Positions 1-64,000 of a DNA stretch of 64,000 bases are shown piece by piece. The notes beneath the pieces are model-generated. The model did no database searches. It was not told where the DNA came from and saw only the letters and a list, made by a program, of their open reading frames with translations. Within the stretch, counting starts at the first letter, position 1. Each line of letters starts with the position of its first letter. The position numbers and the translations under genes were made by a program. This DNA comes from Chloroflexota bacterium (GTDB lineage: Bacteria; Chloroflexota; Anaerolineae; Anaerolineales; Villigracilaceae): NCBI GenBank assembly GCA_016235445.1, contig JACRLB010000017.1, positions 124,001 to 188,000 of the forward strand. The letters run 5' to 3'.

Positions 1-1
1 T

Positions 2-1084
2 GAATCTCTGCTTTCACTCCCCACGCAGGCGACGGTTTCACCAACACAAACACCAGCGCCAACAGAAACAATTCCATCTGCTGAAATTCCATTACCTCCG
101 CCAGGAAGCTTGTACCATGGGGCCTACCCGGGCGGAATCAGCGGGAGCGAAAGCAACCTGACGATTGATGACCTGCGCTCATATGAATCAGTCTCTGGGA
201 AAAGCGCGGCGTGGGTATTTTTCTCAGACAACTGGTTTGAAAGCCGCGCATTCCCTCTGGAAACCGTCACATGGATTCGCGAGGCGGGCGGCATTCCTTA
301 TATTCGCTTGATGCTGCGTTCCAGTGAAGAGCAGGGAATAGCAGAGCCTGTTTATTTTCTGCAAGCAATCCTGGACGGCGAATTTGACACCGACTTGAAA
401 AACTGGTGCGCCGAAGCGCGCAATTTTGGCACATCTATCCTGGTTGAATATGGAACTGAAGTTAACGGTAACTGGTTTTCGTGGAGCGGCGTATGGAACG
501 GCGCAGACGAAACCGCAGGCTACGGCGACCCAAACGAAGCAGACGGCCCTGAACGTTTCCGCGATGCGTATCGTCACATCATTGATGTTTGCCAAACAGC
601 AGGCGCGGAAAATATTACATGGGTCTTTCATCTCAACGCAGGAGATTGGCCGCAGGAAGATTGGAATCGTTTTGAAAATTATTACCCCGGCGACGATTGG
701 ATTGACTGGATCGGCATCAGTTTTTACGGCGCGCAGACTCCGCAGGCGGAGGATTGGGAGGAATTTCGCGCCGGCATGGATCAAGTCTATCCGCGTGTGG
801 ATGCGCTTACGAGCGGGAAACCCATCATCATTGCAGAGTTTGGCGTGACGAAGAACAATCCACTTGGCGACCAGGCAGAATGGGCGCGCGCCGCGCTGGA
901 AGACATCACCTCCTTCCGCTGGCCGCGCGTCATTGGTTTTTCGTGGTGGAATGATATATGGCAAAACGACGATGATCCCACGCACGATACCACCATGCGC
1001 TTGCAGGATAACCCCCAACTCAGCGTTGTATTCCAGGAATTAGTGGGCGCAAATGAAATGGTACTTGGTCGTATCCATCCGTAA
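2..1084 (+). CDS. GH26-like secreted glycoside hydrolase (5' truncated by window edge)
   Basis: The frame is open from the first bases of the window, so the true start lies upstream; TTG at 110 is only an internal candidate. The visible N-terminal part (2-109) is rich in Pro and Thr, as in a linker behind a signal peptide or lipoprotein anchor. The catalytic (beta/alpha)8 domain resembles beta-mannanase-type GH26 enzymes. Counting from 110, 'GTEVNGNWFSW' carries the likely acid/base Glu117 (family pattern HExNGxWF, here TEVNG with Thr in place of His) and 'IIIAEFG' carries the likely nucleophile Glu243. Role inferred: extracellular cleavage of mannan-like or related polysaccharide; substrate not determinable. 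The family assignment is good, the specificity is open. Confidence 0.75.
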   Translation, partial: ESLLSLPTQATVSPTQTPAPTETIPSAEIPLPPPGSLYHGAYPGGISGSESNLTIDDLRSYESVSGKSAAWVFFSDNWFESRAFPLETVTWIREAGGIPYIRLMLRSSEEQGIAEPVYFLQAILDGEFDTDLKNWCAEARNFGTSILVEYGTEVNGNWFSWSGVWNGADETAGYGDPNEADGPERFRDAYRHIIDVCQTAGAENITWVFHLNAGDWPQEDWNRFENYYPGDDWIDWIGISFYGAQTPQAEDWEEFRAGMDQVYPRVDALTSGKPIIIAEFGVTKNNPLGDQAEWARAALEDITSFRWPRVIGFSWWNDIWQNDDDPTHDTTMRLQDNPQLSVVFQELVGANEMVLGRIHP

Positions 1085-1180
1085 CCTAATATCGGTAAGA
1101 ATGGCAAACTCCATGGCGGCGGAGATGGCCTGCCCGCAAAAGAATGGCTGTTGAAGTTGGAAGGCGCGGTGATAGCGTGA
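1085..1180 (+). pseudogene. Remnant resembling the C-terminus of an O6-alkylguanine-DNA alkyltransferase-like protein
   Basis: Directly after the stop of the GH26-like gene the same frame stays open for 31 codons and ends at TGA 1178-1180. The peptide contains 'GKLHGGGDGLPAKEWLL', which resembles the segment following the active-site PCHR motif in MGMT/Ogt proteins (SDGxLxGxGxGLxxKxWLL). No start codon, active-site Cys or N-terminal domain is present, so this would be a decayed 3' tail only. The match rests on a short stretch and may be chance. Confidence 0.35.
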
Positions 1181-1193
1181 TAGACTCGGCCTT

Positions 1194-1712
1194 GTGGACA
1201 TCCTATCTCAACTCTTCTGGACTTTCCTAAAAGTCAATTTACTTAGCACCTCAGGCCCCGCCTCGGTAGGGTTGCTCTATCACGAGGCCGTCGGGAGATT
1301 CGTCACCGAAGGCGAGTTTGTGCAGGCAGTCGGGCTATCCTCCGTATTGCCCGGCAGTGACGCACTGCAACTTGCCATGTACATCGGCTATGCCGCCGGC
1401 GGAGTCCCTGGCGGGCTGGTCGCGTTGACCGCTTCCATACTACCGCCCACCCTCATCATCCTCGGCGTCACCATGATCCTGCATCGCCTGCGCCGCGAGG
1501 CTTGGGTGGCTAACTTCGTCGAGGGACTTGCCCCCGCCATTTCCATCCTCATGGTATTCACCGCATGGAAAATATTCGAAAAAGGCGGCGAAACCAGTTG
1601 GGTCGGCTGGGCGCTTGGCATTGCCAGCCTTGCCGCCATGTGGTTCAAAATACCGGAGCGGCTGGTCATCGTCATTGCGGGCATTTTTGGGGTTATTTTT
1701 CTTTCATCATGA
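1194..1712 (+). CDS. chrA: Chromate transporter family protein, first half-size subunit
   Basis: A 172-residue hydrophobic protein of the CHR (ChrA) family, half the length of full ChrA, so it is a short-chain CHR protein. The N-terminal conserved block 'SGPASVGLLYHEAVGRFV' is followed by the hallmark 'LPGSDALQLAMYIGYAAGG' (family pattern LPGPxxxQLAxYxGY). The start is GTG at 1194. The stop overlaps the next ATG by 4 nt (ATGA, 1709-1712), and the next gene is a paralogue, matching the paired short-chain CHR organisation in which two antiparallel halves form one anion transporter. Substrate chromate (or sulfate-like anion) is inferred from the family only. Confidence 0.85.
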   Translation: MDILSQLFWTFLKVNLLSTSGPASVGLLYHEAVGRFVTEGEFVQAVGLSSVLPGSDALQLAMYIGYAAGGVPGGLVALTASILPPTLIILGVTMILHRLRREAWVANFVEGLAPAISILMVFTAWKIFEKGGETSWVGWALGIASLAAMWFKIPERLVIVIAGIFGVIFLSS

Positions 1713-2245
1713 ATCAATCAAAATTCGCCGTCTGGCTGCGTCTCTTGTGGATGTTTCTAAAAGTAAACCTGCTTTCACCTTCCGGCCCCGCCTCGGTTGG
1801 GTTGTTATATAAAGAAGCGGTTGGCAAAATCATGAGCGAGGAACGATTCGTCGAAGCAGTTGGCTTCTCGAACGTCCTGCCTGGAAGCGAAGCCTTGAAA
1901 CTTGCCATGTTCGTCGGCTATGCCGCGGGCGGAGTCCCTGGCGTGTTCACCGCCCTGCTTGGCGCAGTCCTCCCGCCCACGCTGATGATGTTTATCGTAG
2001 CTTCGATCCTTCAACAATTTCAACAGGAGGATTGGCTGCAAGGCTTCGTGAAAGGGATGAGCCCCGCCGTGGCCGCGCTTATCATCATGGTAGCCTGGGA
2101 ACTCTTCCGCGTCGGGCAGACTAAAAAACTCGGCAGGCGCACGCTTGTCATCGCGGCCTTGAGCGCCATCGCATTATGGTTCGATCTCCCGTCCCCGCTG
2201 GTGTTGCTTGGCGCGGGAATTCTGGGCGTACTCTTATTTCGTTAA
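1709..2245 (+). CDS. chrA: Chromate transporter family protein, second half-size subunit
   Basis: A 178-residue paralogue of the preceding gene. It shares 'FLKVNLLSPSGPASVGLLY' and 'LPGSEALKLAMFVGYAAGG', so the pair arose by duplication of one CHR domain. ATG at 1709 was chosen because it overlaps the upstream stop by 4 nt and the conserved block begins right after it; an in-frame extension upstream to 1565 has no CHR similarity. Several hydrophobic segments are present. The two products are expected to assemble as a heterodimeric anion transporter in the cytoplasmic membrane. Translation is probably coupled. Confidence 0.85.
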   Translation: MNQSKFAVWLRLLWMFLKVNLLSPSGPASVGLLYKEAVGKIMSEERFVEAVGFSNVLPGSEALKLAMFVGYAAGGVPGVFTALLGAVLPPTLMMFIVASILQQFQQEDWLQGFVKGMSPAVAALIIMVAWELFRVGQTKKLGRRTLVIAALSAIALWFDLPSPLVLLGAGILGVLLFR

Positions 2246-2256
2246 ATGGATGTTTT

Positions 2257-3102
2257 ATGAAACCTGATTTATTGATTGCCACAAACGGATTCAAAGGGAC
2301 ATGGCCTTCGATCGAATATGGAGCATGGCTCGCGGCGGTCCTCCACGCCAAAATTACGCTTCTCGGCGTGACCGAGAACCTGAGTCCTGCCGCGATAGAC
2401 GATCACCACCCTTTAGAGGATGTCTTCGCGCGCGCGGTCGAATTGTTCCAGCAAAACAACGTGACCTACGAACTTGAAGTCCAAAACGGGAACGCGGAGG
2501 AGATCATCCCCCGCAAGGCGAAACAGGGAGAATACATCACCGTCATCGGCCCGCTGGGACGTCCGCACATCCGCCGATTGATCACAGGCCGTTCCATTCG
2601 CCACTTAATGGAAGAGATCGAACAGCCGATCATCTATGTGCCCGTGGCGAGGCTTCCCTTGAACAAGGTCTTGATCTGCATCGGCGGGCTGGGGTACGAA
2701 GTGAACGCCGAACATATCGCCATGCAAATCGCAATGAAAAGCCGCACCGAAATCACCCTGCTTCACATCGTCCCGCCTATGGATATGAACTACCCCACCG
2801 CCAAAACCGTCAGCGAAAACTGGCAGCATCTCGCCGATACAAACACCCCCGTAGGACGCAGTCTGCGTCAGGCCATGGAGATCGCCAAAAGTGACGGGTT
2901 GACCGCCAATGTCAAAGCCCGCCAGGGCAATGTGGTGGAGGAAATCCTGGCTGAAGTTAAAGAAGGGAATTACGACCTGTTGTGCATGGGCTCTCTTTAC
3001 AGTTCCAACGCCCTGCGCCAGCTCTACACCCCCAACGTCACCGCCGAGATCGCAGACAATGTTAACTGTCCCGTGTTGACGGCGAGGTATAAGCGGGAAT
3101 GA
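2257..3102 (+). CDS. Tandem-domain universal stress protein (UspA family)
   Basis: 281 residues with two Usp folds: domain 1 begins 'KPDLLIATNGFKGTWPS' and domain 2 'NKVLICIGGLGYEVNAEHI' (near residue 135). Domain 1 contains 'GPLGRPHIRRLITGRS', close to the ATP-binding pattern G-x2-G-x9-G-S/T. Domain 2 ends with 'YDLLCMGSLYSSN', which lacks a clean ATP motif. ATG 2257 is preferred over upstream in-frame starts because the Usp beta-strand begins at residue 3 and the gene then follows chrA by only 11 nt, suggesting one transcript. Usp proteins are cytoplasmic stress-response or ligand-sensing proteins; the exact role cannot be told. Confidence 0.8.
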   Translation: MKPDLLIATNGFKGTWPSIEYGAWLAAVLHAKITLLGVTENLSPAAIDDHHPLEDVFARAVELFQQNNVTYELEVQNGNAEEIIPRKAKQGEYITVIGPLGRPHIRRLITGRSIRHLMEEIEQPIIYVPVARLPLNKVLICIGGLGYEVNAEHIAMQIAMKSRTEITLLHIVPPMDMNYPTAKTVSENWQHLADTNTPVGRSLRQAMEIAKSDGLTANVKARQGNVVEEILAEVKEGNYDLLCMGSLYSSNALRQLYTPNVTAEIADNVNCPVLTARYKRE

Positions 3103-3142
3103 ATTTTGACCGTTGCAAATGCTTTATAATTGCACAAAGAAT

Positions 3143-3460
3143 ATGACAACCAAAAAGTCATCCAGCGTTAAGATCAGGATACCAAAAAAGAAAATAATCG
3201 AGTTCTGTCATCATTATCAGGTGCAGAAGCTTGCTTTGTTTGGCTCTGTTTTAAGAAGCGACTTTCGTAAGGGAAGCGATGTGGATGTGCTTATTTCCTT
3301 CCAGCCCACGGCAAGAATCGGGTTTATCACTTTTTCCCGGATGCAGCGCGAACTTTCCGAAATTTTCAAGCGGTCCGTGGACCTCGTTCCCATGGAAGGG
3401 TTGAAACCTGTCATTCGCGACTCTGTTCTTTCGAACATCGAGGTTGTGTATGCGGCCTGA
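3143..3460 (+). CDS. mntA: MntA-type minimal nucleotidyltransferase antitoxin
   Basis: About 105 residues of the MNT nucleotidyltransferase fold. The diagnostic motif GS-x9-SDVDVL is clear: 'FGSVLRSDFRKGSDVDVLI', with the two catalytic Asp residues in DVD. ATG 3143 is the likely start; an alternative frame start at 3113 adds ten residues without similarity. The gene overlaps the following HEPN gene by 11 nt. In characterised MntA/HepT systems the MNT protein AMPylates a Tyr in the RX4HXY motif of the HEPN RNase toxin and so neutralises it. All required residues are present in both partners here, so this is probably a functional type VII pair. Confidence 0.85.
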   Translation: MTTKKSSSVKIRIPKKKIIEFCHHYQVQKLALFGSVLRSDFRKGSDVDVLISFQPTARIGFITFSRMQRELSEIFKRSVDLVPMEGLKPVIRDSVLSNIEVVYAA

Positions 3461-3794
3461 GAAGCTGTATCTCACGGACATTGTGGAAGCGGCACAAGCC
3501 ATTGAAAGATTTTTAATGGGGTATGATTTCAATGATTTTGAGAAAAATGACATGCTCAACAGCGCGGTACTCCAAAAGCTGACCGTAATCGGGGAGGCGG
3601 CTTCCCGTTTATCAAAGGATTTTACAACTCGATTTCCTGAAATCCCCTGGGTGGATATCATAAGTTTTCGCAACATTGCTGTGCATGAGTATTTTGCTAT
3701 TCGCTGGGATATTGCCTGGGTTGCCGCTTCTGAGGAAGTGCCTGTGCTGAGAGCGCAAATTGAGAAAATATTGCAAGACGATTTTCAAGATTGA
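3450..3794 (+). CDS. hepT: HepT-type HEPN RNase toxin
   Basis: 114 residues, alpha-helical HEPN family (HepT/DUF86). The RNase signature RX4HXY is intact: 'FRNIAVHEYF' (Arg, four residues, His, Glu, Tyr). The Tyr is the residue AMPylated by MntA in studied homologues. ATG 3450 gives an 11-nt overlap with mntA, the same overlap as in the opposed second pair nearby, which supports this start. Predicted cytoplasmic RNase toxin. It ends 16 nt before a perfect bidirectional terminator. Confidence 0.85.
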   Translation: MRPEKLYLTDIVEAAQAIERFLMGYDFNDFEKNDMLNSAVLQKLTVIGEAASRLSKDFTTRFPEIPWVDIISFRNIAVHEYFAIRWDIAWVAASEEVPVLRAQIEKILQDDFQD

Positions 3795-3809
3795 AATCAC
3801 CCTCATTTT

Positions 3810-3853
3810 CAAAACAAAACTCACCCAAATTATTGCGGGTGAGTTTTGTTTTG
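3810..3853. terminator. Bidirectional terminator between convergent MntA/HepT pairs
   Basis: A perfect 17-bp inverted repeat (arms 3810-3826 and 3837-3853) with a 10-nt loop. The arms contain A-rich and T-rich outer ends (CAAAACAAAAC / GTTTTGTTTTG), so it can terminate in both directions. It separates two hepT genes that converge on it. Confidence 0.8.
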
Positions 3854-3888
3854 GCAGGTGGATAATAAGACTGACTATTATCAAGCCA

Positions 3889-4230
3889 TTAATTTTCTTC
3901 AAGAATTTCTTTAATACGGGGAACAAGCGGGGGAAGGTCTTCAGTGACTGTTTGCCAGATAATGCTGAGATTCACGCCATGGTATTCGTGAACGACAATA
4001 TTTCGCATGGTGTACATTTCCATCCACGGAATTTCGGGATATTTTTCCTTGATTGCACGCGGGATATGCCTGGATGCTTCACCGATGATTTCAAGGTTTC
4101 GAAGGACAGAGTCTATCGTTTTGTCATCCTCTTCGAATTCATCGAAAGCCATTCCCTGGGTGTATCTTTGAATTCGGGAAATACATTCCAAAATATCGTC
4201 GAAGCGTATTTTCCAGTTTCTAGGCGGCAC
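3889..4230 (-). CDS. hepT: Second HepT-type HEPN RNase toxin
   Basis: 113 residues starting at GTG 4230 and beginning 'VPPRNWKIRFDDILECI'. The RX4HXY motif is intact in 'MRNIVVHEYHG'. The GTG start is chosen because it overlaps the upstream mntA by 11 nt, exactly as in the plus-strand pair, and because HEPN similarity begins there; longer upstream extensions read through the mntA frame. It belongs to the same family as the toxin at 3450-3794 but is clearly diverged (different N-terminus and helices), so it is not a recent copy. Confidence 0.85.
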   Translation of the reverse strand: MPPRNWKIRFDDILECISRIQRYTQGMAFDEFEEDDKTIDSVLRNLEIIGEASRHIPRAIKEKYPEIPWMEMYTMRNIVVHEYHGVNLSIIWQTVTEDLPPLVPRIKEILEEN

Positions 4231-4510
4231 GGATTGCTTCCTTGAGGATAGTTTCGCGCAGTTCTTTTCGCAATGCTTCAGGCGTGACCAAATCCACTTT
4301 TCTGGCAAGCAATTCTTCGAGATAGAGTTTGAGACGGGCAAACTCAAACAAGCCAATCGGTCTCTCGAAATCCACCAGCAGGTCAACATCGCTGCGCTTG
4401 CGAACCTGATCGCGCGCGATGGATCCGAACAGGGAAATGGAACGAACGCCAAATTTTTTCAATTGGCGTTTGTGTTTCTTCAAGAGGGAAAGGATTTTGT
4501 TGCGTTCCAT
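4220..4510 (-). CDS. mntA: Second MntA-type nucleotidyltransferase antitoxin
   Basis: 96 residues from ATG 4510. The motif 'LFGSIARDQVRKRSDVDLLV' has the GS and the DVD catalytic pair of minimal nucleotidyltransferases. The C-terminus overlaps the hepT start by 11 nt. It probably AMPylates its cognate HepT (3889-4230). The pair faces the plus-strand pair across a shared terminator. Confidence 0.85.
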   Translation of the reverse strand: MERNKILSLLKKHKRQLKKFGVRSISLFGSIARDQVRKRSDVDLLVDFERPIGLFEFARLKLYLEELLARKVDLVTPEALRKELRETILKEAIRAA

Positions 4511-4608
4511 GATTTTTTCAATTTTATCATGGCGCGTCTCTAACAAATCACCGTATCCGGCTGAATAAAACGGTTAAGATGAGGTTAATATAAACGCGCC
4601 TTAATTTC

Positions 4609-5340
4609 CTACGCCCCCGGCGTATATTTCTCTTCCCACTCTGTTATCGCGGCGCGGATGATGGTTTTGATGGTCTGGTCGGGGACATCGTCAATCGATT
4701 CGTATTTTTGCATGCCGACGTACACTTCCACGCCGCCTTGAAGCGATTCTTGCAGGCGGATGCCGCTTTTTTCGAGCGGGGTATTCAGCAGGCGTTCTTG
4801 CAGGACGGTGTCAATTTGCTGAACGATGCTCAGGGATGATATCTGTTTATCGGGTTCAGGTTTTTTGAGAGACTGCGCGGGGCGGGGAGATGCTTCTTTG
4901 GGGGATGCAGGCATGAGCGGAGTTTGAGGCGGGGCGGCGGGTGCGGGAATTGCCGCGGGAGTCTGTCCGCCTTCCATCCACGGGCGCATGACAGTCACCA
5001 GGTCGATCAGCCGCTTTTTTTGCTCGGGGGAAATATTTTTTGGGTTCAGGGTCATGCCATCCAGTTCAAGCAATGGAGCGCCGTTTTTGTTTTTCAAACG
5101 CAGGAGGCCGGGGTCATCCACTGCGGCAGGGATGGAAGCCTTGAGCGCCTCTGCCGCCGCCAGTTTTTGTTCTGCTTCGGTGCGCGCCACATTTGCTTTT
5201 GTTTCAGCGGCATCTATTTTTTTCACCGAGCGGATGTTTGAATCCACGTAGCCGATGAAAAAGCCGATCAGCAAAACCACAAGACCCAGCCCCCACAAGG
5301 CTGGCACGGGCCAGGTAACAGTTGCGAATTGGACTTCCAT
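4609..5340 (-). CDS. Single-pass membrane protein of unknown function
   Basis: 243 residues, not recognised. One N-terminal membrane segment (about residues 14-32, 'PALWGLGLVVLLIGFFIGY') is followed by a helical, coiled-coil-like Ala/Glu-rich stretch (about 43-72), a Pro/Ala-rich linker (about 128-160) and a C-terminal folded region with 'IVQQIDTVLQERLL' and 'GVEVYVGMQKYESIDDVPD'. The C-terminal part may be a ligand- or peptide-binding domain, but no motif decides it. It begins two bases from the end of mutM, same strand, so it is probably co-transcribed with it. Confidence 0.6.
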   Translation of the reverse strand: MEVQFATVTWPVPALWGLGLVVLLIGFFIGYVDSNIRSVKKIDAAETKANVARTEAEQKLAAAEALKASIPAAVDDPGLLRLKNKNGAPLLELDGMTLNPKNISPEQKKRLIDLVTVMRPWMEGGQTPAAIPAPAAPPQTPLMPASPKEASPRPAQSLKKPEPDKQISSLSIVQQIDTVLQERLLNTPLEKSGIRLQESLQGGVEVYVGMQKYESIDDVPDQTIKTIIRAAITEWEEKYTPGA

Positions 5341-5342
5341 GA

Positions 5343-6164
5343 TTATTTCCTTTCAAGAGGCTGGCATTTCGGGCAAACATGCGTGCCGCGCTGGCCGACG
5401 ATCAACTTTTGAATTTCAGCGCCGCAGACGGGGCAGGGCTTGCCTTCACGGTCGTACACGCGAAAATAATTTTGATATTCGCCGCCGCGATAGACCCAGT
5501 CGATGCTGGCTCCGTTGCGGCGGATTCCTTCTTTGAGCGCCGATTGGATCGCTTCGCTCAGCGCCCCAGCCTGCTTGCGCGAAATGGCATTCGACAACCC
5601 GAGAGGGTGCAGTTTTGCCATGTGCAGGCATTCATCGGTGTAGATGTTGCCGAGGCCGGCGAGAAACGTCTGGTCGAGCAGGAGCGGTTTTAATTGGCGT
5701 TTCTTTTTATGTAAATTTTCGAACAACCATTGCGCTGTAAATTTTTTCTCCAGCGGTTCGGGGCCCAGTTTGCCGAGGATGGTTTCGGGCTGGTCGGTGA
5801 GCCAGATGCGGCCAAATTTGCGGGTGTCGTTGAAGGCGAGCTGGCTTTCCTTTCCATTTTTGGAGCGCAGGGAGAGCACAAGGCGGTCGTGTTTTTCCGG
5901 CTTGATTTTACCTTTTCTTATCGTTAAATCGCCGCTCATTCTCAAATGGATAAGGAGATTGTAATCTTCAAGCTGGAGGATGAGGTATTTTGCGCGGCGT
6001 GAGACCCCCGTGATCTTCTGCCCCTGCACCTGTTCCTTGAATTTTTTTACCGAGGGGGTGGCAAGCGTCCGCGCCCAGAGCACTTCGGCGGAGACGATGG
6101 TTCTTCCGACAATGTCCGGTTCTATGGCGCGTGCGATGGTTTCAACTTCGGGGAGTTCGGGCAT
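5343..6164 (-). CDS. mutM: Formamidopyrimidine-DNA glycosylase
   Basis: 273 residues, the usual Fpg length. The N-terminus 'MPELPEVETIARAI' gives catalytic Pro2 and Glu3; Lys59 in 'SRRAKYLIL' matches the conserved DNA-contacting lysine. 'FLAGLGNIYTDE' is the helix-two-turn-helix signature. The C-terminal zinc finger is complete: Cys244, Cys247, Cys264 and Cys267, with Arg259 in 'GQRGTHVC'. It removes oxidised purines (8-oxoG, FapyG) and nicks by beta,delta-elimination in base excision repair. All catalytic residues are present. Confidence 0.95.
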   Translation of the reverse strand: MPELPEVETIARAIEPDIVGRTIVSAEVLWARTLATPSVKKFKEQVQGQKITGVSRRAKYLILQLEDYNLLIHLRMSGDLTIRKGKIKPEKHDRLVLSLRSKNGKESQLAFNDTRKFGRIWLTDQPETILGKLGPEPLEKKFTAQWLFENLHKKKRQLKPLLLDQTFLAGLGNIYTDECLHMAKLHPLGLSNAISRKQAGALSEAIQSALKEGIRRNGASIDWVYRGGEYQNYFRVYDREGKPCPVCGAEIQKLIVGQRGTHVCPKCQPLERK

Positions 6165-6194
6165 GGGTCAGCTTTCAGTGGTTGGCATATACAT

Positions 6195-6304
6195 TAGACG
6201 TTATCGGAAATAAACACAGGCACCGTCCCGAAGGTTTTTCTTGAGGAATTTGAACGCCTGACAACAACCTTCGGGACGTTTTTTCTAATTACCGATAAAG
6301 TCTA
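6195..6304. repeat. Nested inverted repeat in the mutM upstream region
   Basis: Two nested inverted repeats: an outer pair (6195-6207 / 6292-6304, 12 of 13 bases complementary) and a perfect inner 13-bp pair (6224-6236 / 6266-6278, arm CGTCCCGAAGGTT). A T6 run follows the inner right arm, so on the plus strand the inner hairpin resembles an intrinsic terminator. It lies between divergent genes, where no plus-strand gene needs terminating, so it may end an unannotated short transcript or be a mobile repeat. The rest of 6165-6418 holds nothing else recognised apart from the short repeat at 6351. Confidence 0.55.
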
Positions 6305-6350
6305 TTGATTTTATCAGCACTCACGCGCTGAGAGACCGTTTTTTAATTCT

Positions 6351-6373
6351 GGCTCTACCGTTTTTAACGGGAA
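6351..6373 (+). repeat. Short repeat, copy 1 (second copy at 56217-56239)
   Basis: A 23-nt sequence beginning GGCTCTACCG and ending AACGGGAA, identical to 56217-56239. It contains a small internal palindrome (CCGTT..AACGG). It sits about 46 bp before the start of the downstream gene. It could be an end fragment of an insertion sequence (inference) or a regulatory site. Confidence 0.5.
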
Positions 6374-6418
6374 ACCTATTTGCATCTATAATCGTTCCAC
6401 TCTTTCGGAGTTTTCTAT

Positions 6419-7672
6419 TTGAATCCAAAACTCGTCCTCGTCACCGGCGCAACAGGCTATATTGCCAACCTGATCATTCCGCAACTGCTCGAGCGTGGAT
6501 ACCGCGTCCGCGCGCTGGCTCGACAGCCAGAGAGACTCAACGCGCGGAAATGGTTCCCACAGGTTGAAATGTTTCGCGGGGATGTGATGAATCCATCCAC
6601 ACTCGCGCCCGCGTTGGACGGGGTCCATACCGCATATTACCTCGTCCACAACATGGCGGCGGGGCAGGGGTACACCTCGCTTGAAATTGAAAGCGCGCGC
6701 AATTTTGCCCGGGCCGCGGAAGGCGCAGGCGTTCAGCACATCATCTACCTCGGCGGGCTGGCAGACTCAGAGCAGAACATAGCCCCGCACATGCGCTCGC
6801 GCATCGAAACAGGCGCAACCCTGCGGCAGGGCCGCGTGCCCGTCACCGAATTTCGCGCAGGAGTCATCATCGGCTCTGGCAGTATCTCGTTTGAAATGAT
6901 CCGTTTTATGACGGAGCTGTTTCCCGTCATCCCCGCACCAACATGGTTGAAGAATAAATCCCAGCCGATTGCGACCCAAAACGTCATTGACTATCTTCTC
7001 GCCGCGCTCGAAAATCACAACGGCGAGGGCGGGGTTTTCGAGATCGGCGGCCCGCAGGTTTTCAGCTACCAGGAATTGATGCTGCGCTATGCCAAAATCC
7101 GCGGACACAAACGCAGTTTCATTTTGTTGCCGTTCATCCCCACCGGGTTCATGGCTTTTGGAATTGGGCTGGCGACGCCCGTGCCGCCCGCAATTGCCTC
7201 TGCGTTGATGGCGGGCTTATCGAGAGACAGCGTGGTCATTCACAACGATGCGCGAAAAACCTTCCCTGAGGTGATGCTCATAGATTTTGAATCAGCCGTC
7301 GGCGGGGCAATGAGGCGGTTGCATCCGCTTGAGATCGAGCATGTTTGGGAGGATGGTCTTGGGGCGGTGAAAAATCTCAAGCACGAGGGATTCTTCATCC
7401 ACCACCGCGAAATGAAAATCAACGCGCCGCCTGAAAAAGCGTTGCCCCTTTCATATAAAAAATTCAGCTTTGGCGAAGAGTGGCTGCAATGGCGCGTAGG
7501 TCAAATTGCCAATTCCCCACAAGGGGGCAATGTGACCTACATTATGCAAACCGCATACTTCGCCCCGCGCGGCCTCGGCGGATTTTTATACTGGTATCTT
7601 TTTTATCCGTTCCATGTTTTTAGATTTCGCAGGCTGATAAAAAACATCGGTGGTAAAATAAAAATCAAATAA
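6419..7672 (+). CDS. NAD(P)-binding SDR/NmrA-like protein with shortened DUF2867-like C-terminus
   Basis: 417 residues. The Rossmann motif 'LVTGATGYIANLIIPQLL' (TGATGYI) is at the N-terminus, and 'LVHNMAAGQGYTSLEIESA' follows. The C-terminal end 'FAPRGLGGFLYWYLFYPFH' is typical of the DUF2867 domain found fused to such proteins, but the stretch between about residues 330 and 360 is short, as if much of the DUF2867 middle were missing. Start TTG 6419 follows a CGGAG ribosome binding site at 6406-6410. Probably an oxidoreductase or regulator; substrate unknown. Its stop abuts the cobalamin riboswitch. Confidence 0.65.
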   Translation: MNPKLVLVTGATGYIANLIIPQLLERGYRVRALARQPERLNARKWFPQVEMFRGDVMNPSTLAPALDGVHTAYYLVHNMAAGQGYTSLEIESARNFARAAEGAGVQHIIYLGGLADSEQNIAPHMRSRIETGATLRQGRVPVTEFRAGVIIGSGSISFEMIRFMTELFPVIPAPTWLKNKSQPIATQNVIDYLLAALENHNGEGGVFEIGGPQVFSYQELMLRYAKIRGHKRSFILLPFIPTGFMAFGIGLATPVPPAIASALMAGLSRDSVVIHNDARKTFPEVMLIDFESAVGGAMRRLHPLEIEHVWEDGLGAVKNLKHEGFFIHHREMKINAPPEKALPLSYKKFSFGEEWLQWRVGQIANSPQGGNVTYIMQTAYFAPRGLGGFLYWYLFYPFHVFRFRRLIKNIGGKIKIK

Positions 7673-7770
7673 ACGATCAGCAAGCGGCGAAGTTGGTGAA
7701 ATCCCAACACTGTCCCGCAACTGTGAGTTAGCTGTTAGCTAATAAGTCAGGTCGCCCGCTGCCGATCGGT
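7673..7770 (+). promoter_or_regulatory. Cobalamin riboswitch aptamer
   Basis: The core matches the cobalamin riboswitch consensus: 'GTTGGTGAAATCCCAAC' forms the P4-type stem-loop, followed by the B12-box region 'TGTCCCGCAACTGT', a variable hairpin (gttagctgttagcta) and 'AAGTCAGGTCGCC'. The outer stem pairs CGATC..GCGG (about 7674-7686) with CCGC..GATCG (about 7756-7768). It seems compact and lacks a long 5' peripheral region. It starts directly after the previous stop codon and precedes the btuFCD genes, so B12 probably represses them. Confidence 0.9.
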
Positions 7771-7833
7771 TCGCCACACTCTCGCGGAAAGGAGGTGGAT
7801 GACGGTAGCCCCCTCGGATTGCCTCTCCAACCT

Positions 7834-7860
7834 CCCCAGCCTTTGCTGGGGATTTTGATT
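7834..7860 (+). terminator. Candidate riboswitch-controlled terminator before btuF
   Basis: Stem CCCCAGC (7834-7840), loop CTTT, GCTGGGG (7845-7851), then ATTTTGATT. A GGAGGTGGA segment near 7790-7800 can pair with TCCAACCTCC just before the hairpin, giving a plausible alternative fold. The T run is weak, so control could also act on translation or RNA stability. Confidence 0.55.
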
Positions 7861-7880
7861 CCCATCTAACCACGTCATTA

Positions 7881-7944
7881 AGACCTGACAGGTTTTCACA
7901 CCAATATGACGTGATGAAATAAATTTCGGAAACCTGTCAGGTCT
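7881..7944. repeat. REPIN-like repeat (short form) in the btuF leader
   Basis: Inverted end units AGACCTGACAGGTTTTC (7881-7897) and GAAACCTGTCAGGTCT (7929-7944) flank a short core. The same end units occur around the RAYT gene at 15.8-19.9 kb. A further inverted pair CACGTCAT / ATGACGTG (7871-7878, 7907-7914) overlaps it. It lies between the riboswitch terminator and the btuF ribosome binding site. Confidence 0.8.
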
Positions 7945-7969
7945 GCACACTAAATTATGGAGAAGAAAA

Positions 7970-8935
7970 ATGATACGCAAGACTTTGATTTTGACTTTAC
8001 TGCTCGCCCTCGCCATCACGGGATGCGCCCCCGCCTCAACCCCGACCGAAGCGCCTGCTCCTGTTGCTACGGAAATTTCTGCAACTGAAGCCCCCGCCGC
8101 AACGGACGGATTAACCTTCACCGATGACATGGGACGCGAGATCACCCTCGCAGGGACTCCCGAACGCATTGTCTCGCTCGCGCCGTCCAACACGGAGATT
8201 CTTTTCGCCGTCGGCGCAGGTGACCTGGTTGTGGGCCGCGATGAATTTTCCGATTATCCCGAAGAAGCCAAGTCTCTTGAAAGCATTGGCGGTTCCTTCG
8301 GCGAATACAACGTGGAAGCCATCGTCGCGCTTGAGCCTGACCTGGTGCTGGCCGCAGAGATCAACACCCCTGAATTGATCAAGCAGTTGGAAGACCTCGG
8401 CCTGACCGTGTATTATTTGGGAAACCCAACCACGCTCGAAGAGATGTACGTCAAACTCGAAACCGTCGCCGAACTGACGGGGAACGATGCGAGCGCGCTG
8501 GTTGCTTCCTTGCAAGCCCGCGTCGCCGCAGTGGACGAGAAGATCATGCCGCTCAGTTTCCGCCCGAATGTCTTCTACGAAATTGACGCCTCCAACCCAT
8601 CCAAGCCGTACACCTACGGCCCCGGCACCTTCGGTCAATTGTTGATCGAACGCGCCGGCGGATTCAATGTTGGCGGCGTGGCAAGTGACGCGTATCCCCA
8701 ACTCAGCCTCGAACAGATCGTGGTCGAGAATCCATCCATCATCATCCTCGGCGATTCGATGTGGGGCGTTACCCCTGAATCCGTTTTGGAGCGCGCTGGC
8801 TGGGAAGTCATCGAAGCTGTGAAATCCAAGCAGATATTCCCCATTGACGACAACCTCATCAGCCGCCCGGGCCCCCGTCTCGTGGACGGCCTCGAAGCGC
8901 TGGCGAAGTTATTGCACCCCGGTGTGTTTGAGTAG
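7970..8935 (+). CDS. btuF: Cobalamin ABC transporter substrate-binding lipoprotein
   Basis: 321 residues. A signal peptide with lipobox 'LAITGC' puts the lipidated Cys at 19; a Thr/Pro/Ala-rich linker runs to about residue 50. The class III periplasmic-binding fold begins at 'FTDDMGREITLAGTPERIV' and contains 'SLAPSNTEILFAVGAGDLV', typical of BtuF/FhuD-type proteins. The start ATG 7970 follows a GGAG ribosome binding site (7960-7963). The upstream cobalamin riboswitch and the downstream btuC and btuD point to corrinoid rather than iron-siderophore uptake. It binds ligand outside the membrane and delivers it to BtuCD. Confidence 0.88.
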   Translation: MIRKTLILTLLLALAITGCAPASTPTEAPAPVATEISATEAPAATDGLTFTDDMGREITLAGTPERIVSLAPSNTEILFAVGAGDLVVGRDEFSDYPEEAKSLESIGGSFGEYNVEAIVALEPDLVLAAEINTPELIKQLEDLGLTVYYLGNPTTLEEMYVKLETVAELTGNDASALVASLQARVAAVDEKIMPLSFRPNVFYEIDASNPSKPYTYGPGTFGQLLIERAGGFNVGGVASDAYPQLSLEQIVVENPSIIILGDSMWGVTPESVLERAGWEVIEAVKSKQIFPIDDNLISRPGPRLVDGLEALAKLLHPGVFE

Positions 8936-8975
8936 GAAGGTACACACGTAAAACAGGTAGACCCAGCACGATCAT

Positions 8976-9134
8976 AAATTGCGTTTTTTTACTGCCAGGT
9001 TTCGCGGGGCTGAAGCCGCCTGCTCAGTACTTGGAAGCCCTTCGGGCTAGGAAACGAGTCGGCTTTTAGCCGACTTCCACGAACTGAGGCAGGGCTTTAG
9101 CCCGCCGAAACTCGTCGAGCAAAAGCGCAAATTG
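8976..9134. repeat. Large fold-back element between btuF and btuC
   Basis: Imperfect long inverted repeat. Outer arms are AAATTGCGTTTT-like (8977-8990) and AAAAGCGCAAATT (9121-9133). The main arms at about 8999-9037 and 9074-9111 pair over roughly 38 nt with mismatches (GTTTCGCGGGGCTGAAGCC against GGGCTTTAGCCCGCCGAAAC). Small hairpins (CCCTTCGGG, GTCGGCTTTTAGCCGAC) lie in the middle. It looks like a composite REP/BIME-type element and fills most of the 270-bp gap. Confidence 0.7.
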
Positions 9135-9149
9135 TGCCCGTTTTCAGTA

Positions 9150-9195
9150 TAGACAGGTAAACAAGTTTGCACGTGTATACTTGTTTACCTGTCTA
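9150..9195 (+). repeat. Perfect 17-bp hairpin just upstream of btuC
   Basis: Arms 9150-9166 (TAGACAGGTAAACAAGT) and 9179-9195 are perfectly complementary with a 12-nt loop. The hairpin ends 10 nt before the btuC ATG, so it occupies the ribosome-binding region. Either a transcript-processing/stability structure, a translational control element or a repeat of another family. Confidence 0.65.
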
Positions 9196-9205
9196 CTTCC
9201 ACCCC

Positions 9206-10201
9206 ATGAAACCCAAGCCCTATCTTTCCTCTTTCCTCTTTCTTCTGATCGCCGCCATCCTCAGCCTCGCGATCGGCTCGGTGTTCATTTCCCCCGTAGA
9301 GTTGTGGAAGATTCTGCGCGGTTTAGGTGATGAAACATTCACCTTCATCATCTGGCAAATACGTCTGCCTCGCACCGTGCTGGTCGCGTTGACGGGAGCG
9401 GCCCTCAGCGGAAGCGGCGCGGCGTATCAGGGCTTGTTCCGCAACCCGCTGGCTGACCCGTTCCTGATCGGCGTGGCCTCTGGCGCAGGGCTTGGCGCGG
9501 TCATCGCCATGTCTATTCAATGGCCGTATTCCTTCTGGGGGTTGATGGCAATTCCAATGTCTGCATTTATCGCGGCGTTGATCACCGTCTTCATTGTTTA
9601 TTTTCTCGCCCGCGTCGGGCAGACCATCCCCACCACGAACTTGATTCTCGCTGGCGTGGCCTTCTCCTCCTTCGCCACCTCGCTCACATCCTTCCTCATG
9701 TTGCGCTCCACAAGCGAAGTCCGCCGCGCGCTGGGCTGGCTGTTGGGCGGGGCAAGCCAGGCAGGCTGGACGGCCATCCTCGCCGTCCTTCCCTACATCA
9801 TCATCGGGCTGGGCATTCTGCTCATCAACGGACACAGGTTTAATCTTCTGCAATTTGGTGATGACCAGGCCCAACAGCTTGGGTTGAACGTCACGCGCAC
9901 AAAAACAATTCTGCTCATCGCCGCATCCCTTGCCACCGCCGCCGCCGTTGCCTTCTCTGGCATCATCGGCTTTATCGGCCTCGTCGTCCCGCATGTGATT
10001 CGCATCTGGTTCGGCGGAGATTATCGCCGCCTGGTCCCGCTTTCGATCATCGGCGGCGCATCCGCTTTGCTGGTTTCAGATGTGGTCGCACGCATCGTCC
10101 TCGCCCCGCAGGAAATCCCAGTCGGCATCATCACCTCGTTGGTCGGCGCACCCTTCTTCCTCTGGGTCTTGCGCACGGCAAAGAATCAAGGCTATTGGTA
10201 A
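9206..10201 (+). CDS. btuC: Cobalamin ABC transporter permease
   Basis: 331 residues, the usual BtuC/FecCD length, starting at ATG 9206; an in-frame upstream start at 9167 falls inside the hairpin. Typical FecCD motifs: 'LPRTVLVALTGAALSGSGAAYQGLFRNPLADPFLIG' region (residues about 55-90) and 'GIIGFIGLVVPHVIR' in the coupling region. About ten membrane helices are expected. It forms the homodimeric channel for BtuF-delivered cobalamin, coupled to BtuD. Confidence 0.9.
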   Translation: MKPKPYLSSFLFLLIAAILSLAIGSVFISPVELWKILRGLGDETFTFIIWQIRLPRTVLVALTGAALSGSGAAYQGLFRNPLADPFLIGVASGAGLGAVIAMSIQWPYSFWGLMAIPMSAFIAALITVFIVYFLARVGQTIPTTNLILAGVAFSSFATSLTSFLMLRSTSEVRRALGWLLGGASQAGWTAILAVLPYIIIGLGILLINGHRFNLLQFGDDQAQQLGLNVTRTKTILLIAASLATAAAVAFSGIIGFIGLVVPHVIRIWFGGDYRRLVPLSIIGGASALLVSDVVARIVLAPQEIPVGIITSLVGAPFFLWVLRTAKNQGYW

Positions 10202-10303
10202 ACAGATTTTCAAAACCAATTCGCGCAATTAGCGGCAAAAGGTTTTAAAGAATCTTGCACAGCGCATATCGCTATGCTTGGAATGACACAAGAGAAAATA
10301 AAC

Positions 10304-11068
10304 ATGTTAAAAATTCAAAACCTCTCCGTCTCCTATCGCGGGCGTCAAGTCCTGCGTGATGTTTCCTTCGATGTGAAGCATGGCGAAGTACTCGCGCTCA
10401 TCGGGCCGAACGGCGCGGGCAAGTCCACCATCATCCGCGCGGCGAGCGGAGTCGTCCCGTCCACAGGTCATGTCCGCACGAACGGCGATGACTTCCACGC
10501 CCTCGACCCCATACAGCGCGCGCGTTACATGGCCGTCGTCCCGCAGGCGATTTCATTGCCGCCTGCCTTCACCGTCTGGGAGACGGTCTTGATGGGACGC
10601 ACGCCCTATCTTGGATTTTTGGGCAACGCCTCTTTCTTCGACGAGGAGTTGGCTCGCCAATCTTTGAGCAAGGTCAACGCCCTGGCATTGTCAGATCGCC
10701 GTGTCGGAGAGTTATCAGGTGGAGAAGCCCAGCGCGTTTTGCTCGCCCGTGCCTTGTGCCAATCCACGCCCATCCTCTTGCTCGATGAACCCACCGCCCA
10801 TCTGGATTTGCAATATCAAATCAGCCTGTTGGAGTTGATCCGCGAACTGGCGCACACTGAAAACCTCGCCGTGCTGATCGCCCTGCACGATCTCAACCTC
10901 GCCGCCCGCTACGCAGACAGGGTTGCCCTGCTCGTCGGCGGACATCTCACCTCCATTGGCTTTCCCCGCGAAGTGCTCACCGCCGAAGCCATCTCCCACG
11001 CCTATTGCCTCCCCGTCCACGTGGTCGAACACCCCTTCATGGATTCCCCTTTAGTGCTGCCACAATAA
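10304..11068 (+). CDS. btuD: Cobalamin ABC transporter ATP-binding protein
   Basis: 254 residues from ATG 10304. Walker A 'GPNGAGKST', signature 'LSGGEAQRV', Walker B 'PILLLDEPTAHLD' and H-loop 'IALHDLNLA' are all intact, the order and spacing of the FepC/BtuD class. It powers BtuC. The gap from btuC is 102 nt, and no separate promoter is obvious, so the three genes are probably one riboswitch-controlled unit. Confidence 0.9.
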   Translation: MLKIQNLSVSYRGRQVLRDVSFDVKHGEVLALIGPNGAGKSTIIRAASGVVPSTGHVRTNGDDFHALDPIQRARYMAVVPQAISLPPAFTVWETVLMGRTPYLGFLGNASFFDEELARQSLSKVNALALSDRRVGELSGGEAQRVLLARALCQSTPILLLDEPTAHLDLQYQISLLELIRELAHTENLAVLIALHDLNLAARYADRVALLVGGHLTSIGFPREVLTAEAISHAYCLPVHVVEHPFMDSPLVLPQ

Positions 11069-11075
11069 AGATTAT

Positions 11076-11182
11076 CGTCATTGCGAGGCAGGCACTTGGT
11101 TTTACTGCCGACACTTGCGCCGCACTGCAACAAACGCAGTGCGGCGCAAGTGTCGGCGGAAGAACACCGCCTCGCAATGACG
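11076..11182. repeat. Composite hairpin repeat with terminator potential after btuD
   Basis: Outer arms CGTCATTGCGAGGC (11076-11089) and its complement (11169-11182) enclose a perfect 22-bp inner inverted repeat (11107-11128 / 11136-11157, 7-nt loop). A T6 run follows the outer right arm (about 11188-11193), so it can act as the btuD terminator. The outer arm is of the TCATTGCGAGG type known as a dispersed repeat in many genomes. No gene is seen in the 238-bp gap. Confidence 0.75.
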
Positions 11183-11306
11183 GAAAGTTTTTTACCCCCC
11201 CCTTTTTTTAGCTACTTCACATCATATCAACTGTGTATAATAGGCACACCAAACAAAAATCCCTCCTTCGTGAACCTTTGTGACACTTTGTGGTAAATAA
11301 AAAAAC

Positions 11307-12722
11307 ATGCTGAAAATCTACAACACCCTCACCCGCAAGACCGAAGAATTTCAAACCCTCGAACCCAACCTCGTCAAAATGTACGTCTGCGGCGTTACAG
11401 TCTACAACGACGCGCACGTTGGTCACGCCATGTCGGCGCTGGTCTTCGACATCATCCGCCGCTACCTTGAATATCGCGGCTACGCCGTCAGGCACGTCAT
11501 GAACTACACCGACGTGGACGACAAGATCATCAACCGCGCCAAACAGCTTAAGGAAGATCCGCTCAAGTTGTCGCAGCGCTACATCGACGATTACTCAGCC
11601 GACCTCAAGAGTCTGAACGTTCTGCCTGCCACATCCAACCCACAGGTCAGCAAGACCATGCCGCTCATCATCGAATTCATTCAGGGACTCATCCAAAAAG
11701 AAAATGCCTACGCCGCCTCGAATGGCGATGTCTATTTCAGCGTCACCAGCGACGATGACTACGGCCGCCTCTCTGGCCGCAAGCTCGACGATATGCAGGC
11801 AGGCGCGCGCATCGAAGTCGGTGAAGCCAAAACCCACCCCATGGATTTCGCATTATGGAAAGCCGCCAAGGAAGGCGAAATTTCATGGGACAGTCCGTGG
11901 GGCAAAGGCCGCCCGGGCTGGCACATCGAATGCTCGGCCATGAACCTCGCCGAACTCGGCGAACAGATCGACATCCACGGCGGCGGCAACGACCTCATCT
12001 TCCCGCACCACGAAAACGAGATCGCCCAAAGCGAATGCTACACAGGCAAGGAATTTTCGCGCTACTGGATTCACAACGGCATGTTACAACTCGGCGGCGA
12101 AAAAATGTCCAAGTCCCTCGGCAACATCGTCAGCATCAAAGACTTCCTCTCCAAACGCTCCGCTGATGTCATGCGCATGTTGGTTTTGAATGGGACGTAT
12201 CGCGCGCCGTTGACGTTCAACGACGACACCCTCGACGCCGCCGAAAAAAACGTCGAACGCCTCAAATCCGCCCTGCGGCCTGCGCGCGCCTCCCTGAGCG
12301 AAATCGAAGGGACAAAAAAAGGACTCTCCGCTGAAACACTCTCCGCTCTCGCGTCTGCCAGCGACTCTGCCAAAACGAACTTCACCGAAGCCATGGACAG
12401 TGACTTCAATACCGCAGGCGCCATCGCCGCTTTATTTGAACTCAGCAAATTCATCAACACCGCCAGAGACAACTCCGCTACCGATGCACAACTCAAACCC
12501 GCGCAAGACACCTTCGTTGAATTGTCGGGCGTACTGGGGTTGAAGCTCGAAGAGAAACAAGGCACAGGCGAGCAGGATGAACAGGTCAATGCATTGATTG
12601 CCGAACGCAATGAAGCGCGCAAACAAAAACAATGGGCGCGTTCAGACCAGATCCGCGACCAGCTAAAAGAGATGGGCGTCACCATCGAAGACAGCAAAGA
12701 CGGGACGAGTTGGAGATGGTAA
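11307..12722 (+). CDS. cysS: Cysteinyl-tRNA synthetase
   Basis: 471 residues. The HIGH-type motif is 'HVGH' (37-40), KMSKS is at 266-270, and the zinc ligands Cys28, Cys209, His234 and Glu238 are in place ('MYVCGVTVYND', 'GWHIECSAM', 'FPHHENE'). DALR and C-terminal helical domains follow. It charges tRNA-Cys in the cytoplasm. The last 18 residues ('KEMGVTIEDSKDGTSWRW') are repeated, diverged, 600 bp downstream, so the present 3' end was probably supplied by an insertion event; the protein itself looks complete. Confidence 0.95.
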   Translation: MLKIYNTLTRKTEEFQTLEPNLVKMYVCGVTVYNDAHVGHAMSALVFDIIRRYLEYRGYAVRHVMNYTDVDDKIINRAKQLKEDPLKLSQRYIDDYSADLKSLNVLPATSNPQVSKTMPLIIEFIQGLIQKENAYAASNGDVYFSVTSDDDYGRLSGRKLDDMQAGARIEVGEAKTHPMDFALWKAAKEGEISWDSPWGKGRPGWHIECSAMNLAELGEQIDIHGGGNDLIFPHHENEIAQSECYTGKEFSRYWIHNGMLQLGGEKMSKSLGNIVSIKDFLSKRSADVMRMLVLNGTYRAPLTFNDDTLDAAEKNVERLKSALRPARASLSEIEGTKKGLSAETLSALASASDSAKTNFTEAMDSDFNTAGAIAALFELSKFINTARDNSATDAQLKPAQDTFVELSGVLGLKLEEKQGTGEQDEQVNALIAERNEARKQKQWARSDQIRDQLKEMGVTIEDSKDGTSWRW

Positions 12723-13306
12723 AGTATTATCTGGATGAGAGGAAGAGTACATTATCCACTGCCGATAAGCTATCTTTGATTGGATTGGCTGTTAGTGTTT
12801 TATCGTTGTTGATCGGTTTTCTTAGTTACGTTTTTCCTCTCCCCGCAGCCCTGGAACCAACTGCGTTTTGTCCTGATTTGCTGTCACAAGCCACTTTAAA
12901 GGAGTGGAAACAGGCGGGCGAAGTCCTTCAACCGTCGATTGGACGTTATATTGACGAGTTCGATCAAATACGCGGTGTAAATGGCGGTTTCGGAGCGGGA
13001 GATGTATTGCCCAGGAATGTTTTTATTATTACCGCTTTTGGAAACCGAGGCGAGACTTTAGTTTATCAAAGTTACCCCGTGAAGCCAGTTGTTCACTATA
13101 AAAGCTACGGAGTCTTCCAGACCACAAAAACTTTCAAAACAACTTTTGAAGGCGCATGTATGGAGTTGGATCGCTCCACTTTTTTCAACCTTTATGTGGC
13201 GATTCCTGTTTTCCTGATCTTCATTTTTGTATCGATTCTTGCGCTCCCCAGATCGTCTTTGTTAAAAAAGTTTTTCTCTTCAAAGAATCAAAGGAACTCA
13301 ACGTGA
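12716..13306 (+). CDS. Small two-helix membrane protein inserted at the cysS 3' end
   Basis: 196 residues from ATG 12716, overlapping the end of cysS by 7 nt. One membrane segment lies near residues 20-42 ('LSLIGLAVSVLSLLIGFLSYV') and another near the C-terminus ('LYVAIPVFLIFIFVSILAL'); the loop between (about 120 residues) would lie outside the cytoplasm. No family recognised. Base use is more AT-rich than cysS. The gene lies exactly between two copies of the cysS 3' end, so it is probably a recently acquired passenger. Confidence 0.6.
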   Translation: MVKYYLDERKSTLSTADKLSLIGLAVSVLSLLIGFLSYVFPLPAALEPTAFCPDLLSQATLKEWKQAGEVLQPSIGRYIDEFDQIRGVNGGFGAGDVLPRNVFIITAFGNRGETLVYQSYPVKPVVHYKSYGVFQTTKTFKTTFEGACMELDRSTFFNLYVAIPVFLIFIFVSILALPRSSLLKKFFSSKNQRNST

Positions 13307-13350
13307 CCATTGAAGACAGCAAAGACGGCACGACGTGGAGATATTGGTAA
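13291..13350 (+). pseudogene. Detached second copy of the cysS 3' end
   Basis: Encodes 'KELNVTIEDSKDGTTWRYW' and a stop, closely matching the cysS C-terminus at 12666-12722 ('KEMGVTIEDSKDGTSWRW'). At DNA level the two are similar but not identical. This is probably the original cysS end, displaced when the 196-residue gene arrived with its own cysS tail. Confidence 0.75.
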
Positions 13351-13360
13351 CTGGTAAATA

Positions 13361-13393
13361 AAAACTTCCAAGATCATTGGTCTTGGAAGTTTT
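13361..13393. terminator. Bidirectional terminator between cysS unit and hsdR
   Basis: Perfect 13-bp stem (13361-13373 / 13381-13393, arm AAAACTTCCAAGA) with a 7-nt loop; the T run continues to 13396 on the plus strand and A/T-rich sequence flanks the minus side. It separates convergent genes. Confidence 0.85.
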
Positions 13394-13417
13394 TTTGCTT
13401 CTATCGCTCGCATCACT

Positions 13418-15721
13418 TTATATACCAGCGGACTGCTGATACAGGTATTGTTGAAACCCTATAAATATGTTTCGGATCGCTTCCACTGTTCCCAGTATTT
13501 CCTTTGCGTCTTCGATGGCTTTGTATTTGAGCGTAAGCAGGTGGGGGAGTTTTTCCTGATCAAGTTCCTCCACGCCTGTCTCGATATATTTGGAGAGGAC
13601 AAATTCCAGAAACTGTTTTTGTTCATTGCTGAGCGAAGCAAAAATGGCGGATTGAGCCTGGGCAACCCGCAATTCTCTTGTGATGGGGGCGACAGCAAAG
13701 GAGATGTATTCCAGCACATCGAGCAGATCGCTCTTCTCGGCGTTGATGAGCGTCTGCATCATGGACAATTCCTCTCTGCCGAAGCCAACCTGTTCCAATT
13801 GTTCGAGCAGTGCTTTGCGCGTGATGGGATTTGACCAAACTTTGCGCAGTTCCGTCTCACTTTTGAAGAAGGCAGGCAGGACGCCAAACAGGTTCTCCAA
13901 AAATTGATGGGCAGAAATGGGACGCCCGTCCGCACTGTAATACAGGGTGGATGTCATGTGCTGGATTTCGCGTTCCTTGCCATCGCGTAATTTCACTTTG
14001 ACTTTGAGGCGCGGCTCATAGGGTTCGGGTGGTTCTTGTGTGGTTCTGGGTGGACGATCTATAGGCTCTGGCTTTTCCACTGGCTCTTCGGGTTCGCCAT
14101 CCCACTCAGGGTCGGCGAAGTGATGATGGGCATCGACAAAGTCATAGATGGTGAAGTATTCCTTCCCGTCGAAGAGACGTGTACCGCGTCCGATAATTTG
14201 CTTGAATTCGATCATCGAGTTGATCGGACGCATGAGAATAATATTGCGGATGTTACGCGCATCTACACCTGTGGACAGTTTTTGCGAGGTGGTCAGGATG
14301 GTAGGAATGCTTCTTTCGTTATCCTGAAATTGACGCAGGTATTCTTCGCCGAGCGCACCATCATTTGCCGTCACGCGGACGCAGTACATCGGGTCTGTGC
14401 TTTTCTTGTATTGGTTGATCAGGTCGCGAACAGCGGCGGCGTGATCTTGTGTGGCGCAGAAGACGATGGCTTTTTCGTTCTGGTTGATCTCATCCATAAA
14501 GAGTTGGACGCGTTTGGCTTCACGAGCTTTGATCTCGATGATGCGGTTGAAATCAGCTTCCTTGTAAACTTTACCTTCTTCGATCTCACCTTCAACAATC
14601 ATGTCATCTGAGGTGTACACATATTCATCCAAAGTTGTCTTCATGCGGCGGACTTTGAACGGGGTCAGGAAGCCGTCGTTGATGCCTTCTTTCAAGGAGT
14701 ACACATACACAGGCTCGCCGAAATATTTATAGGTATCCACGTTGTCTTTGCGTTTGGGGGTAGCAGTGAGGCCAAGCTGGACGGCGGGCGAGAAGTATTC
14801 CATAATGGCACGCCAGTTGGATTCGTCGTTGGCACCGCCGCGGTGACATTCATTGATAATGATGAAGTCGAAATAATCTTTTGGGTATTCGCCAAAATAC
14901 GGTGTGTCGTTGGGGCCAGACATAAACGTTTGGAAGATGGTGAAGAAGATATTGCCATTTGTAGGGACGCGTCCCTTTTTACGGATCTCGTCGGGGCGGA
15001 TTCTCACAAGCGCGTCATCGGGGAAGGCGGAGTAGCGGGTGAATTCGCCAAATGCCTGGTCGGCGAGAATGTTTCGGTCGGCTAGAAACAGCACGCGGGG
15101 CCGCCGCGAAGCGTCGCGCTTTAAATTCCAGCGTGTTTGATATAACTTCCAGACGATGTGAAAGGCAATCGTCGTTTTACCTGTCCCCGTGGCGAGAGTG
15201 AGAAGGATGCGGTTCTTGTTTTCGGCGACGGCTGCCAGCGCATTGTTGACGGCGATCTCCTGGTAGTAGCGCGGAGGTTTGGTGCCGCTGATATCTTCGA
15301 AGGGGACGGGATTGAATTTGTCTTCCCAGTCGTTTTGGGTGAAGGTTCGCTGCCAGAGTTCTTCGGGTGTGGGGAATTTGGCGATGGTGCCTTCGCCGCC
15401 CTGCATGTTGATCTCGTAGATCTCTTTGCCGTTGGTGGAGTAGGCGAATTGCAGGCTGAGTTTTTGGGCGTAGTTCTTGGCCTGCCCCACGCCTTCGCCC
15501 ACGGAGTGTTTGTCGCTTTTGGCTTCGATCACAGCCAGTTGACGGTTCTTATAAACGAGAATGTAGTCGGTGATGAGCAGTTTGCCGCGCCCGCCGCCTG
15601 TTTGAATTTTGCCAGCAGTGATGTGACGCTCGCGCAAGACCCTGGAGCCATCGATAACGCCCCAGCCTGCCTTAAGCAGTTGGGGGTCGATTAATTCGGC
15701 TCGGGTTTCGGCTTCGTTCAA
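13418..15721 (-). CDS. hsdR: Type I restriction enzyme R subunit
   Basis: 767 residues, the EcoEI-like short HsdR class. N-terminal PD-(D/E)xK nuclease: Asp52 ('LLITDYILVY'), Glu66 and Lys68 ('LAVIEAKSD'). SF2 translocase: Walker A 'ATGTGKT' (177-183), motif III 'GLTATPKR', motif VI 'QIIGRGTR'. Motif II reads 'FIIINECHRG', with Asn290 where the metal-binding Asp of DECH is expected (codon AAT). Start is TTG 15721. The C-terminal region would bind the HsdM/HsdS complex. hsdM and hsdS lie upstream on the same strand, separated by the RAYT and REPINs. Whether the Asn still supports ATP hydrolysis is uncertain. Confidence 0.9.
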   Translation of the reverse strand: MNEAETRAELIDPQLLKAGWGVIDGSRVLRERHITAGKIQTGGGRGKLLITDYILVYKNRQLAVIEAKSDKHSVGEGVGQAKNYAQKLSLQFAYSTNGKEIYEINMQGGEGTIAKFPTPEELWQRTFTQNDWEDKFNPVPFEDISGTKPPRYYQEIAVNNALAAVAENKNRILLTLATGTGKTTIAFHIVWKLYQTRWNLKRDASRRPRVLFLADRNILADQAFGEFTRYSAFPDDALVRIRPDEIRKKGRVPTNGNIFFTIFQTFMSGPNDTPYFGEYPKDYFDFIIINECHRGGANDESNWRAIMEYFSPAVQLGLTATPKRKDNVDTYKYFGEPVYVYSLKEGINDGFLTPFKVRRMKTTLDEYVYTSDDMIVEGEIEEGKVYKEADFNRIIEIKAREAKRVQLFMDEINQNEKAIVFCATQDHAAAVRDLINQYKKSTDPMYCVRVTANDGALGEEYLRQFQDNERSIPTILTTSQKLSTGVDARNIRNIILMRPINSMIEFKQIIGRGTRLFDGKEYFTIYDFVDAHHHFADPEWDGEPEEPVEKPEPIDRPPRTTQEPPEPYEPRLKVKVKLRDGKEREIQHMTSTLYYSADGRPISAHQFLENLFGVLPAFFKSETELRKVWSNPITRKALLEQLEQVGFGREELSMMQTLINAEKSDLLDVLEYISFAVAPITRELRVAQAQSAIFASLSNEQKQFLEFVLSKYIETGVEELDQEKLPHLLTLKYKAIEDAKEILGTVEAIRNIFIGFQQYLYQQSAGI

Positions 15722-15752
15722 GGTAGTTCTATTTTACCTTTATTGAGGGAAT

Positions 15753-15846
15753 ACCTGACAGGTTTCCGAAGAACCCTGATCGGTCAGATCCATCCCCATT
15801 CATAAACGCCTAATCGTCAGACTCGATTATGAAACCTGTCAGGTCT
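15753..15846. repeat. REPIN 2, overlapping the RAYT 3' end
   Basis: End units ACCTGACAGGTTTC (15753-15766) and GAAACCTGTCAGGTCT (15831-15846), about 94 bp overall. On the minus strand the RAYT reading frame runs into it and stops at 15810-15812, so the last dozen or so RAYT residues ('LDLTGFIIESDD') come from the repeat. It lies upstream of hsdR. Confidence 0.85.
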
Positions 15847-16487
15847 AAAGGTTGGATTTCCTGATGAATTCGGATAAAGTCTGCGCAGCTTCCAAAGAGT
15901 TGAAGTACTTTCTCTCGTTGCAGGCGGGTTGGGTTGTTGGAAACAAGATCGTGGTATGAAGAATAATTCCAGTCGCGAAAATCGGTCACAAATTGATGCT
16001 TTTGTGGATTCTGGTGAATATACACAATAAGACGCATCAGATAGGATTCGGTATCGACAGGAATTCTATTGAATGGGCGTTCAAACAATGCACCTGTTCT
16101 TTGGACTGCAATATTGACGCTGCGTGAATAAGCGTTGAAGAAGTTGGAGAAATACTGGCTGGGTTCTTTGAGTTTTTTCTTAAGACCTGACAGGTCTCCA
16201 TGGGAGTCTGACGGGATTACACCTTTGTCCGCGCGTAAGTCCGGATTAACCGAATCGTTTATAAGACCTGTCAGGTCTTCCTTATTCTTTATCCACACTG
16301 CCGCGTGGAAATGATTTCGTAACAGACCATACGCCCACGTCTCGGCAATTGGACTGATATGCTTCCACCACAATTCCATGAAGTAGGCGTAGTTACGTTC
16401 TTGAATAAAGATATTCTCGCCGTTATTGCCGCGATTATAAATATGGAAGAATGTTCCGTAAGTGAGGGATGGAATGTCTGTGGGCAT
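15810..16487 (-). CDS. REP-associated tyrosine transposase (RAYT, TnpA_REP / Y1 family)
   Basis: 225 residues. The HUH nuclease motif is 'NHFHAAV' (His59, His61) and the candidate catalytic Tyr is Y120 in 'FFNAYSRSVN', followed by 'RTGALFERPFNRIPV' and 'YIHQNPQKHQFV', all typical of the RAYT class of IS200/IS605-related proteins. These single-domain Y1 enzymes bind and cut REP hairpins. Residues about 70-101 are encoded by a complete in-frame REPIN (16183-16278), lying between the HUH and Tyr regions, and the C-terminus is REPIN-derived. Flanked by further REPINs with the same ends, so it is very likely the enzyme responsible for this family. Activity with the insertion is unproven. Confidence 0.88.
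   Translation of the reverse strand: MPTDIPSLTYGTFFHIYNRGNNGENIFIQERNYAYFMELWWKHISPIAETWAYGLLRNHFHAAVWIKNKEDLTGLINDSVNPDLRADKGVIPSDSHGDLSGLKKKLKEPSQYFSNFFNAYSRSVNIAVQRTGALFERPFNRIPVDTESYLMRLIVYIHQNPQKHQFVTDFRDWNYSSYHDLVSNNPTRLQREKVLQLFGSCADFIRIHQEIQPLDLTGFIIESDD
16183..16278. repeat. REPIN 3, in frame inside the RAYT coding sequence
   Basis: End units AGACCTGACAGGTCTC (16183-16198) and AAGACCTGTCAGGTCT (16263-16278). The total of 96 bp equals 32 codons, so the frame is kept. It encodes RAYT residues about 70-101, giving the paired peptides 'DLTGL' and 'DLSGL' from the two ends. Confidence 0.85.
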
Positions 16488-16512
16488 ATTTCAATTATAA
16501 GACTCCAGAATA

Positions 16513-16607
16513 AGACCTGACAGGTTTCCACAGAGCCGCATCCGACTCGAATCTCTGTCCGTTCAAACTTATGACCGACTCAGGTCACGATGAAACCTGT
16601 CAGGTCT
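16513..16607. repeat. REPIN 4 (hsdS-side array)
   Basis: End units AGACCTGACAGGTTTCC (16513-16529) and GAAACCTGTCAGGTCT (16592-16607), with a core almost identical to REPINs 5 and 6. It begins 26 bp upstream of the RAYT start. Confidence 0.85.
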
Positions 16608-16608
16608 G

Positions 16609-16705
16609 GACTACAACTCCCCAGAAAACGCCTTCCCCAGCAGTACCCTTCGCAACTCTTCCAGCGACTCGACCTTCTGCTGATAAATCTCCTCCAACCG
16701 TAAAA
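16609..16705 (-). pseudogene. Second detached copy of the hsdS 3' end
   Basis: On the minus strand this reads 'LEEIYQQKVESLEEL' and continues to 'LGKAFSGEL' plus stop, the standard C-terminus of HsdS proteins. There is no start and no link to hsdS. It lies between REPINs 4 and 5. It differs from the first copy mainly in the segment before LGKAF ('RRVL' against 'KMSV'). Confidence 0.75.
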
Positions 16706-16801
16706 AGACCTGACAGGTTTCCACAGAGCCGAATCCGACTCGAATCTCTGTCCGTTCATAACTTATGACCGACTCAGGTCACGATGAAACTTGTCAGGTC
16801 T
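16706..16801. repeat. REPIN 5 (hsdS-side array)
   Basis: End units AGACCTGACAGGTTTCC (16706-16722) and GAAACTTGTCAGGTCT (16786-16801, one substitution). Its start is 193 bp from that of REPIN 4 and 194 bp from that of REPIN 6, giving a regular tandem period. Confidence 0.85.
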
Positions 16802-16802
16802 G

Positions 16803-16899
16803 GACTACAACTCCCCATAAAACGCCTTCCCCAACACACTCATCTTCAACTCTTCCAGCGACTCGACCTTCTGCTGATAAATCTCTTCCAACCGTAAAA
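16803..16899 (-). pseudogene. First detached copy of the hsdS 3' end
   Basis: Minus strand reads 'RLEEIYQQKVESLEEL', then 'KMSVLGKAFYGEL' and a stop: the C-terminal helix and tail normally found on HsdS. The neighbouring hsdS gene ends prematurely at 'RLEEIYEAKVT', so this copy carries the missing ending, separated from it by a partial REPIN. Confidence 0.8.
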
Positions 16900-16976
16900 A
16901 GACCTGACAGGTTTCCACAGAGCCGCATCCGACTCGAACCTCTGTCCGTTCAAACTTATGACCGACTCAGGTCACC
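16900..16976. repeat. REPIN 6, partial, truncating hsdS
   Basis: The left end AGACCTGACAGGTTTCC (16900-16916) and the core match REPINs 4 and 5, but the right end unit (about 19 nt) is absent: the repeat joins hsdS sequence at about 16974-16976. It supplies the last codons and stop (TGA, complement of 16967-16969) of hsdS. Confidence 0.8.
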
Positions 16977-18079
16977 TTCGCCTCATAGATCTCCTCCAAC
17001 CTCCCCGTTTCAGCGGACAACGCCTCCAGCCGCCCGACGATGGCGCGTTGTTCGGCGAGTGACTTCGGATATGGAAATACAACTTGCTTCAATGCACCGC
17101 CATTAAATTGCGGTTGTGCTGAACCAGAAGATAATTGATTTGCTTGACCCCAATAAAGTTTTGATTTTGAATAATACCAATAGAGTTTATTCAAAATCTT
17201 TTCAGTAAATTTGATTCTGATTAGATATGAAGCAAAAACAGAGGGTTCGAAATCTTCGTAAAGCAATACCTTTGCAAAAGTCGCGCCAGTTCTTGCCATC
17301 AACAAATCACCATCTTGTAAAAGAAAATTGCTGGCTTCCTTGAAACCATCTACATACATTTTGTTTCCAGGTATAAGATTCCCATTCTTGTCAATATCTG
17401 TAATGCGAATATATCTGAATTTGCCAGAACCTTGGGCTTTGTCGGTGTAGCCATATTCAATATCTGCTATTTCTTCAATTGTCTTTTCTTCCCATTCTTC
17501 GCCTGAATTACCAAATATCTCATTGACCGCAGCTTCAAACAACTCCCGCGCATTGACCAGATTCCGCTCGGCATTGGACTTGGCTTGCGCAATGGACGCA
17601 AAGGCTTCGTCTAGCACGGACACGATCCGCTGTTGTTCGGGGAGGGGTGGAATGGGAATTTCAAAATCTAAAACTGTATTCATATTGGCGCGGGGCATTC
17701 TTGCGCCAGTAGAAGTTGCATTTATTTTTTCAGTGGTTTCATCTGAAAGTAACCAATGAAACAAAAAACTTCTATCCAATTGATTTGATACCTTGAGCGG
17801 AAATATTTCTGAAGAACAATGCCCTTCAAAATCTGGCAATAAAACTTTCTTGAGATAAGGTCGCAATCTTCCGTACAATACATGCTTGTCGGAAAAATTG
17901 AACGTCATACTTTTTACGCTTTGTGGTTCTGTTGAGCCAATAAATTTTCCCGTGTTCGACTCAATATGTTCCAAGCCAACATAAGGTAAATTCTTTTTAC
18001 GATTGGGAATTTTGTCTATTTCGCAGACATCTCCCAACCTTTCAACTTTCCAACCTTCTAACTTTCCACCCTTCCTCAT
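16967..18079 (-). CDS. hsdS: Type I restriction-modification specificity subunit, C-terminally truncated
   Basis: 370 residues with two target-recognition domains. TRD1 is followed by the central conserved helix ('PPLPEQQRIVSVLDEAFASI'), then TRD2 ('EEKTIEEIADIEYGYTDKAQ') and the second conserved region ('SLAEQRAIVGRLEALSAET'). It recognises the bipartite DNA site and docks HsdM and HsdR. The expected tail (roughly 20 residues ending LGKAFxGEL) is missing because a REPIN interrupts the gene after 'EIYEAK'. Two copies of that tail lie downstream. The start overlaps the hsdM stop by 4 nt (18076-18079). Confidence 0.9.
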   Translation of the reverse strand: MRKGGKLEGWKVERLGDVCEIDKIPNRKKNLPYVGLEHIESNTGKFIGSTEPQSVKSMTFNFSDKHVLYGRLRPYLKKVLLPDFEGHCSSEIFPLKVSNQLDRSFLFHWLLSDETTEKINATSTGARMPRANMNTVLDFEIPIPPLPEQQRIVSVLDEAFASIAQAKSNAERNLVNARELFEAAVNEIFGNSGEEWEEKTIEEIADIEYGYTDKAQGSGKFRYIRITDIDKNGNLIPGNKMYVDGFKEASNFLLQDGDLLMARTGATFAKVLLYEDFEPSVFASYLIRIKFTEKILNKLYWYYSKSKLYWGQANQLSSGSAQPQFNGGALKQVVFPYPKSLAEQRAIVGRLEALSAETGRLEEIYEAKVT

Positions 18080-19575
18080 AACATCCCCTTGATTGACTTC
18101 AAAATCTTCGCACTCTCCTCATCCAGCAACTTCATCTCGTCGAGAATAGTTTGAGGCGCTCTCAGCGTAGAGTCCGCTTGTTTGTGTGGATTCTTAACCG
18201 AAAGGTCGAATGAAGCGGGGTCTACATCCGCCATATTCACCGTCCACGAATTCTCCGAATCCGCTTTCGACTTTTGTAGTTTTATAAAATCCGCCAGATC
18301 ATTTTCATTCAACGGATTGGTCTTGCCGAGATTGCGCTCCAAATTCAATTGATAGAACCAAATCTTTTTCGTGGGCGAACCTTTTTCAAAAAATAAAACC
18401 ACCGTCTTCACGCCCGCGCCCGTGAACGTGCCGCCAGGCAGATCCAACACCGTGTGCAGGTTGCAGGTTTCGAGCAACTGCTTGCGCAAACTCACCGACG
18501 CGTTATCGGTATTCGAAAGGAAGGTATTCTTGATCACCACGCCCGCGCGACCGCCCGCCTTCAAAATCTTGATGAAGTGCTGTAAAAACAAAAACGCCGT
18601 CTCGCCCGTTTTGATCGGGAAGTTCTGTTGCACCTCGGCGCGTTCCTTGCCGCCGAAGGGCGGGTTCGCCAGCGCCACGTTGTAACGATCCTTCTCCTGA
18701 ATATCAGAAAGATTCTCCGCCAGCGTGTTGGTATGCAAAATGTTCGGCGCTTCAATGCCATGCAGGATCATATTCATAATCCCGATGATATACGCCAGCG
18801 ACTTCTTTTCCTTGCCGTAAAAAGTTTTCTTCTGGAGGACGTCCGCTTCTTTCGTGCTGAGAGCTGGTTTTGCTTTCATGAACTCATACGCCTCGACGAG
18901 AAAACCCATCGAACCGCCCGCGCCATCGTAGACCGTCTCCCCAATTTGCGGCGCAACCACCTTGACGATCACCTTCTCCAGCGGACGCGGCGTGTAATAC
19001 TCCCCGCCGTTTCTGCCTGCGTTCCCCATGTTCTTGATCTTCTCTTCATACAGCACGCTTAACTCATGCTTCTCTTTCGACGAACGGAAGCGCAGTTCAT
19101 CCACGAGATTGATCACCTCGCGCAAGTTGTATCCGCTCTGAATGCGATTCTTCAACTCGCTAAATATTTCCCCGATCTTATATTCAATCGTATCCGCATG
19201 GTCAGCCGTCGTCCTAAACTTCTTGAGATACGGAAATAATTCATTGTTCACAAAGTCAATCAAATCATCACCTGTCATGGCTTTGTGAAAATCTAATTTC
19301 GCCCTGAGCGGAGACTGAGCGCCAGCATCAGTCGCAGTCGAAGGGCTTCCATTTACCCTTGGAGCCGCCCACTGATCCCACCTAAATTTCCCCGTGATAA
19401 TCGGCGTGTATGTTTTCCCCGATAACTCCGCCGCATCCTGCTTATCCTTCTCGAAATCATCCAAATACTTTAAGAACAGAATCCACGAAGTCTGCTCCAC
19501 ATAATCCAACTCGCTGGAACAGCCCGCGTCTTTCCATAATTTATCGTCGATGTTTTTGAAGGTTTGCTCGAACAT
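18076..19575 (-). CDS. hsdM: Type I DNA adenine methyltransferase subunit
   Basis: 499 residues. N-terminal HsdM helical domain ('MFEQTFKNIDDKLWKDAG'), SAM motif I 'VYDGAGGSMGFLVEAY' (217-225) and catalytic motif IV 'NPPF' (304-307). It methylates adenine-N6 as part of HsdM2S and protects the host. ATG 19575 follows a GGAG ribosome binding site placed just next to REPIN 7. Residues about 77-90 ('GSPSTATDAGAQSPLR') come from a short CTTCGAC/CTCAG-type repeat inserted in frame. The first 23 codons are duplicated twice upstream. Confidence 0.92.
   Translation of the reverse strand: MFEQTFKNIDDKLWKDAGCSSELDYVEQTSWILFLKYLDDFEKDKQDAAELSGKTYTPIITGKFRWDQWAAPRVNGSPSTATDAGAQSPLRAKLDFHKAMTGDDLIDFVNNELFPYLKKFRTTADHADTIEYKIGEIFSELKNRIQSGYNLREVINLVDELRFRSSKEKHELSVLYEEKIKNMGNAGRNGGEYYTPRPLEKVIVKVVAPQIGETVYDGAGGSMGFLVEAYEFMKAKPALSTKEADVLQKKTFYGKEKKSLAYIIGIMNMILHGIEAPNILHTNTLAENLSDIQEKDRYNVALANPPFGGKERAEVQQNFPIKTGETAFLFLQHFIKILKAGGRAGVVIKNTFLSNTDNASVSLRKQLLETCNLHTVLDLPGGTFTGAGVKTVVLFFEKGSPTKKIWFYQLNLERNLGKTNPLNENDLADFIKLQKSKADSENSWTVNMADVDPASFDLSVKNPHKQADSTLRAPQTILDEMKLLDEESAKILKSIKGML
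19312..19345. repeat. In-frame CTTCGAC/CTGAGC-type repeat inside hsdM
   Basis: A short stretch with the arms CTGAGCG and TCGAAGGG typical of a dispersed repeat seen also at 21196-21225 and around 39993. It encodes the low-complexity peptide 'SPSTATDAGAQSPLR', which interrupts the HsdM helical domain without changing the frame. Confidence 0.55.
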
Positions 19576-19588
19576 TTATTATTTCTCC

Positions 19589-19684
19589 AGACCTGACAGG
19601 TTTTATCGTGACGAATGTTAATCGGACTTCCATGAACGCGAACGAGTCTCGTCAATCATGGTTCTGCGGAAACCTGTCAGGTCT
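19589..19684. repeat. REPIN 7 (hsdM-side array)
   Basis: End units AGACCTGACAGGTTT (19589-19603) and GAAACCTGTCAGGTCT (19669-19684). Its core differs from REPINs 4-6 but is the same as that of REPIN 8. It lies 14 bp upstream of the hsdM start. Confidence 0.85.
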
Positions 19685-19759
19685 ATATCTCAACTCACTG
19701 GAACAGCCCGCATCTTTCCATAATTTATCGTCGATGTTTTTGAAGATTTGTTCGAACAT
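19652..19759 (-). pseudogene. Decoy hsdM 5' copy B (35-codon ORF)
   Basis: ATG 19759 with its own GGAG ribosome binding site opens 'MFEQIFKNIDDKLWKDAG' and continues to residue 23, identical to HsdM except for one residue. The frame then enters REPIN 7 ('RYRPDRFPQNHD') and stops at 19652-19654. It is a duplicate of the hsdM start, not a functional methyltransferase. It may act as an upstream ORF. Confidence 0.75.
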
Positions 19760-19772
19760 TTATTATTTCTCC

Positions 19773-19868
19773 AGACCTGACAGGTTTTATCGTGACGAAT
19801 GTTAATCGGACTTCCATGAACGCGAACGAGTCTCGTCAATCATGGTTCTGCGGAAACCTGTCAGGTTT
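19773..19868. repeat. REPIN 8 (hsdM-side array)
   Basis: End units AGACCTGACAGGTTT (19773-19787) and GAAACCTGTCAGGTT (19853-19867). It is 184 bp from REPIN 7, the length of one REPIN plus one hsdM 5' copy. Confidence 0.85.
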
Positions 19869-19943
19869 ATATCTCAACTCACTGGAACAGCCCGCGTCTT
19901 TCCAAAGTTTATCGTCGATGTTTTTGAAGGTTTGTTCAAACAA
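19836..19943 (-). pseudogene. hsdM 5' copy C, the outermost copy, with TTG start
   Basis: TTG 19943 begins 'LFEQTFKNIDDKLWKDAG' and reaches residue 23 before passing into REPIN 8 and stopping after 35 codons (19836). Its upstream sequence differs from copies A and B (no 'atttattatttctcc' segment), so it may retain the original promoter side. No clear -35/-10 could be fixed in 19944-20050. Confidence 0.7.
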
Positions 19944-20050
19944 GGTTTTATCTCCCGAAAAAAGATAAACTGATTTTATCCTATAAGCCATTCCCTTTAC
20001 CTGACAACCTTCAACCTGCAACCTCGTTATCAAGTAAAATCAGCCTCACC

Positions 20051-20785
20051 ATGAAAGAACTCATCTATTCCCGCAACGCAGTCTACGAAACCCTGCGCGC
20101 AAAGCGCAGGCAAATATTTTCCATCGACATCGCCGAAGGGGTGCAGGAGAAAGGCAAGATCGAGCAAATCCTCAAATTGGCACAAGAGCAGAAGATCAAG
20201 GTCAACCGCGTGCCGCGCCCCAGGCTGGATAAGGTTCACCAGAACAATCAGGGTGTCGTCGCCGAGGTCAGCGGATACCCGTACGCGGATGTGCTCGAGA
20301 TCCTCGAACGCTCGAGTGGGGAACTGCCCTTCATCCTCATGCTTGACTCTCTGCAAGACCCGCAGAACTTCGGCACGCTCATCCGCACCGCCGAAGCGCT
20401 GGGCGTGCATGGCGTGGTCATCCCGTCTGCCCGCACGGTGGATGTGACGCCTGCCGTGGTCAACGCGTCCTCGGGCGCGAGCGAGCACATGCTCATCGCG
20501 CAGGCGAATCTGTCCCAGACGATTGACGCGCTCAAAGAGAATGACATCTGGGTCGTCGGGCTGGATCAAGCCGGGGCGGAGGTGGAGGCGCGCGCAGTGT
20601 CGCGTCACCTGAAAGGCGCATTGGGATTAGTCGTCGGCTCGGAGGGCGAAGGCCTGCACGATCTCGTCCGCAAAAAATGCGACATCGTTTTGAAACTGCC
20701 GATGCGCGGCAAAATCGAATCGTTGAATGCGGCGGTGGCGGGGTCGGTGGCGTTGTATCTGGCTTATTTATCAAGAAAACCCTAA
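20051..20785 (+). CDS. rlmB: 23S rRNA (guanosine-2'-O)-methyltransferase, TrmH/SpoU family
   Basis: 244 residues. The N-terminal substrate-binding domain ('ELIYSRNAVYETLRAKRR') is followed by the SPOUT knot: 'LMLDSLQDPQNFGTLIRTAE' (motif 1), 'GLVVGSEGEGL' (motif 2) and 'LPMRGKIESLNAAVAGSVAL' (motif 3). All catalytic elements are present. It methylates the ribose of a 23S rRNA guanosine; RlmB (G2251) is most likely from the two-domain length, but a paralogous TrmH-like role cannot be excluded. Confidence 0.85.
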   Translation: MKELIYSRNAVYETLRAKRRQIFSIDIAEGVQEKGKIEQILKLAQEQKIKVNRVPRPRLDKVHQNNQGVVAEVSGYPYADVLEILERSSGELPFILMLDSLQDPQNFGTLIRTAEALGVHGVVIPSARTVDVTPAVVNASSGASEHMLIAQANLSQTIDALKENDIWVVGLDQAGAEVEARAVSRHLKGALGLVVGSEGEGLHDLVRKKCDIVLKLPMRGKIESLNAAVAGSVALYLAYLSRKP

Positions 20786-20809
20786 AGGTCTTTAAGACCT
20801 TTAGGGTTT
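20777..20809. terminator. Palindromic terminator-like repeat after rlmB
   Basis: Perfect 14-bp inverted repeat (20777-20790 / 20796-20809, arm AAACCCTAAAGGTC) around a 5-nt loop, overlapping the rlmB stop codon. The T-rich run after it is short, so it may be a dispersed repeat that also ends transcription. Confidence 0.65.
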
Positions 20810-20824
20810 GTATCTGGAGACCTC

Positions 20825-22180
20825 ATGCCTCAAGCAACCTATCATTTTCCAAAAGGATTTTTGTGGGGGACGGCGACCTCTTCGCATCAGGTGGAAGGCA
20901 ACAACACAAATAACAATTGGTGGAAGTGGGAACAGGACGGTCATACCAACGGGACGGCTGGTCTGGCCGCCGATTGGTGGGGCGGCCGCTGGCGGGAGGA
21001 CTTCGACCGCGCCGCCGAAACGGGACAGAACGCGCACCGCATGTCCGTCGAGTGGAGCCGCATTCAGCCCACGCCTGATACCTGGGATGAGGAAGCCCTC
21101 GAAAAATATCGCGCCATGCTGCGCGGACTCAAAGAACGCGGCATCACGCCGATGGTTACTTTGCATCACTTCACCGATCCGCTTTGGCTCACGGACCCTT
21201 CGACCCGCTCTGCGTCAGGGCAGGCTTGGGAAACAGAAGCAATTGTCCCGTTGTTTGAGCGTTTTGTCCGCAAGACAGTGGATGCGCTCAAGGAATACTG
21301 CACGCTCTGGTGTACGATCAACGAGCCGACGGGCTATGCGCTGAATGGATATGTCGCAGACGCGGTGGACGCTTTCCCGCCTGGAAAGAATAACCTGAGG
21401 CTTGCCATGCGGGTTCAAGCTAATCTCATTCGCGGACACGCCGCCGCCTACCGCGCCATTCACCAGATTCAACCCGAAGCGCGGGTGGGGTTTGCCCAGC
21501 ATTATCGTTCCATTGCTCCGCATCATGCCTGGTCGCCGCTGGATCAATGGGTGGCGCATAATTTTTTCAGCGCAATCAACCTCGGCTTTCCCTCGGCTCT
21601 CGCGGAGGGCGTCATGCGCACCCCCATCGGTTCGGTGCGGATTCCAGAAGCCAAAGGTACGCAGGATTATTATGGATTCAATTACTACACAAGGGAGTAC
21701 GCCGCCTTCGACCTTCGCAAACCCGGCACCCTGTTTGGGCGCAACTTTTATCGCAAAGACGCTGAACTGAGCGATGACGGTTTCCTCGCCAACGAACCAG
21801 ATGGGATGTATGAAGGCCTGAAATGGGTTACCCGCATGTTCCCAGACCTGCCCATCCTCGTCAGTGAAAACGGAGTCAACTCGTCAGACGATGCCATCCG
21901 CCCGCGTTACACAGCACAGCACATCCACCAGATGTGGCGCGCCGTTAATTTCAACTGGCCGATCAAGGGATATTTTCACTGGTCGCTGGTGGACAACTTT
22001 GAGTGGGGTTTCGGCTGGAAGCATCGCTTCGGCCTGTGGGGGCTTGATCTCGACACCCAAAAACGCACCCGCCGCCCAAGTGTGGATTTTTACGCAGAGA
22101 TATGCAAAGAGAACGGCATCTCCTCCGAGATGGTGCAGAAGTATTGCCCCGAAGTGTTTGACAAGATATTTCCAACTTAA
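20825..22180 (+). CDS. GH1 beta-glycosidase (beta-glucosidase family)
   Basis: 451 residues, standard GH1 length. The N-terminal signature 'FLWGTATSSHQVEG' is intact; acid/base Glu167 is in 'TINEP' and nucleophile Glu348 in 'LVSENG'. No signal peptide, so intracellular hydrolysis of beta-linked disaccharides or glycosides (glucosidase or galactosidase type). Residues about 124-134 ('DPSTRSASGQAWE') come from an in-frame CTTCGAC/CAGGGCAGG repeat located in a surface loop. The start ATG 20825 matches the family N-terminus. Confidence 0.92.
   Translation: MPQATYHFPKGFLWGTATSSHQVEGNNTNNNWWKWEQDGHTNGTAGLAADWWGGRWREDFDRAAETGQNAHRMSVEWSRIQPTPDTWDEEALEKYRAMLRGLKERGITPMVTLHHFTDPLWLTDPSTRSASGQAWETEAIVPLFERFVRKTVDALKEYCTLWCTINEPTGYALNGYVADAVDAFPPGKNNLRLAMRVQANLIRGHAAAYRAIHQIQPEARVGFAQHYRSIAPHHAWSPLDQWVAHNFFSAINLGFPSALAEGVMRTPIGSVRIPEAKGTQDYYGFNYYTREYAAFDLRKPGTLFGRNFYRKDAELSDDGFLANEPDGMYEGLKWVTRMFPDLPILVSENGVNSSDDAIRPRYTAQHIHQMWRAVNFNWPIKGYFHWSLVDNFEWGFGWKHRFGLWGLDLDTQKRTRRPSVDFYAEICKENGISSEMVQKYCPEVFDKIFPT
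21196..21225. repeat. In-frame CTTCGAC-type repeat inside the GH1 gene
   Basis: CCCTTCGACCCGCT ... GTCAGGGCAGG, encoding 'PSTRSASGQA' between the conserved 'HHFTDPLW' region and the next helix. Same family as 19312-19345. Confidence 0.6.
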
Positions 22181-22214
22181 GTTAACCACACGTAAGGAAA
22201 TGCTGAATGATGAA

Positions 22215-22265
22215 TTTTCAATCTGCATTCTGCATTCCTCCTTCATCATTCATCCTTCCTCCTTT
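22215..22265 (+). repeat. 7-bp-period repeat between GH1 gene and tex
   Basis: Successive heptamers of the type TTCAATC, TGCATTC, TGCATTC, CTCCTTC, ATCATTC, ATCCTTC. No gene is seen in this 103-bp gap. Similar heptad arrays are found at several other places in the window. Confidence 0.65.
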
Positions 22266-22283
22266 CCTGATAAAATCCCACCC

Positions 22284-24404
22284 ATGACCCACGCTGAACA
22301 GATCGCATCCCAACTCAATGTCAAGCCGTCGCAAGTTACGGCAGTCATCAACCTTTTAGACGAAGGCAACACCGTCCCTTTCATTGCCCGTTACCGCAAG
22401 GAAATGACAGGCTCGCTCGACGACGAGCAAATCCGCATCATCGCCGATGAACTCCTGCGCCTGCGCGGACTCGACGAACGCCGCGTCTCCATCCTTGCCT
22501 CCATCGAAGAACAGGGCAAGCTCACCGACGAATTGCGCGACTCGATCAACGCCGCAGTCACCATGACCGCGCTCGAAGACTTGTACGCGCCCTACAAAAA
22601 GAAACGCCGCACCCGCGCCATGGCCGCCCGTGAAAAGGGACTGGAGCCATTGGCCGAATTTATTTTGAAACAAGACTTCGGCTCACCCGAAGAACTCGCC
22701 GAAAAATTCCTCAACGAAAATGTCGCCAGCATCGAAGAAGCCCTGCAAGGCGCGCGCGACATTGTCGCCGAAATGATCAGCGACAACGCCAACGTCCGCG
22801 CGGCGACACGCGAGAAGGCGCTCAAGTTTTCCACCGTCCACTCTATGAAGGTCGCAGACGCCGCCGATGAAAAACGCGTGTACGAAAGCTATTACGATTT
22901 CTCCATGCGCGTCGATAGACTCCAGCCGCACCAAATTCTCGCCATCACCCGCGGAGAAAAAGAAGGCATCCTGCGCGTGCGCGTGGATGTCCCCGAACGC
23001 GACTGGCTGAATGCCATTCAAGCCGAATTCGAGCAGGACATCATCAGTCCCTTCGCCGATCAACTCGCGCTCGCCATTCAAGACTCCGCCGAACGCCTTT
23101 TGCTCCCCGCCATCGAACGCGATGTCCGCCGTGAAAAAGGTGAAGTCGCAGACAACCATGCCATTCAAGTCTTCGCCACCAACCTGCGCGCTCTGCTCGG
23201 GCAGGCTCCGCTTGCCGATCAAGTTGTCCTCGGCCTCGACCCTGGCTTTCGCACTGGATGCAAAGTCGCCGTCGTGGACGCCACTGGCAAACTGCTCGAC
23301 ACAGGCACGATCTATCCGCACGAGCCGAAGAACGATTGGAAAGGCGCGATCAACACCTTACAGGATATGATCAACCGTCATCACGTCACGCTCATCACCA
23401 TCGGCAACGGCACCGCCTCACGTGAAACGGAGAAGCTCGCCGCTGAACTTACCAAGAATGCACCGCAAACAAAATATCTCATCGTCAACGAAGCGGGCGC
23501 ATCCGTTTATTCCGCGTCAGCTCTTGCCCGCGCCGAATTCCCCGATCTCGATGTTACCATCCGCGGCGCGGTCTCCATTGCACGCCGCGCACAAGACCCG
23601 CTCGCCGAACTCGTCAAGATCGATCCCAAATCCATTGGCGTTGGCATGTATCAACACGATGTCGATCAAACCGCGCTCACGCACGCCCTCGACGGCGTTG
23701 TCGAAAGCGTGGTCAACAGCGTCGGCGTGGATGTCAACACGGCCAGCCCCGCCCTGCTCACGCATGTCGCGGGCATCGGCCCCAAACTCGCCGCCAACAT
23801 CGTCACGCACCGCGACACGAACGGCCCTTTCAAAACCCGCGCCGCTCTTCGCAAAGTGACCGGGCTTGGGCCGAAAGCGTACGAACAAGCGGCAGGCTTC
23901 ATGCGGATTCGGGCTGGAGCGAACCCCTTGGATGAATCAGCGATCCATCCAGAATCCTACGCGATAGCAGAATCCATTCTCGCTCGCGCCGCGCTGACAG
24001 TTGATTCATCCATCCCAGACAGAATCTCCGCCCTGGCATTGCTCACCTCAAAAACCTCCCTCGAAGAGTTAGCCAAAGAACTCAACTGCGGAGCGCCCAC
24101 ACTCAAAGACATCCTCGAACAACTCGTCCGCCCAGGCCGTGACCCGCGCTCCGACACCCCCGCGCCCATCCTGCGCTCGGATGTGCTCAAGGCCGAAGAC
24201 CTGCTGACAGGCATGCAACTCAAAGGCACCGTCCGTAACGTGGTGGATTTCGGCGCCTTCGTAGACATTGGCATCAAAAGCGATGGTCTCCTGCACAAGA
24301 GTCAAATTCCACACGGAACCGTTCTCAAAGTCGGCGACATCATAGACGTGGAAATCCAAAAGATCGAAGCCGAACGCGGAAGAATTGGTCTCGGCTGGGT
24401 GTAG
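22284..24404 (+). CDS. tex: Tex-family RNA-binding transcription accessory protein
   Basis: 706 residues from ATG 22284; the family N-terminus 'QIASQLNVKPSQVTAVINLL' begins there, whereas the longer open frame upstream is the GH1 shadow. Domains: Tex N-terminal helical region with 'GNTVPFIARYRKEMTG' (residues 29-44), YqgF/RNase H-like domain from about 316 ('VLGLDPGFRTGCKVAVVD'), helix-hairpin-helix 'VAGIGPKLAANIV' and 'VTGLGPKAYEQAAGF', and a C-terminal S1 domain from about 644 ('LKGTVRNVVDFGAFVDIG'). It binds nucleic acid and acts with RNA polymerase or in RNA decay in studied bacteria. Confidence 0.95.
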   Translation: MTHAEQIASQLNVKPSQVTAVINLLDEGNTVPFIARYRKEMTGSLDDEQIRIIADELLRLRGLDERRVSILASIEEQGKLTDELRDSINAAVTMTALEDLYAPYKKKRRTRAMAAREKGLEPLAEFILKQDFGSPEELAEKFLNENVASIEEALQGARDIVAEMISDNANVRAATREKALKFSTVHSMKVADAADEKRVYESYYDFSMRVDRLQPHQILAITRGEKEGILRVRVDVPERDWLNAIQAEFEQDIISPFADQLALAIQDSAERLLLPAIERDVRREKGEVADNHAIQVFATNLRALLGQAPLADQVVLGLDPGFRTGCKVAVVDATGKLLDTGTIYPHEPKNDWKGAINTLQDMINRHHVTLITIGNGTASRETEKLAAELTKNAPQTKYLIVNEAGASVYSASALARAEFPDLDVTIRGAVSIARRAQDPLAELVKIDPKSIGVGMYQHDVDQTALTHALDGVVESVVNSVGVDVNTASPALLTHVAGIGPKLAANIVTHRDTNGPFKTRAALRKVTGLGPKAYEQAAGFMRIRAGANPLDESAIHPESYAIAESILARAALTVDSSIPDRISALALLTSKTSLEELAKELNCGAPTLKDILEQLVRPGRDPRSDTPAPILRSDVLKAEDLLTGMQLKGTVRNVVDFGAFVDIGIKSDGLLHKSQIPHGTVLKVGDIIDVEIQKIEAERGRIGLGWV

Positions 24405-24427
24405 GACAAATTGGCAATTTGTCCTAC
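24401..24427. repeat. 27-nt palindrome at the tex stop codon
   Basis: Arms GTAGGACAAATTG (24401-24413) and its complement (24415-24427) flank a single G. It includes the tex stop codon and ends 6 nt before the next ATG. Probably a dispersed palindromic repeat; a one-base loop is not a usual hairpin, so cruciform or opened-loop forms are more likely. Confidence 0.65.
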
Positions 24428-24433
24428 TTTGAC

Positions 24434-25420
24434 ATGAACCTCCCCACTTCATTCATCAAGACCATTCGCATTACATTCCAAGAGGACGGCGAGAAATTCC
24501 TCGCCGTCCTTCCTGCATTAATTGATGAATTCTCCGAACGCTGGGGGTTGACAGATATTCGGCCTGTGACAAATCTATCTTTTAATTTTGTGGCGTTTGC
24601 AAAAAGAGAACCCTCTCCCTCTGGGAGAGGGCAGGGTGAGGGCGAAGTAATCTTGAAGATCGGCGTTCCGCACAGGGAATTGGCAAGCGAAATCGCCGCG
24701 CTGAAATTATTCAACGGGAACGGCGCATGTCAATTATTGGAAAGCGACGAAGAACGCGGCGCTTTTCTGCTGGAACGCCTCACTCCCGGAACCATGCTCG
24801 CCGAACTGGCTGATGACGATGAACGCACACACATCGCTGTGGATGTGATGCAAAGACTTTGGAAAACTCTGGAATCGGGCAACTTGCTGCCCGATGTGCT
24901 GGAGCAAGCTCCAGCACTCCAGAGTAAATTCATTCAATTATCCGATTGGTTTGATGAGCTGAAAACCGTCCGCCCGCATTTCAATGGCGGGACGGGGCCG
25001 TTTCCGAAGGAGATTTTCGAACGGGTCGAATCCTTTTTGCCTGAGCTATTCGCAGGGAAAGATGTGAAACTCATCCACGGAGATTTCCACCACTTCAATA
25101 TTTTGAAATCAGAAGAACGCGGCTGGCTGGCGATTGACCCGAAGGGAGTGGTTGGGCCTGCGGGGTACGAGATCGGGCCGCTGATGATCAATCCGTGGAA
25201 CAGCTTTTCGGACGGAATCAATTTTCAGATTAAGACAGAGAGGCGCATTGATATCTTCAGGGAGAGATTGGGTTGGGAGCGGGAAAGAATCATCGAGTGG
25301 GCAACTGCCCATTCTGTCTTGTCCGCATGGTGGGATTATCCGAACCTGGATTGGAATTATTCGTTGAACTGCGCAAAAGTATTTTCCGAACTTATTAAAA
25401 ATTCGCGTGGATTGGCGTAG
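24434..25420 (+). CDS. APH(6)/hydroxyurea-kinase-like phosphotransferase
   Basis: 328 residues. The kinase catalytic loop is 'LIHGDFHHFNIL' (HGDxxxxN) and 'AIDPKGVVGPAGYEIG' carries the metal-binding Asp, both as in streptomycin 6-kinase/hydroxyurea phosphotransferase proteins (APH_6_hur). Chromosomal members often have unknown natural substrates, so resistance is not implied. ATG 24434 is preferred; an upstream TTG at 24419 lies in the palindromic repeat. In the N-lobe, 'REPSPSGRGQGEGEVILK' is encoded by an inserted palindromic repeat (24611-24643) placed in a loop between beta strands. Confidence 0.75.
   Translation: MNLPTSFIKTIRITFQEDGEKFLAVLPALIDEFSERWGLTDIRPVTNLSFNFVAFAKREPSPSGRGQGEGEVILKIGVPHRELASEIAALKLFNGNGACQLLESDEERGAFLLERLTPGTMLAELADDDERTHIAVDVMQRLWKTLESGNLLPDVLEQAPALQSKFIQLSDWFDELKTVRPHFNGGTGPFPKEIFERVESFLPELFAGKDVKLIHGDFHHFNILKSEERGWLAIDPKGVVGPAGYEIGPLMINPWNSFSDGINFQIKTERRIDIFRERLGWERERIIEWATAHSVLSAWWDYPNLDWNYSLNCAKVFSELIKNSRGLA
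24611..24643. repeat. In-frame GGGAGAGGG/GGGTGAGGG palindromic repeat in the kinase gene
   Basis: CCCTCTCCC ... GGGAGAGGGCAGGGTGAGGG pattern, encoding 'PSPSGRGQGEGE'. The same repeat type lies at 26853-26905, 44799-44872 and 48543-48620. Confidence 0.75.
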
Positions 25421-25452
25421 AGTAGCGGACAAAAAAGCATTCTGCGTAAATG

Positions 25453-25481
25453 ACACGGCCTCCCATTTAGGGAGGCCGTGT
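25453..25481. terminator. Hairpin between the kinase gene and a small minus-strand gene
   Basis: Perfect 12-bp stem (25453-25464 / 25470-25481, arm ACACGGCCTCCC) with a 5-nt loop; imperfect pairing extends outward (GCGTAAA / TTTACGACGC). It lies 20 nt past the stop of the minus-strand gene and 33 nt past the plus-strand kinase stop, a suitable place for bidirectional termination, though T runs are poor. Confidence 0.6.
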
Positions 25482-25500
25482 TGTGTTTACGACGCAGGGA

Positions 25501-25653
25501 TTACATGCCGACGAAGGGCAGCACAGCCGTGAGAATTGCGAGGACTGCGCCTACTTTCTTGAACATGTCAGTATTGAGGGCGGGCACAAAGGCCGACAGG
25601 CCGAACCAAAGGAAGAACAAAGCCATACACCAACCAGAAATAGTAGCGGGCAT
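25501..25653 (-). CDS. 50-residue hydrophobic membrane protein
   Basis: A short gene on the minus strand: ATG at 25653 and TAA at 25501-25503. It starts 'MPATISGWCMALFFLWFGLS' and has a second hydrophobic stretch ending 'VLAILTAVLPFVGM', so two short membrane helices joined by a loop with 'ALNTDMFKKVG'. A strong ribosome binding site (AAGGAGAG, complement of about 25662-25669) precedes the ATG at proper spacing, which supports it as real. No known family; function unknown. Confidence 0.75.
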   Translation of the reverse strand: MPATISGWCMALFFLWFGLSAFVPALNTDMFKKVGAVLAILTAVLPFVGM

Positions 25654-25768
25654 TTTACACTCTCCTTGGAGTACATTCAAACTGACGGAATTGCCAGTCT
25701 ACATAAGTTAACCCCCACCCAAATTAAAGGGTACGAAATTGTCTTTTTCAAAATGGTACAATTGTTCT

Positions 25769-27571
25769 ATGACCTCATTGAACATCCCCGCAGAATTTAC
25801 ATTGCACCGTAAATACAAGTTCGATCATTCCTCGGCTGTGCGCTGGGTGCTTTCTCATGCGCGCCCGTATGTGTGGATCGTGGTGATGATCTTCGTTGGC
25901 GCAATTGGCAACGCCGTGCTGGCCGCGGTGGTGCCCGTGCTGACGGGCGACGCCTTCAACGCCATGCTGAAACCCCAGCCTGATACAAAAGCGCTTCTGC
26001 CGCTCGCGCTCACGATTGGCATTTCGCAGATCATCCGCGGCGTGTTGCAACTGGGGCGCAACTTCGGCGCGGAGTTGATGGCGCAAAAAATGGAACGAGA
26101 CATCCGCGACGAGCTGTATCTTTCCCTGCTCGGCAAAAGCATGACCTTCCACAATTTACAGCCCGTCGGCGATACGATGGCGCGCTCCACAAATGACGTG
26201 CGCGAAGTGAACTACATGTTCAGCCCGGGCGTAAACCTGGTGGTGGGGTCGTTTATGTTCATCCTCATGCCGATCTTTTTCGCGCCGCGTTATCACATCT
26301 CGCTCATCATCACGCCGCTTGTTTTTACGGTTATTTATTTCATTGCGCTGGCGCGTTATCTCAAACAACTCGCGCCCATCACCGATGAAGTGCGCGGCAC
26401 GTTTGGAAAAATGAACACGCATCTTTCCGAGTCGCTCGATGGTGTGGAGATCATGAAAGGCGCGGCGCAGGAAGGCGCGGAAGTGGAACGCTTTTCCACC
26501 AATGCCCGCGAAGTGCGCAACGCCTTTGTTCTGCAAGGCGATCTCGAAGCGCGTTACATTGCCATGCTGTTGCTGGGTCTCGCCTTCGCTGGCGGGCTTG
26601 TCCACGCGTTGATTTTGTACCGCAACGGCCTGATCGACATCGGCGCGGTCATTGGTTACTTCGGCATGTTACAGCTTTTGGGCTTTCCCACTTTCACATC
26701 CACCTGGGCCTATTCACAAATTTCGCTTGGACTTTCCTCCGCCCGCCGCATTTTGGAACTGATCAAAAGCGAAACCAAACTGGACCAAAACGCCTCAGGC
26801 CGGACCTCGGGCATGGTCGGCGAAATTGAGTTTCGCGGCGTCTCGTTCAGTTACCCTCACCCCATCCCCTCTCCCAATGGGAGAGGGGCAAGGGGTGAGG
26901 GCGAACTTATCTTGAAGGATATTTCCTTCAAAGTAAAGCCCGGGCAGACGGTCGCCATCGTGGGACAAACAGGCGCGGGCAAGACCTCGCTGGCAAAGCT
27001 GATCAACCGCACCTACGATGTAACCTCAGGCCAAATCTTCGTGGATGGCGTGGATGTGCGCGAATGGAATCTCGCCTCCCTGCGTGAGCAAATCTCCATC
27101 ATCGAGCAGGACATCTTCTTATTCTCGCGCTCGCTCAGCGACAACATCGCCTTCGGCAAACCCGAGGCAACGAAAGACGAGATCATGGCCGCGTCCATTG
27201 CCGCCCAGGCGCACGACTTCATCCTCGACTTCGACCAAACCTACGCCACCACCGTCGGCGAACGCGGCGTGACCCTCTCCGGCGGACAGCGTCAACGCAT
27301 TGCCCTCGCCCGCGCCTTCCTCACCGACCCGCGCATCCTCGTGCTGGACGACTCCACCTCCGCGATCGACTCGGCCACCGAAGACAAGATTCAGCGCGCC
27401 ATCTCCAACGCCTCCCGCGGACGCACCACCTTCATCATCACCCACCGCCTCTCCCAAATCCGCTGGGCAGACCTCATCATCGTCTTTCGCAAAGGAAGCA
27501 TCGCCGCCATCGGCACGCACGATGAATTGATGCAAACCTCCGAGGCGTATTCCCGAATTTTCAGGGAGTAG
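25769..27571 (+). CDS. ABC exporter half-transporter with degenerate ATP site (subunit A)
   Basis: 600 residues from ATG 25769: six-helix type I exporter domain, then an NBD. Walker A 'GQTGAGKTS', signature 'LSGGQRQRIAL', and Walker B 'ILVLDDSTSAID', where Asp replaces the catalytic Glu. This Asp is the mark of the non-catalytic site in heterodimeric exporters such as TM287/288. The partner at 28380 has the normal Glu. Between the A-loop ('VSFSYP') and the next strand, residues about 362-379 ('HPIPSPNGRGARGEGEL') are encoded by a palindromic repeat. Substrate unknown (lipid or drug type). Two toxin-antitoxin genes separate it from its partner. Confidence 0.88.
   Translation: MTSLNIPAEFTLHRKYKFDHSSAVRWVLSHARPYVWIVVMIFVGAIGNAVLAAVVPVLTGDAFNAMLKPQPDTKALLPLALTIGISQIIRGVLQLGRNFGAELMAQKMERDIRDELYLSLLGKSMTFHNLQPVGDTMARSTNDVREVNYMFSPGVNLVVGSFMFILMPIFFAPRYHISLIITPLVFTVIYFIALARYLKQLAPITDEVRGTFGKMNTHLSESLDGVEIMKGAAQEGAEVERFSTNAREVRNAFVLQGDLEARYIAMLLLGLAFAGGLVHALILYRNGLIDIGAVIGYFGMLQLLGFPTFTSTWAYSQISLGLSSARRILELIKSETKLDQNASGRTSGMVGEIEFRGVSFSYPHPIPSPNGRGARGEGELILKDISFKVKPGQTVAIVGQTGAGKTSLAKLINRTYDVTSGQIFVDGVDVREWNLASLREQISIIEQDIFLFSRSLSDNIAFGKPEATKDEIMAASIAAQAHDFILDFDQTYATTVGERGVTLSGGQRQRIALARAFLTDPRILVLDDSTSAIDSATEDKIQRAISNASRGRTTFIITHRLSQIRWADLIIVFRKGSIAAIGTHDELMQTSEAYSRIFRE
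26853..26905. repeat. In-frame palindromic repeat in the NBD of the ABC exporter
   Basis: Inverted arms CCCTCACCCC ... GGGGTGAGGG around CTCTCCCAATGGGAGAG; about 53 bp. It adds some 17 residues directly after the A-loop tyrosine, in a loop that tolerates length change. Confidence 0.8.
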
Positions 27572-27572
27572 T

Positions 27573-27597
27573 ATAATGACCTCAAACAGGTCATTAT
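27573..27597 (+). promoter_or_regulatory. Candidate operator of the Phd/VapC pair
   Basis: A perfect 10-bp inverted repeat ATAATGACCT / AGGTCATTAT with 5-nt spacer, followed by a third half-site ATGACCTGTT (27595-27604). It starts 2 nt after the ABC gene stop and lies 22 nt before the antitoxin ATG. Phd-type antitoxins bind such palindromes to repress their own operon. Confidence 0.65.
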
Positions 27598-27618
27598 GAC
27601 CTGTTTAGGAGAAAAAAA

Positions 27619-27960
27619 ATGGTTACAATCAAAATTGCTGAAGCAAAAAGTAACTTTTCCGAACTGGTCAGCCGCACTGTCGCAGGTGAAAAATTTGTTA
27701 TTCAAAGGCGCGGCAGGGCGGTTGCCGCGCTGGTAAACCTTGCCGAGTTGGAGCGTCTGGAACGGATTGCGAATATGGCGCATCGGCTTGCTCTGGCTTT
27801 GGGGCAAAACACTGAACTGCTCAAATCTGTGGAGCAACATGAAGTCCATCCCGCCATGGCCGCCTTCGGCCTTTGGTCGAATGAGGAATTTGAAAACCTG
27901 ACCGATGAGATCTATGCCAATCGTGAAGCCGCCACACTCAGGTCCGGGATGGATCTATGA
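27619..27960 (+). CDS. Phd/YefM-type antitoxin
   Basis: 113 residues. The N-terminus 'VTIKIAEAKSNFSELVSRTV' followed by 'GEKFVIQRRGRAVAALVNL' is the Phd/YefM DNA-binding fold (strand, helix, 'vIxrrGkpvAvlv'). The C-terminal part is longer than usual and would wrap the toxin. A ribosome binding site (TAGGAG) precedes ATG 27619. The stop overlaps the toxin ATG by 4 nt. Probable autorepressor at the palindrome just upstream. Confidence 0.82.
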   Translation: MVTIKIAEAKSNFSELVSRTVAGEKFVIQRRGRAVAALVNLAELERLERIANMAHRLALALGQNTELLKSVEQHEVHPAMAAFGLWSNEEFENLTDEIYANREAATLRSGMDL

Positions 27961-28352
27961 AAATTCTAGACAGCGACCATTGCATTGCCATCTTACGCGG
28001 CAAACTCGACCTTCGTACAAAAGTAAATGTGGATGAAGAACTGGCCGTTACCACCGTCAGTGTCGCGGAACTTATGCACGGCGCGTATCGTTCACAGCGC
28101 ATCGCTGACAACCTGGCACGGATCGACGTTTTACTCGCGGCGCTGGTCATCCTGCCGTTCGATGAATTTGCGGCGCGGCGATTTGGCGCAATCAAAGCGG
28201 AATTGGAACGAACAGGTTCCCCCCTCCATGATCTTGACTTGCAAATTGCAAGCATTGCAATTGAACATAATATCCCCCTGCTTACGCACAATCAAAAACA
28301 CTTTTCCCGCATCGAAAATCTAACGCTCTCTGACTGGCTCGACCAATCGTAA
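27957..28352 (+). CDS. vapC: VapC-type PIN-domain RNase toxin
   Basis: 131 residues. PIN acidic residues are visible: Asp5 in 'ILDSDHCIAIL', Glu in 'VSVAELMHGAYRS', Asp in 'LHDLDLQIASIAI', and the terminal 'LLTHNQKHFSRI' block with the conserved Thr/Asn. It is a metal-dependent RNase of the VapC class, presumably neutralised by the Phd-like partner. ATGA overlap (27957-27960) gives translational coupling. Inserted between the two genes of an ABC exporter, same strand, ending 27 nt before the second. Confidence 0.87.
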   Translation: MKILDSDHCIAILRGKLDLRTKVNVDEELAVTTVSVAELMHGAYRSQRIADNLARIDVLLAALVILPFDEFAARRFGAIKAELERTGSPLHDLDLQIASIAIEHNIPLLTHNQKHFSRIENLTLSDWLDQS

Positions 28353-28379
28353 ATCCAAAATCATAAATCGGAATTCATC

Positions 28380-30194
28380 ATGGGCTTCTTCGCAGGACTT
28401 AACGACGAAAAATATGACCGCCAGTACACCGACCGTGTATTGGTGCGCCGCATGGTCAACTACTTCAACACACAGAGCGTGCGGCTTGTGTACGCATCCA
28501 TCACCATCCTCGTGCTGGCGTTCATCGGCGCGGCCCTGCCCGTCGTTGTCAGCCGCATGGTGGATTTAATTCAAGAACAGCCCACCACCGCATCCATTGT
28601 GTGGGCAGGAGCGGCGCTTGTCGGCGTGGGCGTCGGCTTGTGGGGACTGAACTGGCTGAGGCGGAGTCTGATCGTGCGCGCTGTAGGCGATGTCGTCCTG
28701 GATATGCGCGCACGCGCCTTCCGCGCCGCCGCCGAACACGATCTCTCGTTCTACGATCAATTCTCATCAGGCCGCATCGTCTCACGCATCACATCCGACA
28801 CAAATGATTTCGGCCAGTTGGTCGTCATCATCACTGATGTGGTCTCGCAGATCATTCAAGCCATCATCATCGCGGTTGTGCTCTTCCGCACCGAATGGCG
28901 GCTCGCGTTATTGCTGATCGGATTCCTGCCGTTCATCTTCGCAATTGCATCGGGGTTTCGAGCGCTGGCGCGGCGCGTCACCAAGCGCGGCATGAAAGCC
29001 ATGGCCGATGTGAACGCCGCCATCAAGGAAACCATCAGCGGAATTTCGATTGCAAAAAATTTCAGGCAGGAAGAAAGCATCTTCAAATCATTCGACGAAT
29101 CGAACCAGCAGTCGTATCACGTCAACGTACAGCGCGGGTTCATCCTTTCACTGGTCTTCCCCGTGCTCAATGCAGTCGGCGGTATTTTTGTCGGCGTGCT
29201 GGTCTATGTCGGCGGCTTGAGCGCGGCGCAGGGTTCGGTCAGCATCGGCGCGTGGTATCTCTTCATCATGAGCCTCGACCAGTTCTTCTTCCCCGTTCTA
29301 AATCTCACTTCGTTTTGGGCGCAAATCCAGGGCGGGCTTTCTGCCGCCGAGCGCGTCTTCGCATTGATAGACGCAGACCCGAATGTGGTTCAAAAAGAAA
29401 AACAGGATGTGCCGCGGCTTAAAGGCGAGATTAATTTTGATCACATGCACTTCCGCTATTCGGATAAGGAAGCGGTTCTTGCCGACTTCGACCTGCTCAT
29501 CCAACCCGGAGAGACTCTTGCGCTGGTAGGACACACCGGCGCGGGCAAATCATCCATCGCGAAGTTGATCGCGCGTTTCTACGAATATCAGCAGGGAGGT
29601 CTGCTGATCGACGGGCGCGACATCCGCACCTTCGATTTAACACAATACCGCCGACAGCTTGGCATTGTGTCGCAAGTTCCATTCCTGTTTTCAGGCACAG
29701 TCATGGACAACATCCGCTACGCCGCGCCCGGTGTCCCTGAAGCCGAAATGCTCAAGCTCGCCAAAAGAATCGGCGACGGCGAATGGCTGGAGACGTTGCC
29801 CGATGGCCTGCACACCGAAGTCGGCGAGCGCGGCAACCGGCTCTCGATGGGACAGCGCCAGCTCGTGGCATTGATGCGCGTCCTCGTGCAAAACCCCGCC
29901 ATCTTCATCTTGGATGAAGCCACCGCCAGCATCGACCCATTCACCGAATGGCAGATCCAGCAGGCGTTGAATCTCATTTTGAAAAACACGACCAGCATTC
30001 TCATTGCACACCGCCTGTCCACCGTGAAAGCCGCGGATAGAATCGTCGTCATGCAAAAAGGCACGATCATCGAGGAAGGCAGTCACGATGGCCTGCTGAA
30101 TCAAAACGGTCACTACGCCGAGTTGTACAACACCTATTTCAGGCATCAGAGTCTGGCGTACATCGAGCAGGTCAAAGAGATGGTTGGGAAGTAA
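28380..30194 (+). CDS. ABC exporter half-transporter with catalytic ATP site (subunit B)
   Basis: 604 residues. Exporter membrane domain with six helices, then NBD: Walker A 'GHTGAGKSS', signature 'LSMGQRQLVAL' (Met in place of the second Gly), Walker B 'IFILDEATASID' with catalytic Glu, H-loop 'LIAHRLSTV'. With the degenerate partner at 25769 it should form an asymmetric heterodimer. It probably was directly downstream of subunit A before the toxin-antitoxin pair arrived. Confidence 0.9.
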   Translation: MGFFAGLNDEKYDRQYTDRVLVRRMVNYFNTQSVRLVYASITILVLAFIGAALPVVVSRMVDLIQEQPTTASIVWAGAALVGVGVGLWGLNWLRRSLIVRAVGDVVLDMRARAFRAAAEHDLSFYDQFSSGRIVSRITSDTNDFGQLVVIITDVVSQIIQAIIIAVVLFRTEWRLALLLIGFLPFIFAIASGFRALARRVTKRGMKAMADVNAAIKETISGISIAKNFRQEESIFKSFDESNQQSYHVNVQRGFILSLVFPVLNAVGGIFVGVLVYVGGLSAAQGSVSIGAWYLFIMSLDQFFFPVLNLTSFWAQIQGGLSAAERVFALIDADPNVVQKEKQDVPRLKGEINFDHMHFRYSDKEAVLADFDLLIQPGETLALVGHTGAGKSSIAKLIARFYEYQQGGLLIDGRDIRTFDLTQYRRQLGIVSQVPFLFSGTVMDNIRYAAPGVPEAEMLKLAKRIGDGEWLETLPDGLHTEVGERGNRLSMGQRQLVALMRVLVQNPAIFILDEATASIDPFTEWQIQQALNLILKNTTSILIAHRLSTVKAADRIVVMQKGTIIEEGSHDGLLNQNGHYAELYNTYFRHQSLAYIEQVKEMVGK

Positions 30195-30246
30195 ATTAAC
30201 TCACCTTACGCAGTCCGCCCCGCAGTGTGGGATATTCGCCTAAAAA

Positions 30247-30316
30247 ATCTAACGCAAAGACGCGGAGGCGCAAAGCGAAAAAAAACTTCGCGTCTTTGCG
30301 GCTTGGCGTTAAAATT
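30247..30316. repeat. Fold-back ACGCAAAG-type repeat
   Basis: Left arm TAACGCAAAGACGCGGAGG, right arm CGCGTCTTTGCGGCTTGGCG; imperfectly complementary around an A-rich centre. The remaining intergenic sequence 30195-30360 shows no gene. Confidence 0.65.
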
Positions 30317-30360
30317 TTCGGCAGGGAGTTCATTCGTGCGACGCACTCACACCCGCGACA

Positions 30361-30400
30361 AAAAAACACCCGATGGATCGAAATCCATCGGGTGTTTTTT
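30361..30400. terminator. Strong bidirectional terminator between convergent genes
   Basis: Perfect 18-bp stem (30361-30378 / 30383-30400) with tetraloop CGAA; the stem ends A6 and T6, so it works in both directions. The minus-strand gene stop codon (30399-30401) lies at its edge. Confidence 0.9.
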
Positions 30401-31082
30401 ATCCCAGCACAGGTCTTGAAGGCGGTTCGAGCAATATTGCCAGTTGCTGTGCGCCTTCGTTGTCCGTGACAGCCAGCACTTCGTCGCCTGCCTCCAGCGC
30501 AGTCGTGCCGCGCGGCAGGGTGATTTGTCCGTGGCGGATGATGGCGGCGATTACGCATTGGTCGGGCAGTCCCAATTCCCTGAGTTCCTTGCCAATCGCC
30601 TTGGCGCCTGGCGGAACTTTTTCCTCCACCACCGAGTAACGTCCACGGCGCAGTTTGAGCAGGGTCATCATGTCGCCGAGAGACATTTCCTCCTGAATTA
30701 GATGCGCCATCACTTCCGCATGGTTGATGGTCTCATCCACGTGGAAGTTCTTGTCGAACAACCAGGCATTGCGCGGATTGTTGATGCGGGCCACTGTGCG
30801 GCGGGTTTTGAAAATTGTGCGCGCAAGGTAGCACAACACAAGGTTGGCGGCATCGTCATTGGAGCAGGCCACGAGCACGTTCGCCTTTTCCAGCCCGGCC
30901 TGTTTCAATACAGTTGGGTCGGTGGCCTGGCCTTCGTAGATCACTTCGGTGGGGAGTTCGTGGTGAAGGCGCGCAAGCAGTTCGCGGCGGTGTTCGATCA
31001 ACCGCACCTGATAATTTTGTGCCAGTAATTGTGAGGCAAGTTGTGCGCCTGTGCGCCCGCCGCCCGCAATAAATACATACAT
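30399..31082 (-). CDS. TrkA/KtrA-type K+ channel-regulating protein (second)
   Basis: 227 residues from ATG 31082. RCK_N Rossmann motif 'VFIAGGGRTGAQLASQLL' (GxGxxG-like) binds a nucleotide; RCK_C follows from about residue 145 ('VVEEKVPPGAKAIGKELREL'). Such subunits gate potassium transporters in response to ATP/ADP, NAD(H) or c-di-AMP. It follows the first TrkA-type gene by one nucleotide and both follow a KimA-like permease, suggesting one operon. Confidence 0.85.
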   Translation of the reverse strand: MYVFIAGGGRTGAQLASQLLAQNYQVRLIEHRRELLARLHHELPTEVIYEGQATDPTVLKQAGLEKANVLVACSNDDAANLVLCYLARTIFKTRRTVARINNPRNAWLFDKNFHVDETINHAEVMAHLIQEEMSLGDMMTLLKLRRGRYSVVEEKVPPGAKAIGKELRELGLPDQCVIAAIIRHGQITLPRGTTALEAGDEVLAVTDNEGAQQLAILLEPPSRPVLG

Positions 31083-31083
31083 G

Positions 31084-31749
31084 TTAGGCCTCCTGTCCTT
31101 CCTGCAATTTTGCACGCAGGGATCGCACGCCTTCGAGGGTGGCGCTTACGGTCAGAACATCGCCATTCTTGAGTTTTGTGTCTGGGGTTGGTAATTCTGC
31201 GCGGCCTGCGCGGGTGAGCGCGGCGCAGATGGTGTTACTGCATCCATCCAGCAAATTGGAAATGGTCAGGCCGTCCCATTTGGGCGAAATGTACATCTCG
31301 TACATTTCCACTTCGCCGTTGCCTGCGGAAAACACTGCACGGAAGGACGGGTCAATCAACAACTCCTGCACGCGCTCCGCGCCCCAGGCGGTGGAACTGA
31401 CCAACTGCAAGCCAAAGGCTTCGAGCATCCCGCGCATGGCCGGGTCATAATTGCGGACGATGACCTGCTTCACATTCGGGTAATGGGTGCGAATGGCATG
31501 TCCGACCACAGCGTTCATGGTGTCTGAATTGGTGACAACCGCAACGCCATCCGCTTTGGTGATTGCCGCGCGTTCCAATGCGTCAGAGGAGAGGGCTTCC
31601 CCTTCAACGGTACGCCCTCGAAAGTCAGGATGGAGGCGATTAAAAGATTCCTTGTTATTATCCACAACCACAACCTGATGTCCATTTTTAAACAGGCGGA
31701 AGGATAATTCCGCCCCCACCCTGCCGCAACCGACAACGATAAAATTCAT
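31084..31749 (-). CDS. TrkA/KtrA-type K+ channel-regulating protein (first)
   Basis: 221 residues. 'FIVVGCGRVGAELSFRLF' is the RCK_N nucleotide motif, with 'VVVVDNN' as the acidic strand end; RCK_C from about residue 140. The start overlaps the permease stop by 4 nt (31746-31749). It is not nearly identical to the next gene, so the two may form a heteromeric ring. Confidence 0.87.
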   Translation of the reverse strand: MNFIVVGCGRVGAELSFRLFKNGHQVVVVDNNKESFNRLHPDFRGRTVEGEALSSDALERAAITKADGVAVVTNSDTMNAVVGHAIRTHYPNVKQVIVRNYDPAMRGMLEAFGLQLVSSTAWGAERVQELLIDPSFRAVFSAGNGEVEMYEMYISPKWDGLTISNLLDGCSNTICAALTRAGRAELPTPDTKLKNGDVLTVSATLEGVRSLRAKLQEGQEA

Positions 31750-33725
31750 TTTACAACTCCTTCATGCCCGCCGTCTTCATGGACGTGATAGGGCACATTC
31801 GTAATTACGATATTGTGCTGGTGTTTCAACTGCCCGCGCAGTATTTCGGCTGTGTTGGTGTGCAGGGTGGCGGTCATGCGGTTATCCGAGACGAATTCCG
31901 GCACTACAATGGTGATGGTCTCGCCGGGCTGGCGGTGTTCCGCAATATCGGAAATGTAACCGAGGATCGGTTCAACAAAAAGGCGGTACGGTGAATCGAG
32001 CATGACCATGCGAACGCCCTCGCCCCAGGTTTCCCATTTATCCCGAACCTTCTCCGCGTCTGCTGGTTCGATGACGACATGCACAGCCGTTACATCGTCC
32101 GACAACATGCGGGCATAACGCAGAGCGGAGAGCGTGCCCTGATGCACGCCGCTGACCGGCATGATGACACGGTGGCGGATGGTATGCGGCGGGATGATGC
32201 CGAAGTTATCGAGGGAGAGTTTTTTGGCGAGGTTATTGTAGTGGCGGTGAATGAGCCAGAACACGCTCACCAACAGCGGGATGAGGAATAATACAACGTA
32301 GGCGCCATCCTTGAATTTTGTAATGGCGAACACCATCATTACCACGAAGGTACAAACAGCGCCAAATCCGTTGACAAGCATTTTTGAACGCCAGCTTTTC
32401 TCATAACGCAAAGTGGAACCCCTCTCTGTTTTCGTCTCGCCCTGCTTCAACTTGCCGATCTTCCACCAGCGCAGGGTCATGCCGCCCTGCGAAAGGGTAA
32501 ATGATAAAAATACGCCGATGGCGTAAAGGGGGATAAGGCGCGTTACGCTGGCATTGAAGATGATAAGCAGAAGCGAAGCAATGATCGCGAGCGTTGCAAT
32601 ACCGCGCGAATAAACCAGACGGCTGCCGCGGTAAGTTAACTGGCGGGGTAAAAATCCATCTTTGGCAACCAATGCGCCCAACCGTGGAAAATCTGCAAAG
32701 GAGGTATTTGCCGCCATGATGAGGATTACGGTTGTTGCGCCGATCAACATAAGATACAGTACGCCGCGGTCCCCATAGACGGTGCGGGCGAATTGGGAAA
32801 TGACCGTTTCGCTTTCCGATGGAATTGCGCCAATTTCCTTGGCAAGGAAGGAAATTCCTAAAAAGAGAGAGCCCAGAATAAGGGACATCCAGATCAGGGT
32901 AATGCCGGCATTCTTGCTGCGCGGTTCCTTGAATGCGGTAATACCATTCGAGATCGCCTCCACCCCTGTGAGGGCGGTTGTGCCGCTGGCAAATGCGTGC
33001 AAGATCAAAAACGGAGTAATGGCAGTTACCGCGCCATGAAGAGTTTCGAGTTCGGGGGGGTCAACCACCGTTCCCAATGCCCCACTAAAGAAGCGGAACA
33101 ATCCCATGCCCACTGTCACGATCATCATGACTACAAAGAAATAGGTGGGGACAGCAAAAGCCACACCGGATTCCTTGACACCGCGCATGTTCATCAACAT
33201 GATGAACATGATGAATATCACAGCAAGCCCAACCCGATAGGTATACATCTCCGGGAAAGCGGATGTGATCTGTGCGACACCGGATGCAATGGACACCGAA
33301 ACAGTGAGGATGTAATCTATCAAAAGGGATGCGCCGGCAATGAGGGCGGGTAATTCGCCAAGGTTATCGCGGGCGACAATATACGCGCCACCGCCATCCG
33401 AATAGGCATGGATGGTCTGTTCGTAGGAGATGGTAACAATTGCAAGCAAGGCCACAATCGCCATTGAAATTGGAAATACAAATCCAAAAGCCGTTGTGCC
33501 CGCCGCCGCAAGAATGACAAGAATTTCCTGGGTTGCGTAGGCTGTGGAGGATAGCGCGTCGGAAGCGAAGACCGCGAGGCCGACTACTTTCCCGATGGTT
33601 TGATGGGCTGCATCTGCGGTGGAGAGTGGGCGTCCGATGAGCCATGAACGCCATGTATTCGGCGGCTTGTAATCCGCTGTACGTTCGATTATGGAGGTTT
33701 GTGAATTATCTTCCTGTTTGATCAT
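31746..33725 (-). CDS. KimA-like potassium permease (APC superfamily with C-terminal cytosolic domain)
   Basis: 659 residues from ATG 33725. Conserved N-terminal region 'VGLAVFASDALSSTAYATQE' is typical of KimA/YdaO-type APC transporters, followed by about 12 membrane helices and a cytosolic C-terminal domain (from about 500) resembling a Usp-like fold ('HRVIMPVSGVHQGTLSALRY'). In Bacillus the homologue is a high-affinity K+/H+ symporter inhibited by c-di-AMP. Adjacent TrkA-type genes support potassium uptake here. An amino-acid permease is the alternative. No ydaO riboswitch was seen upstream. Confidence 0.82.
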   Translation of the reverse strand: MIKQEDNSQTSIIERTADYKPPNTWRSWLIGRPLSTADAAHQTIGKVVGLAVFASDALSSTAYATQEILVILAAAGTTAFGFVFPISMAIVALLAIVTISYEQTIHAYSDGGGAYIVARDNLGELPALIAGASLLIDYILTVSVSIASGVAQITSAFPEMYTYRVGLAVIFIMFIMLMNMRGVKESGVAFAVPTYFFVVMMIVTVGMGLFRFFSGALGTVVDPPELETLHGAVTAITPFLILHAFASGTTALTGVEAISNGITAFKEPRSKNAGITLIWMSLILGSLFLGISFLAKEIGAIPSESETVISQFARTVYGDRGVLYLMLIGATTVILIMAANTSFADFPRLGALVAKDGFLPRQLTYRGSRLVYSRGIATLAIIASLLLIIFNASVTRLIPLYAIGVFLSFTLSQGGMTLRWWKIGKLKQGETKTERGSTLRYEKSWRSKMLVNGFGAVCTFVVMMVFAITKFKDGAYVVLFLIPLLVSVFWLIHRHYNNLAKKLSLDNFGIIPPHTIRHRVIMPVSGVHQGTLSALRYARMLSDDVTAVHVVIEPADAEKVRDKWETWGEGVRMVMLDSPYRLFVEPILGYISDIAEHRQPGETITIVVPEFVSDNRMTATLHTNTAEILRGQLKHQHNIVITNVPYHVHEDGGHEGVVK

Positions 33726-33803
33726 GTTTATTACCAACTTACCGGCAAAAATTATGTCCTCCCTGAGAGAGGACAGGGACGGATTATAGTACAAATCCGT
33801 TTT

Positions 33804-36800
33804 TTAGGCGGGCTTGGAGTCTTTGGGCTGGGTAAGGGGAATCTGTAAATAGAAAGTACTGCCCTTGCCAACGACGCTATCCACCCATACGCGGCCGCCA
33901 TGGTTGGATGCAATGGAACTGACAATGGCAAGCCCCAACCCGGAGCCGGGCTGGGCGCGGGCTTCGCGTTGTTTGCCGCGATAGAATTTCTCGAACAGGC
34001 GCGGCATATCATCCGCGGCGATGCCGATGCCGGAATCTTCGATGGCAAAGATCAGGTAGCCAGGCTGTGAAACCGTGCGGATGATCACACGTCCATTATC
34101 CGCCGTGTATTTGATGGCGTTTTCCACAAGGTTGTAGACTGCCTGATGCAAAAGCGCCTGGTCTGCCTCCACCGCATGGGGCATATCCCTGGGCAGTTCA
34201 ACGCTCAAGGTGATGTTTTTTTGAGAGGCCTGCAATTGCAAGGCGCTGGTGGCGCGTTCGATGATATCCAAAACAGTGACGTGTTCCACCTGAAGGCCGA
34301 CGCCGATTTCGATGCGGCCCAGGTCGAGCAGGTTGTTGACGAGGCGGGACATGTTCTCGACCCCCGAAATGATCTTTTTGACATAGCCCTGCTGTTGCTC
34401 GTTCAACTCGCCGACCATTTCCAGCATGGTGGCATAGCCGCGCATCAACGTCAACGGGGAGCGCAGATCATGGCTGACGGTTGCCACGAATTCAGATTTC
34501 AGCGAATCCAATTCCTTGAAGTGCGTCACATCGCGCATGATGCACACGCGCCCAATCTGCCGCCCATCCACGGTGACGGAGGAAGCGGTTGCCAGATAGG
34601 TGCGCTTATCCGCCAGCACAAGCTCGGTGGATTGAAGCTCGGTGGTGGCGGTTTGGAGCAGGCCCAGCAAAGGCTTGAGTTTAATTACCTTTTCAGTTTC
34701 CATGCCACTGCTAACATCGTCCATGCCCTGCCCCAGCGCAGAGGATGCCGCTCGGTTGGCAAGCAGGAGTCGGTTGCGATGATCCGTCACGATGACCGGG
34801 TCCGGCGTGGAATTTAAAATCGCCTCCAACTGTCTTCGAGAGGCTTCCACATTCAAATAGAGATGGGCGTTCGCTACGGCAAGCGCCGCCTGACCCGCCA
34901 GCGTAGTCACGAAGCGGACGTCCGAATCGGAGAATTTGCGCGGCTGTTCAAAACCAGCCCACACCACGCCGTAGTAACGATTTTCATGGCGCAGGGCAAC
35001 AGCCAGCAACGCCAGCGGTTGAGACTTGGCCGGGTCGAGAGTAAGCTCGCGGGTGCGGCCCAAATTGGGCAACACAATTTTTTCCTGGCTTTGCGCCAGA
35101 TCGAGGATTTGGTCATCGAGATGGGCGTAGGCATCCTGCGCCGCGCCGGAAGAAAAACGGGAGGGCAGTTCCACAAAGGTATCGGGAAGGATGCTGGGCG
35201 AAAGCGCCACGCGGACAGAGTTCGCGCCCGTGGAAAGGATCGCCTCCAGCACCGGCTTGACTGCATCCTGCATCTCCAGGCTGGATGCCACTCCCTGACT
35301 AACCTGCAAGAGGCGGTTGAGTTCTTCCAGCCGCGCCTGCAAACTCGAGCGCATTTGCTCGAACGCGCCGCGCAACTGGCCGACCTCATCCGCGCCATCC
35401 ACTTGCAGTGGGTTATCGAGGTTGCCCTGCGCGATGCGGTTCGCTTCTGTGGCAAGGCCTTGCAGGGAACCTGTCACCACTCGCAGGCCAAGCCGCAGTG
35501 AAACCATGGCAACGAATGCCAGGAAGATGATCATCAAAGAAAGCGGCAGGGCAATATCCAGCGCAAACTGCTGAACCTGCTGGGCGGGCACTTTCAACAC
35601 AACCGCCCACGGACGCCCAATGACCGGCTGGTAGTAGACCAGTTCGCGCGTGCCGTCTGCGGCGGTATCGTCTGCAAAGAAGGCTTCACTGCCGCGCTGG
35701 CCGTTGTAAGTTGTCAGCGCTTGTGCGGGGTCGGAATGATAAAGAATGCGGTTGTTTTCGTTCAGCAAAAAGCCTGTGCCGCCCAGCCCGCGCATGTTGT
35801 TGATGCTTTCGATCAGCGGCAGAGTCAGCGGATTGGTCTCCAGCGTGGTGCGTCCGATCAGGATGCGTTCCACCTGCCCGGCATCCACAATGGCGACCAG
35901 AAAAGACACCCTCGAAACATCGCCCACCGATAAAGGCGGGATCGAATAGATCTGGGTCAACACTCCGTTGGATGCCAGCAAAATACCGGTTTCTTCGTCA
36001 GGGAAAAGTTTGAATCCCGTTACCGCAGTTTCTGGATAGCCCGCCAGTAAATTTTTGTTATTTACATCCAGCACAAAAATCTGATCGAAATACGGAACCG
36101 ACTTGATGCGCAGTCCGATAATGGATTTCAATTCCTCCCCGGTCGCTTCCAGCAAACGCGGGTCGGAGGCCAGTTGCACAGCCAGGTTCTGTCCTGTTTC
36201 AAGGAAGAATGGCACGCTCTGCGAGGCCGATTCCCCGGCGCTCGAAAGACGATCTTCCAGCATCTCGCGCGCGGCGCGCCCCGCCACCACCCAATCGCCG
36301 ATCAATAAAGTTAAGAGCAAAACAGAAATAAATGTGCCCACGGCAAAAAGAAAACGGGCTTCGAGACTCTTCTCGCCGGGCGAAGGCTGTAAGGGCTGTT
36401 TTCCGCCCCAGCGGGCAGGGAAGGCCATCGAGATGATCTGCGCCACGATGCCGCCTGCCAGCATTTCGCCGCCGAAGGCAAGCGTCACAACCCCGGCATT
36501 GCTCAGGGCAAAATCCAGCCGCGCCGTGGCAGGCGAGGAAACATCCACGCCCCATTGGGTGAACATCGCGCTGATCACGTAGAACAAAAGATGAAAGGGA
36601 ATCAACAACAATGCGCCAACAATCGGCTGGCGCAATAATTTATAGGCAGGGGTGCGGTATCTCTGGCGCATGTTGACTGAAAACCACATACCCATGAACG
36701 CCAGTTCAAGAACGGAAAAGAGCGAATACGTATCCCACGCGCCGCGCAAAAGGCCCGCGAATGCGCCCAAAGCCGCCGCGCCGAAAGGCCCCAGCAGGCC

Positions 36801-37112
36801 GCCGCCCAACAGCCAGGGGATGGCCGAAAAAACCATCAGCGCAGAACCGGGCGCATCGGCGGGCACCCCGGGCAAAGGTCGGGCGGAAGCGGAAGTTAGT
36901 CTTAATCCAATAAATAATGTGGCGGCTGGAATCAAAATGAAAAAGACAACGAAAAGCCCCCATTCACGTCTTTTCCATGCGGGCTGGTACACCCGCCAGT
37001 AAAACAAGGCGTACACCGTTACCCCCAGCAGACACGCCCACACAAACCAGCCTGCAAGGGTGGGCGGGGCGGGAAATGCGATGCCTGCAAGAAGCGTGAA
37101 AATGAATTCCAT
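33804..37112 (-). CDS. Large membrane-bound sensor histidine kinase
   Basis: 1102 residues. Order: N-terminal multi-helix membrane region (about 1-250), a second membrane segment near 255-275, a Cache-like extracellular sensor (about 280-520), another helix, HAMP ('LQGLATEANRIAQGNLDNPL'), coiled coil, GAF-like domain, PAS domain ('ILNSTPDPVIVTDHRNRLLL'), HisKA with phospho-acceptor His881 ('VSHDLRSPLTL') and HATPase_c (N-box 'NLVENAIKY', 'DSGIGIA', 'GSGLGLAIVSS'). No response regulator is adjacent, so it is an orphan kinase. It precedes the potassium-uptake genes by 78 nt on the same strand, which hints at, but does not show, a role in osmotic or K+ control. Confidence 0.9.
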   Translation of the reverse strand: MEFIFTLLAGIAFPAPPTLAGWFVWACLLGVTVYALFYWRVYQPAWKRREWGLFVVFFILIPAATLFIGLRLTSASARPLPGVPADAPGSALMVFSAIPWLLGGGLLGPFGAAALGAFAGLLRGAWDTYSLFSVLELAFMGMWFSVNMRQRYRTPAYKLLRQPIVGALLLIPFHLLFYVISAMFTQWGVDVSSPATARLDFALSNAGVVTLAFGGEMLAGGIVAQIISMAFPARWGGKQPLQPSPGEKSLEARFLFAVGTFISVLLLTLLIGDWVVAGRAAREMLEDRLSSAGESASQSVPFFLETGQNLAVQLASDPRLLEATGEELKSIIGLRIKSVPYFDQIFVLDVNNKNLLAGYPETAVTGFKLFPDEETGILLASNGVLTQIYSIPPLSVGDVSRVSFLVAIVDAGQVERILIGRTTLETNPLTLPLIESINNMRGLGGTGFLLNENNRILYHSDPAQALTTYNGQRGSEAFFADDTAADGTRELVYYQPVIGRPWAVVLKVPAQQVQQFALDIALPLSLMIIFLAFVAMVSLRLGLRVVTGSLQGLATEANRIAQGNLDNPLQVDGADEVGQLRGAFEQMRSSLQARLEELNRLLQVSQGVASSLEMQDAVKPVLEAILSTGANSVRVALSPSILPDTFVELPSRFSSGAAQDAYAHLDDQILDLAQSQEKIVLPNLGRTRELTLDPAKSQPLALLAVALRHENRYYGVVWAGFEQPRKFSDSDVRFVTTLAGQAALAVANAHLYLNVEASRRQLEAILNSTPDPVIVTDHRNRLLLANRAASSALGQGMDDVSSGMETEKVIKLKPLLGLLQTATTELQSTELVLADKRTYLATASSVTVDGRQIGRVCIMRDVTHFKELDSLKSEFVATVSHDLRSPLTLMRGYATMLEMVGELNEQQQGYVKKIISGVENMSRLVNNLLDLGRIEIGVGLQVEHVTVLDIIERATSALQLQASQKNITLSVELPRDMPHAVEADQALLHQAVYNLVENAIKYTADNGRVIIRTVSQPGYLIFAIEDSGIGIAADDMPRLFEKFYRGKQREARAQPGSGLGLAIVSSIASNHGGRVWVDSVVGKGSTFYLQIPLTQPKDSKPA

Positions 37113-37180
37113 TTTTTTGAATTATAGCCCTAAATTTTGCCGGCGTATTTACAAGATTGTAGGTGTGCTTCTGAAATCCG

Positions 37181-37900
37181 TCAGCTTGCTGATGGATAAA
37201 CTCCGCGATATTTTTCGGGGAGCAGGGATGCCAACGCCGCCATGATCTGGTGCGTGCCCAGCGCCACCGCCTCCTGCCGACTTGATGCCTGATCGGCCAA
37301 CCCAAACATTTGCCCCACTTTGACATGCACCCGCGCGCGGCGCAAGCGCCTGAGATGCCCGTACACGTTTTCATTCTCTGTGCCTGTGATGGCAATCGGC
37401 AAAATCGGCGCGCCTGATTTATACGCCAGAAACGCCGCGCCGCCACTGCCCTCCTCCAACGCGCCCGTGACGGAGTACCTGCCCTCCGGGGCAATGATGA
37501 TGATGCGGCCTTCCGCGAAACCGTCCAGCGCGGCGCGCAGGGCGCGGATGTCTGACCGTCCGCGATGGAGCCAGATGACGCCGTACCAGTCGATCAATTT
37601 TCCAAGAATGGGGAGATCGTACAATTCGATCTTGCCGAGTGCATCGGGCGGGAATGGCAAAACCGAGATCATGGCCGCCACATCCGAATCGCCGATGTGG
37701 TTGATGACCACAAGCAAAGGTCCCTTTTGCGGGAGGTTATCCAACCCTTCGGCGGTGACATTCAAGCAGATTTTTGCAACGAGCTTTATCAAGCCATGCC
37801 CAAAGGCGCGGAAGAACCGGCGCGGGCGCGTCATCTTCGGCAGGCGCACCAACTCAGGCCGCCACACTTCGCTTACGGGTTTGGGGAGGGGGTTGGCCAT
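37181..37900 (-). CDS. plsC: PlsC-type 1-acylglycerol-3-phosphate acyltransferase
   Basis: 239 residues. Motif HX4D is 'NHIGDSD' and motif III is 'APEGRYS'; 'GVIWLHRGRSD' is motif II. The catalytic His/Asp pair is present. It acylates lysophosphatidate (or a related acceptor) in phospholipid synthesis at the membrane's inner face. One amphipathic/hydrophobic N-terminal segment is seen. Confidence 0.85.
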   Translation of the reverse strand: MANPLPKPVSEVWRPELVRLPKMTRPRRFFRAFGHGLIKLVAKICLNVTAEGLDNLPQKGPLLVVINHIGDSDVAAMISVLPFPPDALGKIELYDLPILGKLIDWYGVIWLHRGRSDIRALRAALDGFAEGRIIIIAPEGRYSVTGALEEGSGGAAFLAYKSGAPILPIAITGTENENVYGHLRRLRRARVHVKVGQMFGLADQASSRQEAVALGTHQIMAALASLLPEKYRGVYPSAS

Positions 37901-37954
37901 GAATGATTAAGGCTCTTCCGTTTCTGGCGGGATTGAATTTCAAACAACAAACCT

Positions 37955-38125
37955 TTTGCCGCGAATTCCGCGAATATTCGCAAATCGGTTTGAAAATTGG
38001 CGTGAATTAGCGAAATTCGCGGCAGATTTTTTAGATGGCGATAGTGTTCCCACACGGACAACACGGATTAGACTGAAGTTCACGGAAGAAACCATAAAAA
38101 AGCCGCTCTTTTCCGTGACATCCGT
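37955..38125. repeat. Gene-free stretch with fold-back repeats
   Basis: 37901-38174 holds no gene. It contains GCGAATTcCGCGAATATTCGC-like arms matched by TTAGCGAAATTCGCGG (about 37960-38027), and CACGGACAACACGGATTA (about 38053-38070) matched by TCCGTGACATCCGTG (about 38112-38126). Both are fold-back repeats of the dispersed type. Confidence 0.55.
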
Positions 38126-38174
38126 GTACAAAAAGAAGGCGATAAGGATTTAAGAAACGCTCTCTAAGGCGAGT

Positions 38175-38861
38175 CTATTCCTTGCACAATTCAAGCACGC
38201 GCGCGAAAACCTGTTCGGCATCCAGCTTGTCCGAGTCGATGATGATGGCATCGTCTGCGGGACGCAGTGGGGCAACGGCGCGGGTGGAGTCGATGCGGTC
38301 GCGCTCGATCACTTTTTGCAGGATTTCATCGTAGTCGGCTTTGTCACCGCGCGCGATGATTTCGTCATAGCGGCGTCTGGCGCGTTCTTCGGCGCTCGCA
38401 TCCAAATAGACTTTCAAGTCTGCTTCGGGTAAAACGACAGTGCCAATATCCCGCCCGACCATGACCACTTTGCCGCGTAAGCCAATGCGGCGCTGTTGTT
38501 CGGATAGCGCCTGGCGCACGCCCGCATACGCCGAAACAACGGAGACGTTTGCATCCACTTCGCCGCCGCGCATATCCCAGGTGACATCCTTTTCGGCGAT
38601 GACCACGTCACAGGAGCGGCCATCATCTTTTGATGGCGGGCGGATGTCAATTTGTGCTTTTTGGGCGAGTTCGGTGATCGTGGCTTCATCACGCAGGTTC
38701 ATGTCATGTTGCAAGGCGATCCAGGTGATGGCGCGGTACATGATGCCGGTGTCAAAGAAAAGATAGCCAAGCGAGTTGGCGAGTTTACTGCCCAGCGTGG
38801 ATTTGCCCGATGCGGCTGGGCCGTCCAGGGCGATGATGGAAGGAGGGGATTGTTTTGTCAT
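38175..38861 (-). CDS. cmk: Cytidylate kinase
   Basis: 228 residues from ATG 38861. P-loop 'IALDGPAASGKST', then 'YLFFDTGIMYRAITW' (CMP site), 'GRDIGTVVLPEADLKVYLDA' and 'RRYDEI', all typical of Cmk. It phosphorylates CMP/dCMP. The start lies one nucleotide after the stop of the upstream membrane protein gene; longer upstream starts lie inside that gene. Confidence 0.95.
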   Translation of the reverse strand: MTKQSPPSIIALDGPAASGKSTLGSKLANSLGYLFFDTGIMYRAITWIALQHDMNLRDEATITELAQKAQIDIRPPSKDDGRSCDVVIAEKDVTWDMRGGEVDANVSVVSAYAGVRQALSEQQRRIGLRGKVVMVGRDIGTVVLPEADLKVYLDASAEERARRRYDEIIARGDKADYDEILQKVIERDRIDSTRAVAPLRPADDAIIIDSDKLDAEQVFARVLELCKE

Positions 38862-38862
38862 T

Positions 38863-40599
38863 TTATTTATTGAAGAAGAGATCGTCGCGCGCCCAGAGGA
38901 TGATGGTTTCGCCGGCCTGCGGCATTTCACGCAGGGTGACCCAGCGAATCCAATCTATGGGCAGGGTGGTATCCCATATGGGAGTTTGCCGCCACGAGAA
39001 ATCCTGCCCACGATAGGCGGCGATGAGGACGGGGTCTGTTTCAAAAGAAGTGACAACAAAATACGGGGAACTGCTGGCATCCAGCGTTTCAACGACCTGC
39101 ACCTGATGCTCGCGCAGAGTCCATTCGAGGGCGGGGGATTTTATGCCGACGATGATGACCGGGGCGGAGGTATCATCCCCGACGCCGAAGTTTGAAATTT
39201 CATCCACTGTGGCTTCCAGCAGATCCGCCTGCATGGGGATGGAAGGAGACCACCATAGCTCGGGGTGGGTCAGCCCGCGCAAGCCTACGGAGCCAAGCGC
39301 GCCGCTGAAACCGAGCACGCCCAACGCGAGGACAAGTCCCCACACGCCGCCGAGCCGCGCGGTGCGAATGGACCAGCCCGCCGCAACCAGGATGAGGCTC
39401 AACACCAGCAGGAATAATGAACCGATCAACAGCCAGAAGCGGATAATATATTCCTGCGAATCAGTTGGGAACCAGACCATGCTCGAGAAATCCAGCCAGG
39501 CGAAGACCCAGATGAAGGCTGTCAGAAAAATCACGCCGCCAACTTCACTGCGTTCTTCGGGGAAGATGTTGAAGTTGCGCGCCAGTTCCATGGAGGCAAG
39601 CACGAGGAGCGGGAGGAGTGTCCATGCGAGGTCGGTGATTTGGCGGGAGGGCAGGAAGATGACGAGAAGAAGTGAGACGAGAAACCAGATGCTGAGGAAG
39701 ATGATGCGCCGTCCGCCGTTGACCCAGCCGCGGATGATGGCGATGAGCGCCAGTAAAAATATGAGCGGTTGGTAGACCAGCAGGGAAAGAAATACTCTGG
39801 TGGCGGGAACATCGGATGGTGTGAGCCAGGAATTAATAAACGCGGGGATGGATGCGAGCGCGGCGCTGAGTCCTTTGGGGGCGATGAAGAAGAGTGTGCC
39901 TGCGGTGAGGAGGGTGATGAGGAAGGGGGGGAAGGATGAAGGAGGAAAGAGGAAGGATGAAGGAGGAGTAGAGATTGGAGATTGGGGATTGGATGCTTCG
40001 ACAGGCTCAGCATGGGGGATTGGAGATTGTGAGTTGCGGTGGGAGGAGTTGAAGGCTTGGGAGATGGCCCAGGTGATTCCCAGGCCGAGCAGGCCGTGCC
40101 AGATGGAGGGGCCGCTGAGGAGGAAGAGGGCGGCGAAGAAGCCTGCGAGGCTGGGTTTGTTTTTGTGGAGAGATGCAAAGGTGAAGGTTAATAATACGAT
40201 GGCGAAGATGGAACTGGCGGCTTGCCGCGATAGGGCTGTCAGGCCGGGGTCGAGGGCGATGATGAAGGCGAGGATCAGGCCGGGGCGGGGACGGAAGCGT
40301 CCGTCAAAGAGGAGGGGGGCAAAAACGAGGAGACTTCCGATGAGGGCGGGGATGAGTCGGGCGAGGAAATTTGTCCCGCCGCCGTAGAGGAAGAAGAGGA
40401 TCGAGGTGGATAAAATGTAAAAGGGATGCGGGGCGAGCGCGGGCTTGAGGCCCTGGGCGATGTGGAGGGCTTGCAAGGCGGGGGCGGCTTCGGCGTCGGT
40501 GAGGGGCATGGCGCCGAGTTGGGTGAGGCGCAGGGCGAGGGCGAGGAGGAAGGCCAGGGCGTACAGCCAGCCTTCGTATTTGAAATGTCGGTGGGTCAT
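38863..40599 (-). CDS. GT39-like (GT-C fold) membrane glycosyltransferase
   Basis: 578 residues, many membrane helices. The N-terminal loop 'PLTDAEAAPALQALHIAQG' carries the acidic DxE-like residues of the first GT-C loop, as in PMT/ArnT proteins. Role inferred: lipid-linked sugar transfer at the cell surface. Residues about 190-220 ('NSSHRNSQSPIPHAEPVEAS', then a Ser/Pro/Phe-rich stretch) are encoded by 7-bp-period and CTTCGAC-type repeats (39930-40040), an insertion in a cytoplasmic or extracellular loop. Confidence 0.7.
   Translation of the reverse strand: MTHRHFKYEGWLYALAFLLALALRLTQLGAMPLTDAEAAPALQALHIAQGLKPALAPHPFYILSTSILFFLYGGGTNFLARLIPALIGSLLVFAPLLFDGRFRPRPGLILAFIIALDPGLTALSRQAASSIFAIVLLTFTFASLHKNKPSLAGFFAALFLLSGPSIWHGLLGLGITWAISQAFNSSHRNSQSPIPHAEPVEASNPQSPISTPPSSFLFPPSSFPPFLITLLTAGTLFFIAPKGLSAALASIPAFINSWLTPSDVPATRVFLSLLVYQPLIFLLALIAIIRGWVNGGRRIIFLSIWFLVSLLLVIFLPSRQITDLAWTLLPLLVLASMELARNFNIFPEERSEVGGVIFLTAFIWVFAWLDFSSMVWFPTDSQEYIIRFWLLIGSLFLLVLSLILVAAGWSIRTARLGGVWGLVLALGVLGFSGALGSVGLRGLTHPELWWSPSIPMQADLLEATVDEISNFGVGDDTSAPVIIVGIKSPALEWTLREHQVQVVETLDASSSPYFVVTSFETDPVLIAAYRGQDFSWRQTPIWDTTLPIDWIRWVTLREMPQAGETIILWARDDLFFNK
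39930..40040. repeat. 7-bp-period and CTTCGAC repeats inside a coding sequence
   Basis: Heptads GGATGAA / GGAGATT / GGGGATT type run through this stretch, with a GCTTCGACAGGCTCAGC unit at about 39992-40008. All are in frame with the surrounding gene. Confidence 0.65.
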
Positions 40600-40644
40600 G
40601 GGGGCTATTGTAATCGGTTTAGGTTGAGCAAGGATGACTTGAGA

Positions 40645-43206
40645 CTACGGCGCTTCGTAAATGACAACGCCGCCCTGTTGAAAAACGGGTGTGAGATGCA
40701 GTTGGAATTTCTCTTCATTGACCGGCATGGACACGCGTTCCATGATGCCGATGTAAATGTAGCGGATGTTGTATTGTTCGATGATGGCCTGGGCTTCGTC
40801 CCAGCGGGCGGTGGCGTAGAGTTTTTCAATATCGTCGCGGCGGGAGCCTTGCGGGGCGGCGGTTCCGCGCCATTGGGATTCGTGGCCGGGCCAGCCGAGG
40901 ACGGTTTGCAAGCCGGTGTATGTGGAAATTCGGGCATATTCGCTTTGATAACTATCCCCAACGGCTTCGGCGATGACTCCATCTGGGACGGTGAGCAGGA
41001 ATTGGATGGCGGCGGCTTCGTCAGGGTTATCGCGGAGGACGCGGTCAAAGTCATCGAGGGTGAAGCCGTAGAAAGGTTTGAAGTTGTTGGTCTTGGTCAT
41101 CAGGCCGAAGACGGGGTACAACAAGCCTGCGAAAATGACGAGGCCGGCCAAGACTCGGAAGAGAATGTTGATAACTCCGCGCAGGTTTTGTAAAAGGACG
41201 GCTGTGCCAAAAGCGGCGGCGAGACTCCATAACATCCACGCCTGATAGTAGAACTTGAAGACGGTGTTGATGCGATAGCCGAACTGGTCGCGCAGGTAGA
41301 CGAATTCGGGGGCGAGGACGAGGATGGAGGCGAGGGTGAGGATTAATAGGATGAATTGGGTTGATGGCAGCGGATTGACGATTGGTTCTTCATTGGTAAT
41401 TGGTAATTGGGGATTGGGGATTAGAGACTGGAGACTGGATGCTGGAGATTGGAGATTGGTGAAGAGGAAAGAGAGGGATGGGATCAGAACTGCAAGAAGG
41501 GTGATGAGGCTGGCGATGTAGGTTAGTCTTCGCAGGGAGGTGGCGGCGATGTATTGGGCGGCGGTCATGTTTTGGGAGGCGAGAAAGTATTCGACGAATT
41601 CCTTTTCCACGAAGGTACCGACCCAGCCGATGATGAAAGCGGCAAGGAAAAGGAGCAGGGTAAAGCCAAGGCCAAGCGAGAAGCCGAGTTTCCAGTTGGG
41701 TTTGAGATTTTCTCTGGAGTCAAGCAGTTCACTGCTTGACAAACGGACAGCAAGCTGTCCGACTCCAGAATAATAAATGAGCCAGGAGAAAATGGGAATG
41801 AGCAGTGTGCCCCACATCACCCAGAGATGAACTCCGCGGGTGGGGTACATGAAGTTTGGCAGGATGCCGCCTGCTTGTGACGAGAAACCAAGGTAGAACG
41901 GAAAATATAACACCAGGGAAAGAAGAGCGAGTGGTATCGCAAGCATGAAAAGATCTTCGAGGCGAGTCCAATTCCAACCATCTTCATGGGCACGCCAGAA
42001 GACATAGGCAGAGACGATCAACGCTGCTGCAACGAGGATGTCCCAGGTGTTGAGGAAGGCGAGTCCGCCGAGGGTGAGGGCGGCGAACAAGAAGCCGGGG
42101 ATGCTGATGTGCAGGCTTATGCCCCAAGGCAGGTTGATTTGTCCACGCCAGCCGCCGAGGAAGAGATTTAATGCCACCGAAATGGCAAGCAGGCTAAAGG
42201 GAATCGCGAGCACGTGCGGATGCAAGTCACCGAGCAGGAAGGAGAAGAAGGGGAATTCGTCGATCACTTCGCGATGGCCGCCAAGCATGTCGTAATCCTG
42301 AATCACACGCGAGGCGCGCCACCACCACAGGTAACGATCTGGCGCCCAGGCAAACGGTTCCACGGGCGGCAGGGACAGTTCTTTCATGTCCAGCCATTTC
42401 CAAAAGGCGCTGGTGAATTCGCCGGTGACGGGGTCTTTTTTCCAGAACAGTCCGAGGCGGTGCAGAACTTCGAGCAAAGTTTCAAAGTTGGAGATGAGGA
42501 GGAAGAAGAGGGGAGCCAAAAGGGCGGAGGATGAAGGATGAAAGATGAAGGATGAATGTGGAAGGCGGGAGGCAGAACGCTGAACGCTGTCTCGTGAAAG
42601 CAGATTGAACAAAATGCCATACGAACCAATTGCGCCCAGTGCAAAGATGAGCGAGGTCATCAGGTTGTGGGCGGTACTGCCGTTGATTCCCGAAAGGCGC
42701 GCGAGCATGGCGGTCATCACATAGCCGAAGTAATAATAGGAAATGGCATAGCCCGAAAGCCAGGGGTCTTGCGGGGGGAATGTGGGCGAGCGTAAGATTC
42801 CATTAATGAAAGCCAGTTCCATCGGGCGTTCGGTGCCGGTCAATTCGGGGTTGGCGGAGCGAACGAAGGCGAGGAAGGCGAAGGCAACGAAGAATAAAAT
42901 TTCGGTGGTGAGGATGAGGGAGAGATGGGAGCGCAGGTAATTCGTAAATTGAGATTGGAGGTTGGAGATTGACCAGACGCTTAGGCCGATAAGGATGGCG
43001 AGGGCAAAGAGGATTCCGCCGAGGTCGTTTTGGGCAACGCCGAGGGAGGCGAGCAACCAGAAGGCGTAGCCCCAGATCAGCAGGCCTGCGGCGCGGGCAA
43101 GGGTGTAGCCACGATCTGCGAGCGCGGGGAACAGGGTATAGATCAGCGGGAAGGTTAGCCAGCCGAGGAGGGTGAGCAGGATGTACCAGGTGAGGAAGGC
43201 GGTCAT
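40645..43206 (-). CDS. DUF2298 / Chlor_Arch_YYY-domain membrane protein
   Basis: 853 residues with many membrane helices. The defining block is 'GTERPMELAFINGILRS' followed by 'DPWLSGYAISYYYFGYVM' (the YYY motif). Family members occur mainly in Chloroflexota and archaea and are predicted GT-C-type glycosyltransferases; activity not established. Homologous to the C-terminal half of the 1645-residue protein nearby. Contains 7-bp-period repeats encoding low-complexity loops near residues 215-228 and 585-608. Confidence 0.8.
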   Translation of the reverse strand: MTAFLTWYILLTLLGWLTFPLIYTLFPALADRGYTLARAAGLLIWGYAFWLLASLGVAQNDLGGILFALAILIGLSVWSISNLQSQFTNYLRSHLSLILTTEILFFVAFAFLAFVRSANPELTGTERPMELAFINGILRSPTFPPQDPWLSGYAISYYYFGYVMTAMLARLSGINGSTAHNLMTSLIFALGAIGSYGILFNLLSRDSVQRSASRLPHSSFIFHPSSSALLAPLFFLLISNFETLLEVLHRLGLFWKKDPVTGEFTSAFWKWLDMKELSLPPVEPFAWAPDRYLWWWRASRVIQDYDMLGGHREVIDEFPFFSFLLGDLHPHVLAIPFSLLAISVALNLFLGGWRGQINLPWGISLHISIPGFLFAALTLGGLAFLNTWDILVAAALIVSAYVFWRAHEDGWNWTRLEDLFMLAIPLALLSLVLYFPFYLGFSSQAGGILPNFMYPTRGVHLWVMWGTLLIPIFSWLIYYSGVGQLAVRLSSSELLDSRENLKPNWKLGFSLGLGFTLLLFLAAFIIGWVGTFVEKEFVEYFLASQNMTAAQYIAATSLRRLTYIASLITLLAVLIPSLSFLFTNLQSPASSLQSLIPNPQLPITNEEPIVNPLPSTQFILLILTLASILVLAPEFVYLRDQFGYRINTVFKFYYQAWMLWSLAAAFGTAVLLQNLRGVINILFRVLAGLVIFAGLLYPVFGLMTKTNNFKPFYGFTLDDFDRVLRDNPDEAAAIQFLLTVPDGVIAEAVGDSYQSEYARISTYTGLQTVLGWPGHESQWRGTAAPQGSRRDDIEKLYATARWDEAQAIIEQYNIRYIYIGIMERVSMPVNEEKFQLHLTPVFQQGGVVIYEAP
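41388..41470. repeat. 7-bp-period repeat in the YYY protein gene
   Basis: Heptads GGTAATT, GGGGATT, GGAGATT and variants; on the minus strand they encode 'NLQSPASSLQSLIPNPQLPI'. A second array (GGATGAA units) is at 42526-42556 in the same gene. Confidence 0.7.
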
Positions 43207-43236
43207 ATTTGGTAATTGGTAAAGCGTAATTGGAGA

Positions 43237-43605
43237 TTAGTGATTGGAGATTATTTGAGGGAGGGTGAATGTTCCAGAAACGGGATCAGGCTCAAAGTCC
43301 ACGATGGAGGCGACTGCGGTTAAGTTGATGGGGCCGAAGATGTGGGGAAATGAATCGGATTCGGAAATGCCGGGGGCAGGGAGTCCCGCAGGCGGTTCCC
43401 ACTTAAGCTCGGGCCTGAGTTTTGCTTCGTCGAGCTTTAACAACACCAGATCATTTCGTCCGCGATAGAAAGCATTCGCAACATGCAGTACCTGCTTTTC
43501 CGTGGAGCAGTGGATGAAGCCCTCGGCCTGCAAACTTGGCGCGATGTATTCGCCGCGTGTTTGCGCCTCGTTCCATTCGGCGCGGGATGTGATGTGCAGG
43601 ATCAT
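43237..43605 (-). CDS. DUF952 family protein
   Basis: 122 residues. 'MILHITSRAEWNEAQTRGEY', 'EGFIHCSTEKQVLHVAN' and 'SFPHIFGPINLTAV' are the DUF952 hallmarks. The fold is ADP-ribosyltransferase-like in some analyses, but the function is unknown. The ATG overlaps the stop of the 1645-residue gene by 4 nt, so it is translationally coupled. Confidence 0.85.
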   Translation of the reverse strand: MILHITSRAEWNEAQTRGEYIAPSLQAEGFIHCSTEKQVLHVANAFYRGRNDLVLLKLDEAKLRPELKWEPPAGLPAPGISESDSFPHIFGPINLTAVASIVDFEPDPVSGTFTLPQIISNH

Positions 43606-46600
43606 TGGATTACCTCGTAGATGGTTGTGTTCTCATCTTTATACACTTCGCGCCAATATGTGCCGTCAAATTCTTCGAACTTCGCCAGCCCATCAGGCAC
43701 GCCATCGAGGACAGGGTAAATATTCCGTTCCAACTGGCCAACGATGATGTAGCGCACATCATTCTTCTTGAGAAAATCACGCGCAATCTGAATGTCGGTG
43801 GTGGTGTAAAAAGCGCCGATCTCGAGAACACGGTCTTGAACTTTTATGGAGAAAATCCCGCGCTGTTGACGTTGATGCCAGTTCCACCCGACAACACCGG
43901 GCAGGCCGGTATAAATGGTCATGCGCGTACACCAGCGATATTCGGAGCAATTGGCTTCCACAATGACAGGCGACCCTTCCACATTATCTTGCATCCAACG
44001 GATGGCGCGATAATCCTGACTCAAGTCCATGATCTGACCATCCCAAAGTTCGGAATAATTCATGTAGGTTAGGCCGTCCAGTGTATGCGGCGCGGTGGCC
44101 GTCATGCGGTCGGCGATCTTGTCGCTGGTGGCGGTGAGGGTGAACATGAACGCGCCCGCCAGCAAAAGATAAACGCCGCCCTGAAAGATCGCGCGCCAGC
44201 GCAAACGCCAGAATGGAAAGACATTCAACAGCCAGCCAAAGGATGCGGCGGCGCTGACCGCGAGAAGCATCCACGCCTGCAAATATAACTTGAAGACCGT
44301 GTTCATGCGGCCAATGTCGCCGACCAGCACAACCACTTCCACGGCCAGGGTGAGCGCGAGCGCCGTGCCGATCATCAACAACACGCCGCGTTTGACGTCG
44401 GGCATGTTCGGGCGCAGGATCAACGTCCCCGCCCAGGCGGCGAGCGGCACAGCCAGCCATTCGACGCGCACTCCCTTCACAGCGAAGAACGCCAGCAGGG
44501 AAATAAATACCGCGATTGAAATTTCGATGACCAGCACATAATTCCGCAGTTTGCTCAAATGCGAAACAGGCGTGGAGGCCATCCACTCGCGGGTTTCCCA
44601 GGCCATCCATGCAGTGATGATGAAGAGGAACAAGCCCCATTGTGTGAAATAAGATGAAATGGGCGTGTGCGAACCCTTCCACGAATCCACTGCGCCGTAG
44701 GATTGACCGTACCAATGATCGAACGGATAGTAGAAAAGCGTGCCGAGAAGGTATAAAAGCACAACCGCGCCAAGAGCCACAATGGCAGGCCACAACCAAC
44801 CCTCACCCTGCCCTCTCCCGAAGGGAGAGGGTGACTCCCTTCTCCCTTCGGGAGAAGGGTTGGGGATGAGGGAAAAGTTTTTATACAGCGTGTAAGCCAC
44901 CGCAATTGCGGCAAGCGGGAAGTAAGTGTAAAGGTCCCAGGTGTTCGTCGGCTTCAATGCGCCGACCATCAACGCGCCGACGCCAAAGGCGGCGATCCAT
45001 TCACTGCGGGAAAACTGCGCGCGCGATTTGATGAACGATATGGCCCAGGCAATGATAAACAAAGTAATCGGCATCACCAGCATGTGCGCGTGCATGTCGC
45101 TGTACAGGAAGGTAAATAACGGAAATTCCGTGATCGGCTCCACATCGTTCGGCGCAGGGATGACACGGCTGGGGAACCAATACCAGTCGCCGCGGCCAAT
45201 CGGCAGAAGCGATCCGCTGAACGACATCGCCATTCCCTGCGCTCCCCAGATCCATTTTTGAACAAAGGTGGCATCCACGGGGATAACCCCGCTCGGCGCA
45301 GCCACACGCTGGAATCCCCAAAACATCGTGCGGATCGTGCCGAGGTTGCCGAGGAGGATGGTCATGAAAGAGGCGGCGAGGCCGGAGAACAAGGCTGAAT
45401 TACGGGATGCGCCATCTTCATCCTTGTTAGTCAAATTCCAGCCAATCGCAAACGCGCCCACGGCCACCAGCGCAAACCAGGTGGGCAAAATAAAATTGTA
45501 CGCAATCGAAGGCACAATGCCGAGCAATTTCACCGGCGTGCCCGCCAGCACAAAACCGTAATAGTAATAATTGATATAGCCGCCCGCAAACCACGGGTCA
45601 TACGGCGGGAAACTCTCGCTCTTCAACACCGCATTGAAATACGAAAAATCCATCGGCCGCTCGCCGCCCTTGGATGGATGCCACATGTCCGAATTACCCA
45701 GACGAATAAGCAGATCGATCAGGAAGAAGACGAAAAATAGAATCTCCACGCTGACGAAGAATCTGCGTTCGGCATTCCACTCCTCTTTGAACTGGTCTCT
45801 GCGCTTCATCCATAACCCGAAGCCTGCCAGCGCGATAATGACAAACGCCACGCTGATGGAGACTCGCGTAAACGGAATCCCCACCGAGCCGCCCATCCAC
45901 GCCATCCATGCCAGCAGAACCAGCCCAACGATGCGGCCCAATGGATAGGCATATTGCTTCAAGCCCGGCAATGCCAGACGCGCCATCGGGTAGGCGAACA
46001 ACCCAAGCACAAAAATAAACCCATACCAGACCAGTACCCCAACGAAGGGATATTTATTTTGAATCCAATCGTAATCGAACAAGTCCGACCATGTGCCGCC
46101 CGCCCGCTGTTGCGCGAGACGGGTATCCGGCAGAATCAAATCCTTGAAATCGCTGGCGGCCTTTGGCGTCAGCGGGACAACACTGGTCAGGTCAACCGAA
46201 CTCAACACGCCAAACACCTTCGCCGAACTGAAGTCCGCCGTCTTTTTGAAGATCATTACCTTGGGATGGTCGTAGAAAGTGAAAGCCTCTTCCGCCACCT
46301 GATCATTGATCACCAGCGGCCCCAATGTCGGGTAGGATTCAAACACCTCCACCAGCTCAAAGCCCAAACTGCCTTTGTACTGGCCGGGCTGTGCCGTGCG
46401 ATAACACTCGATGATATTTTTATCCGCAGGGCAACCCAGCAGTTCGCGGTAATACAAAGTTGTCAGCGGATAACGCTCCGGCAAACGGGTGATCTGCGCG
46501 TATTGGTGATTGGTTGGGATGATGATGTAATCTGCCCCTGAAAGCGTATCCACAAAGCGGGTGAGTTTGGCGGCGTCATCTGCCCAATAGACTTGCAAAT

Positions 46601-48539
46601 ACAAATCGCCGCGATAGATGCCGCCAAAGGCATCGTATCCGTCAACGCGGAAGGGCAGGCCCCAGTCGTAATCCGTCTCGTTGGCGAGGCTGGAGCCGCT
46701 CAAGGTGAGGGCGCTTCCCAGTGTTTCCATTTTCAAAACATACAACTGACCTTTGACGACTGGCACGGTCTTGTCTAATGTCAATGTGAGTGCAGGGCCG
46801 CGCGGGTCTGTTGTCAGCGTGGGGTCGAGCAGTTCGGAAGCCCGGGCAAGTATCAGGTCGGGTTGTGAGGCGGAGGAGATGGATACGATGACCGCGCCGG
46901 GGACAAAGTCCAATGCGTGGCCGAGCGTCACTTCTGTAATTTGTCCATCCACATTGGGGACGAAGGAAAGGTTGTAGGGCGCGCCTGCTTGAATGGCAAG
47001 TTCCATCGGAAAGGACAGCGGCTGGTTGTACGCGCCATCGTCCGCTGTTTCGATGCGCAGGTTGACAGGCCCCGGCGCGTTTTGGAAAATCCAGCGCGAG
47101 GCGGCCATGCGGGTTTCGTCGCGCAGGTAAATGCTTTGGAAGGCGAAGGCCCAGGCGGCGGTGAGGATAAGAACCGTTATTCCAGCCAGGCCCGTCAACA
47201 TGCGAAATGCAGACTGCGGAATGCGGAATTTGAAATTCTGACTTCTGTATTCTATATTCTGCATTTCGAAAACCGCCCACGCCGCCATCATCGCCAGCAG
47301 GGGATAGACCGGCAGTTGATAACGCATGGTGGGGTTGAATTGAAGCGATTGCCAGAGGAAGTAAAACGCCGTCCAGCCCCATAGCAGGAGATGCTTGTAC
47401 TCGCCTTTGAGGATGCGCCAGCCCATCAGCAGGAAACCCGCCCAGGCCAGAATGCCGAGCGGAAGGCCCAACCCCCAGACGGTTAAGTTGATGAATGAAT
47501 ATAAATGATTGCGGCGCGCCCATTGCAAATTCCACGGCAGGTCGGCTTCACCGGAGGCCTGCGCGCGCTGTTCAGAAATATTCTTGACCCATTGCTCGTT
47601 CAAGCCAATGCCATCGAAGGCATACGGCTGGAAGATGCGGAAGGAGAGGATGGTGGTGAGGCCGCCTACTGCCAGTAGGATAGTGATCAGTGTCCAGTAA
47701 TCAGCAGGTAATAATTTCTTGCGATCATAGATAAGATAGCGAATGGCGAACGCGCCCGGCAAAACAATTGCCAACGCCGCGGCGTTGATCTTGGATGCCA
47801 TGGCCATGCCCAGTGCAAGACCAAAGCCGATGGAGAGGTAGAAGAGCGGGTTGCGGAGCAAGTTCGTAATTCGTAATTTGTAATTCGCAACTTGAAAGTC
47901 GGGGGTTTCCTGTGCGACTGATTTCTGTTCACCAGTCCCCACTCCCTGCCCCACGATCTTCACCGCAAAGGCCAGCGCGAGGAACATGAACAGGTTCACG
48001 AACAGGTCGGATGTGAAGAAATGCGATTGCTGAATCTGCATCACCGCCAGCGAGGAGAACGCGGCGGCAAAGAGACCCACCTTGCGCCCGTACAGACTTG
48101 AGACAATTAAGTAAAGCAGGAAGATCGTGAACAAGTCTGCCAGCGCAGACATTTGCCGCGCAAAAAACTTGGACGAGCCGATGTCATCATTGGCTGTCAA
48201 TTCCATGCCGACCCGCGTCAATGTCATGGGCAGGTTGCCGTACACAAAGAAGGCATGTCCACGGTTGTAGGGGCTGAGCGTGGATGTGCCTGAATCAAAG
48301 TATTCGCCGAGGGTCATCCAACGCTGTTGTTCCAGCGGACACACATCCACTGGAAGGAGCGGGTCTTCGCAGGAATGCGCTCGCAAATTATCCAACACGC
48401 CCGCCAGGAATAACTCGTCAGGGTGCTGGTGATAGCCCTCGCCCCAATTGAAGCCAGCCAAACGCAAATATCCCGCCATCAGCAGGACGAGAATAAAAAG
48501 CAGGTCATACAACCATGAATGTTTTTTGTTCAAAATCAT
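43602..48539 (-). CDS. Giant GT39-like plus Chlor_Arch_YYY fusion membrane protein
   Basis: 1645 residues. The N-terminal half is a PMT/ArnT-like GT-C domain: 'FNWGEGYHQHPDELFLAGVL' holds the acidic first-loop residues (HPDE), then repeated helices and a periplasmic jelly-like region (about 470-640). The C-terminal half (from about 930) is DUF2298, with 'GERPMDFSYFNAVLKSES' and 'DPWFAGGYINYYYYGFVL'. Each half resembles a separate protein encoded beside it. Possible role: paired glycosyl transfer from lipid-linked sugars to surface glycans or glycoproteins. Contains palindromic (44799-44872) and 7-bp-period repeats (47212-47268, 47861-47890) in loops. Confidence 0.82.
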   Translation of the reverse strand: MILNKKHSWLYDLLFILVLLMAGYLRLAGFNWGEGYHQHPDELFLAGVLDNLRAHSCEDPLLPVDVCPLEQQRWMTLGEYFDSGTSTLSPYNRGHAFFVYGNLPMTLTRVGMELTANDDIGSSKFFARQMSALADLFTIFLLYLIVSSLYGRKVGLFAAAFSSLAVMQIQQSHFFTSDLFVNLFMFLALAFAVKIVGQGVGTGEQKSVAQETPDFQVANYKLRITNLLRNPLFYLSIGFGLALGMAMASKINAAALAIVLPGAFAIRYLIYDRKKLLPADYWTLITILLAVGGLTTILSFRIFQPYAFDGIGLNEQWVKNISEQRAQASGEADLPWNLQWARRNHLYSFINLTVWGLGLPLGILAWAGFLLMGWRILKGEYKHLLLWGWTAFYFLWQSLQFNPTMRYQLPVYPLLAMMAAWAVFEMQNIEYRSQNFKFRIPQSAFRMLTGLAGITVLILTAAWAFAFQSIYLRDETRMAASRWIFQNAPGPVNLRIETADDGAYNQPLSFPMELAIQAGAPYNLSFVPNVDGQITEVTLGHALDFVPGAVIVSISSASQPDLILARASELLDPTLTTDPRGPALTLTLDKTVPVVKGQLYVLKMETLGSALTLSGSSLANETDYDWGLPFRVDGYDAFGGIYRGDLYLQVYWADDAAKLTRFVDTLSGADYIIIPTNHQYAQITRLPERYPLTTLYYRELLGCPADKNIIECYRTAQPGQYKGSLGFELVEVFESYPTLGPLVINDQVAEEAFTFYDHPKVMIFKKTADFSSAKVFGVLSSVDLTSVVPLTPKAASDFKDLILPDTRLAQQRAGGTWSDLFDYDWIQNKYPFVGVLVWYGFIFVLGLFAYPMARLALPGLKQYAYPLGRIVGLVLLAWMAWMGGSVGIPFTRVSISVAFVIIALAGFGLWMKRRDQFKEEWNAERRFFVSVEILFFVFFLIDLLIRLGNSDMWHPSKGGERPMDFSYFNAVLKSESFPPYDPWFAGGYINYYYYGFVLAGTPVKLLGIVPSIAYNFILPTWFALVAVGAFAIGWNLTNKDEDGASRNSALFSGLAASFMTILLGNLGTIRTMFWGFQRVAAPSGVIPVDATFVQKWIWGAQGMAMSFSGSLLPIGRGDWYWFPSRVIPAPNDVEPITEFPLFTFLYSDMHAHMLVMPITLFIIAWAISFIKSRAQFSRSEWIAAFGVGALMVGALKPTNTWDLYTYFPLAAIAVAYTLYKNFSLIPNPSPEGRRESPSPFGRGQGEGWLWPAIVALGAVVLLYLLGTLFYYPFDHWYGQSYGAVDSWKGSHTPISSYFTQWGLFLFIITAWMAWETREWMASTPVSHLSKLRNYVLVIEISIAVFISLLAFFAVKGVRVEWLAVPLAAWAGTLILRPNMPDVKRGVLLMIGTALALTLAVEVVVLVGDIGRMNTVFKLYLQAWMLLAVSAAASFGWLLNVFPFWRLRWRAIFQGGVYLLLAGAFMFTLTATSDKIADRMTATAPHTLDGLTYMNYSELWDGQIMDLSQDYRAIRWMQDNVEGSPVIVEANCSEYRWCTRMTIYTGLPGVVGWNWHQRQQRGIFSIKVQDRVLEIGAFYTTTDIQIARDFLKKNDVRYIIVGQLERNIYPVLDGVPDGLAKFEEFDGTYWREVYKDENTTIYEVIQ
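44799..44872. repeat. In-frame palindromic repeat pair in the fusion gene
   Basis: Two GGGAGAGGG/TTCGGGAGAAGGG units in tandem; on the minus strand they encode 'LIPNPSPEGRRESPSPFGRG' and 'QGEG'. Placed in a loop between predicted helices. Confidence 0.75.
47212..47268. repeat. 7-bp-period repeat in the fusion gene
   Basis: Heptads such as TGCAGAC, TGCGGAA, TTCTGAC, TTCTGTA, TTCTATA, TTCTGCA; they encode 'IEYRSQNFKFRIPQSAFRM' on the minus strand. A similar array (AATTCGT, AATTTGT, AATTCGC) is at 47861-47890. Confidence 0.65.
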
Positions 48540-48542
48540 CCT

Positions 48543-48620
48543 CGCTCCCTCATCCCCAACCCTTCCCCCGACGGGGAAGGGAGTCCCCTCTCCCGAAGGG
48601 AGAGGGCCAGGGTGAGGGTT
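48543..48620. repeat. Palindromic repeat pair between two glycosyltransferase genes
   Basis: CCCTTCCCCCGACGGGGAAGGG followed by CCCTCTCCCGAAGGGAGAGGG-type hairpins, filling the 81-bp gap. Same family as the copies within coding sequences. Confidence 0.75.
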
Positions 48621-50750
48621 TTATTCCTCGATCATAAAAATAAAAAAGTCCTTGCCTTCAACCGCCGAAGTATATCGGCTAATTTTGCCATTCGGGTAGA
48701 GTTCCCTAAGAATCTTCTCAGTTTCAACATCCTTGTTCCAATACAGAAACATCTTTGGCGCAGGGATGGTCAGCGTTTCTGCCAGCCTGTCAGAGAAGAG
48801 CGCGAAATCGCGGTTTGGAATTCCAGCCCACACACCCGGCAGGCGCGTGTCCACCCAATACGGGAACGGCACGATCCAGACCGAATCGGTCTGGCCGTAT
48901 GTATCTTTGAAATCGCTCAAGACCCTGCCCATCTCCGAAGTATTCCAGGACGAGAGAGCGTATGCGTTTGCAAATTTATGGAAGACGAGATCATAATTGG
49001 AATAAGCCGACGCGGCGAAGAGCAGTCCCGTCAACCCGTAGGCGATGAACTGCCGCTTCTTTTCTGCGCCGAAGCCTGATACAAAACCTTCAAGAGCCAG
49101 CGCGCTGACAAGGATGGCCGGCACAGCCGCGCCGCCTGCGCGATTCAACGCCGGGTTCTCATTGGGGAATGCCAGCGAAAGCACAGACGGCATAATCAAC
49201 ACAGGGATGGACACCAGCAGGAGCATGTCGCGCCAGTCCCGCTGGCGGATGTAGCGAACAACCATCAGAAGAATCCCAGGCACGAAGAGCGCGGCAGTTA
49301 CCAGGTCCAGTGCGGGGCGGTGAGTCACCGAATGCGCGCCGATAACGCCGTCATCCCAGTTGAACATCAACAACCCGTTATACAAGTTGGAAAGGAAAAT
49401 CTGCCACGCGGGGCCGGGCAAAGGCGTTTCGAGACTGCTCAATCTTGACAAAGCGCGATACCCAAACAGATCGGGGCGGGAGACCCAGTAGCGCATCAGC
49501 GGCGAGAACACAAAAATGGAAATCACCACAATGATGCAGAGCCACCAAAGCGCCTGCTGGCGGGTCTCTTTTGATTTCAGATGCAGGAAATAAATGAAGA
49601 ATGCCGCCACCACAAAAATAGGCACAATGCGGAAAGGACTGTACCCATGCAGGCCGAGTCCGAGGAAAATGCCGCAGAGGATGAAATCGTTGCGGGTACG
49701 GGTACGCAGGCCGCGGATCAAATAAAAGAACGTGGGCGCAAGAAAAAGCGGATAGAGTGGGAAGCGCAATCCGATCCTTGAATTAATATTGGGCCAGGCG
49801 GCGATCCCAAAAAGGAAGAGCGCAAAGAGGGCGGCGCGTTCGTTGCCGTATTCCCTGCCCAGCAAATATACATAAGGGAGCGTGAACAGACCGAGCAAAA
49901 CCGTGCCGAGTTTGAGGCTCAAAAACGAAAAACCTGTGTTGAATAAATAGACCACCAGCAAAGTCCAATACATTTGAAAGGCTTCGCGGCCTGTGTTGCG
50001 TTCAAAGAAGATAAAGGTTTCGCCTTCGGTAATCTCGTACACATCCAATATTTTTTCGGCGTGGTCGCTGAACGGCTCGATGGGCACGGTGTCTATTTTG
50101 CTCAGGCGGAAAAAAATAGACACCCCCAGCACGACGAGAATCAGCCCGTTCCTGATCCACGCTTTGCGGCGGGCATCGGGGTCGGCTGGAGCGATTCCCT
50201 TTGGCGTTGACAGCCACAAACTATAAGCCAACAATCCAATGGACAGCGCCCACAGCAGAGTGTTGATGACAGTAAATTTTCCCCCGCCAAAATCAACGAA
50301 GGCAACCAGCGCAAAAATGACCGCAAGGATCAAAGGCAGAAGGCGCGTGGAAAGCGGGTCTGCGGTTTGCCACATGGCGGGCAGGGTTGGCAAATGCCAT
50401 TCATCTTTGAAATACGCCCAAACCGTCACACTGGCCGCAAACAGATAAAGTGTAAAAGCCAGCCCGCCCTGGCGATTCGGGGGTTCCACAAAACCCTGCG
50501 CGCCAAGCGCAACCAGCAACGCAAGCAGTGAACGCCAGGGGAAAGTCCCCGTATGTGGCGGCTCGATGACTTCTTCTTTCACAGGCTGGGCCGCTTCCAT
50601 CATAAGCGCGCTGTTGAGTTCTTCACGCCTTCTCGCATCCCACAGCGAGCGGATGAAATTAAAGAAGGAAGGCCAGTCTTTTGTTACAGACTTGTACAGG
50701 TCAAGAACGGTGGGTTCCTGGTTGGGGGGAGTGTTTGTGTCTTGTTCCAT
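48621..50750 (-). CDS. GT39-like membrane glycosyltransferase with cytosolic N-terminus
   Basis: 709 residues. A hydrophilic N-terminal stretch (about 1-70) precedes two groups of membrane helices. The GT-C loop is 'IEPFSDHAEKILDVYEITEG', with acidic residues after the first exporter-side helix, and 'FFERNTGREAFQMYWTLL' follows. Predicted to transfer sugars from a polyprenyl-linked donor. Same strand as its neighbours, in a probable surface-glycan operon. Confidence 0.72.
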   Translation of the reverse strand: MEQDTNTPPNQEPTVLDLYKSVTKDWPSFFNFIRSLWDARRREELNSALMMEAAQPVKEEVIEPPHTGTFPWRSLLALLVALGAQGFVEPPNRQGGLAFTLYLFAASVTVWAYFKDEWHLPTLPAMWQTADPLSTRLLPLILAVIFALVAFVDFGGGKFTVINTLLWALSIGLLAYSLWLSTPKGIAPADPDARRKAWIRNGLILVVLGVSIFFRLSKIDTVPIEPFSDHAEKILDVYEITEGETFIFFERNTGREAFQMYWTLLVVYLFNTGFSFLSLKLGTVLLGLFTLPYVYLLGREYGNERAALFALFLFGIAAWPNINSRIGLRFPLYPLFLAPTFFYLIRGLRTRTRNDFILCGIFLGLGLHGYSPFRIVPIFVVAAFFIYFLHLKSKETRQQALWWLCIIVVISIFVFSPLMRYWVSRPDLFGYRALSRLSSLETPLPGPAWQIFLSNLYNGLLMFNWDDGVIGAHSVTHRPALDLVTAALFVPGILLMVVRYIRQRDWRDMLLLVSIPVLIMPSVLSLAFPNENPALNRAGGAAVPAILVSALALEGFVSGFGAEKKRQFIAYGLTGLLFAASAYSNYDLVFHKFANAYALSSWNTSEMGRVLSDFKDTYGQTDSVWIVPFPYWVDTRLPGVWAGIPNRDFALFSDRLAETLTIPAPKMFLYWNKDVETEKILRELYPNGKISRYTSAVEGKDFFIFMIEE

Positions 50751-50828
50751 TAATTTCTCGGCAGGGTATTTTACGAATTACGGATTACGTCATACGTAAT
50801 CCGTAATGGCAATTCTATACGATTTTTT

Positions 50829-51542
50829 TTATTTCTTCCTTGCAATCACAAGGATGCTCTCGCCCCATGTCATCGGCAAAAAGACGATTCCGCTCATGGC
50901 TTGCAAACCGCCCAGCGAACCGAAGATCAATTTTTGCAATTGCCTCGGCACAAAGCGAATGTAGGGCACATCCCAAAAGCCATCTGAAAAAACACGCACA
51001 ATTTCATAGCCTGCATCTTGAATCAACCACAGCCATTCCTGCGGCTCTTTCAATGAAATATGTGTCGGGTCCTGGTAGCCGATCCAACGGTCACCCTTCC
51101 ACGGCTTGAGCAAAGAACCGAGGTTCGGCGTGGCAAGAATCAGAATGCCATCCTTTTCCGTCACGCGGCCAATTTCATTAATCGCTTTGGCGGGGTCGGG
51201 CAAATGCTCCACAATATGTTTGATGATCACGACATTAAAGACGCCATTGTCATAGGGAAGTTCCTGCGCCGATGCAGTTTGCAGGGATGCGGCTTCAGCG
51301 AACTCTTTGGATTTGTTGACCGCCCAATGATTCAAGTCCATGCCGTACGCTTCAAACCCAGCCGACAGTTGCCCCGCCAAATGCCCCATGCCTGATCCCA
51401 CCTCCAGCAGACGCGCTCCGCGTTTGCCATACCGCCTTGCAAGCATTCCAAAGAATCGGTTAGACCACCAATACATGCTGTATTTGGCGAAGGTGATATT
51501 TGCGTACGTATGTGTGGAGAAGTATTTTTCGTCGAAAGACAT
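50829..51542 (-). CDS. Class I SAM-dependent methyltransferase
   Basis: 237 residues from ATG 51542. SAM motif 'LLEVGSGMGHLAGQLSAGF', then 'YGMDLNHWAV' (acidic strand end) and 'VIIKHIVEHLPDPAKAINEI' (post motif). Upstream in-frame codons are a 7-bp-period repeat, so the later ATG is preferred. Substrate unknown; its place beside glycosyltransferases suggests a sugar, lipid or quinone-like acceptor. Confidence 0.82.
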   Translation of the reverse strand: MSFDEKYFSTHTYANITFAKYSMYWWSNRFFGMLARRYGKRGARLLEVGSGMGHLAGQLSAGFEAYGMDLNHWAVNKSKEFAEAASLQTASAQELPYDNGVFNVVIIKHIVEHLPDPAKAINEIGRVTEKDGILILATPNLGSLLKPWKGDRWIGYQDPTHISLKEPQEWLWLIQDAGYEIVRVFSDGFWDVPYIRFVPRQLQKLIFGSLGGLQAMSGIVFLPMTWGESILVIARKK

Positions 51543-51589
51543 GGGGGTAATTGGTAATTGGTAATTACAATTTACCAATTACTTCTTTC
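51543..51589. repeat. 7-bp-period repeat overlapping the gap of two methyltransferase genes
   Basis: GGTAATT heptads on one side and CAATTTACCAATTAC on the other form a small fold-back. The whole 36-bp gap between genes is repeat. Confidence 0.65.
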
Positions 51590-52349
51590 TAGCGATATAA
51601 AAAGTAAACGTCCCATTCTCGATGGGTTCAGGCGAGGCGTATTTCTTCACGTAGCTTTCCGTGAGAGCCAGATTCCATTTTGTGCGTGAGATGATCCACT
51701 TGCCTGTTAATACCCGCGCCACCACAGAGGGGAGGCCAAAATAATGTCCCCATTCTAACACGCGCATTGCAGAGGGAGAAAAATAATGCCACCAGCGTTC
51801 GAGCTTGAACCCTGCGCGTTCGAGGCGCTGTTCCCACACATCGGGTTCATCCGCGTGAGAAACGCGCGATATTTTGCGAAACCAATTCTCGTACGGCTTG
51901 CCAAGAATTTTGGAAATGGAAAGCTCGCTGAAATATCTTGTATTCGGCACACAGAAATAGAAGGGCGCATTCGGCTTGAGCACGCGCGCGGTTTCCTTCA
52001 AGACATCGTCGATGTGCGGGATGTGCTCCAGCACCGAGTTGCTGAATCCGCTGGCGAAGTGATTCGAGGGGAAGGGCGTTTGCGCGCCGTCCGCTTCGAC
52101 GAGGGATTTGTACGCGCCGAATTTCTTCGCCTCGTGGATCGGTCCATGCCAGGGGTCGAGGCCCACGTCCAGCTTGTCGTCGAAGGTCAACGAGGCAAAG
52201 TGCCCGTCACCACAGCCCACATCGTAGATGGGAGCGGGCATGGGCAGGTCTTGATAATAGGAAGATTCAATCGCGCGTAAAAATGCGCGGAAGTAGGGCA
52301 GGTCTTGTAATTGGAGGAAGAGGAAGTCTTTCGATTGACGATTGTTCAC
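51579..52349 (-). CDS. Class I SAM-dependent methyltransferase (second)
   Basis: 256 residues. SAM motif 'IYDVGCGDGHFASLTF', 'VGLDPWHGPI', and 'GFSNSVLEHIPHIDDVLKET' match class I (UbiE/type 11) methyltransferases. GTG 52349 overlaps the stop of the GT4 gene by 4 nt. Probable partner of the neighbouring glycosyltransferase in modifying a surface glycan. Confidence 0.82.
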   Translation of the reverse strand: MNNRQSKDFLFLQLQDLPYFRAFLRAIESSYYQDLPMPAPIYDVGCGDGHFASLTFDDKLDVGLDPWHGPIHEAKKFGAYKSLVEADGAQTPFPSNHFASGFSNSVLEHIPHIDDVLKETARVLKPNAPFYFCVPNTRYFSELSISKILGKPYENWFRKISRVSHADEPDVWEQRLERAGFKLERWWHYFSPSAMRVLEWGHYFGLPSVVARVLTGKWIISRTKWNLALTESYVKKYASPEPIENGTFTFYIARKK

Positions 52350-53506
52350 TGCTTCCTCATGAGTTTGGCAAATAGTTTTTCGTATTCCTGCGCAATGGAG
52401 TCGGGGTTGTAGGCGGTGTGGATGGCTTCAACATCACCGTGATATTTTTCGGGGGTATCCAGCACTTTCAAAATGGCGGCGGCGAGGCTGGCAGAGTTGC
52501 CGATCTCGGAGACTTCACCCATGCCGTGCATTTTTACAGGCTGGCGCACGCCCGGCAAAGCAGATGGAACCGACGGCACTCCGTTTTTCATCGCTTCGAT
52601 TTGAACGAGGCCGAATGCTTCGGTGGAGTTGAGCGAAGGAACGGTGATTACATCGAGGTTGGGATAGACCGTTGCCAGTTGAAGGGGGTCGAGGTTGCCG
52701 AGGAATGTCCAATGGCCGGTGGTCTCGTATTCACGGATCTGGGGGGCGAGGCGGTCAAAGTAAGCCTGCTCACCCATTACGTTTTCATGCTGGCCTGCAT
52801 ACAAGACTTGTGCGTTGGGATATTTTTTCAAGATGATGGGCAGGGCTTCGAGCAAAATCTCCACGCCTTTTTCAGAGGCAAAGCGTGTGACCATGCCAAT
52901 GACGGGTCTGTGCTCTTTTGTGAAATGTCTTTCAGCGAAGGCGGAAACAGCCTCAGGCGTAGGGAGAGGCATTTCGACGGGAGGCAGGATCGGGGTCAGT
53001 TTTGAGGCGAAGCGGGAGAGGTAGGGCGAGTGATCGGCATAGTCTCGTGTGTAGGTGACGATGTGGCTGGCTAAAAGTCCCGCCATGTTGTTTTGAAAAT
53101 CCAGCACGAAATTGACGAGGCGGTTGAACCATCCCTGGGGGAGTTGTACATCGCAATGATAGGTGAGGATGGCGGGCTTGCCAAAGAGGCGGGCGCGGAG
53201 GGCAACACCGGGCGCATCGAATTGCGGAAGATGCAATTGAACGATATCGTGCTGCCAGGCCAGCTTGGTTGCAACCAGGCCAAAGGTGGGAGCAAGCACG
53301 CCCTTGCTGACCCGTGCAATGACCGGCACGCGAATGACTTTAACCCCGTCCATCATTTCTTCACGCGGAAGGGACGGGTCGTATTGATTTGTCATCACGG
53401 TCACTTGATGCCCGCGTTTGGCAAAGGCGCGCGCGAGGCGCTCGGCATAGATGGTCAGCCCGCTGGTGTGTGGACGATAGTAGGTTAATACGGTGAGTAT
53501 TTTCAT
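52346..53506 (-). CDS. GT4-family glycosyltransferase
   Basis: 386 residues, GT-B fold. N-terminal 'VLTYYRPHTSGLTIYAERL' (glycine-rich acceptor loop), central 'PVIGMVTRFASEKGVEILLE', and C-terminal 'NSTEAFGLVQIEAMKNGVPS', the EX7E motif with both Glu residues. It transfers a sugar from a nucleotide donor on the cytoplasmic side. It leads the methyltransferase pair. Confidence 0.88.
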   Translation of the reverse strand: MKILTVLTYYRPHTSGLTIYAERLARAFAKRGHQVTVMTNQYDPSLPREEMMDGVKVIRVPVIARVSKGVLAPTFGLVATKLAWQHDIVQLHLPQFDAPGVALRARLFGKPAILTYHCDVQLPQGWFNRLVNFVLDFQNNMAGLLASHIVTYTRDYADHSPYLSRFASKLTPILPPVEMPLPTPEAVSAFAERHFTKEHRPVIGMVTRFASEKGVEILLEALPIILKKYPNAQVLYAGQHENVMGEQAYFDRLAPQIREYETTGHWTFLGNLDPLQLATVYPNLDVITVPSLNSTEAFGLVQIEAMKNGVPSVPSALPGVRQPVKMHGMGEVSEIGNSASLAAAILKVLDTPEKYHGDVEAIHTAYNPDSIAQEYEKLFAKLMRKQ

Positions 53507-53602
53507 GAGCGGGGAAAATTATACCGCAGGCAGTTTACGGCAACTTTGTGGTTTAATTGGGAAAATATTTTGCAAAAAATCAATTCTCAAAAAGGAAAAA
53601 AC

Positions 53603-54004
53603 ATGGCACAGAAAAAGAAAGTTCAAACCGAGGAAACCCCGGCGGAGGTTGCAACCGCCAACTGGAATTTTATTCTTAAGTGGCTCTTCATTATTGGCGG
53701 TATTGCCACGGGCGTGATCAATGCGCTTGCCATCAACCCGGATTTCAAAATCCCCGGCAATTTAATCTGGGTGTCGGTTGTGATTGGCGTTCTCGTTGGC
53801 ATTTTCTATTTCAGCTCAGATGACCTGATCAACATTGGCTTGCGTTTTATGATCTTCAGCGCCGCCGCCCGCTCACTGCCCGGTGAATCGGAATTCGTCG
53901 CGTATGCCACGGCCTTCTTCATGGGCTTTTCGTTCTATTTGGGACCGATCGTCCTGACAGTGGCTGTAATTTATTTTGTGAAGAAATATATTCTGAGCAG
54001 GTAA
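53603..54004 (+). CDS. Small multi-pass membrane protein of unknown function
   Basis: 133 residues from ATG 53603, after an AAAAAGGAAAA ribosome binding site. A short charged N-terminus ('AQKKKVQTEETPAEVATANW') is followed by three to four membrane helices, among them 'WLFIIGGIATGVINALAI' and 'YLGPIVLTVAVIYFVKKY'. No family recognised. It has its own upstream region and terminator, so it is a single-gene unit. Confidence 0.7.
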   Translation: MAQKKKVQTEETPAEVATANWNFILKWLFIIGGIATGVINALAINPDFKIPGNLIWVSVVIGVLVGIFYFSSDDLINIGLRFMIFSAAARSLPGESEFVAYATAFFMGFSFYLGPIVLTVAVIYFVKKYILSR

Positions 54005-54014
54005 ACAGACCGCC

Positions 54015-54055
54015 AAGTAAAATCGCCCTCGAAAATTTCGAGGGCGATTTTACTT
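54015..54055. terminator. Bidirectional terminator before mscS
   Basis: A 41-nt near-perfect palindrome (arms 54015-54034 and 54036-54055) with GATTTTACTT at the right and AAGTAAAATC at the left. It lies between convergent genes. Confidence 0.85.
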
Positions 54056-54059
54056 AATC

Positions 54060-54860
54060 CTATTCTTTTGGCTTTGCAATTGGCGAAGGGATTGAAAGTT
54101 TTCTGGCGGCAAAGGTTTTCTTCACGCCGAGCAGGGCGGCATCTTTTGCCAGATGAACGGTGGTCAATGACGTGTCCACCCAAAACGAAGCGAGTAATTC
54201 AATGGTGGAAACGCCAAAATTGGTGAAGGTTACCACGGGTGCGGGAGCTGCCACATACCCTGGGACTTCCTTCATCGCATCTACAAGAGCGGCGCGAATA
54301 TTCTCGGGATTCTTTGCATTGGAAACAGCCATCGGCAAGTCCACGCGGCGGCGGTGGGCGCGGGTGTAATTGACGATGGGATGGGCAAGCGCTTCCGCAT
54401 TTGGAAGGATAACGATCCGCCCGTCCAGAGATTGGAGTTCGGTAGTCCGCAGGTCAATTTTCAGAACCACGCCGTCATACTCCAGCACGTTGATCTCATC
54501 CCCCACTTTGAATGGCTGTTGAATCAGCAGGATGATGCCCGAAACAAAATTTTGAGTAACGCTTTGAAGCGCGAAACCGATCGTAAAGCCAAGGATTCCC
54601 AACCCCGTCAGGAAGGCGGTCACATCGAAGAATTTTTGCAGGGCTGTGATCGTACCGAAGACAATGATCGTCCAGCGCAGCATGTCCGCCAGCAGGTGAG
54701 TAACCCCGGAAGCGGCATCGCGGCGCAACAGCACCCGCTTTACTCCATTGCTCAGCCATCTTGCAACATACAAGCTGATAAGAAAAATGAGCAGTGCGGT
54801 GACGATATTCGGAATGGAAGCAACGATCTGTTCAGCCAAAACGGAAAAATATTCCTGCAT
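54060..54860 (-). CDS. mscS: Small-conductance mechanosensitive channel (MscS family)
   Basis: 266 residues from ATG 54860, which follows a GGAGAG ribosome binding site. Three helices; the pore helix TM3 'LGILGFTIGFALQSVTQNFV' and beta-domain start 'PFKVGDEINV' are typical, followed by 'TTELQSLDGRIVILPNAEAL'. A short TM3-beta type MscS that releases solutes on hypo-osmotic shock. Confidence 0.9.
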   Translation of the reverse strand: MQEYFSVLAEQIVASIPNIVTALLIFLISLYVARWLSNGVKRVLLRRDAASGVTHLLADMLRWTIIVFGTITALQKFFDVTAFLTGLGILGFTIGFALQSVTQNFVSGIILLIQQPFKVGDEINVLEYDGVVLKIDLRTTELQSLDGRIVILPNAEALAHPIVNYTRAHRRRVDLPMAVSNAKNPENIRAALVDAMKEVPGYVAAPAPVVTFTNFGVSTIELLASFWVDTSLTTVHLAKDAALLGVKKTFAARKLSIPSPIAKPKE

Positions 54861-54976
54861 GGTTCTCTCCAATCAAGTCCGCGAATTATAACGCGGGGAA
54901 GAACCACAGACGATGGACGATAAACGACGGGTGCGCTAAAAGTTTGTCAGGCTTTTTAGTTACAAAGTGAAAAATC

Positions 54977-55045
54977 AACCACGGAGACACGGAAACACTG
55001 AGAAAAACTATTAAAAACCTCCGTGACTCAGTGGCTCAGTGGTTT
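54977..55045. repeat. CACGGAGACACGG-type fold-back repeat
   Basis: AACCACGGAGACACGG on the left is matched by CCGTGACTCAGTGGCTCAG..GGTTT on the right, imperfectly. 54898-54935 also holds GACGATG/GACGATA/AACGACG heptads. No gene is seen in 54873-55145. Confidence 0.6.
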
Positions 55046-55083
55046 GCTCTTTGGGTTATCTACAACCTTTGAGTGCTCCCTAA

Positions 55084-55126
55084 ACGACAGACAGCTGACC
55101 GTGGTCTATGGTCAGCTGTCTGTCGT
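55084..55126. terminator. Terminator-like hairpin after the epimerase gene
   Basis: Perfect 17-bp stem (55084-55100 / 55110-55126, arm ACGACAGACAGCTGACC) with a 9-nt loop, 20 nt past the epimerase stop. The sequence also shows a 7-bp period, so it belongs to the heptad repeat group. T run absent. Confidence 0.6.
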
Positions 55127-55145
55127 CCAAATTTTGGAATCAAAA

Positions 55146-56171
55146 TTAAAACAGATTCTTGTTTTCCTGCACCCACTCGAATAATTTCTGAACGCCTTCT
55201 TCCACGTTGATCTTCGGCTTCCAGCCCAATTCTTTTTCGGCCTTCGAAACATCGGCATAGAACACACGCTGGTCGCCGGGGCGCCAGTCGCCGCGCGCCA
55301 CTTCAATTGCACTGTCAATGTATCTTTCGAGCTTCGGGCCAAACTCTGCCCAAACCGACATCACGTTATCCGGTCCACCGCCCAGGTTATAAACTTTTCC
55401 GCGCGCCACATCTATTTTTTCAACTGCAAGGTCATAGGCGTTCATCAGATCATCCACATGCAAAATATCGCGGACTTGTTTTCCATCACCGTAAATCGTG
55501 ATCGGGCGTCCCATCACCGCGGCAATGATGAACCACGCTACCCAACCCTGATCTTCGATCCCAAACTGGCGCGGGCCATAAATGCAACTTTGCCGAAAAA
55601 CCACTGTGGGCAAATCATACATGCGTGCATAATCTCGCACGTATTGGTCGCCCGTCCCTTTTGAACAACCGTACGGAGAATGAAAATCCAGCGGCTGGGT
55701 TTCAGGACAGCCATTCACCAAATCTTTGTAACGCCAGCGGGTCGGCTCCTCGAACAATTCCACATCGTCCATGCCGCCGTAGACTTTATTTGTGGAAGCG
55801 TAGATCACAATCGGATTTTTCCCCGAAAGACGCGCCGCCTCCATCACGTTGAATGTGCCAATCGCATTGGATTCAAAATCATCACGTGGATTAATGACCG
55901 AGGTGGTCACGGCGACCTGACCCGCTAAATGCACGATCACGTCCGCGCCCCGGCCTGCTTCTGTTATCCTATCGGCATCGCGCACATCCCCAACAATCAC
56001 ATCGAAGGCTTTATCGCCGAACTCCCGCTTCAACCATTCCAGGTTGCGCGGCGCCCCCGCGCGGGACAGGTTATCGTAAATCGTCACTTTCCCGCCGCGC
56101 TGTAACAGGCGGTGAACATAATTCGAACCGATAAAGCCCGCGCCGCCAGTAATGAGATATTGCCTGTCCAT
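55146..56171 (-). CDS. NAD-dependent nucleotide-sugar epimerase, CDP-paratose 2-epimerase-like
   Basis: 341 residues, extended SDR. NAD motif 'ITGGAGFIGSNYVHRLL', catalytic 'YGCSKG' (YxxxK), and 'HLAGQVAVTTSVINPRDDFE', a block especially typical of CDP-paratose/tyvelose 2-epimerases (RfbE). It interconverts a nucleotide sugar at C2 or C4 for surface glycans, which fits the glycosyltransferase block 2 kb away. The exact sugar is not provable. Confidence 0.85.
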   Translation of the reverse strand: MDRQYLITGGAGFIGSNYVHRLLQRGGKVTIYDNLSRAGAPRNLEWLKREFGDKAFDVIVGDVRDADRITEAGRGADVIVHLAGQVAVTTSVINPRDDFESNAIGTFNVMEAARLSGKNPIVIYASTNKVYGGMDDVELFEEPTRWRYKDLVNGCPETQPLDFHSPYGCSKGTGDQYVRDYARMYDLPTVVFRQSCIYGPRQFGIEDQGWVAWFIIAAVMGRPITIYGDGKQVRDILHVDDLMNAYDLAVEKIDVARGKVYNLGGGPDNVMSVWAEFGPKLERYIDSAIEVARGDWRPGDQRVFYADVSKAEKELGWKPKINVEEGVQKLFEWVQENKNLF

Positions 56172-56216
56172 CGATTAATTACCTTTCCATGTCTTCCACT
56201 TGCTCTTTATTATTTC

Positions 56217-56239
56217 GGCTCTACCGTTTTTAACGGGAA
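56217..56239 (+). repeat. Short repeat, copy 2 (first copy at 6351-6373)
   Basis: Identical over 23 nt to 6351-6373 (GGCTCTACCG...AACGGGAA). Located upstream of the epimerase gene, in a region full of repeats. Confidence 0.5.
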
Positions 56240-56251
56240 CACCAATCATAC

Positions 56252-56467
56252 TTTGACAATGTCACATTTCAAAACCTTTTACCACAAAGTCCACAAAGGG
56301 TCACAACACTTGCGCCGTACTGCGTTCCCTGGCACCGCCCGCCAGGGCAGGTGTGTTGCAGTGCAGGTGAGGAGAGCAAAATGCTAAACCCAAAGGTTTC
56401 CTTCGTGTTACTTAGTGACCTTTGTGGTTAAGAACTTTGATTTCAGCTTTAATATGACATTGTCAAA
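56252..56467. repeat. Fold-back element with 13-bp TTTGACAATGTCA ends
   Basis: Ends TTTGACAATGTCA (56252-56264) and its exact complement (56455-56467). Each end is itself an odd palindrome (TGACA-A-TGTCA), the same design as the REPIN ends. Nested arms ACCACAAAG / CTTTGTGGT and CACAAAGGGTCAC / GTTACTTAGTGACC-like follow inside, with a GC-rich centre. The 56172-56514 gap holds no gene. Confidence 0.65.
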
Positions 56468-56514
56468 ATAACCACAAAGTACACAAAGGCCACGAAGGGA
56501 AAATGCTCGTAAAA

Positions 56515-57573
56515 TCAGTCATCCTTCCCCCCTTTGTGTACTTCGTGGTTGGGCTCTTTCCCGTTCATTACGGGAGAACCATTATTTCTTAAATCCATCA
56601 ACTGCTGGTATATCCCTGAAAGAGTCTGCCCTTCCCGCATGAGACCAATGCCGCCGATGACGCCGCTGTTGAGGTAATTGTACAAGCGGGCAGTCAGCGC
56701 CACCGCCAAAGATGTGGATTGATCCTTTGTAAAAACGAACAAAGCCGCACTCACTGCGCCTTCAAATGTTCCGACACCCCCGGGCAGGGCAGGGATGGCT
56801 CCGCCAAACGCCGCCGCGCCGAGAACGAAGAACATCCAGTACGGTTGCGCCTGTGAGAAGAATGCAAGTGTGATCAGATAATAAGCCGCCAGCGCCACGA
56901 ACCAATTGAGAGTCATCCAGAACATAAAGCGAAGGAAGAGCCAGCCATCGGTCAGGACGCCCAGCCCATCGAGAAATGATTCGAGAAAACTGCCGCCAAA
57001 TTTTTGCACAATGGGCCAGCGCTTGCTGAATTTGTGAAAGATATCCAAAGCCCATTGACGGTTGCGTGCCAGCATAAACATCATGAAAATTCCGAAGAGC
57101 ATGATTCCGCCGACGATATAACCGATCTTCTCCGAGCCTTGAGTATCGGAGACATAGGTCAGCCCGAGGATCAAAAATGCGGCGGAAAACACCAAATCCA
57201 TCACACGCTCGATGACGATGGTTGGCAATATCTCGCTGAAGGCCATCCCTGATTTACGGCTGAGAAGAAAAGCCCGCCCCAGCTCTCCCAGACGAAACGG
57301 GAGGAATGCGTTCAGCAAATATCCTTCGCTTGCGGCGAAGAGCACATCTACATATTTTGGCTTGTCGCGCAGAAGAGTCTGCCAGACCTTTGCACGGCCA
57401 GCCATCCACACAAAGGAGAGAACCGCCGACCCCGCCAAAATGCGGTAATCCGCCGCGCGGATCGAGTTCCACATGGTTTGGAAATCGACAAAATATAAAA
57501 TGGCGGCGATCAACACAATGCTGACCAGCGCGCCGGGGAGCCAGCGTTTTGAGTTTTTGAGGAATTGAGACAT
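56515..57573 (-). CDS. LPG_synthase_TM / UPF0104 family membrane protein (flippase-like)
   Basis: 352 residues from ATG 57573, about eight membrane helices. 'FLPFRLGELGRAFLLSRKSG' and 'ALPGGVGTFEGAVSAALFV' are the conserved blocks of the lysylphosphatidylglycerol-synthase membrane domain family. Without the catalytic domain such proteins are thought to move lipids or lipid-linked sugars. The last 16 residues ('NGKEPNHEVHKGGKDD') are encoded by a CCACGAAGTACAC-type repeat (arms about 56470-56490 and 56528-56550), so the C-terminus was extended by the repeat. Confidence 0.8.
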   Translation of the reverse strand: MSQFLKNSKRWLPGALVSIVLIAAILYFVDFQTMWNSIRAADYRILAGSAVLSFVWMAGRAKVWQTLLRDKPKYVDVLFAASEGYLLNAFLPFRLGELGRAFLLSRKSGMAFSEILPTIVIERVMDLVFSAAFLILGLTYVSDTQGSEKIGYIVGGIMLFGIFMMFMLARNRQWALDIFHKFSKRWPIVQKFGGSFLESFLDGLGVLTDGWLFLRFMFWMTLNWFVALAAYYLITLAFFSQAQPYWMFFVLGAAAFGGAIPALPGGVGTFEGAVSAALFVFTKDQSTSLAVALTARLYNYLNSGVIGGIGLMREGQTLSGIYQQLMDLRNNGSPVMNGKEPNHEVHKGGKDD

Positions 57574-57575
57574 GG

Positions 57576-57682
57576 TTTGATTTACGATTGGCGATTTACG
57601 ATTCACGATTGGCGATCAATCAGACTGTTCACTGATTACTGACAACTGACAACTGACAACTGATTACTGATAACTAACAACC
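57576..57682. repeat. Long 7-bp-period repeat upstream of the flippase-like gene
   Basis: Heptads GATTTAC, GATTGGC, GATTTAC, GATTCAC, GATTGGC (57581-57618), then CTGATTA and CTGACAA units repeated (about 57630-57680). This 107-bp array fills the gap between the flippase-like gene and lepA. It holds no gene. Confidence 0.8.
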
Positions 57683-57694
57683 ACTCACTGCCCC

Positions 57695-59494
57695 TTATTC
57701 ATCATCCAATTTCAAGACAGCCATAAAAGCATCCTGCGGGATTTCCACATTGCCGACCATCTTCAGGCGTTTCTTGCCCTTCTTCTGCTTCTCGAGCAAC
57801 TTCTTCTTGCGCGAAATATCGCCGCCGTAACATTTGGCAAGAACATCCTTGCGCGTGGCTTTGACATTGGCGCGGCTGATGATGCGTCCACCGGAGGCGG
57901 CTTGAATGGCAACATCATACAGCTGGCGCGGAATCAAATCCTTGAGCTTGGTGATGAGACGCTGTCCCTTGTGGAAGGCGTCCTTCTCGTGGACGATGGC
58001 CGCGAGCGCATCCAACGGATCGCCATTGACGAGGATTTCCAACTTCTGCAATTTATCGGCGCGATATTCGAGGAATTGATAATCGAGCGAGGCGTAGCCT
58101 TTGGTGCGGGACTTTAGATGATCGAAGAAATCAATGATAATTTCAGAGAGCGGAATTTCAAAATCAAGTTGAACGCGATGCGGCGCGGGGTATTCCTGTT
58201 TTTTGTAAATGCCGCGGCGCTTCGTGACCAACTCCATGATGGGGCCGTAGTAATCTGTCGGCGTGATGATCTCGATGTTCATCCACGGCTCACGCACTTC
58301 CACGATCTTGCCTGGGTCGGGCAATTCCGCGGGCGAGTCAACTTTCACGACTTCATCGCCGATCATCAAGACTTCATATTCCACGGAAGGCGCGGTGAAC
58401 AAAACATCCAGGTCGTATTCGCGTTCGATGCGTTCCTGAATAATTTCCATGTGGAACAAGCCGAGGAAGCCTGCACGGAAACCAAAACCCAGGGCTTGCG
58501 AAGTTTCAGGCTGGAAGGTCAATGAAGCGTCGTTGAGTTGCAGTTTATCGAGAGACTCGCGCAAACTGCTGTAATCATCCGCTTCGACGGGATAAATGCC
58601 CGCGAAGACCATCGGCTTGGGTGTGAAATATCCGGGCAGGGGTTCTGCCGCAGGAGCAGAGGCAAGCGTCATCGTGTCACCGACGCGGCACTCATGCACG
58701 GTCTTGAAGCCTGTGGCGATGTATCCAACTTCACCGGAGCCAAGAGTCTCAACAGGCTGCATCCCCGGTACAAAGATGCCAATTTCAACAGGGCGCAAAT
58801 CCAATTTCGTAGCCAACATGCGCAGTAGATCGGTGGATTTGATCTTGCCTTCCACGATACGCACGTACGCAATCACGCCTTTGTATGAATCGTAATGCGC
58901 GTCGAAGATCAGCGCGCGCACGGGTTCATGATCCGCGTCTTTTGGAGGGGGGACGCGCGTCACAACCGCTTCGAGGATTTGATCCACGTTGATGCCTTCT
59001 TTTGCAGAGACGCGAAGAACCGCATCAGGATCTACCCCGAGCAGGGAGCCTACATCTTCAGCCACTTCATCGGGACGGGCTGAGGGGAGGTCAATTTTGT
59101 TGATTACAGGAACAATTGTCAGGTCGGCATCGAGCGCCTGATAAAGATTGGCAAGGGTTTGCGCCTCGATCCCCTGAGTCGCATCCACTACTAAAATCGC
59201 ACCTTCGCAGGCTTTGAGCGCACGGCTGACTTCGTAGCCGAAGTCTACATGGCCGGGGGTGTCGATGAGGTTGAGTTCGTAGCGCTGGTTGTCTTTGGCG
59301 TTGTAAAACATGCGCACCGCCGAAGCCTTGATGGTGACGCCTTTTTCGCGTTCGAGGTCCATGCTGTCGAGCGCCTGCTCGGTCATGTCGCGCTCCGAGA
59401 TGGCGCCTGTTAATTGAAGCAGGCGGTCTGCAAGCGTGGATTTGCCATGGTCAACATGGGCGATGATACAGAAGTTACGGATGTGGTCGGTCAT
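57695..59494 (-). CDS. lepA: Elongation factor 4 (back-translocating GTPase)
   Basis: 599 residues, exact LepA length. G1 'AHVDHGKST' (13-21), switch I region 'REKGVTIKASAVRM', G3 'DTPGHVDFGYEV', G4 'NKIDLPSARPDEV'. The LepA-specific C-terminal domain is present ('KCYGGDISRKKKLLEKQKKG'). It acts on stalled or mistranslocated ribosomes at the membrane. Confidence 0.97.
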   Translation of the reverse strand: MTDHIRNFCIIAHVDHGKSTLADRLLQLTGAISERDMTEQALDSMDLEREKGVTIKASAVRMFYNAKDNQRYELNLIDTPGHVDFGYEVSRALKACEGAILVVDATQGIEAQTLANLYQALDADLTIVPVINKIDLPSARPDEVAEDVGSLLGVDPDAVLRVSAKEGINVDQILEAVVTRVPPPKDADHEPVRALIFDAHYDSYKGVIAYVRIVEGKIKSTDLLRMLATKLDLRPVEIGIFVPGMQPVETLGSGEVGYIATGFKTVHECRVGDTMTLASAPAAEPLPGYFTPKPMVFAGIYPVEADDYSSLRESLDKLQLNDASLTFQPETSQALGFGFRAGFLGLFHMEIIQERIEREYDLDVLFTAPSVEYEVLMIGDEVVKVDSPAELPDPGKIVEVREPWMNIEIITPTDYYGPIMELVTKRRGIYKKQEYPAPHRVQLDFEIPLSEIIIDFFDHLKSRTKGYASLDYQFLEYRADKLQKLEILVNGDPLDALAAIVHEKDAFHKGQRLITKLKDLIPRQLYDVAIQAASGGRIISRANVKATRKDVLAKCYGGDISRKKKLLEKQKKGKKRLKMVGNVEIPQDAFMAVLKLDDE

Positions 59495-59629
59495 ACTGCT
59501 TTCTGGAAGTCATTACTTCGTTTTGTGAAATATTTACAGGCAAGGCATTTTGGATGGGTAAAAGTTTAGCGCAGTGCCATGTAAGCGACGGAAGTATAAC
59601 CGAGATTTACGAACGTTTTTTATCCTTCC

Positions 59630-60406
59630 TCATTCGTTCTTTATTCTTGTGAACGCCTGTTTGATTTGCACCTGCAATATATCGAAGAACTCGGACAGGC
59701 GGTCCCGTTCATTGAGCGGCACAAAGGGGCGCAAATCCAAAACGAAATCCTTTTTAGAAAATGATGCGACTCTTTCGATAATAGCTGAGTTTGAGACCTC
59801 CGATATTTCATAATACGCCAGTTTTTTGCGGAGGATATTCTGGCGCACTTCCGTTCCTTTGGACAACAAAAACCATAAGTCGTACAGGTCGCGCCCTTTT
59901 TTGCGCGTCATTACCGCGCGTATCTTCTCTGCGAGAACCTCCTCTTGCGACAGATGATAAACATAGGACGTGAAAAGTACCGGATATGCAGTTTGAATGA
60001 TGGAACGGTCGTTTGAAAAAATTTTTTCACGAAAAGAAAAATCGAGTGCAATGTATGTTTTGTAGGGGAGGATATTCTCTGCCGCCAAAAGGAATTGTTT
60101 CCCTGCAACGCTTTTTCTTTCCTTCCATGTTATGCCTTCCTCATCTTCCATTCGCTTTAGTATAGTTGTGATATACGCATCGAATTCAGGCATGGTGGAC
60201 ATAATCGAAAAATCAAGGTCCTCGGAGAAACGCGGCGCCTGATAGATCAAATGGATGGCTGTGCCGCCTTTGAAAAAAATATTCTGGCTGAACGTTTTTT
60301 GATAGAGTTTTTGCAGGAAAACAAGCTGCAAATACTCGCGGAATATTACAGTTTCATTGATCCTGTATTTCTTTGCCAATACGCTGACTTGTTCCTGAGT
60401 GATCAT
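59630..60406 (-). CDS. abiEii: AbiEii-type nucleotidyltransferase toxin
   Basis: 258 residues. Motif I 'FFKGGTAIHLIYQAPRFSED' plus 'LDFS' gives the GG...SxDLD nucleotidyltransferase pattern, and motif III is 'EKIRAVMTRKKGRDLYDLWF', both conserved in the AbiEii/DUF1814 family. Predicted type IV toxin that adds nucleotides to tRNA (as in MenT-class homologues), giving growth arrest or phage abortive infection. The ATG overlaps the antitoxin stop by 4 nt. Confidence 0.88.
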   Translation of the reverse strand: MITQEQVSVLAKKYRINETVIFREYLQLVFLQKLYQKTFSQNIFFKGGTAIHLIYQAPRFSEDLDFSIMSTMPEFDAYITTILKRMEDEEGITWKERKSVAGKQFLLAAENILPYKTYIALDFSFREKIFSNDRSIIQTAYPVLFTSYVYHLSQEEVLAEKIRAVMTRKKGRDLYDLWFLLSKGTEVRQNILRKKLAYYEISEVSNSAIIERVASFSKKDFVLDLRPFVPLNERDRLSEFFDILQVQIKQAFTRIKNE

Positions 60407-60981
60407 AAAATGTCCATTCCGTTCATGGTCGGGAACTCCTTCGCGTACAACGCGAAGCGCGCCTTATCCAGTTTTGAGGTATCCAATTCGTCAGTGTGAA
60501 CAATCGCGAGACCCTTGGAGGTTAAGTAAAGCAAATCCAGCAGAGCTTTTTCGGGCTGCGCAATGAGGAAACCTTGAATGGATTCGTAGCCCCAGAAAAG
60601 CGGTCTTTTTATCCGGGCATAGCGGTATGTTTTTTCATCAACGGTTTTTGTAACCGGTTTTCTGGTCGTCATGCTGGCGACCTCATACGGAAATTGCGAA
60701 AGAACGCCGTGAAAATTAAGCGCCGCCTCCAATGAAACATAGGATGGTTCATAGAGAAAATTGGCAATGCGGAAATCATGCACGCGCCGGCCGGCCAGCA
60801 TGTACTTATCCCTCTCCAATTTTTGCAAAATATTCTGGCGCATTAAACGGGCGAGCATGGAAAAGAAAGCCGCCTGCGAAACCTTTGCCCCCAACATATC
60901 GCGCAGTGTCTTTGTGGTGAACAATTCCAGTTTCGATTGGTAGATTTGCTTTACCAGTACGGCAGAATTTGACGTTTCCAT
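60403..60981 (-). CDS. abiEi: AbiEi-type antitoxin / winged-helix repressor
   Basis: 192 residues. N-terminal winged helix ('LFTTKTLRDMLGAKVSQAAF', 'MLARLMRQNILQKLERDKYM'), then the AbiEi antitoxin domain ('YEPSYVSLEAALNFHGVLSQ', 'PEKALLDLLYL'). It represses its operon and counteracts AbiEii without direct binding in studied cases. Start ATG 60981. An inverted repeat expected as operator was not resolved. Confidence 0.87.
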   Translation of the reverse strand: METSNSAVLVKQIYQSKLELFTTKTLRDMLGAKVSQAAFFSMLARLMRQNILQKLERDKYMLAGRRVHDFRIANFLYEPSYVSLEAALNFHGVLSQFPYEVASMTTRKPVTKTVDEKTYRYARIKRPLFWGYESIQGFLIAQPEKALLDLLYLTSKGLAIVHTDELDTSKLDKARFALYAKEFPTMNGMDIL

Positions 60982-61116
60982 ATACTCTTGATTCTACATA
61001 GTATGCAGAAACGTGTCAAGATGGCAACTAACGTTTCAGTGTTTGAATGTTCAAGCCTCATTTTCATCCTTCTGAAAATGAAGGTTTTCGCCCCGAGCCG
61101 TGTCTAATCCAGTAGA

Positions 61117-61668
61117 ATGACCGTCATGGACAGCCACTGGCTTGAACAATGCCGGGAGGGAGATTCACTCGCCATCGAAAAAATGGTGCATACCTATCAA
61201 AGGGATGTGTACCGCCTGGCGCTCTCCATTCTCGACGACCCCGACGAAGCGGAAGACGGTACGCAGGAAACCTTCCTTGCCGCTTTACGCGCCCTCTCAT
61301 CGTTCCGCGAGGATGCGGCTTTCAAGACCTGGCTGTTCAGCATCACCATCAATGTGTGCCGTTCCCGTTACCAGCGCGGAAAAACCCGCGGCAGGTTACA
61401 GCAGATTCTGCAGAGTCTGTTTCACCTGCGCGGCGAGGTTGAACATCCCGAAACAGCGGCGATGCAGAATCAAGCGGATGCCGAACTCTGGAATGCGATC
61501 CGAACTCTCGACGAAAAACACCGCGTCCCGCTTGTGCTTCGCTACTATCATGACCTGCCGATAGCTGACATTGCCGCGATGTTAAACATCCCGCCCGGAA
61601 CAGTCCACTCCCGCCTGAATCATGCGCGCGAAAAATTACGCGCCCAATTGAAAGAAGAGCCAAGATGA
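61117..61668 (+). CDS. ECF-type RNA polymerase sigma factor
   Basis: 183 residues. Sigma2 region 'YQRDVYRLALSILDDPDEAE' with 'DGTQETFLAAL', and sigma4 helix-turn-helix 'LPIADIAAMLNIPPGTVHSR'. No sigma1.1 or sigma3, so it is an ECF factor. The stop overlaps the next ATG by 4 nt. The next gene encodes a zinc-finger anti-sigma. A GTGTCTAAT sequence 20 nt before the start could be an autoregulated -10, but no firm -35 was fixed. Confidence 0.92.
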   Translation: MTVMDSHWLEQCREGDSLAIEKMVHTYQRDVYRLALSILDDPDEAEDGTQETFLAALRALSSFREDAAFKTWLFSITINVCRSRYQRGKTRGRLQQILQSLFHLRGEVEHPETAAMQNQADAELWNAIRTLDEKHRVPLVLRYYHDLPIADIAAMLNIPPGTVHSRLNHAREKLRAQLKEEPR

Positions 61669-63734
61669 CAGGGATCAACCATAAACAAGCCCAACGTTAT
61701 CTGCGCACCGCCGCGGACGGATTGCTCCGCGAGAATCAACGCGCCCTGCTCGACGTACACCTGCGCGAGTGCAGTTCCTGCCGCGCCGAAGCAGGCGAGT
61801 TGAACGCACTCGAAGCGCGTTTGAAGAAAAGCTTTCAGGAAAGATGGGATGTAAATGACGGTCCTTCCAAAAGTGTGATGACAACCATTCAATCACGATC
61901 ACGGAGGATCATTATGACGAACCGAATCAATACCGCGCTGAAAACTGGCGCCGGACTAGTGGCATTGCTTGTGCTGGGAGTTTTGTTCAACCCTGTGTTC
62001 AAGCAATTACAGGAATATTCAGAACAAAATAATTCAATTCCCGGTGATACCTTATCAACACCTCAGCCATACAATGGCTTAATCGCATTCACCTCGCAAA
62101 AAAACAACAACGTCGGAATTTATACAATGCGTGCGGATGGCAGTAACTTAATCAAATTAACCGACAACTCTGCTAACAATTACAGTCCCATCTGGTCGCC
62201 CGACGGAAAAAGGATTGCGTTTACCAGTGATCGAACCGATCAAATTGATCATACCGGGAATGTAGACATCTTCGTGATGAACTCTGATGGAAAAGAATTA
62301 ACTCAACTTACCGACACTCCCGGCTATGATGACTTTTTAGCATGGTCACCGGATGGGCAGAAGATTCTTGTCCAATTCAATCAAGGGGGGCATCTCAGTA
62401 CTGACGGTCAACTGATCGTTATGAATTCAGATGGGAGCAATAAAATAGCCCTGACCAAAGAAACAGGGCCAAACACATTTTTGAGTTGGTCTCGTGACGG
62501 ACAAAAAATCGTTTATCAAAAATACCCACCCGATCCCAACATAAATGAACAGGATGCTGGAATCTATATCGTTGATATTGATGGCACCAACTCACACAAA
62601 TTGGCAACGGATATAGATATGGGCGCAAAGAAAATCCAATGGCAAGATTCGGAGCATTTTCTCGGGGTGGGTTTCGAGCAGAAGCCAGAAGAACAACCTG
62701 AATGGTCTCTATATTGGTTCAGCGCTGACGGTAGTTTGCCATTGAAAATTTCTACCTACAGCACGCCTATCGCCGCTGTATTTGAGAAGACTTATGTGGT
62801 TGAGGGTCAAAACGCTTTATTGTGGTATTCGATTGAAGGTGACCATACACTTTTATCGCCGCCTTTGTCATCCTGGAGTTTCTCTGAAATTTGTAAAAAA
62901 CCTAGCGACCCTTACCTGGAAGATACTCAACACGTCATCTCGCCTGACGGAAAATACGTATTTGTAACCATCCATTGCTGGGAAGGTCTTTTCTGGTCAT
63001 ATCTTGAAAGCGCAGATGGTTCGGAAATCACTCAACTAACCGGCATGTCTACATTCAATCCATCTGAATTAAAGTGGTCTCCTGACGGGGAATTTATCAG
63101 CTTTACAATCAACAGTACTAATGGTGAAACCCCATCCTCAAGCCTTTACCTTCTTGAGTTAGGAAACATACTGAAAGACCCGTCAGCAAAACCTGTGCAA
63201 CTAACTGCGGATGGCGGATGGAGCACAGGCGCGGTTTGGCAGCCACAGCCAAAAAATGACGTTGTCGAAAATGTGCTGACGCCCGCGCCTCCTGCATTCT
63301 CGCTGACAGTACAGGAGGCAGAAGCATTAGCCGGATTTGATGTGCTTGAGCCATCCTATCTTCCCGAAGGTTATGCCTTCCAAGGGGCATCCTATGATCC
63401 TCAAACTCAAAAAGTTGCATTGAAATATGGCAACAATCCAAGTTTGGGCGTAATATACATTTATCAACAGCACGAAGATTTTCCCAGCGACCCGACCCTT
63501 CCTTCTCATGCAACACCCGCACCTATTGGAGATGTGATAGGAGAGTATTTCCATGGGGCATGGGTTTATGAACCAGCAGGAACAACGACTCCACGCTGGG
63601 ACAGGAATGCAGATTACTACTCTCTGAGTTGGCAGAAGGATGGAATTTCCCTTGCCGTAGATTTTCTCGGAGGTGAAACGATTCCGCCCATTCAGTTAAA
63701 TGAATTGACGGCAATTGCTGAAAGTATGAAATAG
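61665..63734 (+). CDS. Anti-sigma factor fused to an extracellular TolB-like beta-propeller
   Basis: 689 residues. A cytosolic zinc-binding anti-sigma domain with H-x3-C-x2-C ('DVHLRECSSC', residues 27-36) is followed by one membrane helix ('AGLVALLVLGVLFNPVF', about 103-120), then WD40/PD40-type repeats ('YSPIWSPDGKRIAFTSDR', 'DDFLAWSPDGQKI', 'NPSELKWSPDGEFISFT') and a DUF4367-like C-terminal domain ('LAGFDVLEPSYLPEGYAF'). It would hold the ECF sigma at the membrane and release it in response to an outside signal sensed by the propeller. Confidence 0.88.
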   Translation: MTGINHKQAQRYLRTAADGLLRENQRALLDVHLRECSSCRAEAGELNALEARLKKSFQERWDVNDGPSKSVMTTIQSRSRRIIMTNRINTALKTGAGLVALLVLGVLFNPVFKQLQEYSEQNNSIPGDTLSTPQPYNGLIAFTSQKNNNVGIYTMRADGSNLIKLTDNSANNYSPIWSPDGKRIAFTSDRTDQIDHTGNVDIFVMNSDGKELTQLTDTPGYDDFLAWSPDGQKILVQFNQGGHLSTDGQLIVMNSDGSNKIALTKETGPNTFLSWSRDGQKIVYQKYPPDPNINEQDAGIYIVDIDGTNSHKLATDIDMGAKKIQWQDSEHFLGVGFEQKPEEQPEWSLYWFSADGSLPLKISTYSTPIAAVFEKTYVVEGQNALLWYSIEGDHTLLSPPLSSWSFSEICKKPSDPYLEDTQHVISPDGKYVFVTIHCWEGLFWSYLESADGSEITQLTGMSTFNPSELKWSPDGEFISFTINSTNGETPSSSLYLLELGNILKDPSAKPVQLTADGGWSTGAVWQPQPKNDVVENVLTPAPPAFSLTVQEAEALAGFDVLEPSYLPEGYAFQGASYDPQTQKVALKYGNNPSLGVIYIYQQHEDFPSDPTLPSHATPAPIGDVIGEYFHGAWVYEPAGTTTPRWDRNADYYSLSWQKDGISLAVDFLGGETIPPIQLNELTAIAESMK

Positions 63735-63781
63735 ATTTGCAAAGTCCAACTTTTCGTTCGTGTGCAATCCGTTTTCGGTAT

Positions 63782-64000
63782 TTACAAAGTGACAGTCACC
63801 TCACAGGTGACTGTCACTTTAAAAGAATTCAAGGGGAGGATCAATTTTGTTGAAACAGGGTCAGGCATCAGGTCAGGGGTGAGGCGTTGAACTGCATCCA
63901 AACTGGCGGTAAAGAACTGAGCATTTCTTTCATCCGAAGAGTAAAATAAAGCAACCCTGATGGGGTGAAATTCGTATTTATGGTTGCGCGTAATTTGGCG
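63782..64000 (-). CDS. 3' end of an unknown protein, partial (start outside the window)
   Basis: The minus strand is open from the window edge to TAA at 63782-63784, 72 codons. The peptide includes 'VALFYSSDERNAQFFTASLD' and ends 'LNSFKVTVTCEVTVTL'. The last 12 codons lie in a perfect hairpin (63786-63820), so the C-terminus derives from a repeat. The family is not recognised from this piece. Confidence 0.45.
   Translation of the reverse strand, partial: RQITRNHKYEFHPIRVALFYSSDERNAQFFTASLDAVQRLTPDLMPDPVSTKLILPLNSFKVTVTCEVTVTL
63786..63820. repeat. Perfect 16-bp hairpin (terminator-like or repeat)
   Basis: Arms 63786-63801 (AAAGTGACAGTCACCT) and 63805-63820 with loop CAC. It lies 52 nt past the anti-sigma gene stop, between convergent frames, so it could terminate both, but it lacks a T run. 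Confidence 0.7.

What the first reader, a model, noticed from the sequence alone, without database searches (positions are those of the whole stretch)
15753..19868. RAYT/REPIN system remodelling both ends of a type I R-M operon
Seven REPINs (15753-19868, plus one at 7881) share AGACCTGACAGGTTTC-like ends and surround a RAYT gene. At both ends of hsdM-hsdS the REPINs occur as tandem arrays in which each repeat is separated by a copy of the adjoining gene end: about 97 bp of hsdS 3' end (period 193-194 bp), and about 88 bp of hsdM 5' end (period 184 bp). So REPIN movement here seems to copy neighbouring host DNA along with the repeat, building repeat-and-gene-fragment arrays. REPIN/RAYT systems are known, but such paired, gene-end-carrying arrays bracketing hsdMS are unfamiliar to me. 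Inference: this may be a mechanism that varies restriction specificity or expression.
Basis: partly seen in the sequence, partly recalled or inferred. Interest (0 to 1): 0.9.

Follow-up and report, generated by a model that had tools for sequence, protein, structure and literature searches.

The report
Repeat-mobilising gene inside restriction operon
A small jumping-repeat system (a repeat-moving enzyme gene plus its hairpin repeats) sits inside a bacterial DNA-defence operon, and local duplications have stacked some repeats together with copies of the neighbouring gene ends; the stacks are an ordinary kind, but the repeated pairing of this enzyme with defence operons looks new.

Summary
Seven ~96-bp inverted-repeat elements (one cut short) lie at 15751-19868, with a 64-bp relative at 7881. 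They form tandem arrays of element plus hsdS 3' end (194 bp) and element plus hsdM 5' end (184 bp).
The arrays are a known kind: REPIN clusters that include flanking DNA are published (PMC3116915, PMC3733652), as are RAYT genes carrying their own REP in frame (PMC6006769). Similar arrays occur in related genomes at loci without RAYT, at a gene end in 10 of 11 loci. They hold no target-recognition domain, so varying specificity is not supported. Local duplication at the element is the best explanation.
The less ordinary point is the setting. hsdM-hsdS-RAYT-hsdR is one case of a recurring arrangement: 22 of 106 other RAYT loci have a restriction-modification (R-M) gene beside them (21 of 105 without one picked locus), and 41 of 42 nearest neighbours there are co-directional. 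Elements also gather at N6 methylase genes (9 of 49 places within 2 kb, 0.37 expected; 8 of 45 without this genome). The paper searches made found no RAYT/R-M link.

The parts
7881..7944 (.). short form of the element (64 bp) with the same ends
13418..15721 (-). hsdR, EcoAI/FtnUII family type I restriction subunit R
   Evidence: NCBIfam NF046051 E 5e-242
15751..15846 (.). full-length element at the 3' end of RAYT, 29 bp from the hsdR ORF; contains the RAYT stop codon
15810..16487 (-). RAYT (REP-associated tyrosine transposase), HxH at residues 59/61, YIHQNP motif
   Evidence: NF047646 E 8.1e-9, below its curated cut-off; profile of 18 RAYTs hits only PDB 4ER8 TnpAREP; motifs invariant in 18 of 18
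16183..16278 (.). full-length element in frame inside the RAYT coding sequence, between HxH and Tyr motifs
   Evidence: same site in L118, L328
16513..16607 (.). full-length element upstream of RAYT, outer end of the hsdS array
16608..16705 (-). copy T2 of the hsdS 3' end, ends ...RRVLLGKAFSGEL*
16706..16801 (.). full-length element in the hsdS array
16802..16899 (-). copy T1 of the hsdS 3' end, ends ...KMSVLGKAFYGEL*
16900..16973 (.). truncated element fused to the hsdS body; gives hsdS its stop codon
16967..18079 (-). hsdS, ends ...EEIYEAKVT* without the conserved tail
   Evidence: Methylase_S E 6.9e-36; tail present in G012 HsdS
18076..19575 (-). hsdM, start ATG in the innermost copy
   Evidence: N6_Mtase E 1.1e-60, HsdM_N
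19589..19684 (.). full-length element directly upstream of the hsdM ribosome-binding region
19685..19772 (-). copy T2 of the hsdM 5' end
19773..19868 (.). full-length element, outer copy of the hsdM array
19869..19956 (-). copy T1 of the hsdM 5' end; TTG start and GGGAGATAA as in related genomes, so probably the original start region

Best explanation
A RAYT gene with its own REPIN family (a REPtron) sits as a co-directional gene in a type I R-M operon, hsdM-hsdS-RAYT-hsdR. RAYT, by family a single-strand HuH/Tyr nuclease, is inferred to have spread the 96-bp elements in cis and in trans. Elements settle at gene borders. Where one sits at a gene end, the adjoining 40-150 bp has in some cases been duplicated locally with the element, most likely by strand switching at the hairpin, perhaps begun by a RAYT nick. 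Such copies survive at gene ends because one complete gene end remains. Consequences here: hsdM now starts from a copy with ATG and a new upstream region, and hsdS has since lost its tail by a deletion into an element. Shown: anatomy, recurrence, gene-end rule, operon setting. Inferred: RAYT activity, the duplication mechanism, the order of events, any effect on expression.
For: Anatomy. RAYT identity. The four close RAYTs fetched (71-80% identical) are surrounded by the same palindrome, and all four carry it inside the gene too: L118, L328, L352, and L119 as a short hairpin. RAYTs with other palindromes inside carry the matching one outside: a loop word recurs 3 times or more in 33 of 57 own flanks, 54 of 342 other flanks and 0 of 57 shuffled loops; 49 of 106 RAYTs had no loop that the motif rule could delimit and were left out. 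Arrays recur: 15 of 99 elements against 2 of 510 control places. The 15 lie in 11 loci, 10 of them gene ends. Elements lie at gene borders: a 3' gene end from 8 bp inside to 15 bp outside the edge at 31 of 82 elements and 34 of 1420 random places. Related hsdM loci show simpler states: element-hsdM in G012 and G024, hsdM without element in G002. Published tandem REPIN clusters with flanking sequence (PMC3116915, passages) and REP clusters with flanking DNA (PMC3733652, passages).
Against: At only 7 of the 15 duplicated elements do both copies reach to within 14 bp of the element; at the other 8 at least one gap is 23-219 bp, so a break at the element edge is not the rule. Element-rich genomes G009, G036 and G019 have no close RAYT. 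RAYTs of the same genus at about 43-52% identity (L120-L126, L128) have no ACCTGWCAGGT nearby. Single elements between two target copies (L177, L169) do not follow from simple duplication of element plus flank unless one element was lost. hsdS copies T1 and T2 differ in a block (KMSV/RRVL), more than their elements differ. No activity was measured.
Confidence: 0.6

Rival explanations
1. RAYT itself makes the arrays: one-ended or rolling-circle copying of element plus flank, or insertion with a long (40-150 bp) target duplication.
For: Gaps between element and the two copies are small in the clearest cases (left/right): hsdS 0/0, hsdM 0/6 and 14/0, L102 9/0, L104 0/11, L177 0/4, L169 10/6 bp. 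L177 and L169 have one element between two target copies. A rolling-circle model of RAYT-made arrays is published (PMC2817692, passages).
Against: 84 of 99 elements show no flanking duplication at the threshold used, and 8 of the 15 that do have larger gaps. Copy length varies widely. Arrays exist away from RAYT.
Confidence: 0.22
2. Homologous recombination between REPINs exchanged whole hsdMS cassettes and left ends of older alleles behind.
For: The hsdS end copies differ in a block while their elements are identical at 93 of 96 columns; the hsdS body differs from the copies in the shared EEIY.. stretch.
Against: The hsdM copies differ by few, mostly scattered changes, and similar arrays occur at other genes, e.g. 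L102, L104, L177.
Confidence: 0.1
3. The arrays are a switch that varies restriction specificity or hsd expression.
For: REPINs lie upstream of hsdM and between hsdS and hsdR; hsdM start codon and upstream sequence differ from relatives.
Against: The copies contain no target-recognition domain. The hsdS nearest the array has lost its tail. Arrays occur at unrelated genes.
Confidence: 0.05
4. Assembly artefact.
For: The window comes from a 55-contig assembly.
Against: Copies differ in sequence; similar arrays sit inside contigs of 3.1 Mb (G017) and 1.59 Mb (H5_CFX6).
Confidence: 0.03

Closest known systems
Tandem REPIN clusters of Pseudomonas fluorescens SBW25 (PMC3116915; passages seen)
   Same: REPINs repeated in tandem including their flanking sequence; clusters beside RAYT
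   Different: here the flank is a coding gene end, in a relative of Anaerolineae, with another palindrome
RAYT group 4 / TnpAREP subclass 2.4 (PMC6006769; section 13 and passages seen)
   Same: REP flanking the gene and inserted in frame between HuH and Y motifs; long and centrally deleted REP forms
   Different: repeat ends AGAC/GTCT instead of a GT[AG]G foot; Y motif YIHQNP instead of YIxNNP; gene lies in R-M operons ('restriction' has 0 occurrences in the paper's main text)
GTAG/CGTC REP families (PMC3733652; passages seen)
   Same: REP clusters with flanking DNA, REPs giving stop codons to ORFs, REPs inside ORFs
   Different: no GTAG or CGTC tag at the element ends here
Type I R-M systems with duplicated hsdS that switch by recombination (PMC7394358; search listing only)
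   Same: repeats beside hsdS
   Different: those shuffle specificity genes; here only the hsdS tail is repeated

Membership tests
RAYT / TnpAREP | HuH-Y1 single-strand nuclease sequence | tested here: met
   NF047646 matched by 18 of 18 aligned RAYTs (window plus 17 chosen beside R-M genes), the window's at 35.5 bits against a cut-off of 80, matching only residues 108-176 after the inserted element; only PDB hit 4ER8 TnpAREP, E 2.2e-4; NHFH and YIH.NP invariant
RAYT / TnpAREP | gene flanked by REP-type palindromes | tested here: met
   elements on both sides; also in the four close RAYTs
RAYT / TnpAREP | binds and cuts its REP | not testable with these tools
   needs protein
TnpAREP subclass 2.4 (RAYT group 4) | REP inserted in frame in the gene between HuH and Y | tested here: met
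   16183-16278
TnpAREP subclass 2.4 (RAYT group 4) | NH[IFV]H and YIxNNP motifs | tested here: inconclusive
   NHFH met; YIHQNP has Q where the paper's table gives N; no tree was made
TnpAREP subclass 2.4 (RAYT group 4) | REP with GT[AG]G foot | tested here: not met
   ends read AGACCTGACAGGTTTC / GAAACCTGTCAGGTCT, so the system is not filed as a plain member of the subclass
REPIN | two inverted REP palindromes forming one hairpin, in many copies | tested here: met
   ends pair in 13 of 14 folded elements, all but the truncated one; 7 forward full-length pairs in the own genome and pairs in 23 of 61 genomes
REPIN | mobility | tested here: inconclusive
   an hsdM site with and without element in different genomes; no recent jump was caught
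hsdS switching by recombination | recombining target-recognition domains | tested here: not met
   copies hold only the tail of hsdS

The most novel reading that the evidence does not exclude
RAYTs of this lineage are a recurrent, co-transcribed accessory of type I (and type IIG) R-M operons in this class of bacteria. The REPtron either tunes the ratio of HsdM, HsdS and HsdR through hairpins between the genes, or adds a single-strand nuclease to a defence that cannot act on single-stranded DNA; the addictive R-M operon in turn keeps the REPtron.
Probability: 0.28. Interest if true: 0.75.

Novelty: new variant of a known kind. Interest (0 to 1): 0.5.

Why it matters
Why RAYTs are kept in genomes although they are not seen to move as units is an open question (PMC6006769, passages). 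If one lineage is regularly built into R-M operons in the direction of the hsd genes, that gives a testable reason: they ride on, or serve, a defence system. The gene-end arrays also show how a hairpin repeat can rewrite a gene's start (hsdM) or cut off its end (hsdS) while a reading frame remains.

Tried and rejected
Long target duplication as the general rule: 84 of 99 genus elements and 121 of 128 elements of the wider collection show no flanking repeat at the threshold used, so it is not general. R-M loci with RAYT as a source of gene-end arrays: in the self-comparison of 22 such loci I recognised an R-M gene end repeated with elements only in L119; in L415 a 57-bp piece covering the hsdM start recurs on the far side of RAYT; repeats in other loci (L382, L399, L408 among them) were not looked at one by one. 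Phages and plasmids: no RAYT match in phages, one weak match in plasmids; one viral contig has an element pair, not read. PADLOC: 0 of 18 RAYTs match a model. Papers: 9 papers hold one of the two 11-mers, none relevant by title, none opened; searches joining RAYT or IS200 with restriction terms gave no described link by title and abstract start (listings only). Structure prediction was not run. No tree of RAYTs was made, so the subclass is by motif only.

Limits of the counts. Methylase genes: a first count on ten genomes that I had picked by hand, partly because such neighbours had been seen, gave 9 of 35 places against 0.34 expected; the count reported uses the 17 genomes whose elements one search listed (82 elements; that list was cut, so G024 is incomplete and six further genomes with pairs are left out), with all N6_Mtase places of those genomes, nearby pieces merged. 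41 and 40 of the 106 RAYT loci entered the Pfam scans; the 25 lowest-scoring did not, and those outputs show the first 25 of 92 and of 169 families. In the DDE-transposase control the first 25 of 61 families are shown, none R-M; 3 of its 54 ORFs are themselves DDE transposases; for the test I assumed one hidden R-M hit. The 40 loci fetched were picked by hand, 39 of them from the list, mostly in E-value order; the fortieth, L415, was picked because an hsdM had been seen beside it.
Full report
What is there. The window is C45:124001-188000 of a 4.13-Mb, 55-contig genome. On the minus strand lies a type I R-M operon hsdM-hsdS-RAYT-hsdR. Seven elements of about 96 bp with inverted ends AGACCTGACAGGTTTC / GAAACCTGTCAGGTCT lie at 15751-19868; one is truncated, and a 64-bp form lies at 7881. 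One element is in frame within the RAYT gene.

The arrays. In gene direction the hsdS side reads: hsdS body, truncated element, tail copy T1, element, tail copy T2, element, RAYT. The hsdM side reads: upstream, T1, element, T2, element, T3 with the rest of hsdM. TRF gives periods 194 and 184. Tail copies T1 and T2 are identical at 90 of 99 aligned columns, their elements at 93 of 96; the hsdM copies at 79 of 90 (T1/T2) and 83 of 89 (T2/T3), their elements at 95 of 96. T1 of hsdM has a TTG start and GGGAGATAA much as in related genomes, so it is probably the original start; T2 and T3 have ATG after GGAGAAATAATAA next to the element end. The hsdS body ends ...EEIYEAKVT* with the stop in the truncated element, whereas both copies and the HsdS of G012 carry a tail (...EELRKSVLKEAFEGLL* in G012). 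HsdS here has therefore lost about 18 residues.

Is it general? Full-length pairs occur in 23 of 61 genomes searched, all of the same genus; 0 of the 24 genomes of other genera in that sample had one, and reversed controls gave none. Direct repeats of the two 350-bp flanks were found at 15 of 99 genus elements against 2 of 510 random places (p = 6e-11), and at 7 of 128 against 4 of 714 in the wider set (p = 3e-4). The 15 elements fall in 11 loci. In 10 the repeated piece is a gene end: hsdS 3' and hsdM 5' here, hsdS 3' in G017, two Eco57I/TaqI_C-type R-M 3' ends (G017, G003), the 5' end of a Roc-COR/LRR gene and the 3' end of an NB-ARC/TPR gene in G017, the 3' end of a DUF2807 gene in G009, and the 3' end of a MerB-like gene at one orthologous site in G016 and G017; the eleventh (L200) is not. 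By the RAYT hits, L101, L102, L104, L169, L106, L105 and L177 have no RAYT in the stretch read. Related hsdM loci show simpler states: element directly upstream of hsdM in G012 and G024, no element in G002.

How it probably works. At 7 of the 15 elements both copies reach to within 14 bp of the element; at the other 8 at least one gap is 23-219 bp. In the 7, copies are 42-148 bp long. That fits local strand switching at a hairpin, with a RAYT nick as a possible start, but it does not prove a break at the element edge. L177 and L169 have a single element between two target copies, which leaves RAYT-made long target duplication open. Gene ends are favoured because a duplication there leaves one complete gene, and because elements sit at gene borders: a 3' gene end lies from 8 bp inside to 15 bp outside the edge at 31 of 82 elements and at 34 of 1420 random places. 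At 5 of the 82 the ORF ends exactly on the TGA of the element end.

RAYT and its repeat. The RAYT matches REP-associated tyrosine transposase, and a profile of 18 RAYTs finds only TnpAREP 4ER8 in the PDB. The four close RAYTs fetched (L118, L119, L328, L352) are surrounded by the same palindrome; L118 and L328 have the full in-frame element at the same site, L119 a short hairpin, L352 a loop word that recurs in its flanks. More distant RAYTs carry other palindromes inside and outside the gene (for example AGACCCTAAAGG in L120 and ACCTCACAGGT in L334). Loop words recur at least 3 times in 33 of 57 own flanks, 54 of 342 other flanks and 0 of 57 shuffled controls. REP inside the gene is the published mark of subclass 2.4. 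Against a simple story, G009, G036 and G019 have many elements but no close RAYT.

The setting. I took 106 non-redundant RAYT loci. A phmmer search with the window's and related R-M proteins found an R-M gene beside 22 of them: 15 of 45 with at least 180 bits to the window RAYT and 7 of 61 below (p = 0.008). One (L415) was fetched because an hsdM had been seen; without it 21 of 105. Orders include hsdS-RAYT-hsdR (L328, L358, L359, L361, L364 and the window), hsdR-RAYT-hsdM (L122, L124, L125, L126) and hsdM-RAYT-hsdS (L382), and the genomes belong to eight families by the tables. 41 of 42 nearest neighbours at the 22 loci are co-directional, against 101 of 145 at the other loci (p = 6e-5); gaps are mostly under 200 bp (ORF starts not curated). 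Pfam agrees: of 79 nearest ORFs of 41 loci, 7 match Methylase_S, 6 N6_Mtase and 6 HSDR_N; of 75 ORFs of 40 more distant loci, 3 match N6_Mtase; of 54 ORFs beside 30 DDE transposases none of the 25 families shown is R-M. Elements also gather at methylase genes: in the 17 genomes with listed elements, 9 of 49 N6_Mtase places have one within 2 kb, expectation 0.37; without this genome 8 of 45, expectation 0.33. L382 shows the anatomy well: hsdM, hairpin, RAYT with an internal hairpin, hairpin, hsdS.

Compared with what is known. Tandem REPIN clusters including flanking DNA, REPs giving stop codons, in-frame REPs and RAYTs with internal REP are published (passages and one section seen). The RAYT/R-M operon link did not show in searches (listings), nor in PMC6006769, where 'restriction' does not occur in the main text. 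So the arrays are a known kind in a new sequence family and place, and the operon link is the part worth following. Whether it is function or hitch-hiking is not settled by sequence.

Noticed in passing
window 12677-12717 and 13302-13342: The 3' end of the cysS-like gene (VTIEDSKDGTSWRW*) is repeated 625 bp downstream (VTIEDSKDGTTWRYW*), with a small membrane-protein-like ORF between: another gene-end duplication, without an element.
   Followed up: no
window 20777-20809: Hairpin AAAACCCTAAAGGTCTTTAAGACCTTTAGGGTTT of the palindrome class found inside and around a different RAYT lineage (L120, L121, L123).
   Followed up: partly
L169 and L177 (G017 and G016), MerB-like gene beside an element: The MerB-like reading frame continues past an in-frame stop (TGA in L169) at the same place in two genomes: a selenocysteine candidate or a shared lesion.
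   Followed up: no
L032 (own genome C28) 3642-5400: Several copies of an HsdS-like 3' end (recognised by eye) with no hsdS recognised nearby, beside an element; looks like the remnant of an older array.
   Followed up: partly
L342/L336 (Marithrix, Gammaproteobacteria): A RAYT with the same palindrome flanked by short hairpins in tandem, four on one side and three on the other, period 64-66 bp.
   Followed up: partly
L120/L146 (G001:C41): Two RAYT genes in tandem (83% over 867 aligned positions), followed by hsdR.
   Followed up: no
window 57579-57690: Tandem repeats of 7 and 14 bp (ACTGACA, GATTTACGATTCAC).
   Followed up: no
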